A DNA stretch of 64,000 bases from the NCBI GenBank assembly GCA_903857865.1, contig CAIOGO010000016.1, positions 1-64,000 on the forward strand. Reading direction: 5' to 3'. The notes under the pieces were generated by a model. That model was not told the origin of the DNA, ran no database searches, and saw only the letters and a program-made list of their open reading frames with translations. This document shows positions 1-64,000 of this stretch, in pieces; position 1 is the stretch's first letter, and each line of letters opens with the position of its first letter. Position numbers and translations under genes: made by a program. Source of the stretch: an uncultured bacterium (lineage in GTDB: Bacteria > Bipolaricaulota > Bipolaricaulia > UBA7950 > UBA9294).

Positions 1-1
1 C

Positions 2-3000
2 CGGAACGAAGACGACATTGACGTCGTCTTTGGTGGCGATGGCAACGACACGATTAGGGTCTACGGCGGCGGTGAGATGAAGATTGGCACCCAGAACCCG
101 TTCAAGCTGCGTTTGGGCAACCTGGTCTTCGGGGGCGCAGACCAGGATGACATCACGGCGCTTGACGGCATTGATGTCATCTTCGGCGGCGACGGCAACG
201 ACACCGTCAGGGCCGGGGAGGGGTATCTGCTGGACATTGACCAGGAGTTCTCTATTAACCTGGGCGACTTCATCTTTGGTCAAGGCGGAGACGACATCCT
301 GCACGGCGACACCGAGAACCCGCCGTCAGGCGTCGACGAGGACGGCATTGACCTGATCTTCGGCGGTCCGGACGACGATTCCGTGTACGGGGGAACGGGC
401 GGGACCATCACGGTTGAGGACGCGGACTTCTGCCTGGTCTTCGGGAACCTCTTGTTCGGCGGCCCCGGCGATGACCATCTTCGCGGTGACTACCAGAACT
501 GGGACAGCAACAACCCCAAAGACGGCATCGACTTGATCTTCGGGGGCAAGGGCAACGACACGATCGAGGGTGCCGGCGGCTCGCTGATCGTCATCGGAGA
601 TATCACATCGGGCAAAGCGGTGATCATCTGGTTTGGGAACCTGCTCTTCGGCGGCCCTGACAACGACAGCATCTACGGCGCCGACAAGGCCGGAGCCTGT
701 GCTGGCAGTTCTGAGCTCAAAACATTGCTCGACAAGCTTGAGATCTCGGACCTTGGCGGGGCGGCGGACTTGATCTTCGCTGGCGCCGGCGATGACTTCG
801 TGGAAGCGTATGACGGCATCGACTTCATCTTCGGCAGCTCCGGGAGGGATACCCTCCAGGCCAAAGACGGCGGGTTCCTCATTGTGCCAATAGAGGGCAT
901 ACCGGCGCCCATCGCCTTTGGCAACCTCATCTTCGGCGGTGATGGTGAAGATGCAATCAAGAGCGAAGGGCACATCGTGCCACTACTGGAGATTGACCTG
1001 CTCTTTGGCAACGAGTGCGACGACCAGATCGAAGCTGGCGATGGGTTGAACATCGTCTTCGGCAATAGAGGGAATGACACAATCACCGCGGGCAATGGGG
1101 TGAACCTGCTCTTCGGCAACGAGTGCGACGATCAGATCGAAGCTGGCGATGGGTTGAACATCGTCTTCGGCAATAGAGACGATGACACAATCACCGCGGT
1201 CAATGGGGTGAACGTGCTCTTCGGCAATCGCGGAAGGGACGCTATCACAGGAGGCGACGGCCTGACGATCGCCTTCGGGAACCAGGATGATGACAAAGTC
1301 CATGCTGGCAATGGCGCGGCGGTACTCTTCGGCAACTCCGGCGCAGACGATGTCAAGAGCGGGGCTGGTCTAGGCCTCGCCTTTGGCAACAGAGGTCCGG
1401 ACATCGTTGCGGCCGGCAGTGGCCTGGCAGTGCTCTTCGGCAACGCAGATGATGATGAGGTCAAATGCGCCAACGGACTGTGCGTAGCCTTCGGGAACCA
1501 AGGTAACGATGTGGTTAGCGCCGGGAACTGGGTGAACGTGCTGTTTGGGAACAGTGACGACGACCAGCTCGTCTCCGGCGGCGGCCTCAGCTTGCTGTTC
1601 GGCAATGCAGGGAGTGATGTCCTCCAGGCGAGTGCGGGTGTTCTGTTCGCCTTCGGCAACGCTGGCAATGACGTGATCGTCGGCGGGAACGACCTGAACA
1701 TCGGCTTCGGGAACCAGGGAGCCGATCAGTTCTTCGGTGGTGGAGGGACCAACATCTTCGCAGGCAACAGCGACAACGACCAGATCCGCGGTGGTGCTAG
1801 TGGCGATTATCTCTTCGGTAATGGTGAAGACGACACGATTGTCGGTGACGCTGGCAAGGACTGGATCTTCGGCAATCGTGGCGAGGACACGCTCGGGAGC
1901 GGTCCGGGTGTCGATTTCCTCTTCGGCAACCGCGGTAAGGATACAGTCTGTTCGGAGGACGACGGCGAGAACGACTGGCTTTTTGGTAACCGGGGTGATG
2001 ACACTCTTTGCAGGTGCCAGGATCCTGGCGATAAGGCCTTCGGCGGCCGCGGCAACGACACCAAGAAGAAAGACTGTGCTTGGGTAACGCTCACGGATCC
2101 CAGCCGCGGTGAGGTTCGTGGCCGGGTGCTGATCGACCTTGACGGGGACGGCATCGGCGATGTAGGTCATGCTGGTGTCACCGTCGCCGTTAGTTCGTAC
2201 GGCAGCGTACTGAGCGTACTGACTGATGCAGACGGCTGGTATCGTATTGACGGCTTGAGCGCGGGCTCTTATGCGGTCTCTGAGACCCTGCCCACAGGAT
2301 TCGTCTCGGTGACTACTTCTATCGGTTTCCAAATCACTAACGGCTACGACTTTCATCGGATTGACTTTGTCAACCGCCGGTTCCCAGGGATCTGCGGGAC
2401 CAAGTTCCACGACCTCAACGGCAACGGCAAGCAGGATCCTGGTGAACCTGGGCTTTCGGGCTGGACCATCACCGTCACCGCCCTCAATGGCAACCCCAAG
2501 GGAAGTGCTGTGACCGATGTAGATGGGCATTACTGCGTGCCCCTCTCTCCGGGGGTCTACATTGTGACGGAGACGCCGCAGCCCAACTGGACCGCTACGA
2601 CTCCGACTTCGGTAACAGTCAACCTTCTGCCCGAGAGTGAGTGTGCTGTGACTATCACCGGCGCCGAAGTCAATTTCGGCAACCGCGCAGATACCGCAGA
2701 GGGTGAGATCTGCATCGTCAAGTTCCACGACCTCAACGGCAACGGCCAGCAGGATGCTGGTGAACCTGGGCTTTCGGGCTGGATCTTCGTCGTCCCCAGC
2801 ATCGGCCAAGTGACCACTGGGCTGGATGGCCGGGTGTGCGTGAAGGTCGCCTGGGGGACCTACACCATCACCGAGCAGGTGCAATCCGGCTGGGCGCCCA
2901 CGACGCCGAACCCACAGACAGTGACTGTTGGTCCGGGCCAGATTGTCGACCTCTTCTTCGGTAACAAGTGCCAATGTGTCAACCCTCCATTGGGCATGGT

Positions 3001-4444
3001 GAGCTGGTGGCCGTTGGATGAGACCTCGGGGGTGACCGCCCACGACATTCTGGGCGGCTTCGATGGAACGACGTGGCCGGGACCCATTGGGGCAGTGAAT
3101 GGCGGCGGTCCAGCGACATCTGCCCTCTGGCCGTCTAGTTTCAAGTTCGCACCGGGGGTAGTAGGCAACTCCTTGTTCTTCGACATCGGCCAGTACGTGA
3201 AGGTGCCGCATGCCACAGCACTTGATCCGGGCACGGGCGACTTCACAGTCGATGCCTGGGTGATCTACGCGGAATCCGGGTTTGGTCCGCGAAGCTTCAC
3301 GATTGTGAAGAAGGGGAACTCCTCTCTTCCCGGAACGCCGTGGTGGCACTTCTACATCCGAGACTTGAGCCCTAACTATCCGACGGGGAAACTCGTATTC
3401 GAGGTGGGTTCACCATCAGGCTCTATAGTCGCCCCCGCGGTGACCATAGCACCCGCCCCGGCGAACGGACACGGATGGCATCACGTTGCCGCCACATTCA
3501 AGAGGGGAGCGCCTGACACGATCGTTCTCTACGTAGATGGTGTAGCGACAACCTTCTCCTTCATCGCCGGTACCATTGCCCCCAGCATTGCGAGCACGGG
3601 GGACTTGTACATTGCCGGCGGGACGCAGATCCAAACGATTGCCATCGACGAAGTGGAGATCTTCCACTACGCCCTGTCCTCGGCAGACGTTCACGACATC
3701 TTCGCTGCCGGCTCGTCTGGCAAGTGCAAGCCCGACCTCGGCGATGCCCCCGATGGCACAAACCACTGGGGTTTCCCCATGCTGGCCTGCTCTTGCACCG
3801 CGAAGGCGCACTTCCCCACGGTCTATGATCCAGGGCTGCCGGGGAATGCGCCGCTGGGGCCGATCCATTGGAGTCCTAGGGGTCTTGCTTGGCTCGGTGC
3901 GAACGTTAGCGGCGAGGGCGAAGCCGACACTGGCTGGGATCAAGACGGGTTCAACAACATCCAACCGAGTTTTGGCATCAGCGACAAAGATGGTTGCGAT
4001 GATGGAGTGGCAGCTGTGCCCTTGTCGAGTACCTTGTCATGTGGGGCGGGCACGGTCAACTTCAGCGCCACCAACCCCGGGAGTACCCAGGTGCAGGTAT
4101 ACATCAATGTCTGGTTTGACTGGAACTGCGATGGCGATTGGGATGATACGATCCAGTGCTTCGATCTTGCCGGGGTCACTGATGTCTGGGAGTGGGCGGT
4201 TCGGAACTGCCTCGTCACCTTGAACCCTGGCCTCAATGCCAAGGTGACACCGGGTTTCCTGTTCATGACGCCCCAACCTGGTCAGATGGTGTGGATGCGC
4301 ATCACGCTCACCGACGTCCCCGTGAGCGCCGCGGGCAATGGCGGGCCATTCACGAGTCCGCTCGATCAGGGCAAGGGCGGCAGCGGCCCCGTCGGCGGCT
4401 ACCAGTACGGAGAGACGGAGGACTACGAACTGGGGCCGTACTAG
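2..4444 (+). CDS. Giant RTX-repeat / SdrB / LamG / GEVED surface protein (5' partial)
   Basis: The reading frame is open from the left edge of the window, so the N-terminus and any signal peptide are outside. Nucleotides 2 to about 2090 encode glycine- and aspartate-rich RTX-type calcium-binding repeats: first irregular units containing LIFGG-GNDTI motifs, then from about 1000 a regular 18-residue unit (FGN-x-GNDTI-x-AGNG type, two nonapeptides). Three SdrD/Cna-B-like beta domains follow (about 2100-2975), two with the FHDLNGNG-QQDAGEPGLSGW signature, then a LamG/concanavalin-like domain (about 2995-3720, start SWWPLDE) and a GEVED domain (about 3730-4441, ending GETEDYE). The family context is secreted or surface adhesive proteins binding calcium and glycans. 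No LPXTG or transmembrane anchor is visible at the C-terminus, so export and anchoring route is unknown. No neighbouring type I secretion genes are in view. Confidence 0.9.
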   Translation, partial: RNEDDIDVVFGGDGNDTIRVYGGGEMKIGTQNPFKLRLGNLVFGGADQDDITALDGIDVIFGGDGNDTVRAGEGYLLDIDQEFSINLGDFIFGQGGDDILHGDTENPPSGVDEDGIDLIFGGPDDDSVYGGTGGTITVEDADFCLVFGNLLFGGPGDDHLRGDYQNWDSNNPKDGIDLIFGGKGNDTIEGAGGSLIVIGDITSGKAVIIWFGNLLFGGPDNDSIYGADKAGACAGSSELKTLLDKLEISDLGGAADLIFAGAGDDFVEAYDGIDFIFGSSGRDTLQAKDGGFLIVPIEGIPAPIAFGNLIFGGDGEDAIKSEGHIVPLLEIDLLFGNECDDQIEAGDGLNIVFGNRGNDTITAGNGVNLLFGNECDDQIEAGDGLNIVFGNRDDDTITAVNGVNVLFGNRGRDAITGGDGLTIAFGNQDDDKVHAGNGAAVLFGNSGADDVKSGAGLGLAFGNRGPDIVAAGSGLAVLFGNADDDEVKCANGLCVAFGNQGNDVVSAGNWVNVLFGNSDDDQLVSGGGLSLLFGNAGSDVLQASAGVLFAFGNAGNDVIVGGNDLNIGFGNQGADQFFGGGGTNIFAGNSDNDQIRGGASGDYLFGNGEDDTIVGDAGKDWIFGNRGEDTLGSGPGVDFLFGNRGKDTVCSEDDGENDWLFGNRGDDTLCRCQDPGDKAFGGRGNDTKKKDCAWVTLTDPSRGEVRGRVLIDLDGDGIGDVGHAGVTVAVSSYGSVLSVLTDADGWYRIDGLSAGSYAVSETLPTGFVSVTTSIGFQITNGYDFHRIDFVNRRFPGICGTKFHDLNGNGKQDPGEPGLSGWTITVTALNGNPKGSAVTDVDGHYCVPLSPGVYIVTETPQPNWTATTPTSVTVNLLPESECAVTITGAEVNFGNRADTAEGEICIVKFHDLNGNGQQDAGEPGLSGWIFVVPSIGQVTTGLDGRVCVKVAWGTYTITEQVQSGWAPTTPNPQTVTVGPGQIVDLFFGNKCQCVNPPLGMVSWWPLDETSGVTAHDILGGFDGTTWPGPIGAVNGGGPATSALWPSSFKFAPGVVGNSLFFDIGQYVKVPHATALDPGTGDFTVDAWVIYAESGFGPRSFTIVKKGNSSLPGTPWWHFYIRDLSPNYPTGKLVFEVGSPSGSIVAPAVTIAPAPANGHGWHHVAATFKRGAPDTIVLYVDGVATTFSFIAGTIAPSIASTGDLYIAGGTQIQTIAIDEVEIFHYALSSADVHDIFAAGSSGKCKPDLGDAPDGTNHWGFPMLACSCTAKAHFPTVYDPGLPGNAPLGPIHWSPRGLAWLGANVSGEGEADTGWDQDGFNNIQPSFGISDKDGCDDGVAAVPLSSTLSCGAGTVNFSATNPGSTQVQVYINVWFDWNCDGDWDDTIQCFDLAGVTDVWEWAVRNCLVTLNPGLNAKVTPGFLFMTPQPGQMVWMRITLTDVPVSAAGNGGPFTSPLDQGKGGSGPVGGYQYGETEDYELGPY
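1001..1216 (+). repeat. Near-identical 108-bp tandem duplication inside the RTX array
   Basis: Positions 1001-1108 and 1109-1216 are almost identical copies, each encoding two 18-residue RTX units (one with FGNECDDQIEAGDG, one with FGNR-DDTITA). Neighbouring units have diverged much more, so this is the youngest expansion in the array. The copies differ at a handful of bases, for example GGGAAT against GACGAT. Confidence 0.85.
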
Positions 4445-4868
4445 CAGGCAAATCCGGATGCGCCCGTTGGGAACTGCATCGAGACTCGACGTCGCGGATG
4501 AGAATGACGGAACGCAGAGACGTCCGATCTAGCCAGAGGAGCGGAATTGCTCGCAATCCGACAACGTGGTGTGGCGAGAGCCATGGCGGCAGAGGCGGGG
4601 CAATGGACGTCGCGCCAGGATCCCGACGCGGAGCCGATCGGTACAGTACTGGCTGACCAACTCCACGCTAGTAGGCAGCAGCTCCCAGAGGAATCTGTTA
4701 GTTCCGGCCAGCGCACCGAGACGCCGAGCACTTCGAGCTCCTGCGTTTCTGCGTCCTCAGTTCGCGGCGAAGGTGGGTGCGGTCAGTCCGTCACGTACAC
4801 GGTCAGATTGAAGGCCGCACGACGCCGCGGTATCTTGGCACTCTGGCTCGATCAGAAAGGTGGCATCG
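4445..4868. other. Intergenic gap with nitroreductase promoter
   Basis: No convincing gene is seen in these 424 bp. Short open frames here have no recognisable domain. The right end holds a good sigma-70-type promoter for the next gene, annotated separately. Confidence 0.6.
4808..4836 (+). promoter_or_regulatory. Predicted promoter of the nitroreductase gene
   Basis: TTGAAG at 4808-4813 and TATCTT at 4831-4836 are separated by 17 bp, and the start codon lies 32 bp further on behind an AGAAAGGTGG ribosome site. Confidence 0.5.
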
Positions 4869-5639
4869 ATGAATGAGACTCTGCGGACGATCCACTCTCT
4901 GCGAACGATTCACGGCGACTTCTCGGAACGGGAAGTCAGCGACGCCGACCTGACCCAGATTCTCGAGGCGAGTGTCCGCGCGGCGAACGCCTCGGGCCGG
5001 CAGAGCTACTCAATCATCGTTCTCGACGATCGGGCGAAGATGAAGGACCTCTTCTCCTACCAGGGCAGCCGAGCGCTCATCTACTGCGTCGACTTCACCC
5101 GCATCATGGCCCTGGCTCGGCATCTTGGGCACGAGTTCGACAACGATCACATCATCGGGTTCATCACCGGAACGATGGACACGATGCTCGCGGCCCAGAC
5201 GGCCGTCATCGCCGCGAAGTCGCTGGGGATCGACTCTATGGTCACGAACGGCCTGCATCGAAACAGCCTCGACAAGGTCTACGAAGCCCTGAAGCTGCCG
5301 CCCACGTCGTGCTTCCCTCTCGCCACCGTTGTTCTCGGATATCCGCGCCAGGAACCGCCGTACCAGAAGGGTCGCCTCGACTTGGACGCCGTCGTTCACT
5401 TCGGCGAGTACCACCGACCGACAGGAGCGCAGCTCGACCGAGTCGTGGCTCAGTACGACGACGTCTCCAGGCACATCGGCCTCATCCCAAACTGGCAAGA
5501 GCAGGGGTTCCGGCACTACCTCGACTGGTTCTACACCAAGTGGACCGGCAAGCCCGCGACCGACCGAGTCGCCACGGGGAAGGTGCTCGAGTTCCAGGAG
5601 CGGCTTGCGAAGAGCGGATTCTGGTGGCCGGAGGCGTGA
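4869..5639 (+). CDS. Nitroreductase family protein
   Basis: 256-residue FMN-dependent nitroreductase-fold protein, expected to reduce nitro or related substrates with NAD(P)H in the cytoplasm. The N-terminal part has the family layout: a helix ending in the DADLTQILEA region, then ANASGRQSY, which matches the family's FMN-phosphate-binding segment (usually P-S-x-x-N/R-x-Q-x-W). The usual N-terminal RRSxRxF motif is replaced by SLRTIHGDF next to a short self-repeat (TIHSLRTIH). The ATG at 4869 is chosen over an in-frame GTG at 4860 because AGAAAGGTGG lies 7 bp upstream of the ATG. The stop codon abuts the truncated end of an integrase remnant, and a decayed copy of this gene's 3' end recurs at 9341-9586. 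Confidence 0.85.
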   Translation: MNETLRTIHSLRTIHGDFSEREVSDADLTQILEASVRAANASGRQSYSIIVLDDRAKMKDLFSYQGSRALIYCVDFTRIMALARHLGHEFDNDHIIGFITGTMDTMLAAQTAVIAAKSLGIDSMVTNGLHRNSLDKVYEALKLPPTSCFPLATVVLGYPRQEPPYQKGRLDLDAVVHFGEYHRPTGAQLDRVVAQYDDVSRHIGLIPNWQEQGFRHYLDWFYTKWTGKPATDRVATGKVLEFQERLAKSGFWWPEA

Positions 5640-6165
5640 TCTCAGAGGCAGCATCGTGACACGACCTCTGTTCCCATTCCCGGATCGAACAACGATCTGC
5701 GCGCGCTCCAGGTCTGCATCCATGACGCGCAGAGTGCAACACTCGATCAACCGGAGTCCGGACGCGTAGGAGGCGTGTTATGAGGCCGAGCATGCTGTCG
5801 GGTTCCGTGGCGGCAAGGACTCTCCGAGCCTCGTCTTGCGATAGAACGGTGGGAACTCCGATTGGACGCTTCGCTCGAACGGCGCCGAATTCGTCGATTC
5901 CGTTCTTGACGACACCCCGAAACAGACAGATGAGGTCAGTGAGGGCTTGGTTCTGCGTGGACGCTGAGATGTGGCGACCTGTAGCCAAGTGTGGGTGAAA
6001 CCACTCAACATGATTTACTGACATCTCTGGCAGATGAAGCCACTACCCCGGCGCATCGCGATGGAATCGGGGGAATCGGTCAATCCACCGCGCATAGGAT
6101 TCCTCCGTCCGCGGGGAGTAATGCTTGGTGGTGCATGCAGCGCGAAGTTGATCAAGGAGCCTCAT
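5640..6165 (-). pseudogene. Broken integron-type tyrosine recombinase (integrase), truncated
   Basis: Read on the minus strand from ATG at 6165, the product begins MRLLDQLRAACTTKHYSPRT and continues through SASTQNQALTDLICLFRGVV and RAKRPIGVPTVLSQDEARRV, which match the N-terminal SAM-like domain and linker of IntI-type and related integrases. An in-frame TAG at 6043-6045 interrupts it after codon 40, and a frameshift near 5752 moves it to the frame encoding LRVMDADLERAQIVVRSGNG and GRVTMLP. Similarity ends at about 5640, exactly beside the nitroreductase stop codon, so the catalytic boxes with H-x-x-R and the nucleophile tyrosine are missing. A minus-strand TTGACA (6200-6195) could have been its -35. 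It cannot be an active recombinase. Confidence 0.82.
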
Positions 6166-6176
6166 GACTGTAGGAT
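6148..6176 (+). promoter_or_regulatory. Pc-like outward promoter inside the integrase 5' end
   Basis: TTGATC at 6148-6153 and TAGGAT at 6171-6176 are 17 bp apart on the plus strand. The site lies in and just upstream of the 5' end of the minus-strand integrase remnant and points at the cassette-like genes, the position of the cassette promoter Pc in integrons. TAGGAT is also the -10 of three other promoters I find in this window. Confidence 0.5.
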
Positions 6177-6238
6177 GGCACGCCAAGGTAGCAATGTCAA
6201 TATGAGAGGATAGGAGAGACGGAAAGTCTGATGAGGGT

Positions 6239-6302
6239 GGCCAACCAGGCGGAGTGCACTCCGCCGCTAGTGTGCACCGTTGCACGCTGATCATGGTTAG
6301 CC
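6239..6302 (+). other. Candidate attI or attC recombination site with GTTAGCC core
   Basis: GGCCAAC (6239-6245) and GTTAGCC (6296-6302) form imperfect inverted ends 64 bp apart. They enclose the perfect 18-bp palindrome GGCGGAGTGCACTCCGCC at 6248-6265. The GTTAGCC core is identical to that of the site at 7005-7067, so the two cores bracket the HNH gene as integron cassette boundaries would. Confidence 0.45.
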
Positions 6303-6323
6303 CGACAAGGGACTGATCCGAGG

Positions 6324-7010
6324 ATGCAGAAGAAGGCGTTCGAACTCTCACGAGTCTCCGGTCAGCCGGTGTCCGATGCCGAACTGCTCGGCGATCTGCG
6401 TCGCGTGGCGACCAGCCTCGGGAAGACCACCGTTGGCCAGAAGGAGTACCGGCGCATCGGACGCTACGACGATTCGACGACCACGCGCCGCTTCGGATCG
6501 TGGAATCGGGCCTTGAAGGCTGCTGGACTGAGCGTCTCAAACGTGGTCGACCTCGGAGACGAGGAAATGTTCGAGAACATCCTCGCACTCTGGCAACACT
6601 ACGGACGCCAGCCGCGGCGGCGCGAGCTCGCGCTTCCACCCTCGCGAATCTCGCAATCACCGTACCTGAGACGGTTTCGGTCATGGACTGCGGCGCTTGA
6701 GGGCTTCGTGGCACATGCAAACGCCAAGGACTATGGGAACGCTCCGATGAACGGGGTCTCATCGGCACCCGAGGATGCCCGCCGGACATCCCGCGACCCA
6801 TCTCTTCGCCTTCGATTCCAGGTTCTTCAGAGGGACCGGTTCGCGTGCCGCTCGTGCGGTGCGAGTCCGGCGGCGAAGGCAGGGATCGAACTCCACGTTG
6901 ACCACGTGACGCCTTGGAGCAAGGGTGGTGAAACGATCCTCGAGAATCTCCAGACCCTCTGCAGCAAGTGCAATCTCGGGAAAGGTGCTCATGGCCACGG
7001 GGCGGGCTAA
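6324..7010 (+). CDS. HNH endonuclease with homing-endonuclease-associated repeats
   Basis: 228 residues. The first 140 or so contain two repeats of the homing endonuclease-associated type (each with a SxxTYxRRFGSWNxALxxAG-like core; here TTTRRFGSWNRALKAAG and SPYLRRFRSWTAALEG), thought to be DNA-contacting. The C-terminal part is a complete HNH domain: CRSC zinc knuckle, HVDHVTPWSKGG, the N of ENLQTLC and the CSKC knuckle. It should be a DNA-nicking or cutting nuclease. The stop codon TAA forms part of the GGCTAAC arm of an attC-like site, a typical cassette arrangement. AAGGGA 11 bp upstream is the likely ribosome site. HNH proteins of this build are known from mobile elements; the target here is unknown. 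Confidence 0.85.
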   Translation: MQKKAFELSRVSGQPVSDAELLGDLRRVATSLGKTTVGQKEYRRIGRYDDSTTTRRFGSWNRALKAAGLSVSNVVDLGDEEMFENILALWQHYGRQPRRRELALPPSRISQSPYLRRFRSWTAALEGFVAHANAKDYGNAPMNGVSSAPEDARRTSRDPSLRLRFQVLQRDRFACRSCGASPAAKAGIELHVDHVTPWSKGGETILENLQTLCSKCNLGKGAHGHGAG

Positions 7011-7067
7011 CAACCGGTTGCAGCGGCCGGTCGCTGCGCGGCCCGCCACTGAACCGGAACGTTAGCC
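7005..7067 (+). other. attC-like site (cassette recombination site)
   Basis: 63-bp imperfect hairpin bounded by the exact inverted pair GGCTAAC (7005-7011) and GTTAGCC (7061-7067). Inside are a second pair, CCGGTT (7014-7019) with AACCGG (7052-7057), and a GC-rich central stem around CGCTGCGCGGC. This two-box layout (R'', L'', L', R'), the length and the position between a stop codon and the next gene are those of integron attC sites. Confidence 0.65.
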
Positions 7068-7083
7068 ACACTAGGAGAACAGC

Positions 7084-7680
7084 ATGGACCCGAAGGTGAG
7101 ACAGTCGTGGGAGGAGTTTCTGAATCCTGAGGTCACTCGTCCCCGTCTGATCGCCGCATCCATCTACATCGCTGGCTTCGAAGCCCTCAAGGACTCCGTC
7201 GTGGGCCGCATTCGTGACTTCTTCTGGAGTGGCTTCGATGAGTCCGGCGACAAGATCGATCCCGAGTACCAATCCGATGTTCTCGCTCGGAACAGGAGCC
7301 CTGTCTATGCCAGTCTCGAATGGCTGAAGGAGATGCACGCGATCGATGGCAGCGACCTGGCCGCATTCGATCGCGTAAAGGCTTGCCGCAACACTCTGGC
7401 ACACAAGCTGTTCTCCACGCTGGGCTCAGAAGGATTGCCGCCCGACTTCGAGCAGTGCTTCAACGAGATGATCGCGCTGCTCCGCAAGATCGAGGTGTGG
7501 TGGATCACCAACGTTGAGATCCCAGCTAACCCCGACTACGCCGGCAGTGAGATCGATGAAGATGGAATCGTTCCGGGTCCGATCATGGTCATGCAGCTTC
7601 TCTTGAACGTCGCCCTCGGGGACGATGGGCGAAGCAAGACCTACTATGATGAGTTTCGCAAGGGCACCGGAGGTGGCTAG
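7084..7680 (+). CDS. Hypothetical cassette-type protein
   Basis: 198 residues, acidic and soluble, no signal peptide or membrane segment. The start at 7084 follows AGGAGAA by 6 bp. I do not recognise a named domain with certainty. A central RVKACRNTLAHKLFS segment resembles the R-x-x-R-N-x-x-A-H pattern of HEPN-like or MAE_28990-like proteins, in which such residues can form an RNase site, but that is a weak inference. It sits between two attC-like sites, 17 bp after the first, and its TAG stop overlaps the second, so it looks like a single-gene cassette without its own promoter. Confidence 0.7.
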   Translation: MDPKVRQSWEEFLNPEVTRPRLIAASIYIAGFEALKDSVVGRIRDFFWSGFDESGDKIDPEYQSDVLARNRSPVYASLEWLKEMHAIDGSDLAAFDRVKACRNTLAHKLFSTLGSEGLPPDFEQCFNEMIALLRKIEVWWITNVEIPANPDYAGSEIDEDGIVPGPIMVMQLLLNVALGDDGRSKTYYDEFRKGTGGG

Positions 7681-7734
7681 CAGCGGCTTGCAGCGGACGG
7701 CGCTGCGCGCTGCCGCTGGTGCTGGGCGTTCGGC
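7675..7734 (+). other. attC-like site, degenerate
   Basis: 60-bp GC-rich hairpin region directly after the previous stop codon. GCAGCGG and CCGCTGGTGC pair around a GC-rich centre, and the right core is GTTCGGC (7728-7734). The left outer arm (GGCTAGC) no longer pairs well with the right core, so the site is either diverged or spurious. Confidence 0.45.
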
Positions 7735-7750
7735 CGACAGGAGTCTTCGC

Positions 7751-8527
7751 ATGACGCGCGTTGAGGAAATCAGAGCCGTAGCTGAACAGAACCGTGCGGT
7801 CTTTGAGAAGACGATTCCCCAATTGGCCGAGACTCTACAGCAATTGATCGGGTACGCCGACGAAATCGGAGAGGCCATCTCGGTTGGCAAGCAGAAGGAT
7901 GGCAAGACCCAGGTCAGTTTCATTCCGATGGTTCTCGTCGCCCAACGCCAAGCGCTTGCAGCCTACGAGTTCTTCTCCTCCTGTCGTCCCTATCAAGGGT
8001 GGCTTCTCTTCCGCCCGGGTATCGAAGCGGTGCTCATCGCCGGGAAATGGTTCGACGATCCTGCGATGTTCCGACTCTGGAAGGAACGACGGGTCAGGTC
8101 GACGGAGTACATGGAGAAGTACTCCGGCAAGCATCTCCGGTCCAGGTCACTGCCGAACTCAGAGCGTTTGCAGGCCGTTCTTCGACGGATCAATGACGAC
8201 TACCCACACTTCAACAATGACTACTGGAATCGTCACTTGTCCCTCCGACCCCAGGACCCGAACGCCTTCCTGCTCAGGCTCGAGTACTTCGATGACGGTT
8301 GGCTCTCGGAAGCTCATGCTCTCGCCTTCTTGCACCTGCTGGCGGTCCTCTTCGATTCCTTCGCGGCGATGTTCGCCAAGGGCCTCGTTGGCTTCGAGGT
8401 CCCTCCGCGCACTGACGCGATCACCGAGCTGCTTGACCCGAGGATACGGAGGTTGGCTCAGCAATTCCCTGATGCGAGGCTCGTGCTCCACGACATCGGA
8501 TTGTGGGACACTGCAAACGTGGCGTGA
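7751..8527 (+). CDS. Hypothetical protein, cassette-type
   Basis: 258 residues. The ATG at 7751 is preferred over an in-frame upstream start at 7625, which would overlap the previous gene, because AGGAG lies 7 bp before it and directly follows the attC-like hairpin. The protein is soluble, rich in aromatic residues (YEFFSSC, YQGWLLFRPG, KWFDDPAMF) and largely helical. The segment RPGIEAVLIAGKWF resembles the helical core of DUF5677-like proteins, but I would not name it. It belongs to the plus-strand run that starts at the integrase remnant. Confidence 0.7.
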   Translation: MTRVEEIRAVAEQNRAVFEKTIPQLAETLQQLIGYADEIGEAISVGKQKDGKTQVSFIPMVLVAQRQALAAYEFFSSCRPYQGWLLFRPGIEAVLIAGKWFDDPAMFRLWKERRVRSTEYMEKYSGKHLRSRSLPNSERLQAVLRRINDDYPHFNNDYWNRHLSLRPQDPNAFLLRLEYFDDGWLSEAHALAFLHLLAVLFDSFAAMFAKGLVGFEVPPRTDAITELLDPRIRRLAQQFPDARLVLHDIGLWDTANVA

Positions 8528-8827
8528 GCGCCAGCGGCTTCAAGGGAAGCGGCCGAACCAACAGATGAACCTAACAACCCCCTGCCGTCTCGGGTTCTGC
8601 AGGCTTCGCCACCGGCTGTGGTGGGTTCACATCCAACGAGACGGGGTCTGGTCTTGCACCAACGCAGCTCTCGCGGCACCGTGCTTGTCGCTGCCATTGC
8701 ACGGGCGTCGAGCGAGCGTTCGCGGCGGTAGAGTCCTTCACGGGCTGTCTCTTGATCGCGCCGAGAGGAGAAGCGCTGAGACTCACGCGAGACGCCGCAC
8801 ACCTATCATCGCGCAATGAGGTGAGCG
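8528..8827. other. Intergenic region, possible decayed cassette junction
   Basis: 300 bp with no credible gene. GCCGAAC at 8552-8558 is the reverse complement of the GTTCGGC core seen at 7728, and AACAGATGAACCTAACAAC follows, but no well-paired partner core is found. A GGTAGAGT element (-10-like TAGAGT, 8729-8734) may serve the next gene. Confidence 0.4.
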
Positions 8828-9316
8828 ATGAGCAAGGTCCAGGTGAGGATGCGACCACTCGCGGAGAGGGACGTCGAGGAAATCGTCGAGTTGTCGTTGC
8901 TCGCGTGGGAGCCGGTCTTCGAGTCGTTCCAGAACGTCCTGGGCCCGCGCGTCTTCCCGATCCTCTATCCGGACTGGCGGAAGAGCCAAGCTGAGGGTGT
9001 CGAAGGCGCCTGCAGGGCGACCGACAAGTACCACACGTTGGTTGCCGAGCTCGACGGCCGTGTTGTTGGGTTCATCGCCTACGACCTGAAGGGCGAGACG
9101 GGCGAGGTCGTCTTGCTTGCCGTGCATCCGGAGTTCCAGAAGCGCGGCATCGCGACACAGCTCAATCAGGCGGCACTCGATGCGATGAAGGCGGCGGGGA
9201 TGAAGATGGCGGTGGCTGAGACGGGCGGCGAAGAAGGTCACGCTCCCGCTCGACGCGCATACGAGAAGGCCGGGTACACGGGCCTTCCACTCGTTCGCTA
9301 CTTCAAGGATCTCTAG
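8828..9316 (+). CDS. GNAT family N-acetyltransferase
   Basis: 162-residue single-domain GNAT. The acetyl-CoA binding motif A is clear: VVLLAVHPEFQKRGIATQLN (V-x-P-x-x-Q-x-x-G-I/L-A pattern), followed by LDAMKAAGMKMAVAETGG and the C-terminal ARRAYEKAGY typical of motif B. It should transfer an acetyl group to a small-molecule or protein amine; the substrate cannot be read from sequence. The start has GAGGTGAG upstream. It is the last intact gene before the nitroreductase fragment and may be the final cassette, although no clear recombination site follows it. Confidence 0.85.
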   Translation: MSKVQVRMRPLAERDVEEIVELSLLAWEPVFESFQNVLGPRVFPILYPDWRKSQAEGVEGACRATDKYHTLVAELDGRVVGFIAYDLKGETGEVVLLAVHPEFQKRGIATQLNQAALDAMKAAGMKMAVAETGGEEGHAPARRAYEKAGYTGLPLVRYFKDL

Positions 9317-9340
9317 CCTCGCCGTAAGACAGGACCCTTC

Positions 9341-9586
9341 ACCACAGAACGCGGAGAGTACCATCTCCCCACGAACGCACAGCTGGGCCGGCTCGTGGCC
9401 GAGTACGATGACCCGTCGAGGCAGATCGGCCTCATCGCCAACTGGGAAGAGTAGGGCTTCCGGCACTACCTAGACTGGTTCTACACCAAATGGACGGGCA
9501 AGCCCGCGACAGAGCGAGTCGCTACAGGGAAGGTGCTCGAGTTTCAGGAATGACTAGCAAAGAGCGGGTTGTGGATGCGGGCGCTC
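9341..9586 (+). pseudogene. Decayed 3' fragment of a second nitroreductase copy
   Basis: In one frame this reads as the C-terminal 75 or so residues of the intact nitroreductase at 4869-5639: GEYHLPTNAQL, YDDPSRQIGLIANWEE, GFRHYLDWFYTKWTGKPAT and VATGKVLEFQE. It carries in-frame stops TAG at 9452-9454 and TGA at 9551-9553 and lacks the N-terminal two thirds. It lies on the same strand as the intact gene, so the two form a direct repeat flanking the integrase remnant and its cassettes. Confidence 0.88.
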
Positions 9587-9812
9587 CGCGGACCGCAATG
9601 GCCCTGCACAGCAGCGTCGTGCACCAGTGACGCGCGTGCCGCACTTGCCCTAGGAACCAGACGCCCGCTACGATAGCTCACCTGGAACGGGCGCAGGGCC
9701 ACGACGGCGGGGCCGCAGGCCACGAGTTGGCCAGGGGATGATAGACGCGGCGGGGTGGTGCGCTGGCCTGCAGTGGAGTGCTTGTTGCGTCGCCGGGTGG
9801 CGATGTTCAAGG

Positions 9813-10109
9813 ATGAAGGTCGTGTACAGGATCACCTACCCAAACGGGAAGATCTACATCGGCAAAGACTTGACAGACACGATCGACTACTACGGAAGCC
9901 CCGACAGCGACTTGATTGCCAAGGACTTCGCGAGCGAGGAGAGACGGGATTTCACGGTGAGGAAAGAGATTCTGTGGTGGTCGGAGACCGCAACAGACTC
10001 GGAGGTGGCGCTCAAGGAAGTGGAGCTCATCAGGTACCACCGGGCGAATGATCCAAAGGTCGGCTACAACAAGTGGCCGAAGGCGGCTGGGCTCATGGAG
10101 GAAAAGTGA
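9813..10109 (+). CDS. Small GIY-YIG nuclease-like protein
   Basis: 98 residues. The opening VVYRITYPNGKIYIGKDLTD carries the GIY-YIG core (YRI-x10-YIG), followed by a short helical domain with EVELIRYH, where the glutamate could be the metal-binding residue of the family. This is close to the minimal GIY-YIG nuclease size. The start at 9813 gives a protein beginning directly at the first strand of the domain; the ribosome site is weak. Its TGA stop overlaps the GTG of the next gene (GTGA), and the next gene also encodes a GIY-YIG domain, so the two are probably translated together. Confidence 0.72.
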   Translation: MKVVYRITYPNGKIYIGKDLTDTIDYYGSPDSDLIAKDFASEERRDFTVRKEILWWSETATDSEVALKEVELIRYHRANDPKVGYNKWPKAAGLMEEK

Positions 10110-10954
10110 CCTCGGCAACGATCAAGCTGTTTCTGCCGCGCGGAGACGCGAAGAGTCTGCGAACTGCCGAAATCTCCAACTGGACTGGCAAAGCCATCGC
10201 GGCGCCCCGCACCGAACTGGATGACCTTCTTGCCCGCGAGGAACTCGACAAGGCCGGTGTCTACATCTTGATTGGGAGCGACCCTGTCACCAACGCCCCG
10301 CGCGCATACATCGGCGAGGCAGAGATCATTCGGGATCGGCTCAGGCAGCACAGGACAAAGGAGTTCTGGGTCTCGGCGATCGTCTTCGTGAGCAAGGATG
10401 AGAATCTTACGAAGGCCCATGTGAGGTATCTCGAAGCCCGTCTCCTTACCGAGGCCGCGCAGGTGAAGAGATTCACGCTGGAGCAGAATCAGGCTGGCGG
10501 GTCGAAGCTTCCGGAATCAGAGCGCGAGGACATGGAGGTATTCCTTGCTCGCATTCGCCAGCTCCTCCCCGTCCTCGGCTCTGACATCCTTGCGCCGATT
10601 GCTCAGTTCGCCGCGGAGGCTCAGCCCGGCGGTGTGCTCTTCTGCCGCATCAAGGGCGCCGAAGCCCGAGGCCAGCGCACGGCGAATGGTTTTGTCGTGT
10701 TCCACGGTTCCACTGCTGTTCTGGAGGAACGTCCGTCCGCCGAGAGCTACCCCTACGTCGTGGCCCAGCGCAGGCAGTTGATCGCTGATGGCGCGCTTGT
10801 CGAAGAGAACGGCTTCCTGGTCTTCACCAAGGATGCGGAGTTCTCAAGCCCATCGGCAGCTGCGGCCGTCGTACATGGCGGGAGCGCAAACGGCCTTACA
10901 GTCTGGAAGATGGAGGGCGGCAAGTCGCTCAAGGAGCTGGACGCACAAGCCTAG
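10106..10954 (+). CDS. GIY-YIG nuclease family protein with DUF4357-like C-terminus
   Basis: 282 residues. GVYILIGSD-x7-AYIGEAEIIRDRLRQH is a GIY-YIG core with the usual arginine; the metal-site glutamate is likely in VRYLEARLL. The C-terminal third (TANGFVVFHGSTA, RRQLIADGALV, GFLVFTKDAEFSSPSAAAAV) matches the DUF4357 module often found after GIY-YIG domains. The GTG at 10106 is chosen because GGAGG lies 4 bp upstream and it overlaps the upstream stop. Such proteins are predicted nucleases of unknown target, common in accessory regions. Translational coupling to a second, minimal GIY-YIG protein is unusual. Confidence 0.82.
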   Translation: MTSATIKLFLPRGDAKSLRTAEISNWTGKAIAAPRTELDDLLAREELDKAGVYILIGSDPVTNAPRAYIGEAEIIRDRLRQHRTKEFWVSAIVFVSKDENLTKAHVRYLEARLLTEAAQVKRFTLEQNQAGGSKLPESEREDMEVFLARIRQLLPVLGSDILAPIAQFAAEAQPGGVLFCRIKGAEARGQRTANGFVVFHGSTAVLEERPSAESYPYVVAQRRQLIADGALVEENGFLVFTKDAEFSSPSAAAAVVHGGSANGLTVWKMEGGKSLKELDAQA

Positions 10955-11129
10955 CTGTCAACGTCCAGCGCGGCAGTCCGAGACTCCGCAGTCCGGCGAG
11001 GGGTGGAGTAAGCTCGTCGTATGATGAAGCAGCTCGCTGTGCGTTCGGCATGTCCCTCACCTTGGTGGTCTCGCCTGCGGCTGCAGGCCAGCCGAGGCCG
11101 CTGGGAGACGCCCGGAGAGGGGGGTAGGA

Positions 11130-11609
11130 GTGCTCGTCTTGCGGTGCACGAGGAAGCTTCTCACTCGCGTCGGCCCACTTGTTGAGTCTCCGCCGCTGTC
11201 GACGACCGCTCTTGGAGACTGGTACGCGCAGCCCGTTGCGATCGGCCACCAGCGACTCGTGATGCTCATAAGCGAGTGCTCGCGCCTTCCAGTCTTGGTG
11301 CCCGGCCGTGACGTCAAGAACCTCCCCCGTAACTTCCCGGCGGCGCTCGCCGAGGTGCTTCACGCCATCGGTGTCCCCTCGGCCGCCGTCAACCGCGAGA
11401 TCGGCGAGATGCAACACGTGGTCATTGCCGCTACGAACAGCCGCTCGCATCTCGGAACCCTCAACGACTACTCGAACATGCTGTGGCACATCACGCAGGC
11501 CCGTCCGGACAGCACGAACCTCGACAACGCCGTCTGGCTCGCGGACACCCCGGTCCGCCCCCTTGGCCCTGGCTGGCCCCGCAGTGTGACGAGAGAGCTA
11601 CTTGGGTAG
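11130..11609 (+). CDS. DUF6933 domain-containing protein
   Basis: 159 residues starting with GTG at 11130 behind GGAGAGG. The opening MLVLRCTRKLL, the central LVMLISECSRLPVLVPGRD and LPRNFPAAL agree with the DUF6933 family of about 160-residue soluble proteins. Function of the family is not known to me. It precedes the higBA pair on the same strand but is separated from it by 220 bp including a strong promoter, so it is not part of that operon. The 175 bp upstream show no clear promoter. Confidence 0.75.
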   Translation: MLVLRCTRKLLTRVGPLVESPPLSTTALGDWYAQPVAIGHQRLVMLISECSRLPVLVPGRDVKNLPRNFPAALAEVLHAIGVPSAAVNREIGEMQHVVIAATNSRSHLGTLNDYSNMLWHITQARPDSTNLDNAVWLADTPVRPLGPGWPRSVTRELLG

Positions 11610-11794
11610 CTGACAGCATGGTTGCCTGCCCGAGGCGCTCGGCTCGTCCAGTGCATGTCGTGACGCGGCGAGTGCGGATCTCATTCCTGGATCTCCGCAA
11701 ACGCGCCTCCGTACTACATTCTCATGGTTCCCTGGGCGGCCGGAGGGAGTGGCGCCTGTTCCTGGCAGTACGTGGAGTTCACGCAGACCAGTGC

Positions 11795-11823
11795 TTGGCG
11801 TAGCACGATAGCCGTGCTATCAT
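11795..11823 (+). promoter_or_regulatory. higBA promoter with overlapping palindromic operator
   Basis: TTGGCG (11795-11800) and TATCAT (11818-11823) are spaced 17 bp. Between and over them lies the perfect inverted repeat TAGCACG-ATAGC-CGTGCTA (11801-11819) and an overlapping GATAGC-CGT-GCTATC. Autorepression by HigA or the HigBA complex at this site would block the -10 directly. Confidence 0.7.
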
Positions 11824-11829
11824 GCCAGT

Positions 11830-12126
11830 GTGATCCAGTCGTTCGCGGACGAAGGCACGGAGGATGTGTTCAACGGGCGCTCGACGAGAAAGGCTCGGGC
11901 CGTTTGCCCGACGGACCTCTGGCGAGTCGCGGCGCGCAAGCTCGATCAGCTCGACTCCGTGGAGCGGCTGGACGAGTTGGCGATTCCGCCCGGGAATCGG
12001 CTTGAGGCTCTCTCGGGGGACCGTCTTGGGCGGTACAGCATCCGGATTAACGAGCGGTATCGAGTCTGCTTCGCATGGACGGAGGGTGGGCCGGCGGATG
12101 TCGAAATCACAGACTACCACAGGTAG
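11830..12126 (+). CDS. higB: HigB-type toxin (RelE/ParE superfamily)
   Basis: 98-residue basic toxin of the HigB branch: IQSFADEGTEDVFNG at the N-terminus, ARRKLDQLD-type helix, then PPGNRLEALSGDRLGRYSIRINERYRVCF, the RelE-fold core with the conserved RYSIRINxxYRxCF strand. HigB cleaves mRNA on the ribosome and is neutralised by HigA, encoded 17 bp downstream. The GTG start lies only 7 bp after the predicted -10 box, so the transcript should have a very short or no leader. This toxin-first order is the normal one for higBA. Confidence 0.92.
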   Translation: MIQSFADEGTEDVFNGRSTRKARAVCPTDLWRVAARKLDQLDSVERLDELAIPPGNRLEALSGDRLGRYSIRINERYRVCFAWTEGGPADVEITDYHR

Positions 12127-12142
12127 GCAGGAGGCGAGAGTC

Positions 12143-12493
12143 ATGATCAGGGTTCCGACGGATCGAGCGCCAACGCATCCGGGTGAGATGCTGCTCGAGG
12201 AGTTCTTGACGCCGATGGGACTGACGCAGCGCGACCTCGCTCTCGGGATCCGCGTGCCGTACCAGCGCGTGAACGAGCTGGTCAACGGGCGGCGTGGAGT
12301 CACGCCGAGCACGGCGCTGCGACTGGCGCGTTACTTCGGCAATACCGCTGGCTTCTGGCTCTCTCTGCAGCATCGGTGGGACCTCTATCAGGCCGAGAGG
12401 TTCGAGGCGAGTGAGCTCAAGCGCATCGAGCCGGTGCGAGCGAACTGCGTTGCAGAGCCTCGCCGCGTGGTGGAGCGTCCGCGACGCGCCTAG
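12143..12493 (+). CDS. higA: HigA-type antitoxin (HTH, XRE family)
   Basis: 116 residues with the HigA signature: HPGEMLLEEFLTPMGLTQRDLA, an XRE helix-turn-helix, then RVNELVNGRRGVTPSTALRLARYF and GFWLSLQHRWDLYQAE. It neutralises HigB and, with it, should bind the palindromes at the operon promoter. The ATG at 12143 follows GGAGG by 10 bp and gives the normal family N-terminus. The tail is somewhat longer and more basic (RRVVERPRRA) than usual HigA. Confidence 0.93.
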   Translation: MIRVPTDRAPTHPGEMLLEEFLTPMGLTQRDLALGIRVPYQRVNELVNGRRGVTPSTALRLARYFGNTAGFWLSLQHRWDLYQAERFEASELKRIEPVRANCVAEPRRVVERPRRA

Positions 12494-12512
12494 CCATTCA
12501 AGGAGGTGCCTG

Positions 12513-13685
12513 GTGAGTCTCCGGCGGCTGCAATCCCTACTGATGCTCGTCCTCGCGCTGGCTATTGCAGGCAGCGCTGCGTGCGAATGGGTCGGGGAAG
12601 CCGATGGGACAGTGTCCCCAGGCTATGCCTGCCTCGGCACTGTGTGCCTTGGCACTGAGTGCCTCGGGTACTACACGGGCGACGAGCGATCGTTCGAGGC
12701 AGTGCAGGACTTCGCGGAGTACCTCACGATCGTGTCGGCCGACGTGTACGCGGTCGAGTTCGACGGAACGATCACGGGCGGGGACGACTTCGGCGTCGTC
12801 GCCTTCTGCAAGGCAAATGGGATCGAGGCCTATGCCTGCGTCTCGAACTACAACAGCGATCCCGATGTGGGTAGCTTCGATGCGGAACTGGCGCGTGCGG
12901 CCATCGTCACGCATCGTGAAGTCGTCATCGACGGGCTCACTTCACTTGCAGTAGGTGGCGGCTATGACGGCGTCAACGTCGACTTTGAGAACCTCGCCTA
13001 TTCTGACGACATCGACGACGACCGCGCCGCGTTCACGGCGTTCATTCACGAACTCGCCGAACGGCTCCATGCCCTGGGCCTCAAGCTTGCGATCAGCGTG
13101 CCGGGCAAGACCGAGGACTCGATCGACGACGACTGGTCGTATCCCTTCGACTACTCGACGTTGGACAAAGACGCGGACCTACTCCAGCTCATGACCTACG
13201 ACCAGCATGGTCCGTGGAGCGAGCCGGGCCCGGTCTCGGGCGCCGACTGGGTCGAGGACTGTGTCGCCTACGCTGTCTCCGTCGTCGATCCTGCGAAGCT
13301 CCTGATCGGCCTTCCCGCCTACGGCTACGACTGGGACCTCACCGACTCGGATCCCGCGAGCTGGACCTACTCCGCGACGAGCTTCTCTTGGGGCGGCACA
13401 GCCGCCTTGCTGGCACAACCGGGAGCCATCGAGGGGTGGGACACTGCCTCACAGTCTCCGTTCGTCACCTACATCGAGCGCGGACACTGGCACGAGGCGT
13501 GGTTCGAGAACGCGGCGAGCCTCCGCGCCAAGACGGCACTCATCGCCGAGTACCACCTGGCGGGTCTTTCCATGTGGTCGCTTGGGCAGGAGGATGCAGC
13601 CTTCTGGGAGGAGGCACTAGCCTCCGCGGCATCAGCCTCTGCGGCCTCGGCGGCGACGGCCTCGGCGGAGCCTGCGCTTCCGTAG
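12513..13685 (+). CDS. Secreted glycoside hydrolase family 18 (YaaH/chitinase-like)
   Basis: 390 residues. GTG at 12513 sits 6 bp after a perfect AAGGAGG. The N-terminus is a signal peptide (RRLQSLLMLVLALAIAG) with Cys24 in a poor lipobox, so it is exported and might be a lipoprotein. The GH18 barrel has the catalytic motif YDGVNVDFEN with Asp157 and Glu159, preceded by a YAVEFDG strand and followed by LQLMTYDQHGPWSEPGPV and PAYGYDWD. The VNVDFEN form is closer to spore-germination/YaaH-type N-acetylglucosaminidases than to classical chitinases. The C-terminus is a low-complexity Ala/Ser tail. Likely role: trimming peptidoglycan or chitin-like polymers. It lies 19 bp after higA, but its own promoter is not obvious. 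Confidence 0.85.
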   Translation: MSLRRLQSLLMLVLALAIAGSAACEWVGEADGTVSPGYACLGTVCLGTECLGYYTGDERSFEAVQDFAEYLTIVSADVYAVEFDGTITGGDDFGVVAFCKANGIEAYACVSNYNSDPDVGSFDAELARAAIVTHREVVIDGLTSLAVGGGYDGVNVDFENLAYSDDIDDDRAAFTAFIHELAERLHALGLKLAISVPGKTEDSIDDDWSYPFDYSTLDKDADLLQLMTYDQHGPWSEPGPVSGADWVEDCVAYAVSVVDPAKLLIGLPAYGYDWDLTDSDPASWTYSATSFSWGGTAALLAQPGAIEGWDTASQSPFVTYIERGHWHEAWFENAASLRAKTALIAEYHLAGLSMWSLGQEDAAFWEEALASAASASAASAATASAEPALP

Positions 13686-13786
13686 GCTGTCGCCCTAGCG
13701 CCGGGTTCCTGCAACGTCGCCTTCCTGCGACAGCCGGCGGGGTCCGGTAGACTCCCGACAGAGACTGGGAGGACGAAAGGAAGGTC

Positions 13787-14767
13787 ATGTCACAGAAGCA
13801 GGTTCGCGAGTCGAAGCACTTCGATCTCATTCCGCTCTGCGATGGCGTGGTCGCGTGCATCCACAAGGCGGGCGGAGCCGCGTCGTCGAACGCCGGGATC
13901 ATCGATCTCGGCGACCGAACGCTCGTCGTCGATGCGTTCAACACGGTTGCTGCCGGTCGTGACCTGCGCGCAACGGCGGAGGCACTGTTCGACCGCCCGG
14001 TCTCGGCCCTCGCCCTCACGCACTGGCACGACGACCACTGGATCGGCGCGTCCGCCTTCGGCGCGGAGACTCTCTTTCTTGCGAGCGAGCCGACGCGCGC
14101 GGCGTGTCTTGAGGCGGCCGCGGAGCTGGTCAAGAGCTACGAGGACCGCGCGGCCTGGGATGCCGAACTCGCGAAGATGGAGGCGCAGCTCGAAACGGAG
14201 ACGGACGAACGCAAGCAGATCGGCCTCTCGAACGGGATCTCGCGCACGCGTTACGCCATGGCGGAGATGGCCAACCTCAAGCCGCGCTTCGCCGACGCGG
14301 CGCTCTCCGGCGCGATAACGTTCCACGGCGCGAAGCGCACGGCCGAAGTGCGTTCGCTCGGCCGCGGTCACTGCGCGGATGACGTGGTCGTCCTCCTTTC
14401 TCAGGATGGGATCGCATTCGTAGGCGACATCGGCTTCTTCGACACGCAGCCGTTCATGGCCTATTGCGACCTCGACCTCTACCGCAAAGAGCTCCGCTTC
14501 TTCCTGGATTCCGACTTCCGCACCCTCGTCCCGGGGCACGGCGTGGTCGGCGGCAAGCCTGAGGTCGAGCAGGAGCTCGCCTACTTTGACGTGCTCGAGG
14601 ATCTCGTCGGGCAGGTCGTGAAGAAGGGCGGCTCGCTCGAGGACGCGTCGCAGATCGTGCTCCCTCCACCGTTCGACCGGTGGCTCTTCGGCGGCATGAA
14701 CCGGTTCGCGATGAACGTTCGCTACCTGTACAAGCACCTAGGCGGCGAGATTCCGGGAGAGAGCTAG
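13787..14767 (+). CDS. MBL-fold metallo-hydrolase
   Basis: 326 residues, cytoplasmic. The metallo-beta-lactamase fold metal motif T-H79-W-H81-D-D83-H84 is intact, further ligands are in GRGHCADDVVVLL and FVGDIGF, and a late PGHG is present (LVPGHGVVGG). A helical insert of about 80 residues lies between the HxHxDH motif and the second metal region. This matches the SoxH-like/quinoprotein-relay branch in overall plan, but the substrate cannot be named. Ribosome site GGAAGG precedes the ATG; TAGACT at 13748-13753 is a plausible -10. Confidence 0.85.
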   Translation: MSQKQVRESKHFDLIPLCDGVVACIHKAGGAASSNAGIIDLGDRTLVVDAFNTVAAGRDLRATAEALFDRPVSALALTHWHDDHWIGASAFGAETLFLASEPTRAACLEAAAELVKSYEDRAAWDAELAKMEAQLETETDERKQIGLSNGISRTRYAMAEMANLKPRFADAALSGAITFHGAKRTAEVRSLGRGHCADDVVVLLSQDGIAFVGDIGFFDTQPFMAYCDLDLYRKELRFFLDSDFRTLVPGHGVVGGKPEVEQELAYFDVLEDLVGQVVKKGGSLEDASQIVLPPPFDRWLFGGMNRFAMNVRYLYKHLGGEIPGES

Positions 14768-14900
14768 CGCCCTCCGCGAGGCCGTGCCTCTTGCCTTGAG
14801 ATCCTTTGCGCAGTAGCATCGATGGAACAGTGTTGCGCCACATCGCGCCGATCTCTCTCTGAGACGGAAGGCCAAAGCCGGTCGAGGCTGCGAGGAGACC

Positions 14901-15779
14901 ATGAAGAAAGCGAAAAAGCAGCTCTACATTCTGTGCGACCTCGAAGGCGCGTCGGGCATCTCGTTCGCGAACCGCAAGGCAATGCATCACGGCTCGGAAC
15001 TGTGGCGATCGGAGGGTCGCGCGCTCGTCACGTCGGACGTCAAGGCGGTCTGCGACGCGGCGAACGAGTTCGGGATCGACGAGATCATCGTCGACGACGA
15101 GCACGACAACGGTAAGCGAGAGCCGAACGTGCTCGTGACCGACCTGCCTGCGAACGTTCACGTCCTCCGGCGGCCGCATCTCCTGGGCAAGGCGCGGAAG
15201 GTCGTCCGCGGCGAGCCGTACGGGATGATCTTTGTCGGCCAGCACGCCATGAGCGGCGGTGGCGGATTCGCGCCCCACACGATCCAGTCTCCGCCCATCG
15301 GGGCGGTCACGATCAACGGCATTCGGGTCGGCGAGATCGGCCTCGAGCTCGCCAAGTTCATGGGCGCACGACTCCTTGCCGTGGTCGGAGAAGAAGCCGC
15401 GGTGTCCGAGGCGAAGGCGCTCTGCCCGCAGGTCGTCGGGATCCCGGTAAAGAGCCTGGAGAAGAACTGGTTCCCATCGTCCGACGAGACGCGGCCCGCG
15501 ATCCGGCGCGGGGTGCTCGATGCCCTGCGCACTCGCACCGAAGCGACGGGGCTTGATCTCAAGCCGCCCTTCCGGTTCACGCTCACGCCGGCGGATGGCT
15601 ACGTCTTCGACTTGCAGAAGAAGATGCTCCTGCGCTGGCTCACGCGGCTCTTCTTCTTCCGAATCTATGGAGCGAACCTCACGGAGCGCGAGGCGTCGTG
15701 GGAGACATCAACCGTCCTCCGCGGGCTGTATGTCTTGCACTGTGCGCGCCTCTTCCTGAGGAAGCAGGCGGTCGCGTAA
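14901..15779 (+). CDS. M55 family D-aminopeptidase-like protein (DppA-like)
   Basis: 292 residues. The zinc-binding residues of the DppA/M55 family are recognisable: DLEGASGI (Asp13, Glu15), DDEHDNG, VGQHAM and VGEIGLE. The family releases D-amino acids from D-Ala-containing peptides in the cytoplasm, often for peptidoglycan recycling. The C-terminal part after about residue 190 is longer and less conserved, with an aromatic stretch RLFFFRIYGA. Start ATG 14901 follows GAGGAGAC. No transporter for D-Ala dipeptides is adjacent. Confidence 0.85.
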   Translation: MKKAKKQLYILCDLEGASGISFANRKAMHHGSELWRSEGRALVTSDVKAVCDAANEFGIDEIIVDDEHDNGKREPNVLVTDLPANVHVLRRPHLLGKARKVVRGEPYGMIFVGQHAMSGGGGFAPHTIQSPPIGAVTINGIRVGEIGLELAKFMGARLLAVVGEEAAVSEAKALCPQVVGIPVKSLEKNWFPSSDETRPAIRRGVLDALRTRTEATGLDLKPPFRFTLTPADGYVFDLQKKMLLRWLTRLFFFRIYGANLTEREASWETSTVLRGLYVLHCARLFLRKQAVA

Positions 15780-15827
15780 GCTATTGCCACGGCGAAAGGG
15801 ATGGTCCCCGGTACAGGGAGGTCGTTC

Positions 15828-16778
15828 ATGCCCATCACGTTCCCGTCCCGCGGCTCTGCGCCTCGTGAAATGCGGACGGAGCGTCTGATCCTCCGCCCAC
15901 TGCGCGCCTCCGACGTTGAGCGCGACTACGACGCGGTGATGTCGAGCGCTGCCGAGCTGCGCCGCTGTCGCGGGAGCGAGTGGCCGTCGGGCGACTTCAC
16001 GTTGGCCGAGAACCTGGCCGACCTCGAGCGTCACGAGCGCGAGCACGAGAGCGGCGAGGCATTCACCTACACGGTGCTCGCTCCGGATGAGGCGCGCTGC
16101 CTCGGCTGCGTCTACATCGTTCGCGTGTGGCCCGAGGCCACGCCTCTGTGCGGCACGGCTGCTTGTGCGGCCTGTGTCGGCTTCTGGGTCCGCACGTCGG
16201 AGCAGGCGAACGATCTCGATCGACACCTCCTTGCCGCGCTCCGCGGGTGGCTGAAGGCAGAGTGGTCCTTGGACTGCGTCCTGTTCACGAACTACGCCGC
16301 CGACATCCGACAAGCCGCCCTCCTCGACGAGACGGGCTTGTCGCGGCTCCCGCTCGCGTGGCCGGACGGTCGCAGCGGTTGGGCCTTCCGCATGGAACGT
16401 TCTGGAGCCACTGGCCGCGTGGACCGCAAAGCGCTCGTTCGTGAGTACATCGAGACGCCGCGGCCGGCGGGCGTCTACCGCGTTCGGAATACTGCGAGTG
16501 GGAAGTCCCTCGTGGGGTCGAGCCCCAATCTCCCCGGCATGCTCAACCGTCAACGATTCCAGTTGGAGGGCGATCTGCACCCCGACAAGGAATTGCAGGC
16601 GGACTGGAATGACCTCGGTCCGGACGCGTTCACGTTCGAAACGCTCGATCTGCTCAAGCCGTCGGACGACCCTGGCTACGACTCGACCGAGGATCTTCGG
16701 GCGCTGAAGGAGATGTGGCTGGAGAAGCTTGCAGCATCGGGCGTGCCGCTGTACCGACGGTCGAGCCGAGACACCTAG
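15828..16778 (+). CDS. GNAT acetyltransferase fused to a GIY-YIG domain
   Basis: 316 residues; the ATG at 15828 is chosen over one at 15801 because GGGAGG lies 6 bp upstream. Residues 1 to about 200 are a RimJ-type GNAT (MRTERLILRPLRASDVE, CLGCVYIVRVWPE), although the acetyl-CoA loop is poorly conserved. The last 110 residues are a GIY-YIG module: PAGVYRVRNTASGKSLVGSS, MLNRQRFQLEGDLHPDKELQ, DWNDLGPDAFTFETLD, a layout known from small stand-alone GIY-YIG family proteins. The tyrosine of YIG is changed (SLVGS), which raises the question of nuclease activity. Fusion of these two folds in one protein is uncommon. Confidence 0.82.
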   Translation: MPITFPSRGSAPREMRTERLILRPLRASDVERDYDAVMSSAAELRRCRGSEWPSGDFTLAENLADLERHEREHESGEAFTYTVLAPDEARCLGCVYIVRVWPEATPLCGTAACAACVGFWVRTSEQANDLDRHLLAALRGWLKAEWSLDCVLFTNYAADIRQAALLDETGLSRLPLAWPDGRSGWAFRMERSGATGRVDRKALVREYIETPRPAGVYRVRNTASGKSLVGSSPNLPGMLNRQRFQLEGDLHPDKELQADWNDLGPDAFTFETLDLLKPSDDPGYDSTEDLRALKEMWLEKLAASGVPLYRRSSRDT

Positions 16779-16791
16779 CGTTGGCGAGTAG

Positions 16792-16933
16792 GGGGACACA
16801 TACCCTGTTTCGCAATCGCGGTTGCGGCCGCGAGCTAAGCCTGCGGCACCAGACAGACAAGGTATGAGTCCCCGCAGACAATCGCGACCGCGACCGAAGC
16901 TTGGAGCGCTGGACAAATAAGGTATGTGTCCCC
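16792..16933. repeat. REP-like palindrome cluster (GGGGACACATACC / GGTATGTGTCCCC)
   Basis: GGGGACACATACC (16792-16804) faces two inverted copies, GGTATGAGTCCCC (16861-16873) and GGTATGTGTCCCC (16921-16933), the latter two spaced 60 bp. The intervening DNA is rich in imperfect palindromes (GCAATCGCGGTTGCGG). This is the form of extragenic palindromic or small non-autonomous IS200/605-type elements. The last copy supplies a possible GTG start for the following gene. Confidence 0.7.
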
Positions 16934-16952
16934 GCAGGATACACTCACGCCT

Positions 16953-17531
16953 GTGGATGCCTTTGCGCCCGTACGCCTTCGGTCGAGGGATGCCGCGCGC
17001 TACGCGCGGCTTCGCCTGCGCATGCTGCTTGACGCTCCTTGGGCGTTCGGCGCGAGCCCGGAGGGCGACAAGGGTTTGGACGTTGCGCATCTCACGCAGG
17101 CACTCGCGAGCGAGGACTACGCGATCTTCGCCATCGATGCGCCTGCGCCCACCGGTGCGTGGGCGGACGCGGCAGGCGAGACGCGGGAGGAGCCGGAACT
17201 CATCGCAGCGGCTGGCATCATGAGGGCGCGGTCGCCCAAGTCCGCTCACCGAGCGTCGATCTGGGGCGTGTTCGTTGAGCCGGCCTACCGCGGAAACGGC
17301 CTTGGGAGGGCGGTCGTGACTGCCGCCATCGCTCTCGCGCGCTCGTGGCCGGGCGTCGACTACATCGACCTCGGAGCGAGCGAACGCGCACCCGAGGCGC
17401 AGTGTCTCTACGAGAACCTTGGCTTCCGAGCGTGGGGCCGCGAGCCTGAGGCCACCGAGATCAGCGGGCGCCGGTACGACGAGATTCACATGACATTGCG
17501 GCTGCGACCTGGTGACGGCCGCGGGGTATGA
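16953..17531 (+). CDS. GNAT family N-acetyltransferase
   Basis: About 192 residues. The N-terminus APVRLRSRDAARYARLRLRM and APWAFGAS is typical of one GNAT branch; motif A is WGVFVEPAYRGNGLGRAVV, with the intact G-x-G-L-G loop, and LYENLGFRAWG is motif B. GTG at 16953 is preferred; an in-frame GTG at 16926 would add nine residues but lies inside the repeat arm. The gene runs into the next one: its stop is 13 bp before that ATG, so the two are probably cotranscribed. Substrate unknown. Confidence 0.82.
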   Translation: MDAFAPVRLRSRDAARYARLRLRMLLDAPWAFGASPEGDKGLDVAHLTQALASEDYAIFAIDAPAPTGAWADAAGETREEPELIAAAGIMRARSPKSAHRASIWGVFVEPAYRGNGLGRAVVTAAIALARSWPGVDYIDLGASERAPEAQCLYENLGFRAWGREPEATEISGRRYDEIHMTLRLRPGDGRGV

Positions 17532-17544
17532 GGCGGAGGGAGAC

Positions 17545-18012
17545 ATGCCGAGTCCAGTCTACGGCCCATGGTGGGCTTCCATCACGGTCTGGGGCGTTGT
17601 GAACGCCGTCAACGTCCTGCAGGCGGCGGGGTTCCTATCGCGCGTGGGGACGAAGAGTATGGTGACGAATCACGCCCTCGGGTACGCGATCGCGGCGCTC
17701 GCCATTCCTGCAGCAGCCACTCTGGTTGGACTCATTCGTGCGAAGGCCGGCTGGCTGGCGTGGGCTGGACCAGCCACCTTCGTGGCCTTTGTCGCGCTCA
17801 TGGTCGTCGTGGACTACGCGGCGCCGACCGAATTCCGCTCGCCGTCACGTCCGGCCATCCTCGTGCCCTACCTCCTCCTCTTCTTCGGCGCGATCCTCCT
17901 CATGGGCCTTCCAATGTTCTCACTGGATCGGCGTCTCTGGCTGATTACGGTGGCGACGACCGTCCTGCTTCTCGGCTCGATGGGCGCCGCGATCCTCGCC
18001 GGCGTCGGCTGA
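17545..18012 (+). CDS. Small multi-pass membrane protein
   Basis: 155 residues with about four or five hydrophobic helices. ATG 17545 follows GGAGGGAG. A conserved-looking loop VVVDYAAPTEFRS ... LVPYLLLFFGA is shared with the membrane protein at 23921-24361 (LLDYWPKVDFR ... VVPYVTLFFAS), so the two are paralogues of a family I cannot name. Cotranscribed with the upstream GNAT. Confidence 0.75.
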   Translation: MPSPVYGPWWASITVWGVVNAVNVLQAAGFLSRVGTKSMVTNHALGYAIAALAIPAAATLVGLIRAKAGWLAWAGPATFVAFVALMVVVDYAAPTEFRSPSRPAILVPYLLLFFGAILLMGLPMFSLDRRLWLITVATTVLLLGSMGAAILAGVG

Positions 18013-18179
18013 TCGCGCGTGCTCCTCGCCGGCGCGGCTCAGTCAGGCGCCTCGCCTGGCACCCTTCGGGACGTGAGAGACGATCTTCTCTAGATCAGAA
18101 CGACAGGAGCATGTCACGGCTTTCACGGTGACTGGGGCGTGAGCCTGGACGCCCGTGGGCGGTAGAATGCTCTCCGTCG

Positions 18180-19424
18180 ATGAATCGCATGCCTGAGGAC
18201 TACGTGGAGCGAGTTCGGGAAAGCATCTTGGCTGGCGAGTCCCTCGTGCGCGCCACCTTCAGCGGACGCCAGAGTGGGGCGACGCTTGAGTGGGTCAGGG
18301 TTGTGGTGCGCCCGGTGCAGATCAAGGGGGCGCTTCATTGGCAGGTTTCCCACTTCGACGAGCAGAAGGACCTCACCAAGAACTACTCTGCCGAGGACGT
18401 TGCCGGGAAGGTCGACGAGCTCCTCGCGCTTTCATTCAAGAACATCCACGTGGAGACGACGATCGGCGGCCTCGAGGTTCGGATTACCAAGAAGGGCAAA
18501 GCCCTCTTCCGCGAGACTCCATCGGCCGAACGGCGCGCAAGCGCGGACCTGTCTCACGACCGCGACAAGAAGAAGGTCCTGTCTGTCGGCGACTCCGCGC
18601 CGTTCCTGGAGGCCGTGGGAATCCTGACGAAGAGCGGCAAGATCAAGGCAGATCGGCAAGGCAAGTTCCGGCAGATCAACGAATTCCTACGACTGGTCGA
18701 GGAGACCGGCGTGTTCGACGAGGGGCCAGGAACCCCCGTCCACATCGTCGACTGCGGCTGCGGCAACGCCTACCTCACGTTCGCCATCTACCACTACGTC
18801 AACCATATCCTGGGACTGCCCGCTCACGTCGTTGGCGTGGACGTGAAGGGCGATCTCCTGGAGCGACACCGGGAGAAGGCACGGGCGCTGGGATGGGATC
18901 GGCTGACCTTCGAGGTCGGCTCGATCGCCGACTTCCAGCCCGGCGTCACTCCTGACGCAGTGCTGGCTTTGCACGCGTGCGACACGGCGACCGACGATGC
19001 CCTGGCGCGGGGCATCCGCTGGAGTAGCCGGCTTATCATGAGCGCGCCCTGTTGCCAACACGAGCTGCAGCAGCAGCTATCCCGCATTCCCGTACCCGAC
19101 CCGTTCCGAGCCGTCTCGCGTCACGGGATTCTCGGCGAGCGCCTTGGGGACATCCTGACGGACACGTTCCGGGCGGCCATCCTGCGAATCATGGGCTATC
19201 GCACGGACGTGATTCAGTTCGTCTCGACGGAGCACACCGCGAAGAACCTGATGATTCGTGCCGTGAAGACGTCCGAGTCCGGGAGCGCCCACTCCGTGGA
19301 GGAGTACAAGGCTCTGAAGGACTACTGGCGCGTCACGCCGCACCTCGAGCGATTGTTGGGCGTCGAACTCACGCAGCGACTCCATCGGACGCGTGAGCCC
19401 TCGGACGATGGGCAGGGCCCATGA
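18180..19424 (+). CDS. Class I SAM-dependent methyltransferase, METTL25/Methyltransf_32-like
   Basis: 414 residues. After an N-terminal domain of about 165 residues (HFDEQKDLTKNYS, KNIHVETTIGGLEVRITKKG) comes a Rossmann methyltransferase: motif I IVDCGCGNAYLTFAIYHYV, acidic loop VVGVDVKGDLL, LALHACDTATDDAL and the SAPCCQHEL cysteine-histidine motif, found in the METTL25/GSTCD-like family implicated in RNA modification. Probable nucleic acid or translation-factor methylase; the actual substrate is unknown. A TAGAAT -10-like element lies at 18163-18168, very close to the start, so the leader would be short. Confidence 0.85.
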   Translation: MNRMPEDYVERVRESILAGESLVRATFSGRQSGATLEWVRVVVRPVQIKGALHWQVSHFDEQKDLTKNYSAEDVAGKVDELLALSFKNIHVETTIGGLEVRITKKGKALFRETPSAERRASADLSHDRDKKKVLSVGDSAPFLEAVGILTKSGKIKADRQGKFRQINEFLRLVEETGVFDEGPGTPVHIVDCGCGNAYLTFAIYHYVNHILGLPAHVVGVDVKGDLLERHREKARALGWDRLTFEVGSIADFQPGVTPDAVLALHACDTATDDALARGIRWSSRLIMSAPCCQHELQQQLSRIPVPDPFRAVSRHGILGERLGDILTDTFRAAILRIMGYRTDVIQFVSTEHTAKNLMIRAVKTSESGSAHSVEEYKALKDYWRVTPHLERLLGVELTQRLHRTREPSDDGQGP

Positions 19425-19580
19425 ACCTCGATTCGGGGACATCGCATACCACATTTCGCTGTGCGAAGCGGCGAGCGATCAGCGATCGGCCGTACTCCGC
19501 AGAGCTGGTTCGGGATTCCGCCGGACGCCGACGATCCGGTAGACTGATGCGACTTGAACGGAGCGCAACGGAGGGATGAG

Positions 19581-20054
19581 ATGAAGATCGGGATCGTCGT
19601 GTACTCGCAAACGGGGAATACGCTGTCAGTCGCCACGAAGCTGAAGGAGAAGCTGGCGGCGGCCGGACACTCGGTGGCTCTGGAGCAGGTGAAGCTTGTC
19701 GGGGAACGCAAGTCGGGATCGAGGGAGTTTCAGCTCGGGTCGTTGCCGGATGTGACGCCGTATGACGTTCTCGTGATCGGTGCGGCGGTGGAGGCGTTCT
19801 CGCTCTCTGCGGTGATGACTAAGTGCCTGGGTGAGATTGGGTCTCTCGAGAAGAAGAGCGTGGTCTGCCTGATCACGCAGGCCTTCCCGTTTGCCTGGCT
19901 CGGTGGGAACCGCGCCGCGCTGCAGATGCGAAAGCTGTGCGAGTCTAAGGGCGCCGCGGTCCGTGGGGCGGCGGTCGTCAACTGGATGGGCAAGGGCCTC
20001 GATCGGCGGATTGCGAACGGCGTCGAGAGGCTGAGCAAGCTCGTCTCGGGCTGA
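19581..20054 (+). CDS. Flavodoxin-fold protein
   Basis: 157 residues. VVYSQTGNTLSVATKL is the FMN phosphate-binding loop, and DVLVIGAAVEAFSLSAVM the second flavin loop region. It may serve as a low-potential electron carrier or FMN-dependent quinone reductase. The ATG at 19581 follows GGAGGGATGAG; an upstream in-frame start is less supported. A TAGACT element at 19540-19545 may be its -10. Single gene. A second flavodoxin-like gene is at 47175-47663. Confidence 0.85.
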   Translation: MKIGIVVYSQTGNTLSVATKLKEKLAAAGHSVALEQVKLVGERKSGSREFQLGSLPDVTPYDVLVIGAAVEAFSLSAVMTKCLGEIGSLEKKSVVCLITQAFPFAWLGGNRAALQMRKLCESKGAAVRGAAVVNWMGKGLDRRIANGVERLSKLVSG

Positions 20055-20192
20055 GCCGGCACTCGCTTGCTCGGTGGCAGCTGCGCGATTTGATCCGCGC
20101 GTTTCCGCGGGCTACGGTTGCGGCGTTCTTGTTGGAGACATCGCGGCTGACCACCTGACTGACGGGCGCAGCATAGGATGACTGGGGGATCT

Positions 20193-21017
20193 ATGACGAC
20201 GGTACACGCGGTGGAAACCATTAACATGGCGGTGTTCCTCGACTTCGAGAACATCGCGCTGGGCGTTCGCGAGGCAAACTATCCGCAATTCGACATTGAT
20301 AAGGTGCTCGAGCGGCTCCTCTTGAAGGGCAGCATCGTCGTCAAGAAGGCCTATTGCGACTGGGCGCGCTACAAGGAGTTTAAGAGCGCGATGCACGAGG
20401 CGTCGTTTGAGCTCATCGAGATCCCGCACGTCCGCCAATCGGGCAAGAACTCGGCCGACATCCGCATGGTCGTCGACGCGCTCGACCTGTGCTACACGAA
20501 GGGGCATGTGGACACGTTCGTGCTCATCAGCGGCGATTCCGACTTCTCCCCGCTCGTCAGCAAGCTTCGCGAGAACAACAAGACCGTCATCGGAGTCGGC
20601 GTCAAGAATTCGTCGGCGGATCTGCTTGTCGCCAACTGCGACGAGTTCATCTTCTACGATGACCTCGTGCGCCCGAAGCGCCCGGAGGCCAAGCCCCGCC
20701 GGCAGCCGGCCAAGAAGCCCGTCGGAACGCGGGCCGCGAAAGTGGCGTCACCGATAGAGGACAAGAAGCGCGAGGCGTGGGCGCTCGTCGCCGAGACGTA
20801 CGAGGCTCTCGTGGAGGAGCGCGGCGAAGGGGAGAACATCTGGGGGTCGATGATCAAGCAGACGCTGAAGCGCCGCAAGCCTGGCTTCAGCGAATCGTAC
20901 TACGGGTTCGGGTCGTTCGGGCAGTTGCTCGAGGAGGCCGGTGCGCAAGGGATCCTCGAACTCGAACGCGATGACAAGTCGGGAGGCTTCATCATCAAGA
21001 GCTGCCGGAGTCCGTAG
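20193..21017 (+). CDS. NYN-domain RNase-like protein with OST-HTH/LOTUS domain
   Basis: 274 residues. Residues about 10-150 are a LabA/DUF88-type NYN (PIN-like) domain with the acidic metal residues in FLDFENIALG, DIRMVVDALD and LISGDSDFSPLV. A basic linker (RPKRPEAKPRRQPAKKP) leads to a C-terminal OST-HTH/LOTUS domain (REAWALVAETYEALV, SMIKQTLKRRKPGFSE), an RNA-binding winged helix. Predicted endoribonuclease acting on structured or targeted RNA. ATG 20193 is preferred since GGGGGA lies 5 bp upstream; ATG 20178 is in frame too. Confidence 0.88.
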   Translation: MTTVHAVETINMAVFLDFENIALGVREANYPQFDIDKVLERLLLKGSIVVKKAYCDWARYKEFKSAMHEASFELIEIPHVRQSGKNSADIRMVVDALDLCYTKGHVDTFVLISGDSDFSPLVSKLRENNKTVIGVGVKNSSADLLVANCDEFIFYDDLVRPKRPEAKPRRQPAKKPVGTRAAKVASPIEDKKREAWALVAETYEALVEERGEGENIWGSMIKQTLKRRKPGFSESYYGFGSFGQLLEEAGAQGILELERDDKSGGFIIKSCRSP

Positions 21018-21197
21018 GCGCCCGAGAGCGCGCATCCGAGACTTCCGGCCTCTGTGGCATACCTCCCGTCGGCGTCGGCCGGCCTTCTTCGGCTGTCCGC
21101 ATGGTTGAGGCCGTTGCCATCGGGCCGGCTATGGGAGTATGCTTCGGCCTTGTGGCTCCGAAGGCCACTAGCACGTCTCGGTGGGGGGAGGAATACG

Positions 21198-21305
21198 ATG
21201 GCAAAAGATCAAGACATCAAGAAGTCATCGAACAAGAAGGCGCCGCAGAAGACGCTGAAAGAGAAGCGCGCGGCGAAGAAGGCAAAGAAGGCGGAGAAAG
21301 CCTGA
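21198..21305 (+). CDS. 35-residue lysine-rich small protein
   Basis: MAKDQDIKKSSNKKAPQKT followed by a lysine/alanine tail, 35 residues with 14 lysines. It is short, but the ribosome site is excellent (GGGGGGAGGA, 5 bp before ATG), and a strong hairpin terminator follows 43 bp after the stop, so expression is likely. The composition suggests nucleic acid or ribosome binding, by inference only. I know similar orphan K-rich micro-proteins with the KTLKEKRAAKK core, but no defined function. Confidence 0.65.
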   Translation: MAKDQDIKKSSNKKAPQKTLKEKRAAKKAKKAEKA

Positions 21306-21347
21306 GTCGTGTCGGCCCGATGATGCGGGCTGGTACGAAGTAGATTG

Positions 21348-21379
21348 CGGGCCCGCGCACAGCGTGGGCCCGGTTTGTT
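21348..21379 (+). terminator. Rho-independent terminator
   Basis: CGGGCCCGCGC (21348-21358), loop ACA, GCGTGGGCCCG (21362-21372), then GTTTGTT. An 11-bp stem with one G-T pair, after the lysine-rich gene. Confidence 0.7.
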
Positions 21380-21596
21380 GGGACGCCCTTCGCGGCGACG
21401 CCCTCCGCCACGCAGTGTCCATGGCGGCCGGTATGGACCTTCTCAGGCCGAGGCGCCACTTCAGTGCTGAGGTAGGGGTCCTTTCGTCGCGTTCCTCGTC
21501 GCCCCACCCATTCTCCTGCTGCGCGGCTTGGTCGGTGAGCGGCTGCCCGGCTACCCTGCGCAGTGAAGCTGACGCGTGGGAGCAGCGGAGGTGGCG

Positions 21597-22421
21597 ATGA
21601 GCGCGAGAGAGGTGGGGCTGTTCCCCGAACGAGGGGAGCAAGGCGCTGGCGACGCGGTGTCGCGCGACACCAAGCTGCCGCCGCTTGATGCACACGGGCA
21701 CTTCGATCCCCAGCGTGCGTCCGAGGAGCTTCTCGCTTCGGGATGCGTGCTTGCGGGGACGCTCTCGCCGGAGGAGTGGGACGTCGCCTCGTCTCGAAGA
21801 GACCCGTTCGTCGCGTGGGGCATCGGCTGCCATCCGCGGCTCCCGCGAGCTCAGGCGGCGTTCGACCCGCGGAGATTCCGAGCGTTTGCGGAAGAGACGG
21901 CCGTGATCAGCGAGATCGGGCTCGATGCCGGATCGCGCGTTCCGATCGACGTCCAGCTTGGGACCTTCCGCGAGATCCTTGAGTTCGTCGCGGAGACGCC
22001 ACGCCTCGTCAGCATTCACAGCTACGCCGCGACGGGTCTTGTTCTCGATGAGTTCGAACGGCGTCCGATTCGCGTGCCGATCCTGCATTGGTGGACCGGG
22101 TCCGCCGCCGAGACGCGGAGGGCCGTCGAGCTAGGGTGTCTGTTCTCGGTCCACTCGCAAGTGGCCCGGCGGTCTGTGCACCATACGGCGATTCCAAAGG
22201 ATCGACTTCTCGTCGAGAGCGATCATGGCGTCAACGATCCGCCCGCGGCTATCCCGTGCCGCATCGAGTGGGTCGAACACCTCGTGAGCCAGCATCTGAA
22301 GTGCCAGCGATCGGACGTGCGTGCGCTCGCCTGGGCGAACCTCCGCCGCATCGTCGATGAGGTCGGTGTGCGCAATCTCTTGCCGGACGGGATCTGCCGG
22401 GTTCTCGAATGGGAGGAGTGA
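21597..22421 (+). CDS. TatD-like metal-dependent hydrolase
   Basis: 274 residues. DAHGHFD gives the H-x-H metal site; WGIGCHPRL, SEIGLD, SIHSYAA and VESDHG supply the further histidine, glutamate and aspartate positions of the TatD amidohydrolase fold, though several are in variant contexts (ILHWWTGS where TatD has H-x-F-S-G). TatD proteins are 3'-5' exonucleases or deoxyribonucleases. The leading 25 or so residues (REVGLFPERGEQ) are extra. ATG 21597 lies 5 bp after GGAGG. No QueC-like or ATPase genes accompany it, so there is no reason to read it as part of a defence operon. Confidence 0.8.
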   Translation: MSAREVGLFPERGEQGAGDAVSRDTKLPPLDAHGHFDPQRASEELLASGCVLAGTLSPEEWDVASSRRDPFVAWGIGCHPRLPRAQAAFDPRRFRAFAEETAVISEIGLDAGSRVPIDVQLGTFREILEFVAETPRLVSIHSYAATGLVLDEFERRPIRVPILHWWTGSAAETRRAVELGCLFSVHSQVARRSVHHTAIPKDRLLVESDHGVNDPPAAIPCRIEWVEHLVSQHLKCQRSDVRALAWANLRRIVDEVGVRNLLPDGICRVLEWEE

Positions 22422-22508
22422 GCGTCCGGACCTCGCGCGCGTCGAGCGGGGCGGTATCCTTTGCTTGCGAGTCTGGTGCCTCGTGGCGCAGTTCGCGGAG
22501 GTGTCTGC

Positions 22509-22967
22509 ATGGCGGAGGTTCAGAGCCCACTCGTTTACGGCTGCAATCTCATCATCGTGCGGGACGCGGGGAAGATGCGTTCGATGATCTGCTCGTGGGC
22601 GACCCAAGTCAGCGAGCGGCACGTCGTCTTGTGCCTCGGTGCGCAGAGCGAGACCGGGAAGGCGCTGCGCGAGGGCATGGAATTCTCGATCAACGTGCTC
22701 TTGCGCGAGCAGTTCGAGCTTGCGCGCCTGGCGGGAATGAGCCACTCGAGCGCGACCGACAAGCTGGCTGGCGTTCCGGTCGTCGAAGAGGCGGGCGTCG
22801 TGACGCTGAAGCGCGCGAAGAAGACGATGCGCTGCCGGGTCGAGCGATTCCTCGACCTCGCCCCGGACGGAGCGACGCGCGGCGTGTTGGCGGAGATCGT
22901 CTCTCCCGTCATTGAGCAGGACGGCGACCCGCTCTTGCTCGACGACTTCTTCCGCGAGGCGCAGTAG
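22509..22967 (+). CDS. Flavin reductase-like / flavoredoxin family protein
   Basis: 152 residues; GGAGG is 7 bp before the ATG. The order of strands (NLIIVRDAGKMRSMICSWATQVS, VVLCLGAQSETGKALREG, EFSINVL, LAGVPVVEEAGVVTL, CRVERFLDL) agrees with the flavin reductase-like FMN-binding split barrel, where SINVL and the following REQ segment contact FMN. It probably transfers electrons from NAD(P)H to FMN or a redox protein. TATCCT at 22455-22460 may be a -10. Confidence 0.75.
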   Translation: MAEVQSPLVYGCNLIIVRDAGKMRSMICSWATQVSERHVVLCLGAQSETGKALREGMEFSINVLLREQFELARLAGMSHSSATDKLAGVPVVEEAGVVTLKRAKKTMRCRVERFLDLAPDGATRGVLAEIVSPVIEQDGDPLLLDDFFREAQ

Positions 22968-23146
22968 AGAGGGCAAGAACGATCCAGGATGCCCGCGGAG
23001 GCGGACGTCGGTGCGCCGATGCGGGGAGCCGCGCAATGAGCCTGTAGGCCTGCGCTCGTGGAGCGGCTGCGTTGGATCCAGGCGACCGACGGTACAATGG
23101 CCGCGGAACGATCCATCGAACTGGAGTGGTGCGGAGGGACTCTTCG

Positions 23147-23857
23147 ATGTCGAGGCGTCTTCTAACGAGCTGTCTAGCGCTCCTGTTGCTGGCCACCGGC
23201 GCGGCGGCGAGCGGCCGGGCTATGACCCTCTCGACGGGCGGGCAGACGTTCGCCATTCCCGCCAGGAGCGCGCCGACGCTCGACGAGCGGATGATGCCCG
23301 ACGAGTGGGGTGCCGGACTGCGTCTGCTGTTCTCCGATGGAGGCGAGCTGCGTCTCCTCGAGAGCGACGGTGCCCTGTGCCTCGGGATCGGTGAGAACTT
23401 CGAGGGGCTGACCACGACGTCGGTGTTTCTGGAACGAGACGGTGTGGTCTCTATCCTCCACGCTTCGGGCTCTCTGGGGACGGCCCGCTACGCACAGGCC
23501 GGCGACCGATGGGTGCTCGTCCAGCCCTTCGCTTGGGCCCCATACGGGGTGACCACGCAGAGCGCGGCGGCGCAGAACGCGCGGCAGACCTACTTCGCGA
23601 GGAACGGCTGGCTCGCGAATCTCGGATCGATGACGACGACGCAGGGGATCGAGGTCAAGGTCGTCCTTGCGGCCGGCACGTACCGCCTCGCGGTCGCGTA
23701 CCTGTGCTCCGCCGACTGGAGCCGTGCCGCGGTGTGCCCGATGGACGTGTCCGACGACGCCGGGAACGGTCTTCTCCTCCGCGCCAACGCGCCGGACTCG
23801 ATGACGCTGCACTTCGCGCCGCGAACGTGGATGACGCTTGAGGTGCCCGGCGAGTGA
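23147..23857 (+). CDS. Secreted hypothetical protein
   Basis: 236 residues with a clear signal peptide (MSRRLLTSCLALLLLATGAAA-SG). The mature part is beta-rich with no cysteine cluster at its start; two short segments (LLFSDGGELRLLESDG, DGVVSILHASGSLG) look like strand-turn repeats. No domain recognised. ATG 23147 follows GCGGAGGGAC; TACAAT at 23093-23098 is a good -10. It is followed by a possible stem in the 63-bp gap and then by a membrane protein gene. Confidence 0.72.
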   Translation: MSRRLLTSCLALLLLATGAAASGRAMTLSTGGQTFAIPARSAPTLDERMMPDEWGAGLRLLFSDGGELRLLESDGALCLGIGENFEGLTTTSVFLERDGVVSILHASGSLGTARYAQAGDRWVLVQPFAWAPYGVTTQSAAAQNARQTYFARNGWLANLGSMTTTQGIEVKVVLAAGTYRLAVAYLCSADWSRAAVCPMDVSDDAGNGLLLRANAPDSMTLHFAPRTWMTLEVPGE

Positions 23858-23920
23858 GGTTGGGCTGACGTAGCGTCGCGCCTCCCGGTCGGAGGCGGCG
23901 CGACGTCAAGAGGTGACGGG

Positions 23921-24361
23921 GTGCGACAGACGTTGGATCTCGTGGGAGCATCCGTAACCGTCGGGATCTACGTCCTGTGCATCCTGGTGTTCGTCTCTCG
24001 CCTCGTGGGGAAGCCCGAAGTAGGGCACGGCATCGGCTGGGCGCTCCATGCGGCCGTCGTGCCGCTCGTCGTTCTGCTCATCCTCGGCCGCGGACTCGAA
24101 CGGCAGGCGCTGTACGATCTCCAGATCGGGCTCATGCTGGGGTTTCTCGCCGTCGAGTTTCTGCTCGACTACTGGCCGAAGGTCGACTTTCGGCACACGC
24201 AATGGATCGTGGTCCCCTACGTCACGCTGTTCTTTGCCAGCACGGGCGGCATGCTCGGAGTTGCCTCGGCCGCGGGAAGAGCTTGGATGCTGCCCGCGGT
24301 GGTGCTGTACCTCGTCATGGCAGTCCTCGCGTTCGTCCAGCGGGCGCGAACAGGCATGTAG
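23921..24361 (+). CDS. Small multi-pass membrane protein, paralogue of the one at 17545
   Basis: 146 residues with four predicted helices, starting with GTG 23921 after AAGAGGTGA. The DYWPKVDFRHTQWIVVPYV segment and following LFF are shared with the protein at 17545-18012 (DYAAPTEFR ... VPYLLLFF). Function unknown; the conserved charged loop between two helices suggests a ligand or partner site. Confidence 0.72.
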   Translation: MRQTLDLVGASVTVGIYVLCILVFVSRLVGKPEVGHGIGWALHAAVVPLVVLLILGRGLERQALYDLQIGLMLGFLAVEFLLDYWPKVDFRHTQWIVVPYVTLFFASTGGMLGVASAAGRAWMLPAVVLYLVMAVLAFVQRARTGM

Positions 24362-24590
24362 CAACGCCTTGGATGGCTAGGGGATTGGCCCCTCCGGGCC
24401 TCGCGGATCTTGTTGGGAGTAGACATTCACTATCGAGATATGTTACAAAGATACGCACGGAAAACGCGGCCACGTGTTCTAGGAGATGCCAGGAGCGAGT
24501 CGGTCGGCTTGCGCGGAAGTCGGCAGGACGCTGTGAGCCGCAGGAAGCCGGCAGGCTTCCGCGATCGTTGCGACAGGGAGGAAGCTCAGT

Positions 24591-26129
24591 ATGCTGCCTT
24601 GCGAACCAAGCGGCGTCGCTCCCGCGGATGGGGCGAGAGTCCTACGGGCCATGCAAGCATTCGGCCGCGACACACGCATCTTTCGAACGGACATCGAGGC
24701 GACCCAGTCACTGTGCGAGGCGCTCTGCTTCGACGGCGGCTATCGAAGCGCAGTCGTGGGCCGCAACGTAGGCAATGGTCCATGGGACGTTATCCGGGTT
24801 GCCGGTTCGGGTGGCGAGCACTCGGCGGGGACCCGCATCGACCTCGGATGGTGCGAAGCGGACCAGGTTCTGGAAAGTGGACAAGGAAACCCGTTCATCC
24901 TCTGCACTGACGTGCGGCGTTCCTCTGCGGAGCCCGGCGGCTCGGCCCCGGAAAACGACTCGGGCTCGGTTCTTGCGGTGTCGTTCGCCGTACATGGCGC
25001 ACCGTGGGGCGTGTTGGTGGTCGATTCGCGCGACCCTAGCTCGTTCGACACTCACGAGCGCGCCTCGATCGAGCAAGGCGTGGTCCACCTCTCGATGACC
25101 CTGGAGAGCCTGCTTCAGGAGAACGTCGCCCATGAGAGCGAGCGAAAGTATCGCGACCTCGTCGAGAACATGAGCGAGATCGTCTACGCCATCAGGCGGG
25201 ACGGCGAACTGGCCTACATCAGCCCCAGCGTAGAGAGAGTACTCGGATTCCCGCCCGACGTGCTCCTCGGGCGGCAGTACGAACGGCTTCTGCTTCCCGA
25301 AGACTGGGCCACGGCCGTGGAGGACTACCGCCGACAGCGATCGGGCGAGATGCGCGACGTGCGCCTCCGGGTGAGGGACGCGCAGGGCAGGGTACACGTC
25401 CTGCGCGCCGCGATCGTACCTCCAGAGAACGACTCAGGAGAACTTGTCGGCATTGCGACGGACGTCACGGAGAAGGAACTCGCGGAACAACGGCTGCTCG
25501 CCGCCTTCGAAGGCACGATCAAGGCCCTTGGCGAATTGACGGTGGCGCGGGACCCGTACACAGCCGGCCACCAGGAGCGTGTGGCAGGCCTTGCGTGCTC
25601 GATTGCGGAGCGCATGGGACTCGACCAGGAGCGCGTCCGCGTCCTGCGCTACGCCGGGCTGGTCCACGACATTGGCAAGATGTCGGTTCCGGCGGAGATT
25701 CTCGCCAAGCCCGCGGCGCTTGCAGAGACCGAAGTCGCGCTGGTCCGCTCCCATTCGCTCGTCGCGCACAGGATCCTGACGAAGATCGACCTTCCGTGGC
25801 CCATCGCCGAGATCGTGTACCAACACCACGAGCGTCTCGACGGTTCGGGGTATCCACGCGGCCTCACGGGATCGGACATCATGTTGGAAGCGAGGATTCT
25901 TGCCCTGGCCGATGTCGTCGAGGCCATGTGTTCGCACCGGCCGTATCGCCCTGCGCGCGGCGTTGCGGCCGCTCGAGCCGAGATCACATCTCGCGCAGGG
26001 ATGCTCTATGACCCAGACGCCGTCAGCGCGTGCGTCGAGATCCTCGCGGAAGGCCGATTCCCTGTCGCCGAGTCGGGGGCCGGAGCCCCGGTCTACGGCG
26101 CGCCAACACCGCTCACATCAGGCCCGTAG
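24591..26129 (+). CDS. GAF-PAS-HD-GYP cyclic-di-GMP phosphodiesterase-like sensor
   Basis: 512 residues, no membrane segment. A GAF-like domain (about 35-185, ending SLLQENVAHESE) and a PAS domain (about 185-305: YRDLVENMSEIVYAIRRDGELA, ending in the PAC motif GELVGIATDVTEKE) precede an HD-GYP domain. The HD residues (GHQERV, LVHDIGKMSVP) and the GYP motif (HHERLDGSGYPRGL) are intact, so it should hydrolyse c-di-GMP in response to a cytoplasmic ligand. GGAGGAAG precedes the ATG. The upstream 229 bp contains an AT-rich stretch around 24420-24450 that may hold its promoter. Confidence 0.9.
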   Translation: MLPCEPSGVAPADGARVLRAMQAFGRDTRIFRTDIEATQSLCEALCFDGGYRSAVVGRNVGNGPWDVIRVAGSGGEHSAGTRIDLGWCEADQVLESGQGNPFILCTDVRRSSAEPGGSAPENDSGSVLAVSFAVHGAPWGVLVVDSRDPSSFDTHERASIEQGVVHLSMTLESLLQENVAHESERKYRDLVENMSEIVYAIRRDGELAYISPSVERVLGFPPDVLLGRQYERLLLPEDWATAVEDYRRQRSGEMRDVRLRVRDAQGRVHVLRAAIVPPENDSGELVGIATDVTEKELAEQRLLAAFEGTIKALGELTVARDPYTAGHQERVAGLACSIAERMGLDQERVRVLRYAGLVHDIGKMSVPAEILAKPAALAETEVALVRSHSLVAHRILTKIDLPWPIAEIVYQHHERLDGSGYPRGLTGSDIMLEARILALADVVEAMCSHRPYRPARGVAAARAEITSRAGMLYDPDAVSACVEILAEGRFPVAESGAGAPVYGAPTPLTSGP

Positions 26130-26191
26130 CGGATCTCCTGTTCGGTGTTCTCAGCGAGAGCCACCGGCCGGCACTCATGCGATCCGTCGGG

Positions 26192-27037
26192 TCATTTCGA
26201 ATTGATCGACGAGGGATCCGAACCCAGGGCTCCGACGAACGCGATCATCCCTTCGTCCGACGCGTCGACGTTGATCACGGCAAGCCTCGTCACGCCTTCG
26301 GGAAGGCGTGCGGCGACGCGGGTGAGAAGCGCGCGTCCGACGCCGCGGCGACGGTGCGATCGGCACACGACGAGCGAGAGCAGCTAACGTAGGGGCGGCG
26401 AGTACGCGGCGACTCCCACGCAACGACCGCCGTCGAATACGCCGGTAAGGATCACGTCATTCGGGATCCGCTTGACCGCCGAGAACCTGTTCTCGAACGA
26501 CGGAAGCCAGTCGGCGTCCTGCGCCACGGGGGCAAACGTGCGCGCGTCGATCGGTCGGACGTCCCATGTCGAGGCGGCTGAGGTTGCGCTAGGAGAGAGG
26601 ATCGCGGCATCGGCAACGTACGACCGCAGCTCGCGGGTGATCTCGAACCCGCTCTTCTTGTAGGCCCTGATCGCCGGCTGGTTCTGTTGAAGCACTTCGA
26701 GCGAGAATCGCTCCACGCCGCGGTCGCGGAGCGCCGGGAGAGCGCGATCGAACATGCGCCGCGCCAGCCCTTGGCCGCGGAACGCGGGGACGATGCCTGT
26801 TCCGGCGTCGTAGGCCGTCACCGCGCCGCCCCACGAGTCAACACCGATGAGCGTGAATCCTACCATCCGGCCGTCGTCGTAGGCGCCGACCGACACGTCG
26901 TAGGCGATGGCATTCTTCTCCATGCGCAGGAGCAGCCTCTCCTCCGTCAGTCCCGCCGAGGTCATCGCGTAGTCGGCGAAGGCTTCGGTGAACGTGGCGT
27001 GTACGGCACCCCTATCTACAGCCCGTAGGTCGATCAT
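26192..27037 (-). pseudogene. Two-domain GNAT acetyltransferase interrupted by an in-frame TAG
   Basis: On the minus strand from ATG 27037, residues 1-130 form a complete GNAT domain (IVPAFRGQGLARRMFDRALP, YKKSGFEITREL), followed by the start of a second, GNAT-like domain. At 26384-26386 the frame meets TAG after GVAAYSPPLR, then continues without shift as LLSLVVCRSHRRRGVGRALL and AARLPEGVTRLAVINVDAS to a TGA at 26192-26194. The sequence after the TAG is exactly the acetyl-CoA motif expected for the second domain. This is either a recent nonsense mutation, a sequencing error or a truncated but still functional first domain. General TAG recoding is excluded, because many genes here end in TAG. 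Confidence 0.8.
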
Positions 27038-27198
27038 GCTCGGATTCTGCGAGGCCTTGTCGGGAGCTGCAAGGAACTCCCATGTGCCCAGTGGCGCCGC
27101 GACGATCTTGAGACGCTGATCGGAGACAGTCTGCGCGACCCGTGGCGTGGAATGTCCCGCCACGGGTCGCCGGGGCACGGCGCCTCAGGAGGGAGACG

Positions 27199-28299
27199 AT
27201 GGACAAGACAGGCATCGAGGTCAAGCGCGTCGCGCCGTTGCGCGTGCTCGCGACGCTACGCCGAGTGACGGGCCAGGAAGAGATCCTGGAGGCGATCGCC
27301 GAACTGCGGTCGCAGGTGGCCGACGTCCTTGCAGGTCCGCCGATGGCGCTCCGGCTCGGGTTCCCACGCGATGGCAAGGTGGACGTGGAGATCGCGTTCC
27401 CAATCGCGCGGGCGGTGAAGCGGAAAGGCTTCGTGTTGAAGGTACTGCCAGCTCTGCCCATGTTCTCCCTCACGCACGTCGGGCCGGTCGTCGGAGGACC
27501 CGACGGGACGAACTTGATCGATACCCGCAAGAAACTCGTCCAGTTCGTCGGAGAGCGGAGCATTCTCGTGGGCGATGACCCCGAGAGGTTCTTGTACAAC
27601 GAAGGCGCGGAGACGCACGGAGGCCACAGCGACGAGTATGTCACGGAGGTCCAGTACTCGTACCACATGCCGATGTGGCTCGAGGCGCTGGATGAGGGGA
27701 CGGCGCGCTTCGCCGGCCCCGAGGCTGCGCGCCGAGTCATGGCCGGCAGCGAAGGTCTTGCCGAGGCGCTCGATGGGCCGCGTGCGGTGGCGTGGATTCC
27801 CGGGGCGATGGAGCGTCTCGATCGCGAGGTCACGGACGAGAGAGCGCGGGCGTGCATCATGAACGGCTGCGCGCACCACTACATCGTACAGAGTGGGATG
27901 ATCGTCGAGGCCGCGTTCAAGGAAGTCGGTAGAGACCTGCGCAGCCTGGTGGCGAAGATCACGAGTGAGAAGCTGCTCGGGAGCAAGTACTGGATCGACG
28001 AATCCGGTCCCCAGCCGCTGCTCATGATCTTGCGTCGCCCGGCGCGGCCGGAGGAGTACGAGAAGGCGACGACGCCGGCCGAGAAGCGGTACGAGGCCTG
28101 CTTCTGCCCGCTCGTGCGCGACGCGATTCGCGAGGGACGCGAGATCTCGCGCACCTTCTGTCACTGCTCCGGCGGCTGGTACGCGCAGGAGTGGGCCATC
28201 GTGTTTGGCGAGACGCCCGAGGTGCGCCTGGTCGAGACGATGCTCGAAGGCAGAGACGCGTGCCTCTTCGCCGTCGTCATTCCGGACGGGTGGTTGTAG
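27199..28299 (+). CDS. GyrI-like effector-binding domain fused to an ATC-hydrolase-like (DUF6144-type) domain
   Basis: 366 residues; AGGAGGGAG precedes the ATG. Residues 1-180 match the GyrI-like/AraC effector-binding small-molecule domain (IEVKRVAPLRVLATLRRV, LTHVGPV, EVQYSYHMP). The second half is cysteine-rich (CIMNGCAHHY, YEACFCPLVRDAIREG, FCHCSGGWYAQEWAIVFG) and resembles the L-2-amino-thiazoline-4-carboxylic acid hydrolase/DUF6144 family. A ligand-binding scaffold or small-molecule hydrolase is likely. The C-x-C-S-G-G-W segment may bind metal. No regulator or transporter is adjacent. Confidence 0.75.
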   Translation: MDKTGIEVKRVAPLRVLATLRRVTGQEEILEAIAELRSQVADVLAGPPMALRLGFPRDGKVDVEIAFPIARAVKRKGFVLKVLPALPMFSLTHVGPVVGGPDGTNLIDTRKKLVQFVGERSILVGDDPERFLYNEGAETHGGHSDEYVTEVQYSYHMPMWLEALDEGTARFAGPEAARRVMAGSEGLAEALDGPRAVAWIPGAMERLDREVTDERARACIMNGCAHHYIVQSGMIVEAAFKEVGRDLRSLVAKITSEKLLGSKYWIDESGPQPLLMILRRPARPEEYEKATTPAEKRYEACFCPLVRDAIREGREISRTFCHCSGGWYAQEWAIVFGETPEVRLVETMLEGRDACLFAVVIPDGWL

Positions 28300-28308
28300 G
28301 CGGACGCG

Positions 28309-28605
28309 GGACGGGGGCTGTGTCGCCGGCTTCGCGCTCGGCCGCCCGCACCCGCCGCTCGATCTCTTCCGCGACGTCGTCGCCAGCCTTGCCGTTCGCC
28401 CGGCGTGGCGCCGCCGCGGTCTCGGCCTCGCACTGCTTCGGAACGCGCTCGGGGAGTTCTACCGGCGCGGTTGCGGCTCGGTCGAGCTGCTTGTCGACAG
28501 CGACAGCCTGACCGGCGCCCTCCGTCTCTACGAGCGCGCCGGCATGCGCGCGTTCCAGACTCAGCTCATCTACGAGAAGGAGCTCTGCCCGGGCGTGGAC
28601 ATCAC
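28309..28605 (+). pseudogene. Truncated GNAT acetyltransferase (C-terminal half only)
   Basis: Directly after the preceding stop codon one frame encodes FRDVVASLAVRPAWRRRGLG, LALLRNALGEFYRRG, LLVDSDSLTGALRLYERAGM and YEKEL, that is motif A and B of a GNAT. The N-terminal strands and any start codon with a ribosome site are missing, since the upstream DNA belongs to a complete different gene. Best read as a gene remnant. Confidence 0.7.
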
Positions 28606-28678
28606 GGCACGGACGCAGCCGACGCGAGCGTCCTACGAGATACCGTGTGGGTGGAAGAACGCCTTCGGTAGGACTGCG

Positions 28679-28712
28679 CCTTCATCTCGCCTTCATGTCG
28701 AACGGCTAGGAT
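28679..28712 (+). promoter_or_regulatory. Response-regulator binding site and promoter of the two-component operon
   Basis: CCTTCATCTCG (28679-28689) and CCTTCATGTCG (28690-28700) are head-to-tail copies with an 11-bp period, the form bound by OmpR/PhoB-type regulators. TAGGAT (28707-28712) is the -10, starting 15 bp after the first T of the second TTCAT. The repeats replace a normal -35, as in activator-dependent promoters. Confidence 0.65.
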
Positions 28713-28736
28713 GATTCCCGGAAGAGGGAGTCCCTT

Positions 28737-29426
28737 ATGCGCGTGTTGGTCGTTGAGGACGAGCACAAGATCTCCGCCTACGTCAAGCGCGGTCTTGAGG
28801 AGGCAGGCTACGCGGTGGACGCGGTCTTCACCGGACCTGAGGCACTGGAGTGGGCCGACGCGGCACCCTACGACGCGATCGTCCTCGACATCCTGCTGCC
28901 GGGGATGGATGGCCTGAGCGTCTGTCGCGAGTTTCGCCGGAGAGGCATGCGAGCGCCGGTTCTGATGCTCACCGCCCGCGACACGATTGACGACCGTGTT
29001 GCGGGGTTGGACTCCGGGGCCGATGACTACCTGGTCAAGCCATTCGCCATGCGGGAGCTCTTGGCTCGTGTGCGCGCGCTCGCGCGCCGGGCGGGCGACC
29101 AACCGAGGACTACCACGCTCCGGGTGGCGGACTTGACGATGGACACGCTGACCCGTCGGGTTCGACGCGGCCATCGAATGATCCAGCTGACGGCCAAGGA
29201 GTACGCCGTGCTGGAGTGCTTGATGCGGGGGCCGGAACGCGTCCTCACTCGATCGATGATTGCCGAGCACGTTTGGAGCTACGCCGCGGTCAACCAGTCC
29301 AACGTGGTAGACGTCTACATCCGCAACCTACGGCGCAAGATCGACGACCCCTCCGATCTGAAACTGATCCACACCGTCCGTGGTGCTGGCTATCGTCTGT
29401 CGCCAGGCGAAGAGGAGAACGGATGA
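28737..29426 (+). CDS. OmpR/PhoB-family response regulator
   Basis: 229 residues. Receiver domain with acidic pocket at Asp8, phosphoacceptor Asp51 in VLDILLPGMDG, Thr79 region LMLTARD and Lys101 (LVKPF). The C-terminal winged helix (LTRRVRRGHRMIQLTAKEYAVLECLM ... VDVYIRNLRRKID) is complete. It is phosphorylated by the kinase encoded next, with which it overlaps by ATGA. It probably activates its own operon and the PepSY gene at 30981, since both promoters share the same tandem site. Confidence 0.96.
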   Translation: MRVLVVEDEHKISAYVKRGLEEAGYAVDAVFTGPEALEWADAAPYDAIVLDILLPGMDGLSVCREFRRRGMRAPVLMLTARDTIDDRVAGLDSGADDYLVKPFAMRELLARVRALARRAGDQPRTTTLRVADLTMDTLTRRVRRGHRMIQLTAKEYAVLECLMRGPERVLTRSMIAEHVWSYAAVNQSNVVDVYIRNLRRKIDDPSDLKLIHTVRGAGYRLSPGEEENG

Positions 29427-30799
29427 CCCTACGTCTACGCTTTGCCCTGTGGGTGAGTGGCCTATTGCTGGCGATCATGGCAGTTTATGGCGCCATGGTG
29501 TACCTGGACTTGGCACGGGGACTCGCGGCCTCGATCGACGATTCCCTGCGCCTCGGTGCCTCCCAGGCGGCTGAGACGCTGAATCTGGAGGACGGCGTCG
29601 CGGAACTGCCGAGCACTCTACCGGAAAGCGCCGACGCGGCAGACCTGCGTGAGCGCGGCCTGACGGTCCGCATACTGGGTCCCCGGGGGGGCGTGCTGGA
29701 AGCGTCCGGTCCGTATCGTGAGTTGACGATCTCCCCGGACAGCTTGGCCAGAGCACTCAACGGGCAGCCCGTGTTCTCGACCCTGGCCGACCCGTCGGGG
29801 GGCGACCCGGTGCGCGTGTACACACTTCCCGTCTCGGAAAACGGACGACTCCTCGGCTTCATGCAGGCCGCGGAGTCTCTCGGGGGTGTCCGCGACACAC
29901 TTGCCCGGCTGCTCGTATCGCTGTTGCTCGGCGGCCCGCTGTTGGCCGCGCTGGCCGGGATCGGCGGGTACTTCCTCGTGGCACGCGCCCTGTCGCCCAT
30001 CGACAAGATCACCCGGACGGCGGGCCGTATCTCTGCACAGGACCTCTCCTCTCGGTTGAACCTCCCCCGCACGGACGACGAGGTGGGCCGGCTGGCCGCG
30101 ACGTTCGACGAGATGCTGAGCCGGTTGGACAGCGCCTTCCAGCGCGAGCGGCAGTTCACGGCCGATGCTTCGCACGAGCTGCGGACGCCCCTGGCCGCCA
30201 TGGGCACCATTCTCAGCGTCGTGAGAGAGCAACGGCGCACGTCGGAAGAATACGAACAAGCCTTGAGCGACATCGCCGAAGAGAGCGACCGCCTTCGGGC
30301 CCTAACGGAAGACCTGCTACAGTTGGCGCGTGGCGATTTGGGCCGACCCAACGTTCATGTGCCCGTAGACCTATCGGCACTGCTGAACGATGTATCCGAT
30401 GCGATGCGCCCGCTGGCTGAAGCGAAGGGCTTGACTCTCCTGTGCCTTGCGGCAACGGGACTGATCATCGAGGGAGACTCCGACAACCTGATCCGTCTGT
30501 TCGTCAACCTCTTGGACAACGCGATCAAGTACACCGTGCACGGTATGGTCACTCTCGCAGCGGAGCGGGATCCCGCCGGTGTGGCCGTGACAGTCGCCGA
30601 CACCGGTCCAGGCATCTCCCCCGAGCACCTACCGCATATCTTCGACCGCTTCTATCGTGTGGACACGGCCCGCTCCGGCCGTGGCTCCGGCCTCGGGCTG
30701 GCGATTGCGCGCGAGATCGTCTCAGCCCACGGTGGGACGATCGGTGCACACACCAATCTGGGGCAGGGTACGACGCTCGTGGTCCATCTCCCGGGGTGA
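29423..30799 (+). CDS. Sensor histidine kinase
   Basis: 458 residues. Two transmembrane helices (about 8-30 and 165-190) bracket a periplasmic domain of about 135 residues with no recognised fold. Then come HAMP (ARALSPIDKITRTAGRISAQ), the HisKA motif ADASHELRTPLAAM with the phosphorylated His251, and HATPase_c with the N box (LLDNAIKYT), VADTGPGIS and GSGLGLAIA. The ATG overlaps the regulator's stop codon (ATGA) after AGAGGAGAAC. The gene ends 181 bp before the PepSY-encoding gene, whose product may be part of the sensed envelope state. Confidence 0.95.
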   Translation: MTLRLRFALWVSGLLLAIMAVYGAMVYLDLARGLAASIDDSLRLGASQAAETLNLEDGVAELPSTLPESADAADLRERGLTVRILGPRGGVLEASGPYRELTISPDSLARALNGQPVFSTLADPSGGDPVRVYTLPVSENGRLLGFMQAAESLGGVRDTLARLLVSLLLGGPLLAALAGIGGYFLVARALSPIDKITRTAGRISAQDLSSRLNLPRTDDEVGRLAATFDEMLSRLDSAFQRERQFTADASHELRTPLAAMGTILSVVREQRRTSEEYEQALSDIAEESDRLRALTEDLLQLARGDLGRPNVHVPVDLSALLNDVSDAMRPLAEAKGLTLLCLAATGLIIEGDSDNLIRLFVNLLDNAIKYTVHGMVTLAAERDPAGVAVTVADTGPGISPEHLPHIFDRFYRVDTARSGRGSGLGLAIAREIVSAHGGTIGAHTNLGQGTTLVVHLPG

Positions 30800-30816
30800 A
30801 GAAACCCGCGGGTCCA

Positions 30817-30849
30817 TTTCACGATGGTTTCATCTCCAGGGTCTAGGAT
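30817..30849 (+). promoter_or_regulatory. Second response-regulator-type site, upstream of the PepSY gene
   Basis: TTTCACGATGG (30817-30827) and TTTCATCTCCA (30828-30838) repeat with an 11-bp period, and TAGGAT (30844-30849) starts 15 bp after the second TTCA, the same geometry as at 28679-28712. The same regulator very likely acts here. Confidence 0.6.
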
Positions 30850-30980
30850 CGTGTTGCGGCAAGTGATGAAACAATAGGGGCCACGGGGCCCCATGGCCGA
30901 CACGTGGGTGGGCAGTACAGAACGTGCGGTGCGCCAAGGCTCTGTGCCTTACGTGCACCCAAGAGAGGAGATGAGGACGT

Positions 30981-31460
30981 ATGGGGATCATCGGTAGTCT
31001 CATGGCTCTGGCAGTATCGGCTTTGCTCATCGTTGGCGGATTGGTGGGTCCGAGCGTTGGAGTGGCGTCGGGGTCGCTGCAGTCGTCTCCCCGCGCAGCC
31101 CAGGCGCAGTCTGTCCCGACGAGCGTTTCGATCAACACCGAAGCGCTAGGAGTGCGGGCGGAAGCGAACGGCGCGGACATGGATGCTGTTGAGGACGGTG
31201 ACCAGGGCGGGCCGGACGGCGCGGCGGACATGGAGGACGCGGACGACGTTCAGGACGCCGCTCCCAGCGGGACGCCGGCGATCAGCGCCGACACGGCAAA
31301 GCAGGCCGCGGAGGCTCATCTGGGCGCAGGCTCGGCCTCGAAGGTTGAACTAGACGACGAGGACGGGCAACTAGTCTACAGCGTCGAGATCGGGTCGACT
31401 GACGTGAAGGTCGACGCCACGACCGGCGCGGTGCTCAAGACGGAGGACGGCGCCGACTAG
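30981..31460 (+). CDS. Secreted PepSY-domain protein
   Basis: 159 residues: an N-terminal hydrophobic export segment (IIGSLMALAVSALLIVGGLV), an acidic low-complexity linker (DAVEDGDQGGPDGAADMEDA), then one PepSY domain (ISADTAKQAAEAHLGAGSAS ... VYSVEIGSTDVKVDATTGAV). PepSY domains are thought to inhibit or chaperone peptidases and are often targets of two-component systems. AGGAG lies 10 bp upstream. The promoter carries the tandem site also found before the upstream regulator gene, so stress-induced expression is the best guess. Confidence 0.85.
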   Translation: MGIIGSLMALAVSALLIVGGLVGPSVGVASGSLQSSPRAAQAQSVPTSVSINTEALGVRAEANGADMDAVEDGDQGGPDGAADMEDADDVQDAAPSGTPAISADTAKQAAEAHLGAGSASKVELDDEDGQLVYSVEIGSTDVKVDATTGAVLKTEDGAD

Positions 31461-31478
31461 GCGCACGCGTAGCCTCGC

Positions 31479-31518
31479 ATGGGTCCGGTGCCCAGAGGAT
31501 CACGGGTGCCGGACCCAT
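31479..31518 (+). terminator. Strong intergenic hairpin
   Basis: ATGGGTCCGG (31479-31488) pairs perfectly with CCGGACCCAT (31509-31518), extended inward by three GC pairs. No U-tract follows, so it may be a partial terminator or an mRNA stabiliser between the PepSY gene and the next gene. Confidence 0.45.
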
Positions 31519-31547
31519 CACATCTGCGGGTCCCGTGGGTGATACGT

Positions 31548-32177
31548 ATGAACAAGAAAGTCATGGTCGTCGTCTGCCTCACGCTCGTGGCGTTGGTTGT
31601 GCTGGGTCTGTACTCGTTCGGTCCCTGGAGGCAGGGCCAGCGGCCTGGGAAGAGCAACCTCGCGGCTACGAGGTATCCTGTCTCGGTGAAGCCGACGCCG
31701 GAACCTGCTGCCCCTGCGAGCGCCGGCGGACTTGAGCTGGCCGGCTATCACAATCGCGACGTGAAAGAGAACTACTATTCGGTTCGAGTTCCTCAGGGAT
31801 GGCAGGTCCAAGCCGGCAAGGTCCTCGGCAGCTACAGCCTCTCGTTCGCCGGCGGATCGGGCACGATCGAGTTGATGGATGTGCCGGACAATAGCACGCT
31901 GGCGCTGTACGCCCTCAGTCAGGAGGAGCCCCGTCTGAAGAAGACGCTCGCGGAGTACCAGCGCCTGGACTACCGGAAGATCGAAGTCGACGGGAACGAA
32001 GCACACCAACTCGTCTTCGATTCGCAGTCGGATGCCGGGGGCGTCCGAACCGTCCGGACGTACATCGCTGGCCAGGATTGCGCCGCCGTCGTGACTCTCG
32101 CTGCGCCGCTGGACGCATACGCCGGGGTGCAAGCGGCCTTCTCGGATGTGCTTGCCGCTTTCCATTGGGAGAATTGA
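31548..32177 (+). CDS. Membrane-anchored hypothetical protein (exporter-operon accessory)
   Basis: 209 residues: one N-terminal transmembrane helix (VMVVVCLTLVALVVLGLYSF), a proline-rich linker (KPTPEPAAPAS), and a globular domain (YYSVRVPQGWQVQAGK, SGTIELMDVPDN, EAHQLVFDSQS) resembling the PsbP-like or DUF1795-type folds that bind envelope components. It is extracytoplasmic by topology. The stop is 4 bp before the next start, making it the first gene of a five-gene run ending with an ABC-2 exporter and an accessory protein. Confidence 0.75.
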   Translation: MNKKVMVVVCLTLVALVVLGLYSFGPWRQGQRPGKSNLAATRYPVSVKPTPEPAAPASAGGLELAGYHNRDVKENYYSVRVPQGWQVQAGKVLGSYSLSFAGGSGTIELMDVPDNSTLALYALSQEEPRLKKTLAEYQRLDYRKIEVDGNEAHQLVFDSQSDAGGVRTVRTYIAGQDCAAVVTLAAPLDAYAGVQAAFSDVLAAFHWEN

Positions 32178-32181
32178 CAAC

Positions 32182-32379
32182 ATGAGACGCATCTTCGGTT
32201 TCCTGTCTCTCGCTGCGCTCGGCCTCGGGGTCTACCTGAAAGTGGCCTACGACGTGCCCGACAGCCAAGAGACCCTCAACTTCTTCGTGAGCGGCTTCCT
32301 GATGATCATCGGGGGGGCCGGGCTTCTCATCAATCTCCTCTGGAAACCAACGGGGGTAGCCCCGAAGGATAAGGAATAG
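32182..32379 (+). CDS. 65-residue membrane protein
   Basis: Two hydrophobic helices (FGFLSLAALGLGVYLKVAYD and FFVSGFLMIIGGAGLLINLL) with a short charged loop and a lysine-rich end. ATG 32182 lies 10 bp after GGAG; the stop codon is 2 bp before the ABC ATPase start. It is probably a small subunit of, or partner to, the exporter encoded downstream. Confidence 0.72.
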   Translation: MRRIFGFLSLAALGLGVYLKVAYDVPDSQETLNFFVSGFLMIIGGAGLLINLLWKPTGVAPKDKE

Positions 32380-32381
32380 CG

Positions 32382-33389
32382 ATGCCTGCGGCGATCCAAG
32401 TGGACCGATTGAGCAAGTCGTACGGCCCGACGCGGGCCGTCGTGGACCTGTCGTTTGTGGTCGAGGAGGGCGAATTCCTTGGGTTCCTTGGGCCGAACGG
32501 CGCTGGCAAGACGACGACGATTCGCATCCTCACGGGCATCCTCCGGCCGGATGGGGGGCGGGGCGAGGTCGGAGGTCTCGATCTCTGCCACCGGGAAGCG
32601 ATCGCGCGGGAGATCGGCGTCGTCCCCGAGAGCCGCGGGTTTTACGACTGGATGACGGCTTCCGAGTACCTCACCTTCTTCGCTCGCGCGTACCGCCACG
32701 GAAAGCCTGCGGAGCCCAAGGTCGTCGACTCGCTGTTGGAGCAGGTGGATCTAGCGCGCAGCCGACACACTCGAGTGGGCACCTTCTCCCGGGGGATGAA
32801 GCAACGGCTCGGCCTTGCCCGGGCGCTGGTGAATCGGCCGCGGATTCTCTTTCTCGACGAGCCGACCCTGGGCCTTGACCCGCAGGGGCAGCAGGACATC
32901 AAGAACCTGCTGCGCCATCTGAACTCGGACGGAGTGACCGTCTTTCTCTCGTCGCACCTCCTCTCCGAGGTGGCCGAGCTGTGCTCGCGAATTGTAGTCA
33001 TCGACCGAGGTCGGCTGGTGGGCGAGGGAACACTGGATGGCCTGAGGCGGAAGGCCGGACTCAAGACCGGGTGGCACGTACGTGTAGCGGGGGGCCGCAC
33101 GGCTCTCGAATCCGCGTGGCCCGGCGCGCAGATCACCGCACTCCCCGGCGTTCTCCCTGAGGCAGAGGGGCTCTTCCTCGGCGACCGAGCCGAGGCCAAT
33201 CGCTTCCTTGACGACCTGCGCGCGTGCCGACTAGAGGTGCTCAAGTTCACCGCCAGTGGCCAAAACCTCGAAGAGATCTTCCTGGCGCTGACCCGGCGGG
33301 AAGAGAGCGACGTGCCCCGCGATCCCGCGAACGACCGGTCCGCGGCCCCCGGGAAGGGGAGCACGCGGCAGACAGGAGGCAGTCGATGA
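32382..33389 (+). CDS. ABC transporter ATP-binding protein (ABC-2 exporter type)
   Basis: 335 residues. Walker A GPNGAGKTT, Q-loop region, signature SRGMKQRLGLARAL (the SRGM variant common in ABC-2 exporters), Walker B ILFLDEPTLGLDP and the H-loop SSHLLSEV are all intact. The C-terminal extension of about 100 residues is typical of drug, antibiotic or gliding-type exporters. It should drive the permease encoded next, with which it overlaps (ATGA). The substrate is unknown. Confidence 0.93.
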   Translation: MPAAIQVDRLSKSYGPTRAVVDLSFVVEEGEFLGFLGPNGAGKTTTIRILTGILRPDGGRGEVGGLDLCHREAIAREIGVVPESRGFYDWMTASEYLTFFARAYRHGKPAEPKVVDSLLEQVDLARSRHTRVGTFSRGMKQRLGLARALVNRPRILFLDEPTLGLDPQGQQDIKNLLRHLNSDGVTVFLSSHLLSEVAELCSRIVVIDRGRLVGEGTLDGLRRKAGLKTGWHVRVAGGRTALESAWPGAQITALPGVLPEAEGLFLGDRAEANRFLDDLRACRLEVLKFTASGQNLEEIFLALTRREESDVPRDPANDRSAAPGKGSTRQTGGSR

Positions 33390-34159
33390 TCCGACTCATC
33401 TGGGCCAAGGAGGTCCGCGCCGAACTCTACACGTGGCGGAGCGCCCTGTGGTTGCTCCTCGCCTCCCTCATATTCAGCTTCACGAGCTACCTGCTGCTGA
33501 CGAACAAAGAACTGACTCTGCTGGATCAGACGGAGCTCTTGTGGCTGCTCGGGAAGATCATCGTCGGCACGGCGCTGTTGATGGTGACGATCGACGCCTC
33601 GTCCATCCTCACGTCCGAGTTTGAACACCACACGGCCGAGAGCCTGTTCATTGCCCCCATCCGACTGAGAGACCTCGTGATCGGCAAGTTCCTGGCATCG
33701 CTGACCCTGTGGGGAGCCCTGTACGTCGTCGCGGTCCCCTACATGATCGTGGCCGCGGCCGGGACTAGGCTGGCACCGGCCTTTCTCGGCTATGTGGCCC
33801 TTCTTGGGACCCTTGGCGTGGCGGCGATGGTTCTCCTCGCGCTCGGAATCGCGTTCTTGTTCCGTTCGAGCAAGAACGCCCTCACGACGACGCTCGTCGT
33901 CCTCCTCGGTCTGACCGTGCCCGCTCTGTTCACCTCCGCGCTGAAATCGGGCTTCGTCGCTCGGGTGTTCGAGCGGATCAACCCAGTGGATAGCATCTTC
34001 GCCGCGCTGGACAACGTCCTGGTTGACTACCAGCTGTCGCCCTTGCAGAACGGCCGGTTCCTCCTGCCGCTGGCGGGATTCCTCGTGGCAGCGTTTGCCT
34101 TCGCCGTCTTCGCGGCCCGGCGCTTCGAACGCCAGGGGATCGTCAGGAGCGCATCATGA
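33386..34159 (+). CDS. ABC-2 type transporter permease
   Basis: 257 residues with six hydrophobic helices, starting with a cytoplasmic amphipathic segment (LIWAKEVRAELYTWRSAL) as in ABC-2 permeases, then SILTSEFEHHTAESLFIAPI, the coupling-helix region contacting the ATPase. The start overlaps the ATPase stop and its stop overlaps the next start (ATGA), so all three are translationally coupled. Confidence 0.88.
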   Translation: MIRLIWAKEVRAELYTWRSALWLLLASLIFSFTSYLLLTNKELTLLDQTELLWLLGKIIVGTALLMVTIDASSILTSEFEHHTAESLFIAPIRLRDLVIGKFLASLTLWGALYVVAVPYMIVAAAGTRLAPAFLGYVALLGTLGVAAMVLLALGIAFLFRSSKNALTTTLVVLLGLTVPALFTSALKSGFVARVFERINPVDSIFAALDNVLVDYQLSPLQNGRFLLPLAGFLVAAFAFAVFAARRFERQGIVRSAS

Positions 34160-34686
34160 CCCAGCGCCTCGTCATCCTATGGGCGGTACTTCTGGCTGCG
34201 AGTGCAAGCTGCGTCGCGGCCGCGTCGGCCGGCGCCCCGTTGGTCCTGGGGATCGCGTCGGCGCAGACGCTCAACGGAGTCGCTGGAGACTACGTGACGG
34301 TCGCGGCGCGGATCGAGAACACGAGCGACCAAGCGGTGAGCGACGTGACGACGTACCTGTCGCTCGTGAACACCGCGGACAAGTTGCCTGTTGATCTGGA
34401 GGATTGGAGCGCGGAGAAGGGTCTGTACGTCGGCGTGATCGAGCCCAGCCAGGCCCTGCCGCTCGATTGGAGAATCCACTTCGTCAAACCCGGGCGCTTC
34501 GCTCTGACCGTGGTGGCCCTCGTGGCTGGGCGGGAAATGCCGACGGTCAGCCCCGTAGTCTACTTTCAGGTCGAGCCGAGGAACAGCCTGGACCCGGGGC
34601 ACATCCTGCCGGTCGCGTTGGGCATGCCGGTTGTCCTGGGTCTCCTACTGTTGCTGCTCAACTACCGCCGGCGAACTCGCCCATAG
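34156..34686 (+). CDS. Exported, C-terminally anchored accessory protein of the exporter
   Basis: 176 residues: signal peptide (LVILWAVLLAASASCVAAASA), an immunoglobulin-like domain with the ARIENTSDQAVSDVTTYLSL pattern of NEW3/CARDB-like beta-sandwiches, then a C-terminal transmembrane helix (LPVALGMPVVLGLLLLLLNY) and a short basic tail. Translation is coupled to the permease by ATGA. It would display a small beta domain on the outer face of the cytoplasmic membrane next to the exporter. A diverged copy of its last third survives at 36790-36966. Confidence 0.78.
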   Translation: MTQRLVILWAVLLAASASCVAAASAGAPLVLGIASAQTLNGVAGDYVTVAARIENTSDQAVSDVTTYLSLVNTADKLPVDLEDWSAEKGLYVGVIEPSQALPLDWRIHFVKPGRFALTVVALVAGREMPTVSPVVYFQVEPRNSLDPGHILPVALGMPVVLGLLLLLLNYRRRTRP

Positions 34687-34751
34687 AGCGCACACCGAGT
34701 TGCAGGATCGTCGCAGCGGGCGGAACAGGGTCTAGGACGAACGGAGGGAAC

Positions 34752-35714
34752 ATGATGAGGCGAGTAGTGCAGGTGGTTGGTGTTGGGGTAGTGCTTCTTG
34801 GGTGTGCCGTCTTTGCTGAACAGGCCGTACCGTCCGGGGTCGTAGGCCAGTTGAGCGTGGGGAGAGTCGATGCGATTGCCTACTCCGCGAATGGCGAGTT
34901 CCTAGCCATAGCGACGGGGAGCGTAGTGAAACTGGGTCGTGGCGACACACATGAGCTTGTGCACATCCTCACCAGCCACACGGACTCTGTCCTTTGTCTT
35001 GCGTTCTCCCCCGAGGGGTTGACTCTCGCGTCTGGATCGGATGACAACACGATCAAGCTGTGGAACGCAGAGACGGGCGAACTCCTGCGGACCCTCACCG
35101 GGCACACGCATGACGTCAATTGCGTCGCGTTCTCCCCAGACGGGACGATTCTTGCGTCGGGGTCATCGAGCAACACGATCAATCTGTGGAACGTGGAGAC
35201 GGGAGAACTCCTACGCACTCTCAGAGGCCACAAGGACACGGTCTGGTCCGTTGTCTTTTCGCCTGACGGGACGACTCTTGCGTCCGGATCGTCGGACAAC
35301 ACGATCAACCTGTGGAATGTGGCGACAGGTGAACTGCTGCTCACACTCATAGGACATTCGGGCGCCGCGATTTCCGTTGTCTTCTTCCCGGACGGGGCGA
35401 CCCTCGCGTCCGGGTCATGGGACAACACGATCAAGCTGTGGGATGTCGCGACCGGCGAGCTCTTGCGCACCCTCAAAGGGCGTGGGTGGGTCATCCAATG
35501 CACCGCACTCTCCTCAGGCGGGACGATCCTCGCGGCGGGGTCGTGGGACGGCAGGATCGAACTGTGGGATGTGGGCGCTGGCGAGGTCCTGCGCACACTT
35601 GCCGGCCACTCGGACAGTGTTACCTGCGTTGCCTTCTCCCCCGACGGAACGACTCTCGCGTCAGGATCCTGGGATGGGAAGGTTCTTTTCTGGGATGTCT
35701 CAGAGTGGCGGTAG
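34752..35714 (+). CDS. Secreted seven-bladed WD40 protein
   Basis: 320 residues: signal peptide (VVQVVGVGVVLLGCAVFA) and seven WD40 repeats of about 42 residues, enough for a closed propeller. Blades 2-5 and 7 have the full SPDGTTLASGS-x-DNTIKLWN-x-ETGELLRTLxGH form; blade 1 is degenerate (SANGEFLAIATG). The repeats are highly alike in DNA as well as protein, pointing to recent expansion. GGAGGGAA precedes the ATG. Extracytoplasmic WD40 proteins act as interaction platforms; the partner is unknown, but the exporter operon ends just upstream. Confidence 0.9.
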   Translation: MMRRVVQVVGVGVVLLGCAVFAEQAVPSGVVGQLSVGRVDAIAYSANGEFLAIATGSVVKLGRGDTHELVHILTSHTDSVLCLAFSPEGLTLASGSDDNTIKLWNAETGELLRTLTGHTHDVNCVAFSPDGTILASGSSSNTINLWNVETGELLRTLRGHKDTVWSVVFSPDGTTLASGSSDNTINLWNVATGELLLTLIGHSGAAISVVFFPDGATLASGSWDNTIKLWDVATGELLRTLKGRGWVIQCTALSSGGTILAAGSWDGRIELWDVGAGEVLRTLAGHSDSVTCVAFSPDGTTLASGSWDGKVLFWDVSEWR

Positions 35715-36031
35715 CCTTCCCAGGAGCCGTGCGTGTGCTCTCGACGCCACGTCCGCCGGCGTGGGCGCATCGCCCCCTGGATTTGGGGTTGAGCGATCTG
35801 ACGACGATTCGGCCGTGCAGCATGCCCTGCTTCTTCACACTGCGGGGCAAGGTCTGGTCAGGTGGAGCCTATGGCTTGCCCCGCGAGAACCGATTTGGGA
35901 GTCAACAGGCCATACTGGGTCTGTCAGCAGTCGACTACGAGGAGAAAGAGGGGACGCTGGGTAGGACAGCGAGGGCTTGATCCAGCACACTGACCTATCC
36001 ATGTTCCGCAAGTCAAGTAAGGGAGGAGTCT
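35715..36031. other. Intergenic gap
   Basis: 317 bp with no supported gene or clear hairpin. The open frames that cross it continue out of the WD40 gene and have no ribosome site or domain. The right end has the ribosome site GGGAGGAG of the next gene. Confidence 0.6.
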
Positions 36032-36775
36032 ATGATGCGTAGTCCGCTCTTGATTGCCATCGCTGCTTTGGCCTTGTTCCTTGCGGCGGGCGCCCTGGTC
36101 GTTCAGTTCGTTGGCCCCTCGAAAGGCGGCGTGAGCCAGACTGATTTCGCCGCCCTTCAGAGCCAAGTGGGCTCTCTGAAGACGAGCGGAGCGGGCTTGA
36201 AGGTTGCGTTCGTCAATGTGGACTCCGCCTTCTTCGTGTTCATGAATGCCGTCGCCGCGCTCCGCCAGGGGGTCGCCGACAAGACCCAACAGATCACGGA
36301 CCTCAACAATGCCTACCAAGCGGGTACGGCGTCGAAGGATGCGTATCAGCGGCAGCTTCTGCAATTGAACGCCGAACTGCTCGGTGCGCGGGTGTCTGCC
36401 GACGTGGGAACGCTCGATCGGATGATTGCGTCTGAGGCGTTCGCCGACATGCACACGAATCTTCAGAAGGAGCGCGACTCGTCGCAGACTCTTGTCGACA
36501 CCGCGAAGAGCCTCGTCGCGATGGCCGCGGAGGGGGCTGCCGACACACCCGACTTCCAGAACCGGTTCACGCAGGCGCAGAGTGCCTTCACGCAACTCGA
36601 TCAGTTTGTGGCGCAAGCCGCGACAACCAAGGTGCAACAGGCTGCGAAGAAGATCGCGGTCGCCCAAGGGATCGACCTTGTGGTCCCAGCCAAGAACGTC
36701 GTTCTCTACTACAACCCGGCTGTAGTCATGGACATCACGGAGCTCGTCAAGAGCGAGATCGCGGGCTACCTCTAG
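36032..36775 (+). CDS. OmpH/Skp-like periplasmic chaperone
   Basis: 247 residues with an N-terminal membrane helix or uncleaved signal (LLIAIAALALFLAAGALVV). Then KVAFVNVDSAFFVFMNAVAA, the OmpH beta-strand start, followed by long amphipathic helices (coiled-coil arms) and the family's closing KIAVAQGIDLVVPAKNVVLY with the YYNP-x6-DITELV ending. Skp binds unfolded outer membrane proteins, so a double-membrane envelope is implied. Longer than E. coli Skp (161 residues). GGGAGGAG precedes the ATG. Confidence 0.82.
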   Translation: MMRSPLLIAIAALALFLAAGALVVQFVGPSKGGVSQTDFAALQSQVGSLKTSGAGLKVAFVNVDSAFFVFMNAVAALRQGVADKTQQITDLNNAYQAGTASKDAYQRQLLQLNAELLGARVSADVGTLDRMIASEAFADMHTNLQKERDSSQTLVDTAKSLVAMAAEGAADTPDFQNRFTQAQSAFTQLDQFVAQAATTKVQQAAKKIAVAQGIDLVVPAKNVVLYYNPAVVMDITELVKSEIAGYL

Positions 36776-36789
36776 CGAGGGGAGGCCTA

Positions 36790-36966
36790 CGCTTGATGAC
36801 ACTCATCGCCGGGCAGGAAATGCCGGCGGTTAGCTCCGTGGTCCACTTTGAGATTGCGCCGAGGAATGGCCTGGTCCCGGCGCACGGCCTGCCCGTCGCG
36901 TTGGGTATGCCGATCGTCCTGGGTTTCCTGCTCCTCTCGCTGAAACACCCATCGCCGGGTGCGCCG
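36790..36966 (+). pseudogene. Diverged 3' fragment of the exporter accessory gene
   Basis: Encodes TLIAGQEMPAVSSVVHFEIA, PRNGLVPAHGLPVALGMPIV and LGFLLL, corresponding residue by residue to the C-terminal third of the protein at 34156-34686 (LVAGREMPTVSPVVYFQVEP ...). The signal peptide and most of the beta domain are missing. I estimate roughly 70% nucleotide identity, so the duplication is old. After about 36966 the frame loses similarity. Confidence 0.72.
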
Positions 36967-37046
36967 GTGACAGAGCGGTGCATGACTCGTCGCGACCGAG
37001 AACAGGGAGCCGACCGAGCGCCGCTGCGTGGGGCCGGGCTCCTCTT

Positions 37047-39611
37047 CTAGGGAGCAACGTGCCGGTAGAAGATCCTCTTGGCGAGCTCCGCGGCCGCGAA
37101 GTAGAGGAGCACGATGCCGGCAATGAGAGGGACGAACGCGGCGGGCAGCGGCTGGAATCCGAACATCCTGCCCAACGGGGTCACGGGGAGCACGAACGCC
37201 ACGGCGACGACGGCGAACGTCCCTAGAAGAAGAGCGAGACTGGGGCGGCTCTTGAAGAAAGGCCGGCGCGTGCGCATGACCAGAACAATGAGCGCCGCCG
37301 AGGCGACCGACTCGATGAACCAGCCCGTGCGGAACGCGCCCTCCGAGGACCGGAAGATGAGTAGGAGCACGCCGAACGTCAAGAAGTCGAAGAGCGAACT
37401 CAACAGGCCGAAGACCATCATGAAGCGGTGGATGAAGCGAATGTCCCACCGGCGCGGCTTCTCCAGCAGTTCGGAGTCGACGCTGTCCGTGGCAATGGTC
37501 ATCTCCGGCAGGTCGGTGAGCAGGTTCATCAACAAGATCTGGCGCGGCAGAAGCGGCAGGAACGGCAGGAAGAGCGACGCGCCGGCCATGCTGGCCATGT
37601 TGCCGAAGTTGGCGCTCGTGGCCATGAACACGTACTTGAGCGTGTTGGCGAACGTCGCCCGACCCTCTCGCGTGCCCTGAACGAGGACGGCGAGATCCTT
37701 CTCCAGAAGGACGATGTCGGCCGCCTCCTTGGCCACGTCGACGGCGCTGTTCACGGAGATGCCGACATCGGCAACGTGGAGTGCAGAGGCGTCGTTGATC
37801 CCGTCGCCGAGGTATCCGACGACGTGGCCCGCCTTCTTCAGAGCCAGGATCAGGCGCTCCTTCTGGTTGGGCTCCACCTCGGCGAACACGTTCACGTCCC
37901 GCACTCGCTGGACGAGAGCTTCGTCACTCATCTCGCAGAGCTCGGAGCCGGTCAGGACGGTCGGGTTGGGCAGCCCGACCTGGAGGGCGGTGTGAAGCGC
38001 GACGAATCGGTTATCTCCCGTGACGACGCGCAGCGAGACGCCGAGGTCTCGGAGCTGCAACAGGAGATCCTGCACGCCGGCCTTGGCGGGATCGAAGAGG
38101 CAGAGCAGTCCGAGGAAGCAGAGATCTGCCTCTTCGTTTCTAGTGATCTTGTCTAGGTCTCCTACGTCGCGAGTCGCGACGCCGAGGACACGCAGTCCCT
38201 GAGCACTCAGCGCCTCGAAGCGCGCTTCGATCCCTGCGCGCGCGGAGGCGATGTCGACGATTCGCCCGCTCGACTCTTCTGCGGTCGCGCAGACCGAGAG
38301 GATGGGCATGAGGGCGCCCTTCGCGATCAAGACGCGGCGGCCCTCGTAGCGGACGAGGACGCTCAGGCGCTTGCGGACGAAGTCGTACGGGATCTCGTCG
38401 AGCTTCTCGACTTCCGACACGCTGGGCCGCGGCGCCCGCACAATGGCCGCATCAATGGGGTTGGAGAATCCGCTCTGAAGATGCGCGTTGAGATACGCGT
38501 AGACGAGCGTCTTGTCGCTCTTCGTCCCGTCCACGGCGAGGGCGGACTCGAGTTCGACCGTCCCCTCGGTCAGGGTGCCCGTCTTGTCCGAGCAGAGGAT
38601 GTCCATGCTGCCGAAGTTTTCGATGGAGGCCAGGCGCTTGACGATGACGCGCTTCGCGGCCATTCGGCGGGCGCCGTGCGCCAGGTTGACGCTGATGATG
38701 GCCGGCAGGAGCTGCGGCGTGAGGCCGACGGCGAGCGCGAGGGAGAAGAGCAGTGAGTCGAGGATCGGGCGTTGAAAGCCCACGTTGATTGCGAAGATCG
38801 CAAGGACGAGGACGAGGGTGACCTCCATGAGAAGGTATCCGAGGCGGCGGATGCCGCGTTCGAACTCGGTCTCCGGCGGTCGCAGCCGCAGACGGTGAGA
38901 GATCTTTCCGAACTCGGTGTCGAGGCCCGTCGCGACGACGACGGCCGAGGCGGTCCCGCTGACGACGTGAGTCCCCATGAAGAGCGAGTTGCCGCGGCGC
39001 GCGAGCGGCGTATCGGCGGGCAGGACGGCCGCGCTCTTCTCCCCAGGGTACGTCTCCCCCGTGAGTGCCGCCTCGTCGACGAACAGGTCCCTCGACTCAA
39101 GGACGAGACAGTCCGCCGGAACGACGTTGCCGGCATTGAGCCGCACGATGTCGCCGGGCACGACATCTTCGAGTGGGATCTCGTCTTCCTTCCCGTCGCG
39201 AAGGACCTTCGTTCGGACGCGGACAAGATCAAGGAGCTTGCCCACCGCCTGCGTTGCTCCTCTCTCCTGCCAAAAACCTAGAATGGCGCTTGCGAGCACG
39301 ATGCCAAAGATGATGGTGGCGTTCGTTGGGTCGTTCAGAAAGAAGGACAGCGTGGCGGCGGCAATCAGGATGAGGGTGATCGGGCTCTTGAACTGCGTGA
39401 GGAGAAGGGTCAACGCCCCCGTCTTCTTCTTGGCGTGCAGGCGATTCGCGCCGTGCGTTGCGAGACGGCCTGCCGCCTCGGCGGAGGAGAGCCCGCCCGG
39501 TGCCGCGCGAAGGGTGTCAAGGACTTCGGACGTAGAGTGCGACCAAAACGCAGCAGGGGGTTCTTGGTCCGAGAGGAGCCCTCGCTTGTTTCCCCGTCGT
39601 CGTTCGGCCAT
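37047..39611 (-). CDS. P-type ATPase, MgtA-like magnesium importer
   Basis: 854 residues. The order is that of P3B ATPases: N-terminal cation-ATPase domain (TSEVLDTLRAAPGGLSSAEA), first helix pair, actuator loop with LTGETYPG (the TGE motif), core helices with VGLTPQLLPAI, phosphorylation motif CSDKTGTLTEG, nucleotide domain with KGA, and hinge GDGINDASAL. NLLTDLPEMTIATDSVD in the last membrane part is typical of MgtA. It should import Mg2+ across the inner membrane. A CorC-like protein at 60357 is a possible further player in Mg2+ or Co2+ handling. No leader or Mg riboswitch is evident in the 106 bp upstream. Confidence 0.9.
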   Translation of the reverse strand: MAERRRGNKRGLLSDQEPPAAFWSHSTSEVLDTLRAAPGGLSSAEAAGRLATHGANRLHAKKKTGALTLLLTQFKSPITLILIAAATLSFFLNDPTNATIIFGIVLASAILGFWQERGATQAVGKLLDLVRVRTKVLRDGKEDEIPLEDVVPGDIVRLNAGNVVPADCLVLESRDLFVDEAALTGETYPGEKSAAVLPADTPLARRGNSLFMGTHVVSGTASAVVVATGLDTEFGKISHRLRLRPPETEFERGIRRLGYLLMEVTLVLVLAIFAINVGFQRPILDSLLFSLALAVGLTPQLLPAIISVNLAHGARRMAAKRVIVKRLASIENFGSMDILCSDKTGTLTEGTVELESALAVDGTKSDKTLVYAYLNAHLQSGFSNPIDAAIVRAPRPSVSEVEKLDEIPYDFVRKRLSVLVRYEGRRVLIAKGALMPILSVCATAEESSGRIVDIASARAGIEARFEALSAQGLRVLGVATRDVGDLDKITRNEEADLCFLGLLCLFDPAKAGVQDLLLQLRDLGVSLRVVTGDNRFVALHTALQVGLPNPTVLTGSELCEMSDEALVQRVRDVNVFAEVEPNQKERLILALKKAGHVVGYLGDGINDASALHVADVGISVNSAVDVAKEAADIVLLEKDLAVLVQGTREGRATFANTLKYVFMATSANFGNMASMAGASLFLPFLPLLPRQILLMNLLTDLPEMTIATDSVDSELLEKPRRWDIRFIHRFMMVFGLLSSLFDFLTFGVLLLIFRSSEGAFRTGWFIESVASAALIVLVMRTRRPFFKSRPSLALLLGTFAVVAVAFVLPVTPLGRMFGFQPLPAAFVPLIAGIVLLYFAAAELAKRIFYRHVAP

Positions 39612-39717
39612 GTCTTCTGCGGGTCCACGCGCTCCGCGGGGCGCGGTCGCCGCGCCATTCTAGACGGAAGAGACAGACAGCGGCCAACTCAACGTGGCTG
39701 CGAATCTGAGTGGGGCG

Positions 39718-40308
39718 CTACTCCCGAGAAGCGGTCTGTCTCCAATGGGCGCGCGCCATCAGAAGGAGCAGGAGCGACGTGCAGACGACGGCGCGGACCG
39801 AGTACACCGTGGCGAGCCAGCCCTCGCTCGACAAGAGGGACAGGGCCGCGGCGAGGAGCATACCGATCCAGGCGGCGAACGATTCGGTGTTCCTGTCGGC
39901 CTGCCAAATCCTCTTTGCGACTGGGAAGTAGGCGATGACGAGGATCGCCTGGATCGCCCCGTGCGCGGCCGCGTGCTCGCGGGTGAAGCCCCAGAAGACG
40001 AGGATCGCGGCGACCGCTCCGAGGCATCCGAAGTCAAAGCGCGTGAAGCGCGAGGTCTTGTCTCCGAACAGAAGGATGGCGATGGTCACGCAGCCCACGA
40101 GAGCCATGTCCGAGGTGTTGAGGATGTTGTCGAGCGGACCGTGCGTCCCCTCCGACAGGAAGGTGACGAAGCTCCCGACCACGGCGATCGTGAAGAAGAC
40201 CCACATCGCGAGCGCCGGCTGAATCCTCTTCTGACGGATGAGCCATACGTAGCGCACAAGGATGAACAGGTTGAGCGTGACGACCGCGGCGAGCGAGAAG
40301 AACCTCAC
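39718..40308 (-). CDS. Multi-pass membrane protein of unknown function
   Basis: 196 residues, about six helices with very short loops, starting at GTG 40308 that overlaps the aminotransferase stop (GTGA). YVWLIRQKRIQPALAMW and later WLATVYSVRAVVC are recognisable amphipathic segments. Overall plan recalls PnuC- or SemiSWEET-like small transporters but no family motif is convincing. Coupling to the aminotransferase suggests it moves that enzyme's substrate or product, by inference. Confidence 0.72.
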   Translation of the reverse strand: MRFFSLAAVVTLNLFILVRYVWLIRQKRIQPALAMWVFFTIAVVGSFVTFLSEGTHGPLDNILNTSDMALVGCVTIAILLFGDKTSRFTRFDFGCLGAVAAILVFWGFTREHAAAHGAIQAILVIAYFPVAKRIWQADRNTESFAAWIGMLLAAALSLLSSEGWLATVYSVRAVVCTSLLLLLMARAHWRQTASRE

Positions 40309-41534
40309 GCGGCGCCTCCCAAGACGAGATCGAGAGCAGCCACGAGGCCGCGGATCTCGTCCTCGCCGATGACGAGCGGTGGATAGAAGCGCAGAAGATT
40401 CGCCGCGGGCTTGCAGCCGACGAGGAACCCACGTTCGAGCAACGCGCGATGGACGTCGTGGAGCGCTGGGCGAGAGTCTGGATGTAGCTCCATTGCGAGC
40501 ATCAGGCCGCGGCCGCGGACCTCGCGGACCGCGGCGTGCCGTGAGGCGATGGTGATGAGCTCCCGCAGGAAGACCTTTCCGACTCGGGCGCTGCGCTCGA
40601 CGAGCTTCTCGTCGCGCAGGACGGCGAGAACCTCCATGGCGACCGCGCTGCCCAACGGATCGTTCTGGTGCGACTGGGCGTAATGGAAGCCGCTCGCTTC
40701 GAGATCGGCGCCAATCGAACGTCGCATCGCGACGGCGCTGACCGGGTAGCCGTTCCCGAGACCTTTTCCCAGCGCTACGAGATCGGGGCGAAGGTCGTAG
40801 TGCTGGAAACCATACCAGGCGCCCGTGCGGCCGAGACCCGTCGTCACTTCGTCAACGACGAGGACGCCGCCGGCGTCGGCGACCCGCGCGGCGAGGGCGC
40901 GAACGGGACCTCGCGGGGGAAGCTTGACGAACCCGCCTGAGTTGCCGGGCTCGAACACGAACGTGCCGATCCTCTCGAATGGGATCTCTGCGAGGCGTGG
41001 GCAGCCGGGATCGCAGTCGGCGTTCTTCGGGCACTCGGCGCACGCCGCCCAGTCGAAGAGGATCCATTCGTTGGACGACATCGTGCCGGTGGTCCCGTAT
41101 GCCGAGAGGTAGGCGCCCGTGAGTCCGAGGAGGAAGGTCCTGCGACTCGTACGGCGTCCGATCTGCGTCGCCAGCTCGACGGCCTCGCTGCCCGAGGCGA
41201 GGAAGACGCACTTCCCGTCCGGGAACGGTAGCGTCCCGAGCACAGCCGTCGCAGCCTCCGCAGCCAGCGCGGTTTCGACGCGGTAGCCGAGGTGCAGGGC
41301 ACGATCTAGTTGAGCGTGCATGACGGTCTGGAGTCGAGGGTGGGCATGACCGAGTCCGGCGCACCATACACCCGACTCGAAGTCGACGATCCGGTCACCG
41401 CCCGCCGTGATGAGGTAGACGCCCTCGGCGTGCACCACGTCGTCCCGCCACAGCTCGTACCCCGTGCAGTCGAGGATCGGCCTCACGTCGCGTCTCCGTT
41501 CATCATGCAGCGTAGAGTACATGGTCCTCCGCAT
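40305..41534 (-). CDS. Class III pyridoxal-phosphate aminotransferase
   Basis: 409 residues from ATG 41534 (ATG 41522 is an alternative with GGAGG only 3 bp away). Class III features: FLASGSEAVELATQIGRR (PLP phosphate loop), VLVVDEVTTGLGRTGAWYGF (Asp of the PLP pocket), LGKGLGNGYPVSAVAM with the Schiff-base lysine, and HQNDPLGSA. A four-cysteine insert CAECPKNADCDPGC in the middle is unusual for this class and may bind a metal. The substrate could be an omega-amino acid or diamine. Coupled by GTGA to the downstream membrane protein. Confidence 0.88.
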   Translation of the reverse strand: MRRTMYSTLHDERRRDVRPILDCTGYELWRDDVVHAEGVYLITAGGDRIVDFESGVWCAGLGHAHPRLQTVMHAQLDRALHLGYRVETALAAEAATAVLGTLPFPDGKCVFLASGSEAVELATQIGRRTSRRTFLLGLTGAYLSAYGTTGTMSSNEWILFDWAACAECPKNADCDPGCPRLAEIPFERIGTFVFEPGNSGGFVKLPPRGPVRALAARVADAGGVLVVDEVTTGLGRTGAWYGFQHYDLRPDLVALGKGLGNGYPVSAVAMRRSIGADLEASGFHYAQSHQNDPLGSAVAMEVLAVLRDEKLVERSARVGKVFLRELITIASRHAAVREVRGRGLMLAMELHPDSRPALHDVHRALLERGFLVGCKPAANLLRFYPPLVIGEDEIRGLVAALDLVLGGAA

Positions 41535-41881
41535 CGAGCGCGAGCCAGCCTTGACGAGTGCGTCGAGGTGGCGGATACTGCGCCCAACCCACGCCGCCGG
41601 CGTTCCGCCGGCAACTTCGGCGCGCGGTCCTCGCCCCTGACAAGGCGAGGAAAGGAGACGAACTCCGGTGGAACTGGCCACGTTGTAGAACGGACCGAAA
41701 GGCCGTGACCAGATCTCCTCGAGTTCCTCCGACACTACGTGCCTGGTTCTTGTTTGGCGTCGCTCCCGAATGCCTCTCGCACGGCCTCTTCGCCTCCGCT
41801 CCGTCGCTCGCTGAACAAGCTGTGTCTACGCTTGGCGCAGACTCGTGAAGACATCACGATGTGGAACGAAGGATGGAAGGT
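41535..41881. other. Divergent intergenic gap
   Basis: 347 bp between the divergently transcribed aminotransferase and GNAT genes. GCCGGCG-TTC-CGCCGGC forms a 7-bp hairpin at 41596-41612. No gene supported; the promoters of both flanking genes must lie here but no clear pair of boxes stands out. Confidence 0.5.
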
Positions 41882-42838
41882 ATGAAGCTTACGATGCGAA
41901 GGTACGAGAGAGAGGACGACTTCTGGGCGATCCGCCAGTTCCTGCGGGACGTGTACCTACGGAACGGGCGAACCGAACACTCGTGGCAGACGGCCCGCTT
42001 CGACTACTGGCGCTGGCACGGGATCATGAACATGGGCGACGGAAACCTCGAGACCGACGTCTTCCTGTGGGAGACTCCCGGGGGGCAGCTAGCCGCCGTT
42101 GCGAACTGCGAAGGGCGTGGGCACGTCTTCCTGCAGGTCGATCCGCGGTTCCGGACGCTCGACCTTGAGGAAGAGATGCTCGACGTCGCCGAGCGGAGCC
42201 TCGGCGGGATCGGTAAGGCGTCAGGGCGGCCGTTCGTCAACGTGTGGGCTCAAGACGACGACCTGATGCGAACCGAGCTTCTCGCACGCCGCGGCCACAC
42301 GCGTCGCGCCGAGTGGCAGCAGATCGAGCGGGTGCGCGATCTCGCGCTTCCGATTCCCGACGTGCCGGGTCCGGAGGGATACACGATCCGGGCCATGAAG
42401 GCCGACGACCAGGAGCTTGCGAGCCGCAGTTGGGCGAGCTGGCGGGCCTTCCACCCCGACGAGCCGAACGACAAGTACGAAGGCTGGGAGTGGCAGAGGA
42501 ATGTGCACAAGGCTCCCATGTACCGGCGCGATCTCGACATCATCGCCGAGGCGCCGTCGGGCGAGATCGCCGCGTTCGCCACGGCCTGGTACGACGACGC
42601 AACTCGCGCCTGCACCTTCGAGCCGGTCGGGACGGCGCCCGAGTACCAGCGGCGCGGCCTCGCCAAGGCCGTGATCGCCGAGGGGATGCGGCGCGCAAAG
42701 GAGATGGGCGCGCTCGTAGCGACGGTAGGGGGCGGCGGGGAGTCCAATCCGCCGGCCGAGCCGCTCTACGCCTGCATGTTCAGCAAGGAGGGCGTGAGCG
42801 CGACGGGGTGGCTCAAGTACCTGGACGGGAAGCCGTAG
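41882..42838 (+). CDS. Tandem two-domain GNAT acetyltransferase
   Basis: 318 residues from ATG 41882. The N-terminal half (MKLTMRRYEREDDFWAIRQF) is a GNAT-like domain without a clear acetyl-CoA loop; the C-terminal half is complete (TIRAMKADDQEL, IAAFATAWYDD, FEPVGTAPEYQRRGLAKAVI, RAKEMGALVATVGGGGES). Such tandem proteins keep one active and one degenerate domain. GGAAGG precedes the start. A strong hairpin terminator follows. Confidence 0.85.
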   Translation: MKLTMRRYEREDDFWAIRQFLRDVYLRNGRTEHSWQTARFDYWRWHGIMNMGDGNLETDVFLWETPGGQLAAVANCEGRGHVFLQVDPRFRTLDLEEEMLDVAERSLGGIGKASGRPFVNVWAQDDDLMRTELLARRGHTRRAEWQQIERVRDLALPIPDVPGPEGYTIRAMKADDQELASRSWASWRAFHPDEPNDKYEGWEWQRNVHKAPMYRRDLDIIAEAPSGEIAAFATAWYDDATRACTFEPVGTAPEYQRRGLAKAVIAEGMRRAKEMGALVATVGGGGESNPPAEPLYACMFSKEGVSATGWLKYLDGKP

Positions 42839-42856
42839 CGGCTTCCGAACTCACGG

Positions 42857-42893
42857 GATGAGTGGACGGGCCCTCGCAGTCCGTCCACTCATC
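42857..42893. terminator. Bidirectional terminator between convergent genes
   Basis: GATGAGTGGACGG (42857-42869) and CCGTCCACTCATC (42881-42893) form a perfect 13-bp stem with an 11-nt loop, located between the GNAT stop (plus strand) and the Ntn-hydrolase-like stop (minus strand). Confidence 0.75.
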
Positions 42894-42908
42894 GCAGGCC
42901 CCTAGGAG

Positions 42909-43745
42909 CTAAGGGAACAGCGCCGGGATCGTCGAACTCCAGGCCGTCGCCGTGACGTCGCGCACGTTCATGACTGCGGGGCGATCGAAGTCGTGCCAAC
43001 TGTACAAGTAGACGAGACCGTTCACGGGATCGAAGACGTTGGAGTAGGCGAACTCGGACGGCCCGTTCGGGGAGTCGACGGCTTGCAGGATGTCGACCAC
43101 GGAACCCAGCGAGTGTGCCACCGCTCCCGACGCGATCGCCTGCAGGTCCGTCGTCGCCCGCTGGAAACGCCAGCACGGATAGCCGCCGAGCCAGGGGGCG
43201 AGGATGCTGTAGTTCGTGATCACGCGGAAGGGCGTGTACTTTCGATCGATGAACACGCCGCCCATCGGGTCGACGCCCACGACGAGCGTGGCTCCCGTCG
43301 CGTCGCTGAACAGGAATTGGGTGCCGTCGATCCGGGCGAGGATGTGGGTGTACAGCCAAGGTTCGAGTTCGTCGACGCTCGCGCACTCGAGTAGCGCAGC
43401 TTGGCAGAAGTCGTACGGGTGCGATGTCGGAAGAGCACCCGTCTGCCCGGTCGTCGGCGGCGTCGGCACGCTGGTTGTGCCGAAACAGAGGCCCACGTCG
43501 TTCACGCCGCCCTGCGCGTAGCTGTCCGAGAACCCAAGGAAGAGGCCACCGTGCCAGCCGCCCGTCGGGGGAACAGTCCACGCGAGCGCGACGTCGGCTG
43601 CGCCATCTTCGTTGCTCGCGAACAGCACGTCGCTCCCCATTCGGCACACAAATACCGTGCTGGATTGGCCGTTGCCGGCAAACGACATGACGACCACGGC
43701 GGACAACAAGGCAAGGCAGGTGGCTCCTACGGGTCCGATCTTCAC
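42909..43745 (-). CDS. Secreted Ntn-hydrolase-like protein (C45/choloylglycine hydrolase-like), Cys replaced
   Basis: 278 residues from GTG 43745, chosen because GAGGAGAGAC lies just upstream; upstream starts would spoil the signal peptide (VGATCLALLSAVVVMSFAG). The mature start STVFVCRMGSDVLFASNED followed by GGLFLGFSDSYAQGGVND and VGLCF matches linear amide C-N hydrolases of the C45/choloylglycine type, in which A-C-T-x-F gives the N-terminal Cys nucleophile. Here that position is Ser (SSTVF). Ser or Thr can serve in Ntn enzymes, so it may still be active or may be a binding protein. Secreted amide hydrolase or acyltransferase-like. Divergent from the tetR operon. Confidence 0.72.
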   Translation of the reverse strand: MKIGPVGATCLALLSAVVVMSFAGNGQSSTVFVCRMGSDVLFASNEDGAADVALAWTVPPTGGWHGGLFLGFSDSYAQGGVNDVGLCFGTTSVPTPPTTGQTGALPTSHPYDFCQAALLECASVDELEPWLYTHILARIDGTQFLFSDATGATLVVGVDPMGGVFIDRKYTPFRVITNYSILAPWLGGYPCWRFQRATTDLQAIASGAVAHSLGSVVDILQAVDSPNGPSEFAYSNVFDPVNGLVYLYSWHDFDRPAVMNVRDVTATAWSSTIPALFP

Positions 43746-43843
43746 GTCTCTCCTCTCGATGCGGAAGGCGCCGCGGCCGATCGCCGCTGGCAAACGTCGG
43801 GTAGGATAGAAGATGATGCGGCCGTCGTCCACTCACACTCTCC

Positions 43844-43894
43844 TTGACTAGTCTATCGCGAAGGCGTAGGATACCAGAAGTACCACCAAGGTAC
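43844..43894 (+). promoter_or_regulatory. tetR operon promoter with GTACC operator
   Basis: TTGACT (43844-43849) and TAGGAT (43867-43872) are spaced 17 bp. The perfect inverted repeat GTACC-ACCAA-GGTAC (43880-43894) lies at the expected transcription start, 12 bp before the tetR ATG, and is a likely autorepression site for the encoded TetR protein. Confidence 0.65.
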
Positions 43895-43906
43895 CCAGGG
43901 GATCCA

Positions 43907-44512
43907 ATGGACGAAACGCGGGTCAAAATCCTGACTGTGGGACGTGCGCTCCTGGTCGAGCAGGGACTTCGATCGGTGACGACGCGAGCGATCGCCGAGC
44001 AGGCTCGCATCAGTAAGAAGACGCTCTACGCGTACTTCGCGAGCCTGGACGATCTGAAAGAGGAGGTCGTCGTCTCGTTCATGGAGTCGAACCTCGCGCG
44101 GTGGGACGAGGTTCTGGCAAGCAACGCCTCATCGATCGACCGAGCCCTCGCTTCGCTCCGGTTCGTCGGCCAGTTCCTTCCGCAGATCCAATCGGCCGTC
44201 GTCAGCCAAGTTGGCGCGGTGCCGCCCTCGCTGTGGAAGAGGATCGACGCGATCCGAACGAAACGCCTGGCGCGGTTTCGAACGCTGTTGGAAGCGGGCC
44301 AGCGCGAAGGCTACTTCCGCACGGACGTGGATCCCGGCCAATGGCTCCTTCTCCTCACGAATACGGTGCGGCACGTTCTCGTCCCGTCCGTGCTGATCGC
44401 AGAAGACATCACGCTTCCGGAGTTGGTTTCGACAATCCAGAAGATCTACTTCGACGGCCTTCTGACGGAGAAGGGCCGCCGCCACGTCGCAGAAAGGCAG
44501 GTACCCCTATGA
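43907..44512 (+). CDS. TetR family transcriptional regulator
   Basis: 201 residues. N-terminal helix-turn-helix (KILTVGRALLVEQGLRSVTT, RAIAEQARISKKTLYAYFAS) and a TetR C-terminal ligand domain of the TetR_C_11/13 type (RFRTLLEAGQREGYFRTDVD). It probably represses its own operon through the palindrome just upstream of its start, and is released by a compound handled by the exporter encoded downstream. ATG 43907 is preceded by AGGGGATC; its stop overlaps the next start (ATGA). Confidence 0.9.
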   Translation: MDETRVKILTVGRALLVEQGLRSVTTRAIAEQARISKKTLYAYFASLDDLKEEVVVSFMESNLARWDEVLASNASSIDRALASLRFVGQFLPQIQSAVVSQVGAVPPSLWKRIDAIRTKRLARFRTLLEAGQREGYFRTDVDPGQWLLLLTNTVRHVLVPSVLIAEDITLPELVSTIQKIYFDGLLTEKGRRHVAERQVPL

Positions 44513-45282
44513 GTTACAGAGCATGGCGCGCGTTTGTCGCGCGCGGTGCATTCCTATTGGGCGCGTTCCTGGCCATGGTCGCTTGGGGTGCGCAAGAGCA
44601 AGCGACGTTGACGGCCGATGAGATTGTCACCCGCATGCGCGCGAATGGGACGACGATTCAGGACTACGACGCGACCATTGTCATCGACACCTACGCTGAC
44701 GGGAAGCTGGACAGGACGCAGACGATGCGCCTCCTGCTCCTGCAACCCGATCGCATGCGGCAGGAGTACCTCGAGCCGGAGTACTTGTCTGGCAACCTGA
44801 ACGTGGTCGTGGGAGACACGATGTGGACGTACATCGCCGCGAGCGAGACGTGGTACGAGAGCGGCCTTGCCGCTCTGTCCGCGGCCGAGCAGCCGTGGCT
44901 CGGCTTCCGACAGATCCTGCGCGCGGCGCAGGACGAGTTGGCCGACTACAGCTTCAGCCTGCTGGACGCGGACGGCGGCATCTACCATCTCTCCGGCACG
45001 GCGAGCGTCGAGGATGCTGCGTACGGGCGAATCGAGTTATGGGTCGACGGGAAGACCTTCGTTCCGACGCGTCGGGTCCTCTACGACGTTGACGGACAAC
45101 TGCTTGTCGACGTGCGGATCTCGGACGTCGAGCAGGTCATCGAGGGCGCCTACGTGGCGCGGCGGCTCGAGACGTATGACGAGGAAGGCGTTCTGCGCAG
45201 CGTCATCCATTACGAGAGGGTTGCGGTCAACCAGGGGCTCGATCCCTCGCTGTTTGCTCCCCCAGCCTTGGAGACGCCGTGA
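44509..45282 (+). CDS. Outer membrane lipoprotein-sorting protein (LolA/DUF4292-like)
   Basis: 257 residues: signal peptide (GAFLLGAFLAMVAWG-AQ) and a LolA-like half-barrel domain (LTADEIVTRMRANGTTIQDY, LLLLQPDRMRQEYLEPEYLS, VVGDTMWTYIAAS, GRIELWVDGKTFVPTR). Family members bind lipids or lipoproteins and often sit with ABC-2 exporters in tetR operons. Overlaps both neighbours: ATGA with tetR, GTGA with the ATPase. This gives a transport module with a periplasmic lipid-binding partner. Confidence 0.85.
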   Translation: MSYRAWRAFVARGAFLLGAFLAMVAWGAQEQATLTADEIVTRMRANGTTIQDYDATIVIDTYADGKLDRTQTMRLLLLQPDRMRQEYLEPEYLSGNLNVVVGDTMWTYIAASETWYESGLAALSAAEQPWLGFRQILRAAQDELADYSFSLLDADGGIYHLSGTASVEDAAYGRIELWVDGKTFVPTRRVLYDVDGQLLVDVRISDVEQVIEGAYVARRLETYDEEGVLRSVIHYERVAVNQGLDPSLFAPPALETP

Positions 45283-46046
45283 CGAGTCCGTGCGAGAGTG
45301 TCTTCTCCGCGCGCGACGTGACCAAGACGTTCGGCGCCTTCCGCGCGGTGGACGGCGTGTCGATCGATGTTCCCGCAGGCGAGATCTACGGACTCGTCGG
45401 CCCGAGCGGCGCGGGGAAGACGACGCTGATTCGCCTGTTCTGTGGACTCGCCGCCGCGACGCACGGAGAGGCGCGGCTGCTCGGACACGCGATGCCTGGA
45501 GACCGCCGGGCCGTTGAGAGTCGATTCGGCTACATGCCGCAAGAGAAGGCCGTGTACAGAGACCTGTCTGTCGGCGAGAACCTGCTCTTCTTCGGCCAGA
45601 TCTATGGCATGGATCGGCAACGCATCGCGCGGCGCACAACGGAGATCCTGTCCCTCATGCGGCTCGGCGACCGAGTCCGGCAGCGCGCCGATTCACTCTC
45701 GGGCGGGGAAAGGCAGCGCCTGTCGCTTGCGTGTGCGCTCCTCCACGAGCCCGACGCTCTGCTTCTCGACGAGCCCACGATCGGCCTCGATCCGGCGTTG
45801 CGCGCCCAATTCTGGGATCACTTCCATGCTCTCAGCAAGGGTGGCCGGACGATTCTCCTCTCCACGCACTACCTGCTCGAAGCGGAGCGCTGCCGGCGCG
45901 TCGGCCTCATGCAGGCAGGCCGCTTCATCGCCGAGGGAACTCCGGCGGAGCTCCGATCTGCGGCAGCCAGTCGCGCCGGCCGCGCCGTGCCAGACATGGA
46001 GGACGTCTTCCTCGTGCTGACGGCGTCCTCGGAAGGAGCGTCATGA
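45279..46046 (+). CDS. ABC transporter ATP-binding protein
   Basis: 255 residues from GTG 45279. Walker A GPSGAGKTT, signature LSGGERQRLSLACAL, Walker B LLLDEPTIGLDP and H-loop LLSTHYLLEAERC are intact. ABC-2 exporter subfamily (CcmA type). Overlaps the LolA-like gene and the permease gene; the three proteins plus TetR form one expression unit. Confidence 0.93.
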   Translation: MTSPCESVFSARDVTKTFGAFRAVDGVSIDVPAGEIYGLVGPSGAGKTTLIRLFCGLAAATHGEARLLGHAMPGDRRAVESRFGYMPQEKAVYRDLSVGENLLFFGQIYGMDRQRIARRTTEILSLMRLGDRVRQRADSLSGGERQRLSLACALLHEPDALLLDEPTIGLDPALRAQFWDHFHALSKGGRTILLSTHYLLEAERCRRVGLMQAGRFIAEGTPAELRSAAASRAGRAVPDMEDVFLVLTASSEGAS

Positions 46047-47158
46047 GCCTCCGTCGAATCGCTGCCGTCGCCGAGCGCGTCCTGCGCCAACTGCGACACG
46101 ACCGTCGGGTTCTCGTCTTCATGCTGGTGCTGCCGGCGGTGGCGATGATTCTGTTCGGGTATTCGTTCTCCGGCGACATCACCGGAGTCCGCGTGGCGTT
46201 CGTCGACGAGGACGACACGGATCTCACGCAGACGCTGCGCGACAATCTTCGCGCCGACAGCGCATTCCGGCTTGCGGAACTCCCTGTCGGTCAGGACCCT
46301 GAGCAGCTGTTACTCGAGGCGGGTTACCAGGCCGTGATTCGCATCCCCGACAAGTTCACCAGCCTCTACTACGCGCACTTCGCAATGGGCGTCGCGACGA
46401 GCGCTCAGGGGAGAATCGACCTGACGCTCGACGAGTCGGACCCGCAGATCGCGGCGACCGTGCAGAAGGGACTCGCCGACGCGCTCATGGACCTGGGCGA
46501 GGGAGGCCCGGTGGACGTCCAGGTCAAGGACCTCTACGGCGTCGAGGTTCGCTTCATCGACAGCTTCGCCCCCGCCATCATGGGCCTCGTCGTGGCATTG
46601 ATCAGCACCGTCTTGACGCTCCTGTCCATCGTACGCGAGAAGGTGGACGGGACCTTCGCTCGCGTCTGGGTTTCCCCCGTGCGGCGGGCCGAGTTCATCC
46701 TCGGCTACGTCGTTGCGTTCGGCGCGGTCGCCCTCGTGCAGTCGCTCGTCGTCTTGTCGGTCGGCAAGCTCGTGTTCGGGATCCTGATCAACGGGTCGAT
46801 CGCCTGGGCGTTCCTCTGCGTGATTCTCTTCGCGATCGGCAGCGTCGGTCTTGGGACGCTGTTGTCGGCGTTAGCGCAGACCGAGTCCCAGGCCGTCGTC
46901 TTCTTCCCACTCGTGATCGTGCCCTCGGTCCTCTTGTCGGGGATGATGTGGCCGATCCAGGCGATTCCGCCGCTCCTGCGGCCGTTGTCGTACCTTGTGC
47001 CGCTCACCTACTCGAACCGTCTCCTGCGGGCAGTGATGGTCAAAGGTCTCGCGCCATGGCAAGAACCCGTCGGACTAGGAGGGCTGCTCGGCTTCGTCGT
47101 GCTGACGATCGCCGCCGCCAGTCTCATCTTGCGTCAACGCGCGCGCGGAGCGGAGTAG
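46043..47158 (+). CDS. ABC-2 type permease (YhgE/YbhS-like)
   Basis: 371 residues. One N-terminal helix (VLVFMLVLPAVAMILFGYSF), a large extracytoplasmic domain of about 150 residues (VAFVDEDDTDLTQTLRDNLR, GYQAVIRIPDKFTSLYY), then five helices at the C-terminus, with PSVLLSGMMWPIQAIPPLLR typical of ABC2_membrane_3 permeases of the YbhS/YbhR type, which export drugs or lipophilic compounds. Start overlaps the ATPase stop (ATGA). Confidence 0.92.
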   Translation: MSLRRIAAVAERVLRQLRHDRRVLVFMLVLPAVAMILFGYSFSGDITGVRVAFVDEDDTDLTQTLRDNLRADSAFRLAELPVGQDPEQLLLEAGYQAVIRIPDKFTSLYYAHFAMGVATSAQGRIDLTLDESDPQIAATVQKGLADALMDLGEGGPVDVQVKDLYGVEVRFIDSFAPAIMGLVVALISTVLTLLSIVREKVDGTFARVWVSPVRRAEFILGYVVAFGAVALVQSLVVLSVGKLVFGILINGSIAWAFLCVILFAIGSVGLGTLLSALAQTESQAVVFFPLVIVPSVLLSGMMWPIQAIPPLLRPLSYLVPLTYSNRLLRAVMVKGLAPWQEPVGLGGLLGFVVLTIAAASLILRQRARGAE

Positions 47159-47174
47159 CCGTGGCCTGCCGGCT

Positions 47175-47663
47175 CTACCGAACCTGTGCGGCCATCTCCT
47201 TGGCCCACGCGTCGACCTTGCGCGCCAGTGCATCGGGAGTCGCGAGTTCGGACTGGAGGACGGCAAGCTCGCCGAGGGCTCTAGATCCTGTCGCGAGCTC
47301 GCGGATCGATTCGAACGTCTTCTTCTCGCCGTTTGACCCCATCGTGCAGAAGAGGGCCATGGGCTTCTGCCCCAAATCGACGGCCGCGAGGTAGCTGCGT
47401 ACGGCGGGCGCGAGGTTCCATCCCCAAACCGGCGAACCGACGAAGACCAGGTCGAAGTCGCCCGGCCTCTTCTTCGGTGTCTCGATCCGACTCTTCTTGC
47501 GCATCATCCCGCCGCGGCCGGCGCGGAGGAACCCGAGGATTCCCGTTCGCTTCACTCCGACCTCGACGATCTCTTCGGTCTCCGCACCGAGACCCTTTGC
47601 GATCTCCTGCGCGACGCGACGCGTGTTGCCCGACTTCGAGTAGTAGACGACGAGCGTTTTCAT
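47175..47663 (-). CDS. Flavodoxin family protein
   Basis: 162 residues from ATG 47663, chosen since GGAGG lies 5 bp upstream. VVYYSKSGNTRRVAQEIAKG is the FMN phosphate loop and VFVGSPVWGWNLAPAVRSYL the second loop with a Trp that would stack on FMN. It resembles the flavodoxin_4/5 group of short-chain flavodoxins. Likely cotranscribed with the upstream YgjP-like gene. Confidence 0.88.
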   Translation of the reverse strand: MKTLVVYYSKSGNTRRVAQEIAKGLGAETEEIVEVGVKRTGILGFLRAGRGGMMRKKSRIETPKKRPGDFDLVFVGSPVWGWNLAPAVRSYLAAVDLGQKPMALFCTMGSNGEKKTFESIRELATGSRALGELAVLQSELATPDALARKVDAWAKEMAAQVR

Positions 47664-47685
47664 CGCCACCTCCAGAGCAAGAAGG

Positions 47686-48540
47686 CTACGTGCGCCCAGC
47701 GGCGCTGTCAAAGCGCTGCGGCGCTGTCAGCACCGCAGCCGCCATCGGCTGCGCTGGGAGCTGAGCCGGGAGCTGAGCTGGAAGCCGAGCTGGAAGCTGC
47801 GCTTCGAGCCACGAGGGGACGAAGCGCCATGCCGAGCGCAACTCCCTGCGCAGCGCCTCCGCCGCGGGTTCGATGCGTTCGAGCCTTCTCCAGAACGCGG
47901 GCGAGTGATCCATTCGCGTTGTGTGGCACAGCTCGTGCAGGATGACGTACCGGACCAGGTGCGGAGGCAGGAAAAGGAGCCCGGCGTTGAGCGAGAGCAC
48001 CGGCTTGGCCGCGGCGGCGCGGCGGGAGCAACTCCCCCATCGCGTCTTCTGCCAGCGGATTGTCACCGGCCCGTGACGAAGTCGATGCGTCGAGGCTTCG
48101 CGCTCGACCCACGGCTCAAGCTCAGCCCCCGCCTTGTCAGCCAGCCAGCGCTTGAGAGCCGATCGCCAGCGAGCGGCCTCGCCGATCGGCCCCGACACGG
48201 CCAGGCGGTGCCCCGCGTGCTCTCGGAGTGACATCCGGCGCGCGTCGGTCGACATCGCGTCGATCCCCCAGGTCTCCCCCACCGCCAGCAGCTCGATCTT
48301 CTCCGGAAGGCGATCGTGGGGCCACGAGTCGAGGAGCGCGCGCTGCGCCTCGACCTCGCGCTCCGCTCGCTCGATCCAGCGCGCCTTCTCCTCGAGCAGG
48401 GCCGGGATCGCATCTCGGTCAAACCCGACGGGTACCACGACCTCGAGGCCGCTGCGGATCGAGAACCGCAGGTGAACGTGTTTCGTGCGGCGGCTCTCGC
48501 GCACGACGTGGGGCGGCAGGGGACGAGGATTGGCGCTCAC
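47686..48540 (-). CDS. YgjP-like zinc metallopeptidase domain protein
   Basis: 284 residues. The DUF45/YgjP (M48-like) core is complete: IRWQKTRWGSCSRRAAAAKP, LSLNAGLLFLPPHLVRYVI, and LHELCHTTRMDHSPAFW with the H-E-x-x-H zinc site and a third histidine in MDHS. After the core comes a tail of LPAQLPAQLPAQ-type tandem tetrapeptides, rare in this family. Proteins of this family are intracellular or membrane-associated peptidases, often near restriction genes in other genomes, but no such genes occur here. Confidence 0.85.
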   Translation of the reverse strand: MSANPRPLPPHVVRESRRTKHVHLRFSIRSGLEVVVPVGFDRDAIPALLEEKARWIERAEREVEAQRALLDSWPHDRLPEKIELLAVGETWGIDAMSTDARRMSLREHAGHRLAVSGPIGEAARWRSALKRWLADKAGAELEPWVEREASTHRLRHGPVTIRWQKTRWGSCSRRAAAAKPVLSLNAGLLFLPPHLVRYVILHELCHTTRMDHSPAFWRRLERIEPAAEALRRELRSAWRFVPSWLEAQLPARLPAQLPAQLPAQPMAAAVLTAPQRFDSAAGRT

Positions 48541-48599
48541 GCCCCGATTGTGTCGAGGGAGCGGTTCGTCCGCAATGAGTGAGAGCGCGGCGCGCTCGG

Positions 48600-49328
48600 T
48601 CAGACGGACCTGCCCGCCCTGGCGCGCTCGTAGAGAGCGATCGCCACCGCCGTCGGCAAGCTGAGCGAGTCGACGGCCGCCGTCTGAGGAATGGCCACGC
48701 TCGTTCCGAGGTCGTGAAAGCTTGGGGGCAACCCGCTCGACTCGTTTCCGAAGACGAGGGCGCAGGGCGATTCAAACGGCGTCTCGTGAATCGCCTTACG
48801 ACCGTCGGTCATGAACGCGAAAGTAGGTCGACTAAAGCGTTGACGATACTCGTCGAACGAATCGAAGTACACGAGTGAGAGCCGGAATAGTGCGCCCATC
48901 GAGGCGCGGACGGCCTTCGGATCGAATGCGTCGACGGCCGGCCGGACAAGCGCGAGGCCGTGCACGCCGAAGCCGACCATCGTCCGCGCGATCGCCCCCA
49001 GGTTGCCCATGTCGGCCGGCTCGACGAGGACCACGTGGTCGGCGTTCGCGTCGAGGCTCATCGAGTACTTGCGGAAGACGCCGATCGCGAGGTGGCTCGC
49101 GCGAGGCGAGACTCTCTCCATCGTGCGATCATCGACTCCAACTGGGATCCCACGCTTGTCACAGGTGGCGCGGATCTTGGCCACGCCCTCGTTCGGCTCG
49201 CAACGTCTCGACAGGAGAATGCACTCCACAGCTTCAGATCGCGCGTCGAGCAACTCGAGCGTGGCGAACACGCCCTCGGCGTACGAGACGTCGGACTCCT
49301 TCTGGTATCGCTTCAGGTGACTCGTCAT
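48600..49328 (-). CDS. SpoU/TrmH family RNA 2'-O-methyltransferase
   Basis: 242 residues from ATG 49328 with GAGG upstream. An N-terminal substrate-binding domain (FATLELLDARSEAVECILLS) precedes the knotted SPOUT catalytic domain with its three motifs: motif 1 NLGAIARTMVGFGV, motif 2 ALVFGNESSGL, motif 3 IPQTAAVDSLSLPTAVAIAL. It methylates ribose of a tRNA or rRNA residue; the target is not readable. Confidence 0.88.
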   Translation of the reverse strand: MTSHLKRYQKESDVSYAEGVFATLELLDARSEAVECILLSRRCEPNEGVAKIRATCDKRGIPVGVDDRTMERVSPRASHLAIGVFRKYSMSLDANADHVVLVEPADMGNLGAIARTMVGFGVHGLALVRPAVDAFDPKAVRASMGALFRLSLVYFDSFDEYRQRFSRPTFAFMTDGRKAIHETPFESPCALVFGNESSGLPPSFHDLGTSVAIPQTAAVDSLSLPTAVAIALYERARAGRSV

Positions 49329-49383
49329 GGACACCGCCTCTCGACGCGTATTGTAGTCTCCATGCGGCAGCAGGCGTCTAGGC

Positions 49384-49866
49384 CTAGGGCTCGAAGACCT
49401 CGCCCGTCATGGTTTGCGTATTGAACAACACGGCCGTCGATCTCCCCGTCAGCCACCCGCAGGCCTCGCCGGGGTTGACGACGGCGGGACGGCCGGGGCG
49501 CACGTCGACCTCATGTGTGTGGCCGTAGACGATGAGGTCGTAGGCGTCACTCGTGACGAGGGCGTCGATCGACTTCGGCTCGTGCATGAGCACCACGCGC
49601 AGCCCATCGATCTCGAAGACGTGGTAGCCGGGGTGGAGCGGCCCGATGCCCTCGAAGCGTCGGGTGAGGTAGAGCCGGTCACCGTCGTTGTTGCCGAACA
49701 CGCCGACGAGGGGAGCGCGGAGCTTGCTCAAGGGAACGGCCGTGAACGGCGAGACGAAGTCGCCGGCGTGGAGGACGAGGTCGACGTTCTTTGCGTTGAA
49801 CCGCTCGACAATGCGGGCAAGCGCCGGCAGGTTGTCGTGCGAATCGGACAAGATCCCGAGCTTCAT
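49384..49866 (-). CDS. YfcE/MJ0936-like phosphodiesterase
   Basis: 160 residues from ATG 49866, GGGAGG upstream. Calcineurin-like metal residues: LSDSHDN, HAGDF, GNNDGD, VLMHE, and YGHTHEVDVRP, which is the complete set for a small two-metal phosphodiesterase. Members cleave bis-pNPP and perhaps 2',3'-cyclic nucleotides; the natural substrate is uncertain. E. coli YfcE is about 184 residues, and this is the shorter archaeal-type form. Confidence 0.9.
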   Translation of the reverse strand: MKLGILSDSHDNLPALARIVERFNAKNVDLVLHAGDFVSPFTAVPLSKLRAPLVGVFGNNDGDRLYLTRRFEGIGPLHPGYHVFEIDGLRVVLMHEPKSIDALVTSDAYDLIVYGHTHEVDVRPGRPAVVNPGEACGWLTGRSTAVLFNTQTMTGEVFEP

Positions 49867-50231
49867 GGCCGCCTCCCCCCCTCGGGAGGGATTGTACAGC
49901 GGGTGACGGCGAGGGCGGCGAACGCGCGGTGCGGACTCTCTCGCCAAGGCCGCAAAGGACGGCAGGGTCACTGTAGCGTCGCACCTTGCGTGCGAAGTCG
50001 TGATGGATGTAGCGTCGCACCCTGTGTACGACGTCGACGTGTGACGTCGGAGCCAAGCTCCGACGCTACAACGGGAAGGTGGAATCGTCGCGAGTCCCTT
50101 GGCTTCCCTTGGCTTCTCTTGGCGTCCTTTGCGCGATGCGATCGGTACCTTGGGCTGCCCCGTTTCACGGTGGCGTTACAGCCGACAGCGGTTGAGGCCT
50201 GAGGTGTCAACACCACTCCGAACCGGACATT
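49867..50231. other. Intergenic gap with repeat element
   Basis: The gap upstream of the phosphodiesterase gene contains no gene. It is mainly the TGTAGCGTCG element (49972-50070), followed by a sequence repeating CTTGGC(T/G)TC-type words at 50098-50130. Confidence 0.55.
49972..50070. repeat. Short element bounded by TGTAGCGTCG / CGACGCTACA
   Basis: TGTAGCGTCG at 49972-49981 and its inverse CGACGCTACA at 50061-50070 bound 99 bp. A second direct copy TGTAGCGTCGCACC at 50008-50021 repeats 49972-49985 exactly, and GTCGGAGC-CAA-GCTCCGAC (50046-50064) is a tight hairpin at the right end. The same ends occur at 54517-54748, so this is an interspersed repeat family. Confidence 0.65.
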
Positions 50232-50528
50232 CTAGTTCCGCTCGGCGACCGTGGCCTTGTGGGACCACTGAAGGCACGCGGGTTCGCTCCGGCCTGCTGC
50301 GCAGAGCTGCGCTTCGAGGCGGGCGACGGCGTGGCGGAGAGCGCGCTGCGAGGGGAAGTCCTCCACCAGGCGCTCGTTTCGTTCGCAACGCGCGTCGACG
50401 GCTCCGATCGCAAAGCACCGCAAGAACTGCTCCAGCTGCCGCATAGCAGCGCGGAACTCGTCCCTCGACGAGAAGCCATCGAAGAACGGCGGTCGATCCC
50501 CCGCGTCGGCGATCGGCAACTCTCCCAC
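50232..50528 (-). CDS. Hypothetical protein, tentative
   Basis: 98 residues from GTG 50528, with AGGA 5 bp upstream. The coding character is moderate: strong preference for C or G at third positions and an amphipathic middle (FRAAMRQLEQFLRCFAIGAV, LRHAVARLEAQLCAAG). No domain is recognised. It sits alone between the repeat element and yggS. An alternative is that no gene is present. Confidence 0.35.
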   Translation of the reverse strand: MGELPIADAGDRPPFFDGFSSRDEFRAAMRQLEQFLRCFAIGAVDARCERNERLVEDFPSQRALRHAVARLEAQLCAAGRSEPACLQWSHKATVAERN

Positions 50529-50773
50529 CTCTTTCCTGCACGAACGATATGTCGCATGGCTCGAGCCGAAGGGCCTTCCGCTCCGCCGTCTCGCTCCGGG
50601 CGAGCGGAATCTGTTCGGCGACCCTCTATCTCGATGGTTTCCATCATAGTCGGACAAGAGGCGATGTCAAGCGACGCTCCAACCAGAGACACGCGAATAC
50701 AAGATCAGCATGCCTGTGGAATATGGTAGCCGAATCGCGCACGGGCGGCGAAGGGCTCGACGTGACGGGCAGT

Positions 50774-51448
50774 CTACGACATGCGGGGGCCGAAGAGCGC
50801 CGTGCCGACGCGGACCATCGTCGCGCCCTCGTCGATGGCGACGCGGTACGAGTCGCTCATGCCCATGGACAGGATCTGCATCTGCGTGCGTTCCAGCGCG
50901 AGGCGGCTGAGTCCGTCGAACAGCCGCTTGGTTTCCCGAAACGCGGGGCGCAGCGACTCGGGATCGGCGACGAGGGGTCCCATGGTCATCAGCCCCACGA
51001 CACGAACCGCCCCGAGCTTTTCCAGCGCGCGGACGAAGTCCGTGGCATCCTCGGGCAGGACGCCCGACTTCTGCGGCTCGCGGGCGCTGTTGACCTCGAC
51101 GAGGATCGGCGTCACTCGTCCAAGGGCGTGCGACGCGGCGTCGACGGCCTCGGCGAGGCGAACCGAATCGACGGTCTGGATGAGGTCAAACAGCCGCACG
51201 GCGTCCTTCGCCTTGTTCCGCTGGAGGTGGCCGATGAGATGCCATTTTGCCACGGCACGGCTGACGGCGGCCTGGGCCGCCTCCGCCTCCTGCACGTAGT
51301 TCTCGCCGACGATCGAGATGCCCGCCGCGAGGACGGCGCGGACTTCGTCCGGCGTGCGCATCTTCGCCGCGGCGACGACCGCCACGTCCGGCGGGATGCC
51401 GGAGAGCAGACGTCGGGCGCGTTCCTCGATCGAGTCCCGTGCATCCAC
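50774..51448 (-). CDS. yggS: YggS family PLP-binding protein
   Basis: 224 residues from GTG 51448, 15 bp after the ABC-F stop and preceded by GGAGG. The fold-type III PLP barrel is clear: VAVVAAAKMRTPDEV with the PLP lysine, GISIVGENYVQEA, WHLIGHLQRNKAKDAV, QTVDSVRLA, and SMGMSDSYRVAIDEGATMVR followed by VGTALFG for the phosphate site. It buffers PLP and amino acid homeostasis rather than catalysing a known reaction. Expected in an operon with the ABC-F gene. Confidence 0.93.
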   Translation of the reverse strand: MDARDSIEERARRLLSGIPPDVAVVAAAKMRTPDEVRAVLAAGISIVGENYVQEAEAAQAAVSRAVAKWHLIGHLQRNKAKDAVRLFDLIQTVDSVRLAEAVDAASHALGRVTPILVEVNSAREPQKSGVLPEDATDFVRALEKLGAVRVVGLMTMGPLVADPESLRPAFRETKRLFDGLSRLALERTQMQILSMGMSDSYRVAIDEGATMVRVGTALFGPRMS

Positions 51449-51462
51449 CCTGCGTGCCTCCT

Positions 51463-53364
51463 CTACTCCGCGAGCGCCGGAAGCGCGCCCCACTCTTCCA
51501 CGCTCGCCTCGAGAGCAGCCTTCACTTGAGCGTGGTCCGTGCCGAGCGAAGCGATGCGTCCGGCGTCGCCCTTCTCGCTCGCTTCGACGAGGCCGCGCTC
51601 GATGGCCGCCAACTCCGCTTCGAGGGACTCGATCCGTTCCTCGACGGCGCGGCGGGCGTCCTCGAGGCGCTTCTGCTCGTACTTGTCTACCTTCTTCGGA
51701 CGGTCGGTCCTCACGCGCTCCGCGACCTGAGGGCGCTTAGTCTCCGCGTGAGGTTTGGCGGCGTCTTCGCGCTCGCTCTCGAAGAGCCTGCGGCGGTACT
51801 CCGCGTAGCCGTACGAGCGGGTGACGACCCCGCCGTCCTCGACGAGCCAGACGCGCGTCGTCACGGCCTCGAGCAAGGCGCGATCGTGCGACACGAGGAG
51901 GATCGTTCCCTCGTAGGCGAGAAGGGCGGCCTCGAGGATCTCCTGGCTCGCGAGATCGAGATGGTTCGTGGGTTCGTCGAGCAGGAGTAAATTGCCGTCC
52001 ATGAGGGACAGAAGCGCGAGGGCGACGCGGCTGCGTTCGCCGCCCGAGAGGTTCTTGGTCTTCTTGTCCACATCGTCGCCGGAGAAGAGGAACGAGCCAA
52101 GGAGGCCGCGCGCCTCACTGATCGTGAGGTTCGTTCGGCCGAGCAGCGTTTCGAGCACGGTGCGGTCGTCGTGGAGTCCCTCCTGCGTCTGGGTGAAGAC
52201 GGCGGTCTTCACCCCGTGGCCCTGCTCGACGCTGCCGCCAAGCGGGCGGAGGTCGCCGGTGATCGTTCGCAGGAGCGACGTCTTGCCGCAGCCGTTCGGG
52301 CCGATGATGGCCACCTTCTCGTCCCGATACAGATCGAGGTCCGTGCACGTGATGAGCGGCCGGTCGAAGCCGACGGCAAGGTCACGCAACGCGAGAACGC
52401 GCTTCCCGCTTGGCGTGCCCGCACTGATTCGCAGGCTGATGCGTTTGGCCTCGCGCGGGCGCTCGATTCTCGTCTCTTCGATGCGTTCGAGCTTCTTCTC
52501 GCGATCCTTGGCCTGGCGGTGCTTCTGGCCCATCTTGTGGCGGCGGACGAAGTCCTTGTACTTCTCGATCGTCTCTTCCTGCTCGACGAACGCCTCGAGG
52601 CGCTTGCGCCTCTCCTCGTCGCGCAGCTCGCGCGACGCGCCATACCCGACGCGGTACGCGGCCACCTGGGCAAACGCGATCTCCCAGGTCCGGTTGGCCA
52701 CGCGCTCCAAGAGGTGACGATCGTGGGACACGAGGACGAGGGCGCCGCCGAACTCGAGCAACTGCTCTTCCAACCAGTCGAGGGCACCGAAGTCGAGGTG
52801 GTTCGTCGGCTCGTCGAGAAGCAGGAGGTCGGGGCTCTCAAGCAAGACACGGGCCAGGGCGGCTCTCGCCTCTTCGCCGCCGGACAGGAACTCGACCGGC
52901 TTCGTGAAGTCGGCATCGGAGAAGCCGACGCCGTGGAGGGCGACGCGGACGACCGCCTCGATCTCGTACCCGCCGCCGGATTGGTAGCGGTGTAGGAGAT
53001 CGTCGTAGCGGTGCAGATCCTCCTCGGAAGCGTCGCCGGCGAGGCGAACCTCGAGCTCGCGCAGTTCGCGCTCCGCCGCCTGCAAGGGGGCGAACGCCGC
53101 CTCCATCGCTTCGAACAGCACCCCGTGGTCCTGAAGTCTTGCGGCTTGCGGAAGGTACCCCACGCGCGTTGCGCCAATGAGGCGGATCGTGCCGGCCGAC
53201 GGGTTTTCGTCGCCGGACAAGAGCCGCAGGAGCGTCGACTTCCCCACGCCGTTGTCGCCGATCAGGGCAATCCGGTCGCCGGACCCGATCTGAGCGGAGA
53301 ACGGCGCGAACAGCGTGTCGCCTCCGAACGATTTCGTGAGCTGTTCGACCTGGACGAGGGACAT
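51463..53364 (-). CDS. ABC-F family ribosome-associated ATPase
   Basis: 633 residues from ATG 53364; the open frame runs further upstream but that part is antisense to the radical SAM gene. Two ABC domains without membrane segments: Walker A IGDNGVGKSTL and IGPNGCGKTSL, signatures LSGGEEARAALARVL and LSGGERSRVALALL, Walker B LLLDEPTNHLD in both. The linker carries the basic coiled region (RRHKMGQKHRQAKDREKKLE) that enters the ribosome E site. The C-terminus is an extra coiled-coil (EARRAVEERIESLEAELAAI) as in Uup- or YdiF-type members. It regulates translation or rescues stalled ribosomes. Confidence 0.94.
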   Translation of the reverse strand: MSLVQVEQLTKSFGGDTLFAPFSAQIGSGDRIALIGDNGVGKSTLLRLLSGDENPSAGTIRLIGATRVGYLPQAARLQDHGVLFEAMEAAFAPLQAAERELRELEVRLAGDASEEDLHRYDDLLHRYQSGGGYEIEAVVRVALHGVGFSDADFTKPVEFLSGGEEARAALARVLLESPDLLLLDEPTNHLDFGALDWLEEQLLEFGGALVLVSHDRHLLERVANRTWEIAFAQVAAYRVGYGASRELRDEERRKRLEAFVEQEETIEKYKDFVRRHKMGQKHRQAKDREKKLERIEETRIERPREAKRISLRISAGTPSGKRVLALRDLAVGFDRPLITCTDLDLYRDEKVAIIGPNGCGKTSLLRTITGDLRPLGGSVEQGHGVKTAVFTQTQEGLHDDRTVLETLLGRTNLTISEARGLLGSFLFSGDDVDKKTKNLSGGERSRVALALLSLMDGNLLLLDEPTNHLDLASQEILEAALLAYEGTILLVSHDRALLEAVTTRVWLVEDGGVVTRSYGYAEYRRRLFESEREDAAKPHAETKRPQVAERVRTDRPKKVDKYEQKRLEDARRAVEERIESLEAELAAIERGLVEASEKGDAGRIASLGTDHAQVKAALEASVEEWGALPALAE

Positions 53365-53451
53365 GCCTATCATGGTACGTGAACGCGCCAAGGGGCGAAA
53401 GCACTTGTTCTCCCGTTGGGCGGCGTGTGCTACGATGCGGCGATGGGCGGG

Positions 53452-54480
53452 ATGAAAGAAGCAGTGCTTTTCGAGCGAAAGCGTGATGGAGGCGTCCGCT
53501 GCCGGTTGTGCGCTCATGGCTGCACGGTTGCGCGCGGAGCGCGAGGGCTCTGTGGAGTGCGGGAGAACGTGAACGGAACCCTCGCGAGTCTCATCTACGG
53601 GCGGCTTGTAGCACGCGAGGTCGATCCGATCGAGAAGAAACCCATGTTCCACTTCCTCCCGGGGTCGCGTGCCTACTCGATTGCTACGGTGGGCTGCAAC
53701 TTCTCTTGCCAGAACTGCCAGAATCACTTCATCTCGCAGTACCCCAGACAGCACGATGGCCGCTTGGTGGGCGACACCGTGTCCGTGGAGGACATCGTGG
53801 CGGGGGCGGTCGAGGCCGGGTGCGCATCCATCGCCTACACGTACGCGGAGCCGACTATCGCGATCGAGTTCTACCTCGAGGTGATGCAGCGAGCGCGAGA
53901 AGCCGGGCTGGCCAACGTGTGGGTTTCCAATGGGTACTTCACGCGCGAGGCGAGCGACCTCTTCCTGCCGACGCTCGACGGGATCAACATCGATCTCAAG
54001 GGCATTTCCGACGAGTTCTACCACCATGTAGCTGGGGCCAACGTGCGCCCCGTCCTCGACTCGATCGAGCGCACGCACAACGCGGGAGTCTGGGTCGAGG
54101 TCACGACACTTGTCATTCCAGACCTGAATGACTCCGACGACGACCTGCACTGGACGGCCGAAGCGGTGGCCGGCATCTCGCCTTCGATTCCGTGGCACGT
54201 CAGCCGTTTCTTTCCGGCGCACCGAATGATCGAGCGTCCGCCCACGCCGATCGCGACGCTCGAACGCGCCCGCCGCATCGGGCAGGCATCCGGGCTTGAC
54301 TACGTCTACATCGGCAACGTGCCCGGCGAAGGCGAGGACACCAAGTGCCCCGAGTGCGGTGCGCGAGTCGTGGCGCGCGCCGGCTACGTCGTTCGTGAGA
54401 ACCGGCTTCGCGACGGACGCTGCCCGGAGTGCGGCGCCACCGTGGACGGCGTCTGGGGATCCTCCGAGCCTGCATCTTAG
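53452..54480 (+). CDS. amrS: AmmeMemoRadiSam-system radical SAM enzyme (AmrS-like)
   Basis: 342 residues. The leading zinc-ribbon part (CRLCAHGCTVARGARGLCGV) precedes the radical SAM cluster motif GCNFSCQNC, then YTYAEPTIAIEFY and DGINIDLKGISDEFY, and VTTLVIPDLND. The order is typical of the PflA-like AmrS family, normally found with AmrB and AmrA (here neither is in view). The C-terminus adds a second ribbon (CPECGARVVARAGYVV and CPECGATV). ATG 53452 matches the usual family start; ATG 53443 is possible. Confidence 0.9.
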   Translation: MKEAVLFERKRDGGVRCRLCAHGCTVARGARGLCGVRENVNGTLASLIYGRLVAREVDPIEKKPMFHFLPGSRAYSIATVGCNFSCQNCQNHFISQYPRQHDGRLVGDTVSVEDIVAGAVEAGCASIAYTYAEPTIAIEFYLEVMQRAREAGLANVWVSNGYFTREASDLFLPTLDGINIDLKGISDEFYHHVAGANVRPVLDSIERTHNAGVWVEVTTLVIPDLNDSDDDLHWTAEAVAGISPSIPWHVSRFFPAHRMIERPPTPIATLERARRIGQASGLDYVYIGNVPGEGEDTKCPECGARVVARAGYVVRENRLRDGRCPECGATVDGVWGSSEPAS

Positions 54481-54516
54481 CGCGGCCCGCATCACGCGAA
54501 GCTCGCCAGTTCCCGC

Positions 54517-54748
54517 TGTAGCGTCGTGAGCTTGGCTCCCGGCGTTCGTTGGTGCCGGGCGCTAGGGCTTGCGGCGGTTCTGTAGTGCCGCAAGCTGGTC
54601 TCCGACGTCTACGACAGGAACCCGGTCAGGAGAAGCCGGCACCCACCACGGCTTCTCCCTAGCGGCTCGACAAGCGAGACCGTCGAGCCGCCTCGCACAC
54701 AGGGTGCGGCGCGTTCTCTCGTTAGAACCGAACGCGTGCGACGCTACA
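54517..54748. repeat. Second TGTAGCGTCG / CGACGCTACA-bounded element
   Basis: TGTAGCGTCG (54517-54526) and CGACGCTACA (54739-54748) are perfect inverted 10-bp ends enclosing 212 bp without coding potential. The ends match those at 49972-50070, which suggests a small non-autonomous mobile repeat. Confidence 0.6.
54629..54691. terminator. Pair of hairpins between convergent genes
   Basis: GGAGAAGCCG (54629-54638) with CGGCTTCTCC (54649-54658), and GCGGCTCGAC (54662-54671) with GTCGAGCCGC (54682-54691), are each perfect 10-bp stems with 10-nt loops. They may terminate the converging amrS and tsaE transcripts. Confidence 0.55.
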
Positions 54749-54817
54749 GGGATCCTCTCGTTCTTTGCACCCTTGGCGTGAGAATCCGCTACGCGCGTTC
54801 GTCGCCCTCGCCGGCCC

Positions 54818-55240
54818 CTAGCGAGTCGTGATGGTCACACGCCTCGCTTCGTGATCCAACAGCTCGATGAACACGAGGATGTCGCTTGCCTCGACGAGCC
54901 CGTCGATGCGTTCCGGCCACTCCACGACCGTGACCCCATGCTCCGGCGGGAGGTCCGCGTCGAGGCCCGCCTCCGCCAACTCGTTGAGCGAGGACAGACG
55001 ATAGGCATCGACGTGGTGCAACGCGAGCCTGCCCTTGTACTCGCGCGCCAGGACGTAGCTTGGCGAGACAACGACATCGGTGATGAGCAGTCCCTTGGCG
55101 ATTCCTTTGACGATCGTCGTCTTACCCGAACCCAGGGGGCCGACGAGAGAGACGAGCATGCCGTCCCGCAGCTTGCCGGCCAGGTCGACGCCGATGTCCT
55201 CCGCGTCGGTCGCTTCCCTCGCGATGATCGTCTTGTTCAT
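54818..55240 (-). CDS. tsaE: tRNA threonylcarbamoyladenosine biosynthesis ATPase TsaE
   Basis: 140 residues. P-loop VGPLGSGKTTIVKGIAKGL, VVSPSYVLAREYKGRLALHH (switch I region, usually SPTF), VDAYRLSS and VVEWPERIDGL (Walker B and C-terminal motif with the conserved W-P/E) identify TsaE. It works with TsaB and TsaD to form t6A37 in tRNAs decoding ANN codons. Its ATG overlaps the pheT stop (ATGA), so the two are translationally coupled. Confidence 0.93.
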   Translation of the reverse strand: MNKTIIAREATDAEDIGVDLAGKLRDGMLVSLVGPLGSGKTTIVKGIAKGLLITDVVVSPSYVLAREYKGRLALHHVDAYRLSSLNELAEAGLDADLPPEHGVTVVEWPERIDGLVEASDILVFIELLDHEARRVTITTR

Positions 55241-57612
55241 GCCGCTCGGAGGCGAACGTCGAGCTCGCTCAGGCGTTGGGCAATGCGCTCGACGACGACG
55301 GCGATCTCCGCGTCGGTCAACGTTCGATCCGAAGCGCGCAACGAGATCTCGTACGTCAGGCTGCGGCGGCCGGCGCCGACCTGCTCGCCGGTGTACACGT
55401 CGTAGAGGAGGACGGACTCGACCTCCGGCTCGGCGGACAGCACGGCGCGCACCCGCGCCTCATCGAGGTCGGCCGGCGTCAGCACGGACAGGTCGCGTTT
55501 CGCCGCCGGGAGGATCGGAAGAGGCTGGTAGCGCACAGGCGTCGCCAAGCCAGCGAAGAGGGGAAGAAGGTCGAACTCGAACAGGAATGCCGTCGTCGGC
55601 ACGGCGAAGCGATCGACCAGTTCCGGATGGATCTCTCCAAGGAAGCCGAGGGTGGCGTCGCCCCGCGTGAAGCGGACGCTGCGGCCCGGGTGAAAGTACG
55701 GCCGGCTGAGATCGGCCGCGACCGTGACTCCGTCGAGACACAGCCCGTCGACCAGCCGGTCGAGGAGCCCGCGCGCCAGGGCGAGCGACACGCGCTCCTT
55801 CCCAGAGAGCGGGAGCCCTGTCCGGCCGAAGAACGCGCCGCCGAGCGCGTCTCGCTCGCCGCGCGACGCGGAGAAGACGCGGCCCACTTCGAACACCATG
55901 CCCCCGTCGACGCCGCGGCTGAGATTCGTCTCGACGACCGACAAGACACCGGGGAGCAGGCTGCCGCGCAGGGCGGCCTGCGTCGCTGCCATCGGGTTGC
56001 GCACCGCGACCAGGTCGTCGGCCGACATGCCGAGGGCCTCGCGCCACGTCCTCTTGTCGAAGCCGTCCGTGAGGACTTCGTCCATGCCGAGTCCTACGAG
56101 CAGCTCGCGCACTCGGTCCTTGCCGCGCTCGGTCGCGTCCTTTCGTCCGATTCGGAGGGGCGACCGCGGCGCCTTGGACGTGAGGCGGTCGTACCCGTGG
56201 ATTCGGCCCACCTCTTCCACCAGGTCCGCCTCGCGCTCGAGATCGCGGCGGAACGAGGGGACATCGACCACGACGATGCCCTTTCGGACGCGAGCGCCGA
56301 TCTGAAGCCGTCGCAGGAGAGCGGCGACCTGGTCTGCGTCCACGTCGATGCCGAGCAACTCCTGGGCGCGGGCTGGGCGAAGTTCGAGAGTCCGCGGCGC
56401 CGCGGGAGCCGGGTACGCGTCGGCCAGTCCTGCGAGGACACGGCATCCGGACAGGTTCTGCATCCAGTGCGCGGCGCGCGCCGCGGCGAACGGCACGCTG
56501 TCCGGATCGAGGCCGCGCTCGAACCGCTGGGACGCCTCACTGCAAAGACCTAGGGCGCGCGACGACTGTCGAATCGTGTCATTGTGGAAGACGGCAATCT
56601 CGAGAATCACGCGCTTCGTCTCCTCCGTGATCTCGCTCGCCTCGCCTCCCATGACGCCGGCAAGAGCGATAGGGCGATCTTGGTCCGTGATCAAGAGAGT
56701 GCGCTCGTCGAGCGTTCGATCCGTGCCGTCCAGAGTTCGGAAGACCTCTCCCGGCTTGGCTCGCCGCACACCGATGACGCCTTCCATCCGATCCGCGTCG
56801 AACGGATGCAGGGGCTGGCCGAGCTCGAGCATGGTGAGGTTCGTTGCATCGACGATGTTGGACACCGGGCGCATGCCCGCCTTCAGCAGCCGGTGCTGGA
56901 TGCGCAACGGCGACGGTCCGACGCGCACGTCCTCCATCAGACGAGCCGCGTAGCGCGGCGTGTCGTGCGGGCTCTCGATCGACACCTTGACGCAGTCCGC
57001 GGCTCGCGCAGCGTCCTCTCGCACCGAGACGTCGAGCGAACGGAGCGGTCGGTCGAGGATGGCGGCAACTTCGCGAGCCACGCCGACGACGCTGGCGCAA
57101 TCCGGCCGATTCGAGGTGATCTTGATGTCGAGGATGAAATCGTCGACCTCGAGGAGGGACGCCATGTCCGTGCCTACGGTGAGACCCAGGCGGGGGTCGA
57201 AGATCCAGATGCCCTCGGAATGGTCCTCGAGGCCGAGTTCGGCCCGCGAGCAGATCATGCCGTTCGAGACCTTGCCTCGCACTTTGCGGCGCTCGATTCG
57301 AAATCCTCCCGGCAGTTCGGCGCCGACGAGGGCGAGCGGGGCTAGGATCCCGGCGCGGACGTTGGGCGCGCCGCACACGACGTCCACCGTCTCGGAGCCC
57401 GTGGCGACCGTGCACAGCGATAGGTGGTCGGAGTCCGGGTGCGGGACGCAGCTTTCCACGCACCCTACGAGCACGCCGCGCAGCGTCCCCGTCTTCGAGA
57501 TCTCCTCAACTTCGAGGCCGGCGAGCGTCAAACGCTCGGCCAGTCGAACGACGGACGCTTCGTCCGTGTCGACATCCACGTAGTCCGCCAGCCATCGAAT
57601 GGGAACCTTCAT
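55237..57612 (-). CDS. pheT: Phenylalanine-tRNA ligase beta subunit
   Basis: 791 residues from ATG 57612 with GGAGG upstream. Starts MKVPIRWLADYVDVDTDE, then the tRNA-binding (OB) domain with VDVVCGAPNVRAG, B3/B4 editing domain (MLELGQPLHPFDADRM), B5 domain (RRFRDLEREADLVEEVGRIH-type segment), the catalytic-like core, and the C-terminal FDX-ACB domain (FPAAKRDLSVLTPADLDEAR-type start). Normally follows pheS; here it follows a peptidase gene and pheS is not in the window. Precedes tsaE with a 4-bp overlap. Confidence 0.95.
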   Translation of the reverse strand: MKVPIRWLADYVDVDTDEASVVRLAERLTLAGLEVEEISKTGTLRGVLVGCVESCVPHPDSDHLSLCTVATGSETVDVVCGAPNVRAGILAPLALVGAELPGGFRIERRKVRGKVSNGMICSRAELGLEDHSEGIWIFDPRLGLTVGTDMASLLEVDDFILDIKITSNRPDCASVVGVAREVAAILDRPLRSLDVSVREDAARAADCVKVSIESPHDTPRYAARLMEDVRVGPSPLRIQHRLLKAGMRPVSNIVDATNLTMLELGQPLHPFDADRMEGVIGVRRAKPGEVFRTLDGTDRTLDERTLLITDQDRPIALAGVMGGEASEITEETKRVILEIAVFHNDTIRQSSRALGLCSEASQRFERGLDPDSVPFAAARAAHWMQNLSGCRVLAGLADAYPAPAAPRTLELRPARAQELLGIDVDADQVAALLRRLQIGARVRKGIVVVDVPSFRRDLEREADLVEEVGRIHGYDRLTSKAPRSPLRIGRKDATERGKDRVRELLVGLGMDEVLTDGFDKRTWREALGMSADDLVAVRNPMAATQAALRGSLLPGVLSVVETNLSRGVDGGMVFEVGRVFSASRGERDALGGAFFGRTGLPLSGKERVSLALARGLLDRLVDGLCLDGVTVAADLSRPYFHPGRSVRFTRGDATLGFLGEIHPELVDRFAVPTTAFLFEFDLLPLFAGLATPVRYQPLPILPAAKRDLSVLTPADLDEARVRAVLSAEPEVESVLLYDVYTGEQVGAGRRSLTYEISLRASDRTLTDAEIAVVVERIAQRLSELDVRLRAA

Positions 57613-57633
57613 GGTTGGATCCTCCACGCCCCG

Positions 57634-60339
57634 CTACAGGGAGAAGCCCACGTACAGAACGGGCTTGAGCTCGCCCTGGATGGGAACCGCGACTCCCAAG
57701 CGAACCGTGAATGACAAGAGCCCACCCAGGGTGGAAAGCCCGAAAACCTGTTCCATGCCGGCCTCCGCCCCGGCGGACGTTGTACCGAATCCGTCGTGGC
57801 TTGTCCAACCGATCCCGCCCGCAATGTAGAGTTGCGTACGGAGCTCGTCGATCATGGCGATGTTGAACAGGTTGTAGGGTAGACTGCCAAGGGATGGGAG
57901 CTCGGCCCCGAGAGATCCCGAGAGCTTGACGTCCGCCGGGGCGAGCGGCACCGCGTGCAGTTCGCTGAAGCGGAACTGGAGGGCGGACGGGAGCTGTCCC
58001 AGGCCGAACCCGATGAACGCGCTGCCCTGGATGTAGACCTGAGGCAGGATGGCGATCTCGTCGCTCGCAGCGGCCGCGAGGCGAGCCACGCCGGTCGACG
58101 CGAGGTCGAGGCCGACGGCGGCAACGGTCGAATCAGCCGTCGAGGCGAGGCGAACGGCCGCCAGGCGGAGCACGTAGAGCGGCGCGCCGTCCGACACTTG
58201 GCGCCCCCCCGTGACGGAGAACGTGAAGTCCGGCACCCAGGTTGTGCCCGGCGCTCCCGTCTCGATCTCAGCGTATGTTGTGAGTGCGTACTCCAGACTG
58301 CCCAAGAGCTGGGTGCCGGCAACGGACACCGTGGCCTGCAACTCCTCCCCGCGGCCGCGGCGGAGCACCAGTGAGGCCTGATCTTGACTGACGGCGACGC
58401 GGAACCGATCCAAACGGGAGAGCGAGATGCCGCTCGACCCGGTGTCGGGCGCGAGGACGTAGGCGTCGAGGGGCAAAGCTGCCTTGTCGGCCGCGATGAC
58501 GATCCTCACCGGGGCGTTGTTGTTGATGCGGTCACGATCCGGCAGGCGGTGGTCCGGATCCACGGTGACGCGCGCAACGGGCGACGGCGTGAGGAAGGTG
58601 AGAGTCCCCTCTTCCTCCGCGGCGTCCCACGTCTGACGCGTCGTGGTTCCGGAGATGAGACGTGCCTCGACCTCGACGGCTTGCGGTACCCCGCCGTCGC
58701 GCCGGACGCGGACCACCGTTTCGTGGGTCGCCTCGGTTTGGGCGCGCGAGACGATGCGGATCGAGTAGTCGACCGACGCGTCGCCGTAGACCCACGCCGC
58801 GAACCACTCGGCGAACGGACGTCCCGCTTCCTCTTCCACCAACCGTTGCAGCGTCTCCGGGTCGAGGCGTCCCGTCGAACTGGCGCTCAACGAACGCTGG
58901 AGCACTCGATCGAACGCGTCGTCACCCAGTGCCGCGGCGAGGGCGCGCGCGACGACGAATCCCTTGTCGTAGAGGCGGACGGCGTTCTCGTTCGCATAGC
59001 GGACGTCAATCGACGGCTTGACGAGCGCTTCGTCGAACCCGCTCCACACGTCGCGGATGTAGGGCAGCTCCACCAGATGCTCCCGCAAGTTCAGGTAGCC
59101 GAACTGCGTCGCCACGAAGTCCTCGAGAATTCCGTTGCCCGTAACGAGGAGGAGATTCGGATCCGCGGCCCCGTACGTGCGCTCGAAGTAGCCGACGGAC
59201 GCGTACTGCGCCAGCCCCTCGGACAGCCACGCGTCGCGATCGAGGTCGATTCCCGTCGCCATGCCGAACCACTGGTGTGCGATCTCGTGTGCCAGAACGA
59301 ACTCCGTGAGCCGGTGCAGGATCCCCGGCAGGAGGACGTCGCGGTGCGTGAAGTAGCGCGCCGAGAGAAGAGCTAGGCCGTCGGCGGAGAAGGCGTCTCC
59401 GTCGGGATTGGGGCTCTCCACGATGGCGAGTCTGGCGCGCGGATACGGGCCGTAGCGAGCCGCATAGTCGGCGAGGATGTCGCGGGCGTACGTGGCCAGG
59501 AGCCGCGCGACATAGGCGTGTCCCTTGACGTACGTCACCTCGATCGGCGTCGGCCCGTCGAGGACGTAGCGCTCGAGCCCGGTCGCGAACGTCAGCGCGA
59601 GCGACCGGGTGGGTCCGTCGTTCCAGATGGCGTAGGTGGCGGGCCCGCCTTCCTCCTCGTCGACGGCGGGCTGTGGCGCCAACTCGACGTGGTCCGCTCC
59701 TGCAGTGAGGAGCGCGTCGGCGGGGATCGTGATACTCGCCTGGACTTGCGTCAGAGGGAACACGAGAGGAAACGCGTCGGTGGGCCCGGCGTAGAGGACT
59801 CCGTCCTGTTCACGAAACGCGTCGCCGGGCTCGAGGAGGAGGGGGAACCAGCCGAAGCGCCAGGTGAAGGTTTCGGCCGTCACGCCGCCGTCTCCGGACG
59901 CGACGCGGGGCGCGTGAGTCGTGAATCGAATCTCGACCGTGGACGACGTCTGGGCACCGTCCACGGCGAGGACCGTGTCGGCGAGGCTGTAGGTTTGGAG
60001 CCCGGGAGCCATCGAGAGGAGGCGGAACGGGACCGTCGTGCGGTCTTCGCCGTTCACGAGCGTGACCTGATCCACGTCGAGCGACGACTCCTCGAACCCC
60101 GTCGGATACTGCTCGTCGATCGCGCGAGGGCCGAGGTACGGGTTCCTCTCGCGCTCCAGGTTCGGCAAGAGGAGGAAGTAGATCGGGGACCGCGACATCT
60201 CGACCGACATTGTGAGCGTTCCGGTCAGCGTGCGGTGCACGGCATCGTAGACGGCGTCAAGCTTCTGCGCCGGAGTGGCACTCCCGAGAACGCCGAAGAC
60301 CACACAACACGTCAGGATCAGGCAGAGCGCTCTTCGCAT
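57634..60339 (-). CDS. Secreted M1-family zinc peptidase with C-terminal beta-rich domain
   Basis: 901 residues. Signal peptide (MRRALCLILTCCVVFGVLGS), N-terminal beta domain, then the gluzincin site VLAHEIAHQWFGM and LSEGLAQY, i.e. H-E-x-x-H-x18-E with the expected spacing; YDKGFVVARAL corresponds to the active-site tyrosine region. The usual G-x-M-E-N exopeptidase motif is absent (replaced near DAFSADG), so substrate choice may differ. The last 300 or so residues have alternating polar/hydrophobic strands and end YVGFSL, like outer-membrane barrel ends. Lies in one operon with corC-like, pheT and tsaE genes (gaps of 17-21 bp). Confidence 0.85.
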   Translation of the reverse strand: MRRALCLILTCCVVFGVLGSATPAQKLDAVYDAVHRTLTGTLTMSVEMSRSPIYFLLLPNLERERNPYLGPRAIDEQYPTGFEESSLDVDQVTLVNGEDRTTVPFRLLSMAPGLQTYSLADTVLAVDGAQTSSTVEIRFTTHAPRVASGDGGVTAETFTWRFGWFPLLLEPGDAFREQDGVLYAGPTDAFPLVFPLTQVQASITIPADALLTAGADHVELAPQPAVDEEEGGPATYAIWNDGPTRSLALTFATGLERYVLDGPTPIEVTYVKGHAYVARLLATYARDILADYAARYGPYPRARLAIVESPNPDGDAFSADGLALLSARYFTHRDVLLPGILHRLTEFVLAHEIAHQWFGMATGIDLDRDAWLSEGLAQYASVGYFERTYGAADPNLLLVTGNGILEDFVATQFGYLNLREHLVELPYIRDVWSGFDEALVKPSIDVRYANENAVRLYDKGFVVARALAAALGDDAFDRVLQRSLSASSTGRLDPETLQRLVEEEAGRPFAEWFAAWVYGDASVDYSIRIVSRAQTEATHETVVRVRRDGGVPQAVEVEARLISGTTTRQTWDAAEEEGTLTFLTPSPVARVTVDPDHRLPDRDRINNNAPVRIVIAADKAALPLDAYVLAPDTGSSGISLSRLDRFRVAVSQDQASLVLRRGRGEELQATVSVAGTQLLGSLEYALTTYAEIETGAPGTTWVPDFTFSVTGGRQVSDGAPLYVLRLAAVRLASTADSTVAAVGLDLASTGVARLAAAASDEIAILPQVYIQGSAFIGFGLGQLPSALQFRFSELHAVPLAPADVKLSGSLGAELPSLGSLPYNLFNIAMIDELRTQLYIAGGIGWTSHDGFGTTSAGAEAGMEQVFGLSTLGGLLSFTVRLGVAVPIQGELKPVLYVGFSL

Positions 60340-60356
60340 GGATGACCTCCGCGGCC

Positions 60357-61637
60357 TTAGGCGGCCGCTTCTTCGCCTTCGCCGCGCCGGACGAGGACGC
60401 GAACGGTGGTGACCTCTCGATCCGTCGCCTGCTCCACTTTGAGGGTAACGCTTCCGGTGGAGATCTCGTCGCCGACCTTGGCGATCGCGCCGAGGAGGTT
60501 CTGAACGAGTCCGTTCACGGTGACGACGTCATCGTCCGGCAGCTCGATGCCCATGGCCCTATTCAGATCGAGGATCTGCGTGTCTCCGGCGACGACGGCC
60601 TCGTCGGCCGAAATCCGGCGGATCGGCGTCGCGGGGAGATCGTACTCGTCCTCGATCTCGCCGACGATCTGCTCGAGGATGTCCTCCAGCGTTACGATCC
60701 CGGCCATGCCGCCGAATTCGTCAACGACGACCGCCATGTGGACCTTGCGGCGTTTGAGTTCGCGCAGGAGGACGTTGATCGGCTGGCTCGTCGGCACGTA
60801 GACGGCCGGGCGGAGGAGATCGCGTAGCGTCGTCGCCGACGTCGCGCCTCGCCCAAGGAGATCCTTGGCGTGAAGTGTCCCCACGACATTGTCCGGCACA
60901 CCCTGGTAGACCGGAAACCGCGAGTGCCCGTCCTTGGCGACCATCGCCCGCACGGCGTCGATCGAGGTGCCGACTTCGATGCCACGCACGTCGGGGCGGG
61001 GAACCATGACCTGCTCGACGGTCACCTCGTCGAAATCGAGAATGCGACGGATCATGTCGCCCTCGGTCTCCCCGAGCATCCCGCTCTCTTCGCCGGCGTC
61101 GACCAAGGTTTCGATCTGTTCGTCGCTCACGCTCACCGGCTCCTTGTCTCTCAGGTCGATGCCGAACAGGCGGACGATGCCCGCTGCGATCGCGCGGAAC
61201 AGGACGACGACGGGCTTGAGGATCCGCGTGATGACATACACCTGGTTGATCAACAAGAGCGTCAGCCACTCGGCGTTGTGTTTGGCGAAGTTCTTCGGCG
61301 TGATCTCGCCGAGGACGAGCAGGGACACTGTCATCACCGCGGTCGAGATGAGGCCCTGCACGCTCGGTTTGAGCGTCGGCATCGACTGGACGACGACGAG
61401 CGTCATCACCGCGGTCGCGGTGACGTTGACGAGGTTGTTGAGCAAGAGAAGAGCGGTGATCAGCTCGTTCGGCTCGTTGAGCAGGCGCGTCAGCGCGCGT
61501 CGCTGCCGCTTGTGCGTGTTGATCAGATAGCGGAGACGGCCGTGCGTCAGCGACGTGAGCGCTGTCTCCGCACACGAGCAGTACGCCGACACGACAATAA
61601 GGGACACTACGAGCGCGATCTCAGCGCCTATGTGCAC
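60357..61637 (-). CDS. CNNM/CorC-type membrane protein (DUF21-CBS-CorC_HlyC)
   Basis: About 426 residues from GTG 61637 (GTG 61649 also possible; the GAGG sits 8-9 bp before 61637). A DUF21 domain with three to four helices (LITALLLLNNLVNVTATAVM, VLGEITPKNFAKHNAEWLT) is followed by a CBS pair (VMVPRPDVRGIEV, AVVVDEFGGMAGIVTLEDIL) and a CorC_HlyC domain. These proteins mediate Mg2+ or Co2+ efflux or resistance. The GEITPKN motif is intact. First gene of the operon that continues to tsaE and divergent from accBC. Confidence 0.92.
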   Translation of the reverse strand: MHIGAEIALVVSLIVVSAYCSCAETALTSLTHGRLRYLINTHKRQRRALTRLLNEPNELITALLLLNNLVNVTATAVMTLVVVQSMPTLKPSVQGLISTAVMTVSLLVLGEITPKNFAKHNAEWLTLLLINQVYVITRILKPVVVLFRAIAAGIVRLFGIDLRDKEPVSVSDEQIETLVDAGEESGMLGETEGDMIRRILDFDEVTVEQVMVPRPDVRGIEVGTSIDAVRAMVAKDGHSRFPVYQGVPDNVVGTLHAKDLLGRGATSATTLRDLLRPAVYVPTSQPINVLLRELKRRKVHMAVVVDEFGGMAGIVTLEDILEQIVGEIEDEYDLPATPIRRISADEAVVAGDTQILDLNRAMGIELPDDDVVTVNGLVQNLLGAIAKVGDEISTGSVTLKVEQATDREVTTVRVLVRRGEGEEAAA

Positions 61638-61698
61638 TGCATCCGTCACCTCAAGTGCGTCTATTATAGGCGGGAACTAGGCTCGCGCAACCGGGGCG

Positions 61699-61728
61699 TT
61701 GCCCTCGTTCCCCTTCTGCCGCTACAAT
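61699..61728 (+). promoter_or_regulatory. Predicted accBC promoter
   Basis: TTGCCC (61699-61704) and TACAAT (61723-61728) spaced 18 bp, with the AAGGAGG ribosome site 11 bp further. Divergent from the corC-like gene. Confidence 0.55.
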
Positions 61729-61752
61729 CCTCCGCCTCAAGGAGGCCCACGG

Positions 61753-62184
61753 TTGAACATCGAAGTTTTGCGGGAGATCGTTCGGCTCCTCAAGGACGAG
61801 AACCTGAGCGAGATCACGGTCTCGGATGGGGAGTCGACGCTCACAGTGCGGCAAGCCGTCGGCCGCGGCGCGGATGCCGCGGGTGCGGGAGCCGGTTCCC
61901 AGCAGGCGCCAGCCGCGGCGCCGACGCCTGAGGCGGTGCACGACGGCCTGGCACTCACCGCGCCGCTCGTGGGGACGTTCTACCGCCGACCGACTCCCGA
62001 GGACGCTCCGTTCGTCGAACCCGGACAGGTCGTGAACCCGGGCGACACAGTCTGCCTCATCGAGGCGATGAAGGTCATGAACGAGATCAAGGCGGAGTTC
62101 GCCGGCCGGCTGCGGACCGTTATGGCGGAAGAGGGCGCGCCCGTGGAGTACGGCCAAGTGCTCTTCGTTTTCGACCCTCTATGA
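61753..62184 (+). CDS. accB: Acetyl-CoA carboxylase biotin carboxyl carrier protein
   Basis: 143 residues from TTG 61753, fixed by a perfect AAGGAGG 7 bp upstream. The N-terminal helix NIEVLREIVRLLKDENLSEI is typical AccB, followed by an Ala/Pro-rich linker (AAGAGAGSQQAPAAAPTPEA) and the biotinyl domain with LIEAMKVMNEI, where the lysine is biotinylated. Carries carboxybiotin from AccC to the carboxyltransferase in fatty acid synthesis. Stop overlaps accC (ATGA). Confidence 0.95.
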   Translation: MNIEVLREIVRLLKDENLSEITVSDGESTLTVRQAVGRGADAAGAGAGSQQAPAAAPTPEAVHDGLALTAPLVGTFYRRPTPEDAPFVEPGQVVNPGDTVCLIEAMKVMNEIKAEFAGRLRTVMAEEGAPVEYGQVLFVFDPL

Positions 62185-63524
62185 GCTTCGACACCGTTCT
62201 TGTGGCGAACCGCGGGGAGATCGCGTTGCGCATCATCGAGGCGTGCCGCGAGCTCGGGTTGCGGTCGATTGCCGTCTACTCCGAGGCCGACGAGGCGATG
62301 CCGTACCTGCAACTCGCCGACGGCGCCGTGTGCATCGGACCGGCCGAGGCATCGAAGAGCTACCTCAATCCGGCGGCGATCATCAGCGTCGCGGAGCTCG
62401 TCGAGGCCGGTGCCATTCACCCCGGGTACGGATTCCTGTCGGAGAGCCCGCACTTCGTCGAGATTTGCGAAGAGCATGGCATTCGCTTCATCGGTCCGAC
62501 CAAAGAGTCGATGCGCATCGTCGGCGACAAGACCGTGGCGCGAGAGTGCGTGGCGCAGGCTGGCGTGCCCGTGCTTCCCGGCGGCGTGGCACCCAAGAAG
62601 CCGGACGACGTCGTGGCGATGGCCGAGCAGATCGGGTACCCCGTGCTCGTCAAGTCCGTGTTCGGCGGCGGCGGGAGAGGCTTGCGGTGGGCGGAGAACG
62701 CCGACGACATCCTGGCCGCTCTCGCAAGCGCGCCGGCCGAGGCGAAGGCGGCGAGCGGCGAAGCCGGCCTGTACCTCGAGAAGGCCGTGCCGAACCCGCG
62801 CCACGTCGAAGTGCAGATCCTGGCCGACGACCGCGGGCGAGCGGTCGCTCTTGGAGAGAGGGATTGCTCCATCCAGCGTCGCCACCAGAAGCTGATCGAG
62901 GAGAGCCCGGCGCCGCGGCTCGACGCGGGGCTGCGGGCGCGCCTGCACCGTGCCGCCCTCGCCTCGGTGCACGCCGTCAACTACTCCAACGCGGGCACGG
63001 TCGAGTTCGTCGTCTCGGCGGAAGGCGAGTTCTACTTCATCGAGATGAACGCGCGCATCCAGGTGGAGCACTCCGTCACCGAGGTCGCCTGCCGTTTGAA
63101 CCTGGTCAAAGAGCAGATCCGGATCGCGGCCGGGGCGACGATTCCGCTCGAGTTCGAGGCGCTCCAGCCCCGCGGGCACACTATCGAGTGTCGCCTGAAC
63201 GCGGAGGACCCGTCGCGCGGGTTCCTGCCGTCCACCGGCACGGTCCACATCGAGGAGCTCCCCGGAGGGAACGGGATCCGACTCGACACCGCTCTCTACG
63301 ACGGGATGGTCGTGACTCCGCACTACGACTCTCTGCTCGCCAAGCTGATCGCCTGGGGGGAGGATCGCGAGGAGGCGCGCGCCAAGATGGAGACGGCGTT
63401 GCGCCGATTCCGTGTGTCGGGCGTCGCCACGACGCGCGACCTCGCGCTGCGCATCGTCGCCCACCCTGCGTTTCGCGACGCCGACCTCTCGACGACGTTC
63501 CTCGAACGCCACGGCTTGGCTTGA
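62181..63524 (+). CDS. accC: Acetyl-CoA carboxylase biotin carboxylase
   Basis: 447 residues, standard for AccC. The N-terminal domain VLVANRGEIALRII, the ATP-grasp glycine loop KSVFGGGGRGLRWA, CSIQRRHQKLIEESPAP, EMNARIQVEHSVTE with the metal-binding glutamates, and GHTIECRLNAEDP are all intact. Carboxylates biotin on AccB using ATP and bicarbonate. Start overlaps the accB stop. Confidence 0.97.
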   Translation: MSFDTVLVANRGEIALRIIEACRELGLRSIAVYSEADEAMPYLQLADGAVCIGPAEASKSYLNPAAIISVAELVEAGAIHPGYGFLSESPHFVEICEEHGIRFIGPTKESMRIVGDKTVARECVAQAGVPVLPGGVAPKKPDDVVAMAEQIGYPVLVKSVFGGGGRGLRWAENADDILAALASAPAEAKAASGEAGLYLEKAVPNPRHVEVQILADDRGRAVALGERDCSIQRRHQKLIEESPAPRLDAGLRARLHRAALASVHAVNYSNAGTVEFVVSAEGEFYFIEMNARIQVEHSVTEVACRLNLVKEQIRIAAGATIPLEFEALQPRGHTIECRLNAEDPSRGFLPSTGTVHIEELPGGNGIRLDTALYDGMVVTPHYDSLLAKLIAWGEDREEARAKMETALRRFRVSGVATTRDLALRIVAHPAFRDADLSTTFLERHGLA

Positions 63525-63584
63525 TCGGCATCCGCTGGGTCCGCACTCCGCCACTCGGAGCGCGGGCAGGACGAAGGGGGGGAC

Positions 63585-64000
63585 ATGTTCGACGGTCTCG
63601 CTGAACGCCTGAGCGCCGTCTTCCAGCGCCTGCGCGGCAAGGGGAGCCTCACCGAGAGCGACGTGGCCGAAGGGCTGCGCGAGATTCGCCTTGCCCTGCT
63701 CGAGGCCGACGTGCACTACCGCGTCGTGAAGGAGCTCGTGGAACGCATCCGCGCCCGCGCCGTCGGCGCCGATGTGCTGGAGAGCCTCACTCCGGGCCAG
63801 CAGATCCTGAAAATCGTCCGGGATGAGCTCGCGGAGACGATGGGCGGCGAGCGCACGTCGCTGCGCCTCGACCGGCGCCCGGCCGTCGTGCTGCTCGTGG
63901 GGCTCCAGGGATCCGGGAAGACAACGACGGCGGCCAAGCTCGCCAACGTCCTCAAGCGCGAGGGGCGGAAGCCCGTGCTCGTGGCCGCCGACGTCTATCG
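63585..64000 (+). CDS. ffh: Signal recognition particle protein Ffh (3' partial)
   Basis: The frame is open to the right edge; 138 codons visible. The N domain (MFDGLAERLSAVFQRLRGKG, SDVAEGLREIRLALLEADVH) leads to the G domain with the P-loop VGLQGSGKTTTAAKLA and VAADVYR (the start of the SRP-specific insertion-box region). The GTPase targets ribosomes to the membrane. A purine-rich GGGGGGGAC lies just before the ATG. The M domain that would bind SRP RNA lies beyond the edge. Confidence 0.96.
   Translation, partial: MFDGLAERLSAVFQRLRGKGSLTESDVAEGLREIRLALLEADVHYRVVKELVERIRARAVGADVLESLTPGQQILKIVRDELAETMGGERTSLRLDRRPAVVLLVGLQGSGKTTTAAKLANVLKREGRKPVLVAADVY

Follow-up and report, generated by a model that had tools for sequence, protein, structure and literature searches.

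Integrons with a damaged integrase gene have been described before. In a survey published in 2008 by Nemergut et al., who dealt with them as "pseudo-integrons", nearly one third of the intI genes were pseudogenes (PMC2426708). Clusters of attC sites without integrase are also routinely catalogued (PMC9024848). Since intI pseudogenes are common, the locus which we present here is of a known kind. Like the pseudo-integrons (PMC2426708) it has a stop codon, a frameshift and a deletion in intI, beside an attI site and a cassette array. It differs from them by its lineage and by the way in which the catalytic half of the integrase was lost, through fusion to the end of a nitroreductase gene. The locus also has the features of a CALIN, namely at least two attC sites, here on the same strand, and no functional intI nearby; it will probably be filed as such by software which requires a full-length IntI. 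Unlike a CALIN, it has an integrase relic and an attI site which are still recognisable: its origin by decay is visible, not assumed.

The closest locus we have found is a fragment (L152) of genome G065, from the same class but another family. The two intI relics are 60% identical over their first 62 residues, the attI site is conserved, the first cassette of L152 has complementary ends (9/9) and its attC is 79% identical to the first attC of our locus. However the cassettes are different and so are the lesions in intI, which indicates that the two integrases have decayed independently.

We consider it very probable that the locus is a decayed chromosomal integron with the classical divergent layout, whose array of three cassettes is now fixed. 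It is of modest interest, which it owes to the lineage and to the legibility of each part. What is mildly new is the lineage: among the 100 genomes compared, at least six have a relic of intI and two an intact gene. A decayed integron is documented in a group sampled almost only by draft genomes. The successive steps of the decay can be followed, since the relic, the attI and the array can still be made out, and the lineage offers a usable natural series for studying how often integrases vanish after cassette capture.

Genome and comparison set

The window, i.e. the whole stretch of 64,000 nucleotides analysed, is the first 64 kb of contig C16 (68,080 bases). It belongs to a draft genome of 2.24 Mb in 22 contigs, 91.1% complete. 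A biotin-carboxylase-like protein encoded in the window (62181–63524) is 82% identical to its counterpart in a sister species; because of this identity in a housekeeping protein we take the contig as a true member of the bin and not a binning error. For comparison we used 100 genomes of the phylum, all within one class.

The integrase relic

5643–6165, minus strand: intI relic; TIGR02249 83.9 + 38.5 bits; residues 1–120 and 126–167 of the 315-position model

The relic is found in two pieces. The first one (model positions 1–120) matches the integron integrase family TIGR02249 with 83.9 bits (1.3e-23), against 21.3 bits (1.4e-4) for XerC. The second one (positions 126–167) gives 38.5 bits (8.6e-10), against 21.7 bits for XerC. 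Both pieces rank TIGR02249 above XerC and XerD, and the best family of the relic is neither Xer nor phage integrase. The curated cut-off of TIGR02249 is 265 bits for the full protein; the relic, with residues 1–167 left, scores below it. The preliminary description had proposed an IntI-type origin, to be checked by such a comparison of profiles, and the scores bear it out: by its family matches the relic is classed as an integron integrase, neither Xer nor phage.

The lesions are apparent in the reading frames. These confirm a minus-strand remnant with a nonsense codon at 6043–6045, as had been reported: it is a TAG, read from 6045 to 6043. A frameshift, which had been placed near 5752, does exist, but the frames switch at about 5764–5777, where the two frame matches meet. 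The C-terminal half has been deleted, and the relic breaks off where the nitroreductase gene ends: homology stops at 5643–5646, beside the nitroreductase stop codon at 5637–5639 (PF00881, opposite direction). The catalytic boxes had all been described as absent. This is right for box II (HxxR), the IntI patch and the tyrosine; however the box-I region (YASGLRLIECCTLRV), including its arginine, is kept in the second frame. With TAG, frameshift and a missing C-terminal half, the locus has no intact catalytic intI and is not a complete, functional integron. When the intact IntI of G012, a species of the same family, served as tblastn query against the window, it matched the two relic stretches and nothing else.

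We detected no intact intI in the 2.24-Mb, 91%-complete genome, where the other matches are gapped at the position of the IntI patch. When a collection of genome contigs was scanned with the relic alone as query there was no match, while a query alignment of the relic and two relatives gave 567 loci.

The attC sites

The attC sites were searched with a covariance model (CM R1) built from 17 attC of integrons in other organisms, including Pseudomonas, cyanobacteria, Chloroflexi, Actinomycetota and others, with no sequence from the window. The R and L stems of this alignment covary (0.308, against 0.155 in shuffles, none of 500 being as high). Two sites in the same orientation were found, and a third one is incomplete:

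7005–7067, plus strand: attC1, of cassette 1; CM R1 50.0 bits, E 2.7e-12
7675–7734, plus strand: attC2, of cassette 2; CM R1 31.9 bits, E 4.4e-7 in the window and 1.5e-5 genome-wide

The plus-strand genes had been described as separated by hairpin sites, and an attC covariance test had been proposed for 7005–7067; attC1 is the strong match obtained there, and attC2 separates the next pair of genes. The bottom strand of attC1 folds well (z -4.7). In attC2 the boxes are degenerate (R' GGCTAGC, R'' GTTCGGC), the R boxes no longer match each other and the folding of the bottom strand is no better than in shuffles (z -0.6). Because of its degenerate R boxes, attC2 is missed by a simple R-box/L-box scan, which finds attC1; the covariance model detects both. 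In attC3 only the left end (R'), at 8550–8558, can be recognised; the right half cannot, and the covariance search found no attC match beyond 8527. Rfam at gathering thresholds gave no match in the window. The next-best covariance match in the 2.24 Mb has 19.6 bits and no core letters; the genome-wide matches at or below this score were rejected as attC, as they lack intact AAC/GTT cores.

The array had been called frozen. This is its likely state, since the proposed search for an intact intI found none in the genome. An array still mobile is an unlikely alternative: an intact IntI would have to act on it from elsewhere in the cell, encoded on missing contigs or on a plasmid, or else arrive occasionally. 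The genome is 91% complete, two species of the same family do have an intact IntI and attC1 is in perfect order, all of which leave some room for it. On the other hand no intact intI was detected in 2.24 Mb, and the damage in the cores of attC2 and in attC3 is what one expects of unused sites.

The cassettes and their genes

In a cassette inserted by IntI, the first bases can pair with the left end of the attC of the same cassette. The three cassettes and their genes are the following:

6296–7060, plus strand: cassette 1; 5' core GTTAGCCCG at 6296, 9/9 complementary to 7003–7011
6324–7010, plus strand: gene of cassette 1; HNH endonuclease, 228 aa, two HNH_repeat units
7061–7727, plus strand: cassette 2; 5' core GTTAGCCAC at 7061, 8/9 complementary to 7673–7681
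7084–7680, plus strand: gene of cassette 2; 198 aa, no named family
7728–8558, plus strand: cassette 3; 5' core GTTCGGCCG at 7728, 9/9 complementary to 8550–8558
7751–8527, plus strand: gene of cassette 3; open reading frame, 258 aa, no family match

The chance of such complementarity is 0.0005 per test for cassettes 1 and 3, and 0.014 for cassette 2. Each 5' core thus pairs with the R' end of its own attC in 9/9, 8/9 and 9/9 positions. The boundaries which had been proposed, 6296, 7061 and 7728, fall exactly on the G of the GTT cores and are backed by the complementary ends. The end of the array had been set slightly short, at 8527. The left end of attC3 sits at 8550–8558 with its right half unrecognisable, and a position near 8.56 kb is the more probable end. 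Gene 3 also belongs to a cassette, one which has lost the right half of its attC, as indicated by the nine-base match and its position. A fourth cassette, with a GNAT gene, was also sought, but its ends are complementary in no more than 7/9 positions.

That there are two cassettes only, the third gene being chromosomal DNA past the last attC, agrees with the failure of the covariance model to match any attC after 8527. We judge this a little less probable still than a mobile array: a 9/9 complementary core lies at 8550–8558, 23 bases past the stop codon of gene 3, where chance would give it with a probability of about 0.0005. We therefore retain three cassettes.

Gene 1 has the domains PF18780 (2.5e-25) and PF01844 (8.3e-13) and two homing-endonuclease-associated repeats. 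No relative was found at E 1e-20 among the 100 genomes of the class. A 36% identical relative is present in a Geobacter MAG (L060), where it is a cassette with 9/9 ends, two flanking attC and an adjoining intact intI.

The protein of gene 2 has no match in Pfam or NCBIfam. In Salinivibrio kushneri (L157) a protein 42% identical to it is also encoded by a cassette with 9/9 ends, preceded by a weak attC match (14.8 bits). Both proteins have an RNxLxH motif, which suggests that the gene 2 product is HEPN-like. A structure predicted from the lone sequence of gene 2 was poor (pLDDT 49.5) and was set aside. For gene 3 nothing was found above the cut-off in Pfam, NCBIfam and PADLOC, nor any plasmid relative.

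The attI site and the search for a promoter

6204–6301, plus strand: attI region, from the intI start to the first cassette; crossover G|TTAGCC at 6296/6297

The window at 6020–6204 matches L152 (2037–2221) with 75% DNA identity, and at 6266–6300 it matches L152 (2285–2319) with 80%; the similarity ends after the GTTAG core. Different first cassettes joined at the crossover to one conserved site are the hallmark of an attI. We place the crossover at 6296 because the homology to L152 breaks off there while the first cassettes differ: the site is conserved up to G|TTAG and divergent beyond.

The attI region also has two strong hairpins at 6239–6302 (GGCGGAGTGCACTCCGCC and GTGCACCGTTGCAC), with imperfect inverted ends and z about -3 on both strands. 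The first hairpin is absent from L152. This stretch was considered as an attC and rejected: it reaches 8.5–9.5 bits despite its strong folding, and the conserved attI forms its 3' part.

A Pc-like promoter had been claimed upstream of the cassettes. The claim finds no support, as there are no sigma-70-like sites in 5600–9400, against 0.6 expected in shuffles; the promoter rules of this lineage may differ. The array may be expressed.

An array built by an integrase had been suggested at the outset, and the attC sites, the cassette ends, the attI and the identity of the relic all support it. A relic of a Xer or phage integrase beside unrelated genes, with hairpins due to chance, could appeal to the partial state of the relic and to its N-terminal SAM-like domains, which are common to many tyrosine recombinases, but it is refuted by the family scores (83.9 bits for the integron integrase, 21.3 for XerC), by an attC with E 2.7e-12 and by the complementary cassette ends and the conserved attI.

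The decayed integron would then have the following history. IntI would have joined incoming circular cassettes, through their folded single-strand attC, to attI at 6296, and an array of at least three would have been built, with genes for an HNH endonuclease, a putative HEPN-like protein and a protein without known family. Later a nonsense codon and a frameshift would have disabled the integrase, together with a deletion which removed its catalytic half and fused the relic to the end of the nitroreductase gene. After this loss the attC sites would be free to drift, with damage in the cores of attC2 and loss of the right half of attC3. We infer this order of events, as we do the present immobility of the array.

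A direct repeat surrounds the integron: the nitroreductase tail at 5402–5631 is found again at 9352–9581, in direct orientation and with 80% identity. The integron sits between the two copies, and the second one has two stop codons.

Integrons in the lineage

Among the 100 genomes, intI above the family cut-off was found only in G012 and G026, where it is intact. Broken relics are present in at least six genomes (this one, G030, G037, G052, G055 and G065), and all of them except that of G052 have attC nearby. In the family, 13 of the 33 genomes have attC sites. Some C-terminal TIGR02249 matches in G025, G048, G051 and G030:C107 were not counted as relics; by eye they are Xer-like or other integrases. 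Bipolaricaulota is absent from the list of integron-bearing phyla in a 2021 review (PMC8618304), and a search of freely accessible literature found no paper linking this phylum with integrons. It is conceivable, although we put it forward only tentatively, that across the whole phylum-level lineage intI has been lost repeatedly while cassettes and attC persist; integrons would then be mainly a one-off source of genes, with selection against the integrase.

Other loci of the comparison have variable features. In G037 (L153), around 4400–4640, the relic passes directly from residues 1–67 to GVRSPVDAL, a short C-terminal end, and seems to have undergone an internal deletion. G030:C79 (L022) has a relic of similar appearance. 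Two layouts coexist in the lineage: intI and attC are on the same strand in L023, L028, L060, L153 and L155, and divergent in the window, L024 and L152. A 7.5-kb contig from a species of the same family (L156, G004:C1) has about ten attC on one strand and no intI; it is a CALIN. At 77–4444 the window encodes a 1455-residue protein; RTX-like repeats (FGNxGxDxI) make up most of it, and additional domains follow at its C-terminal end.
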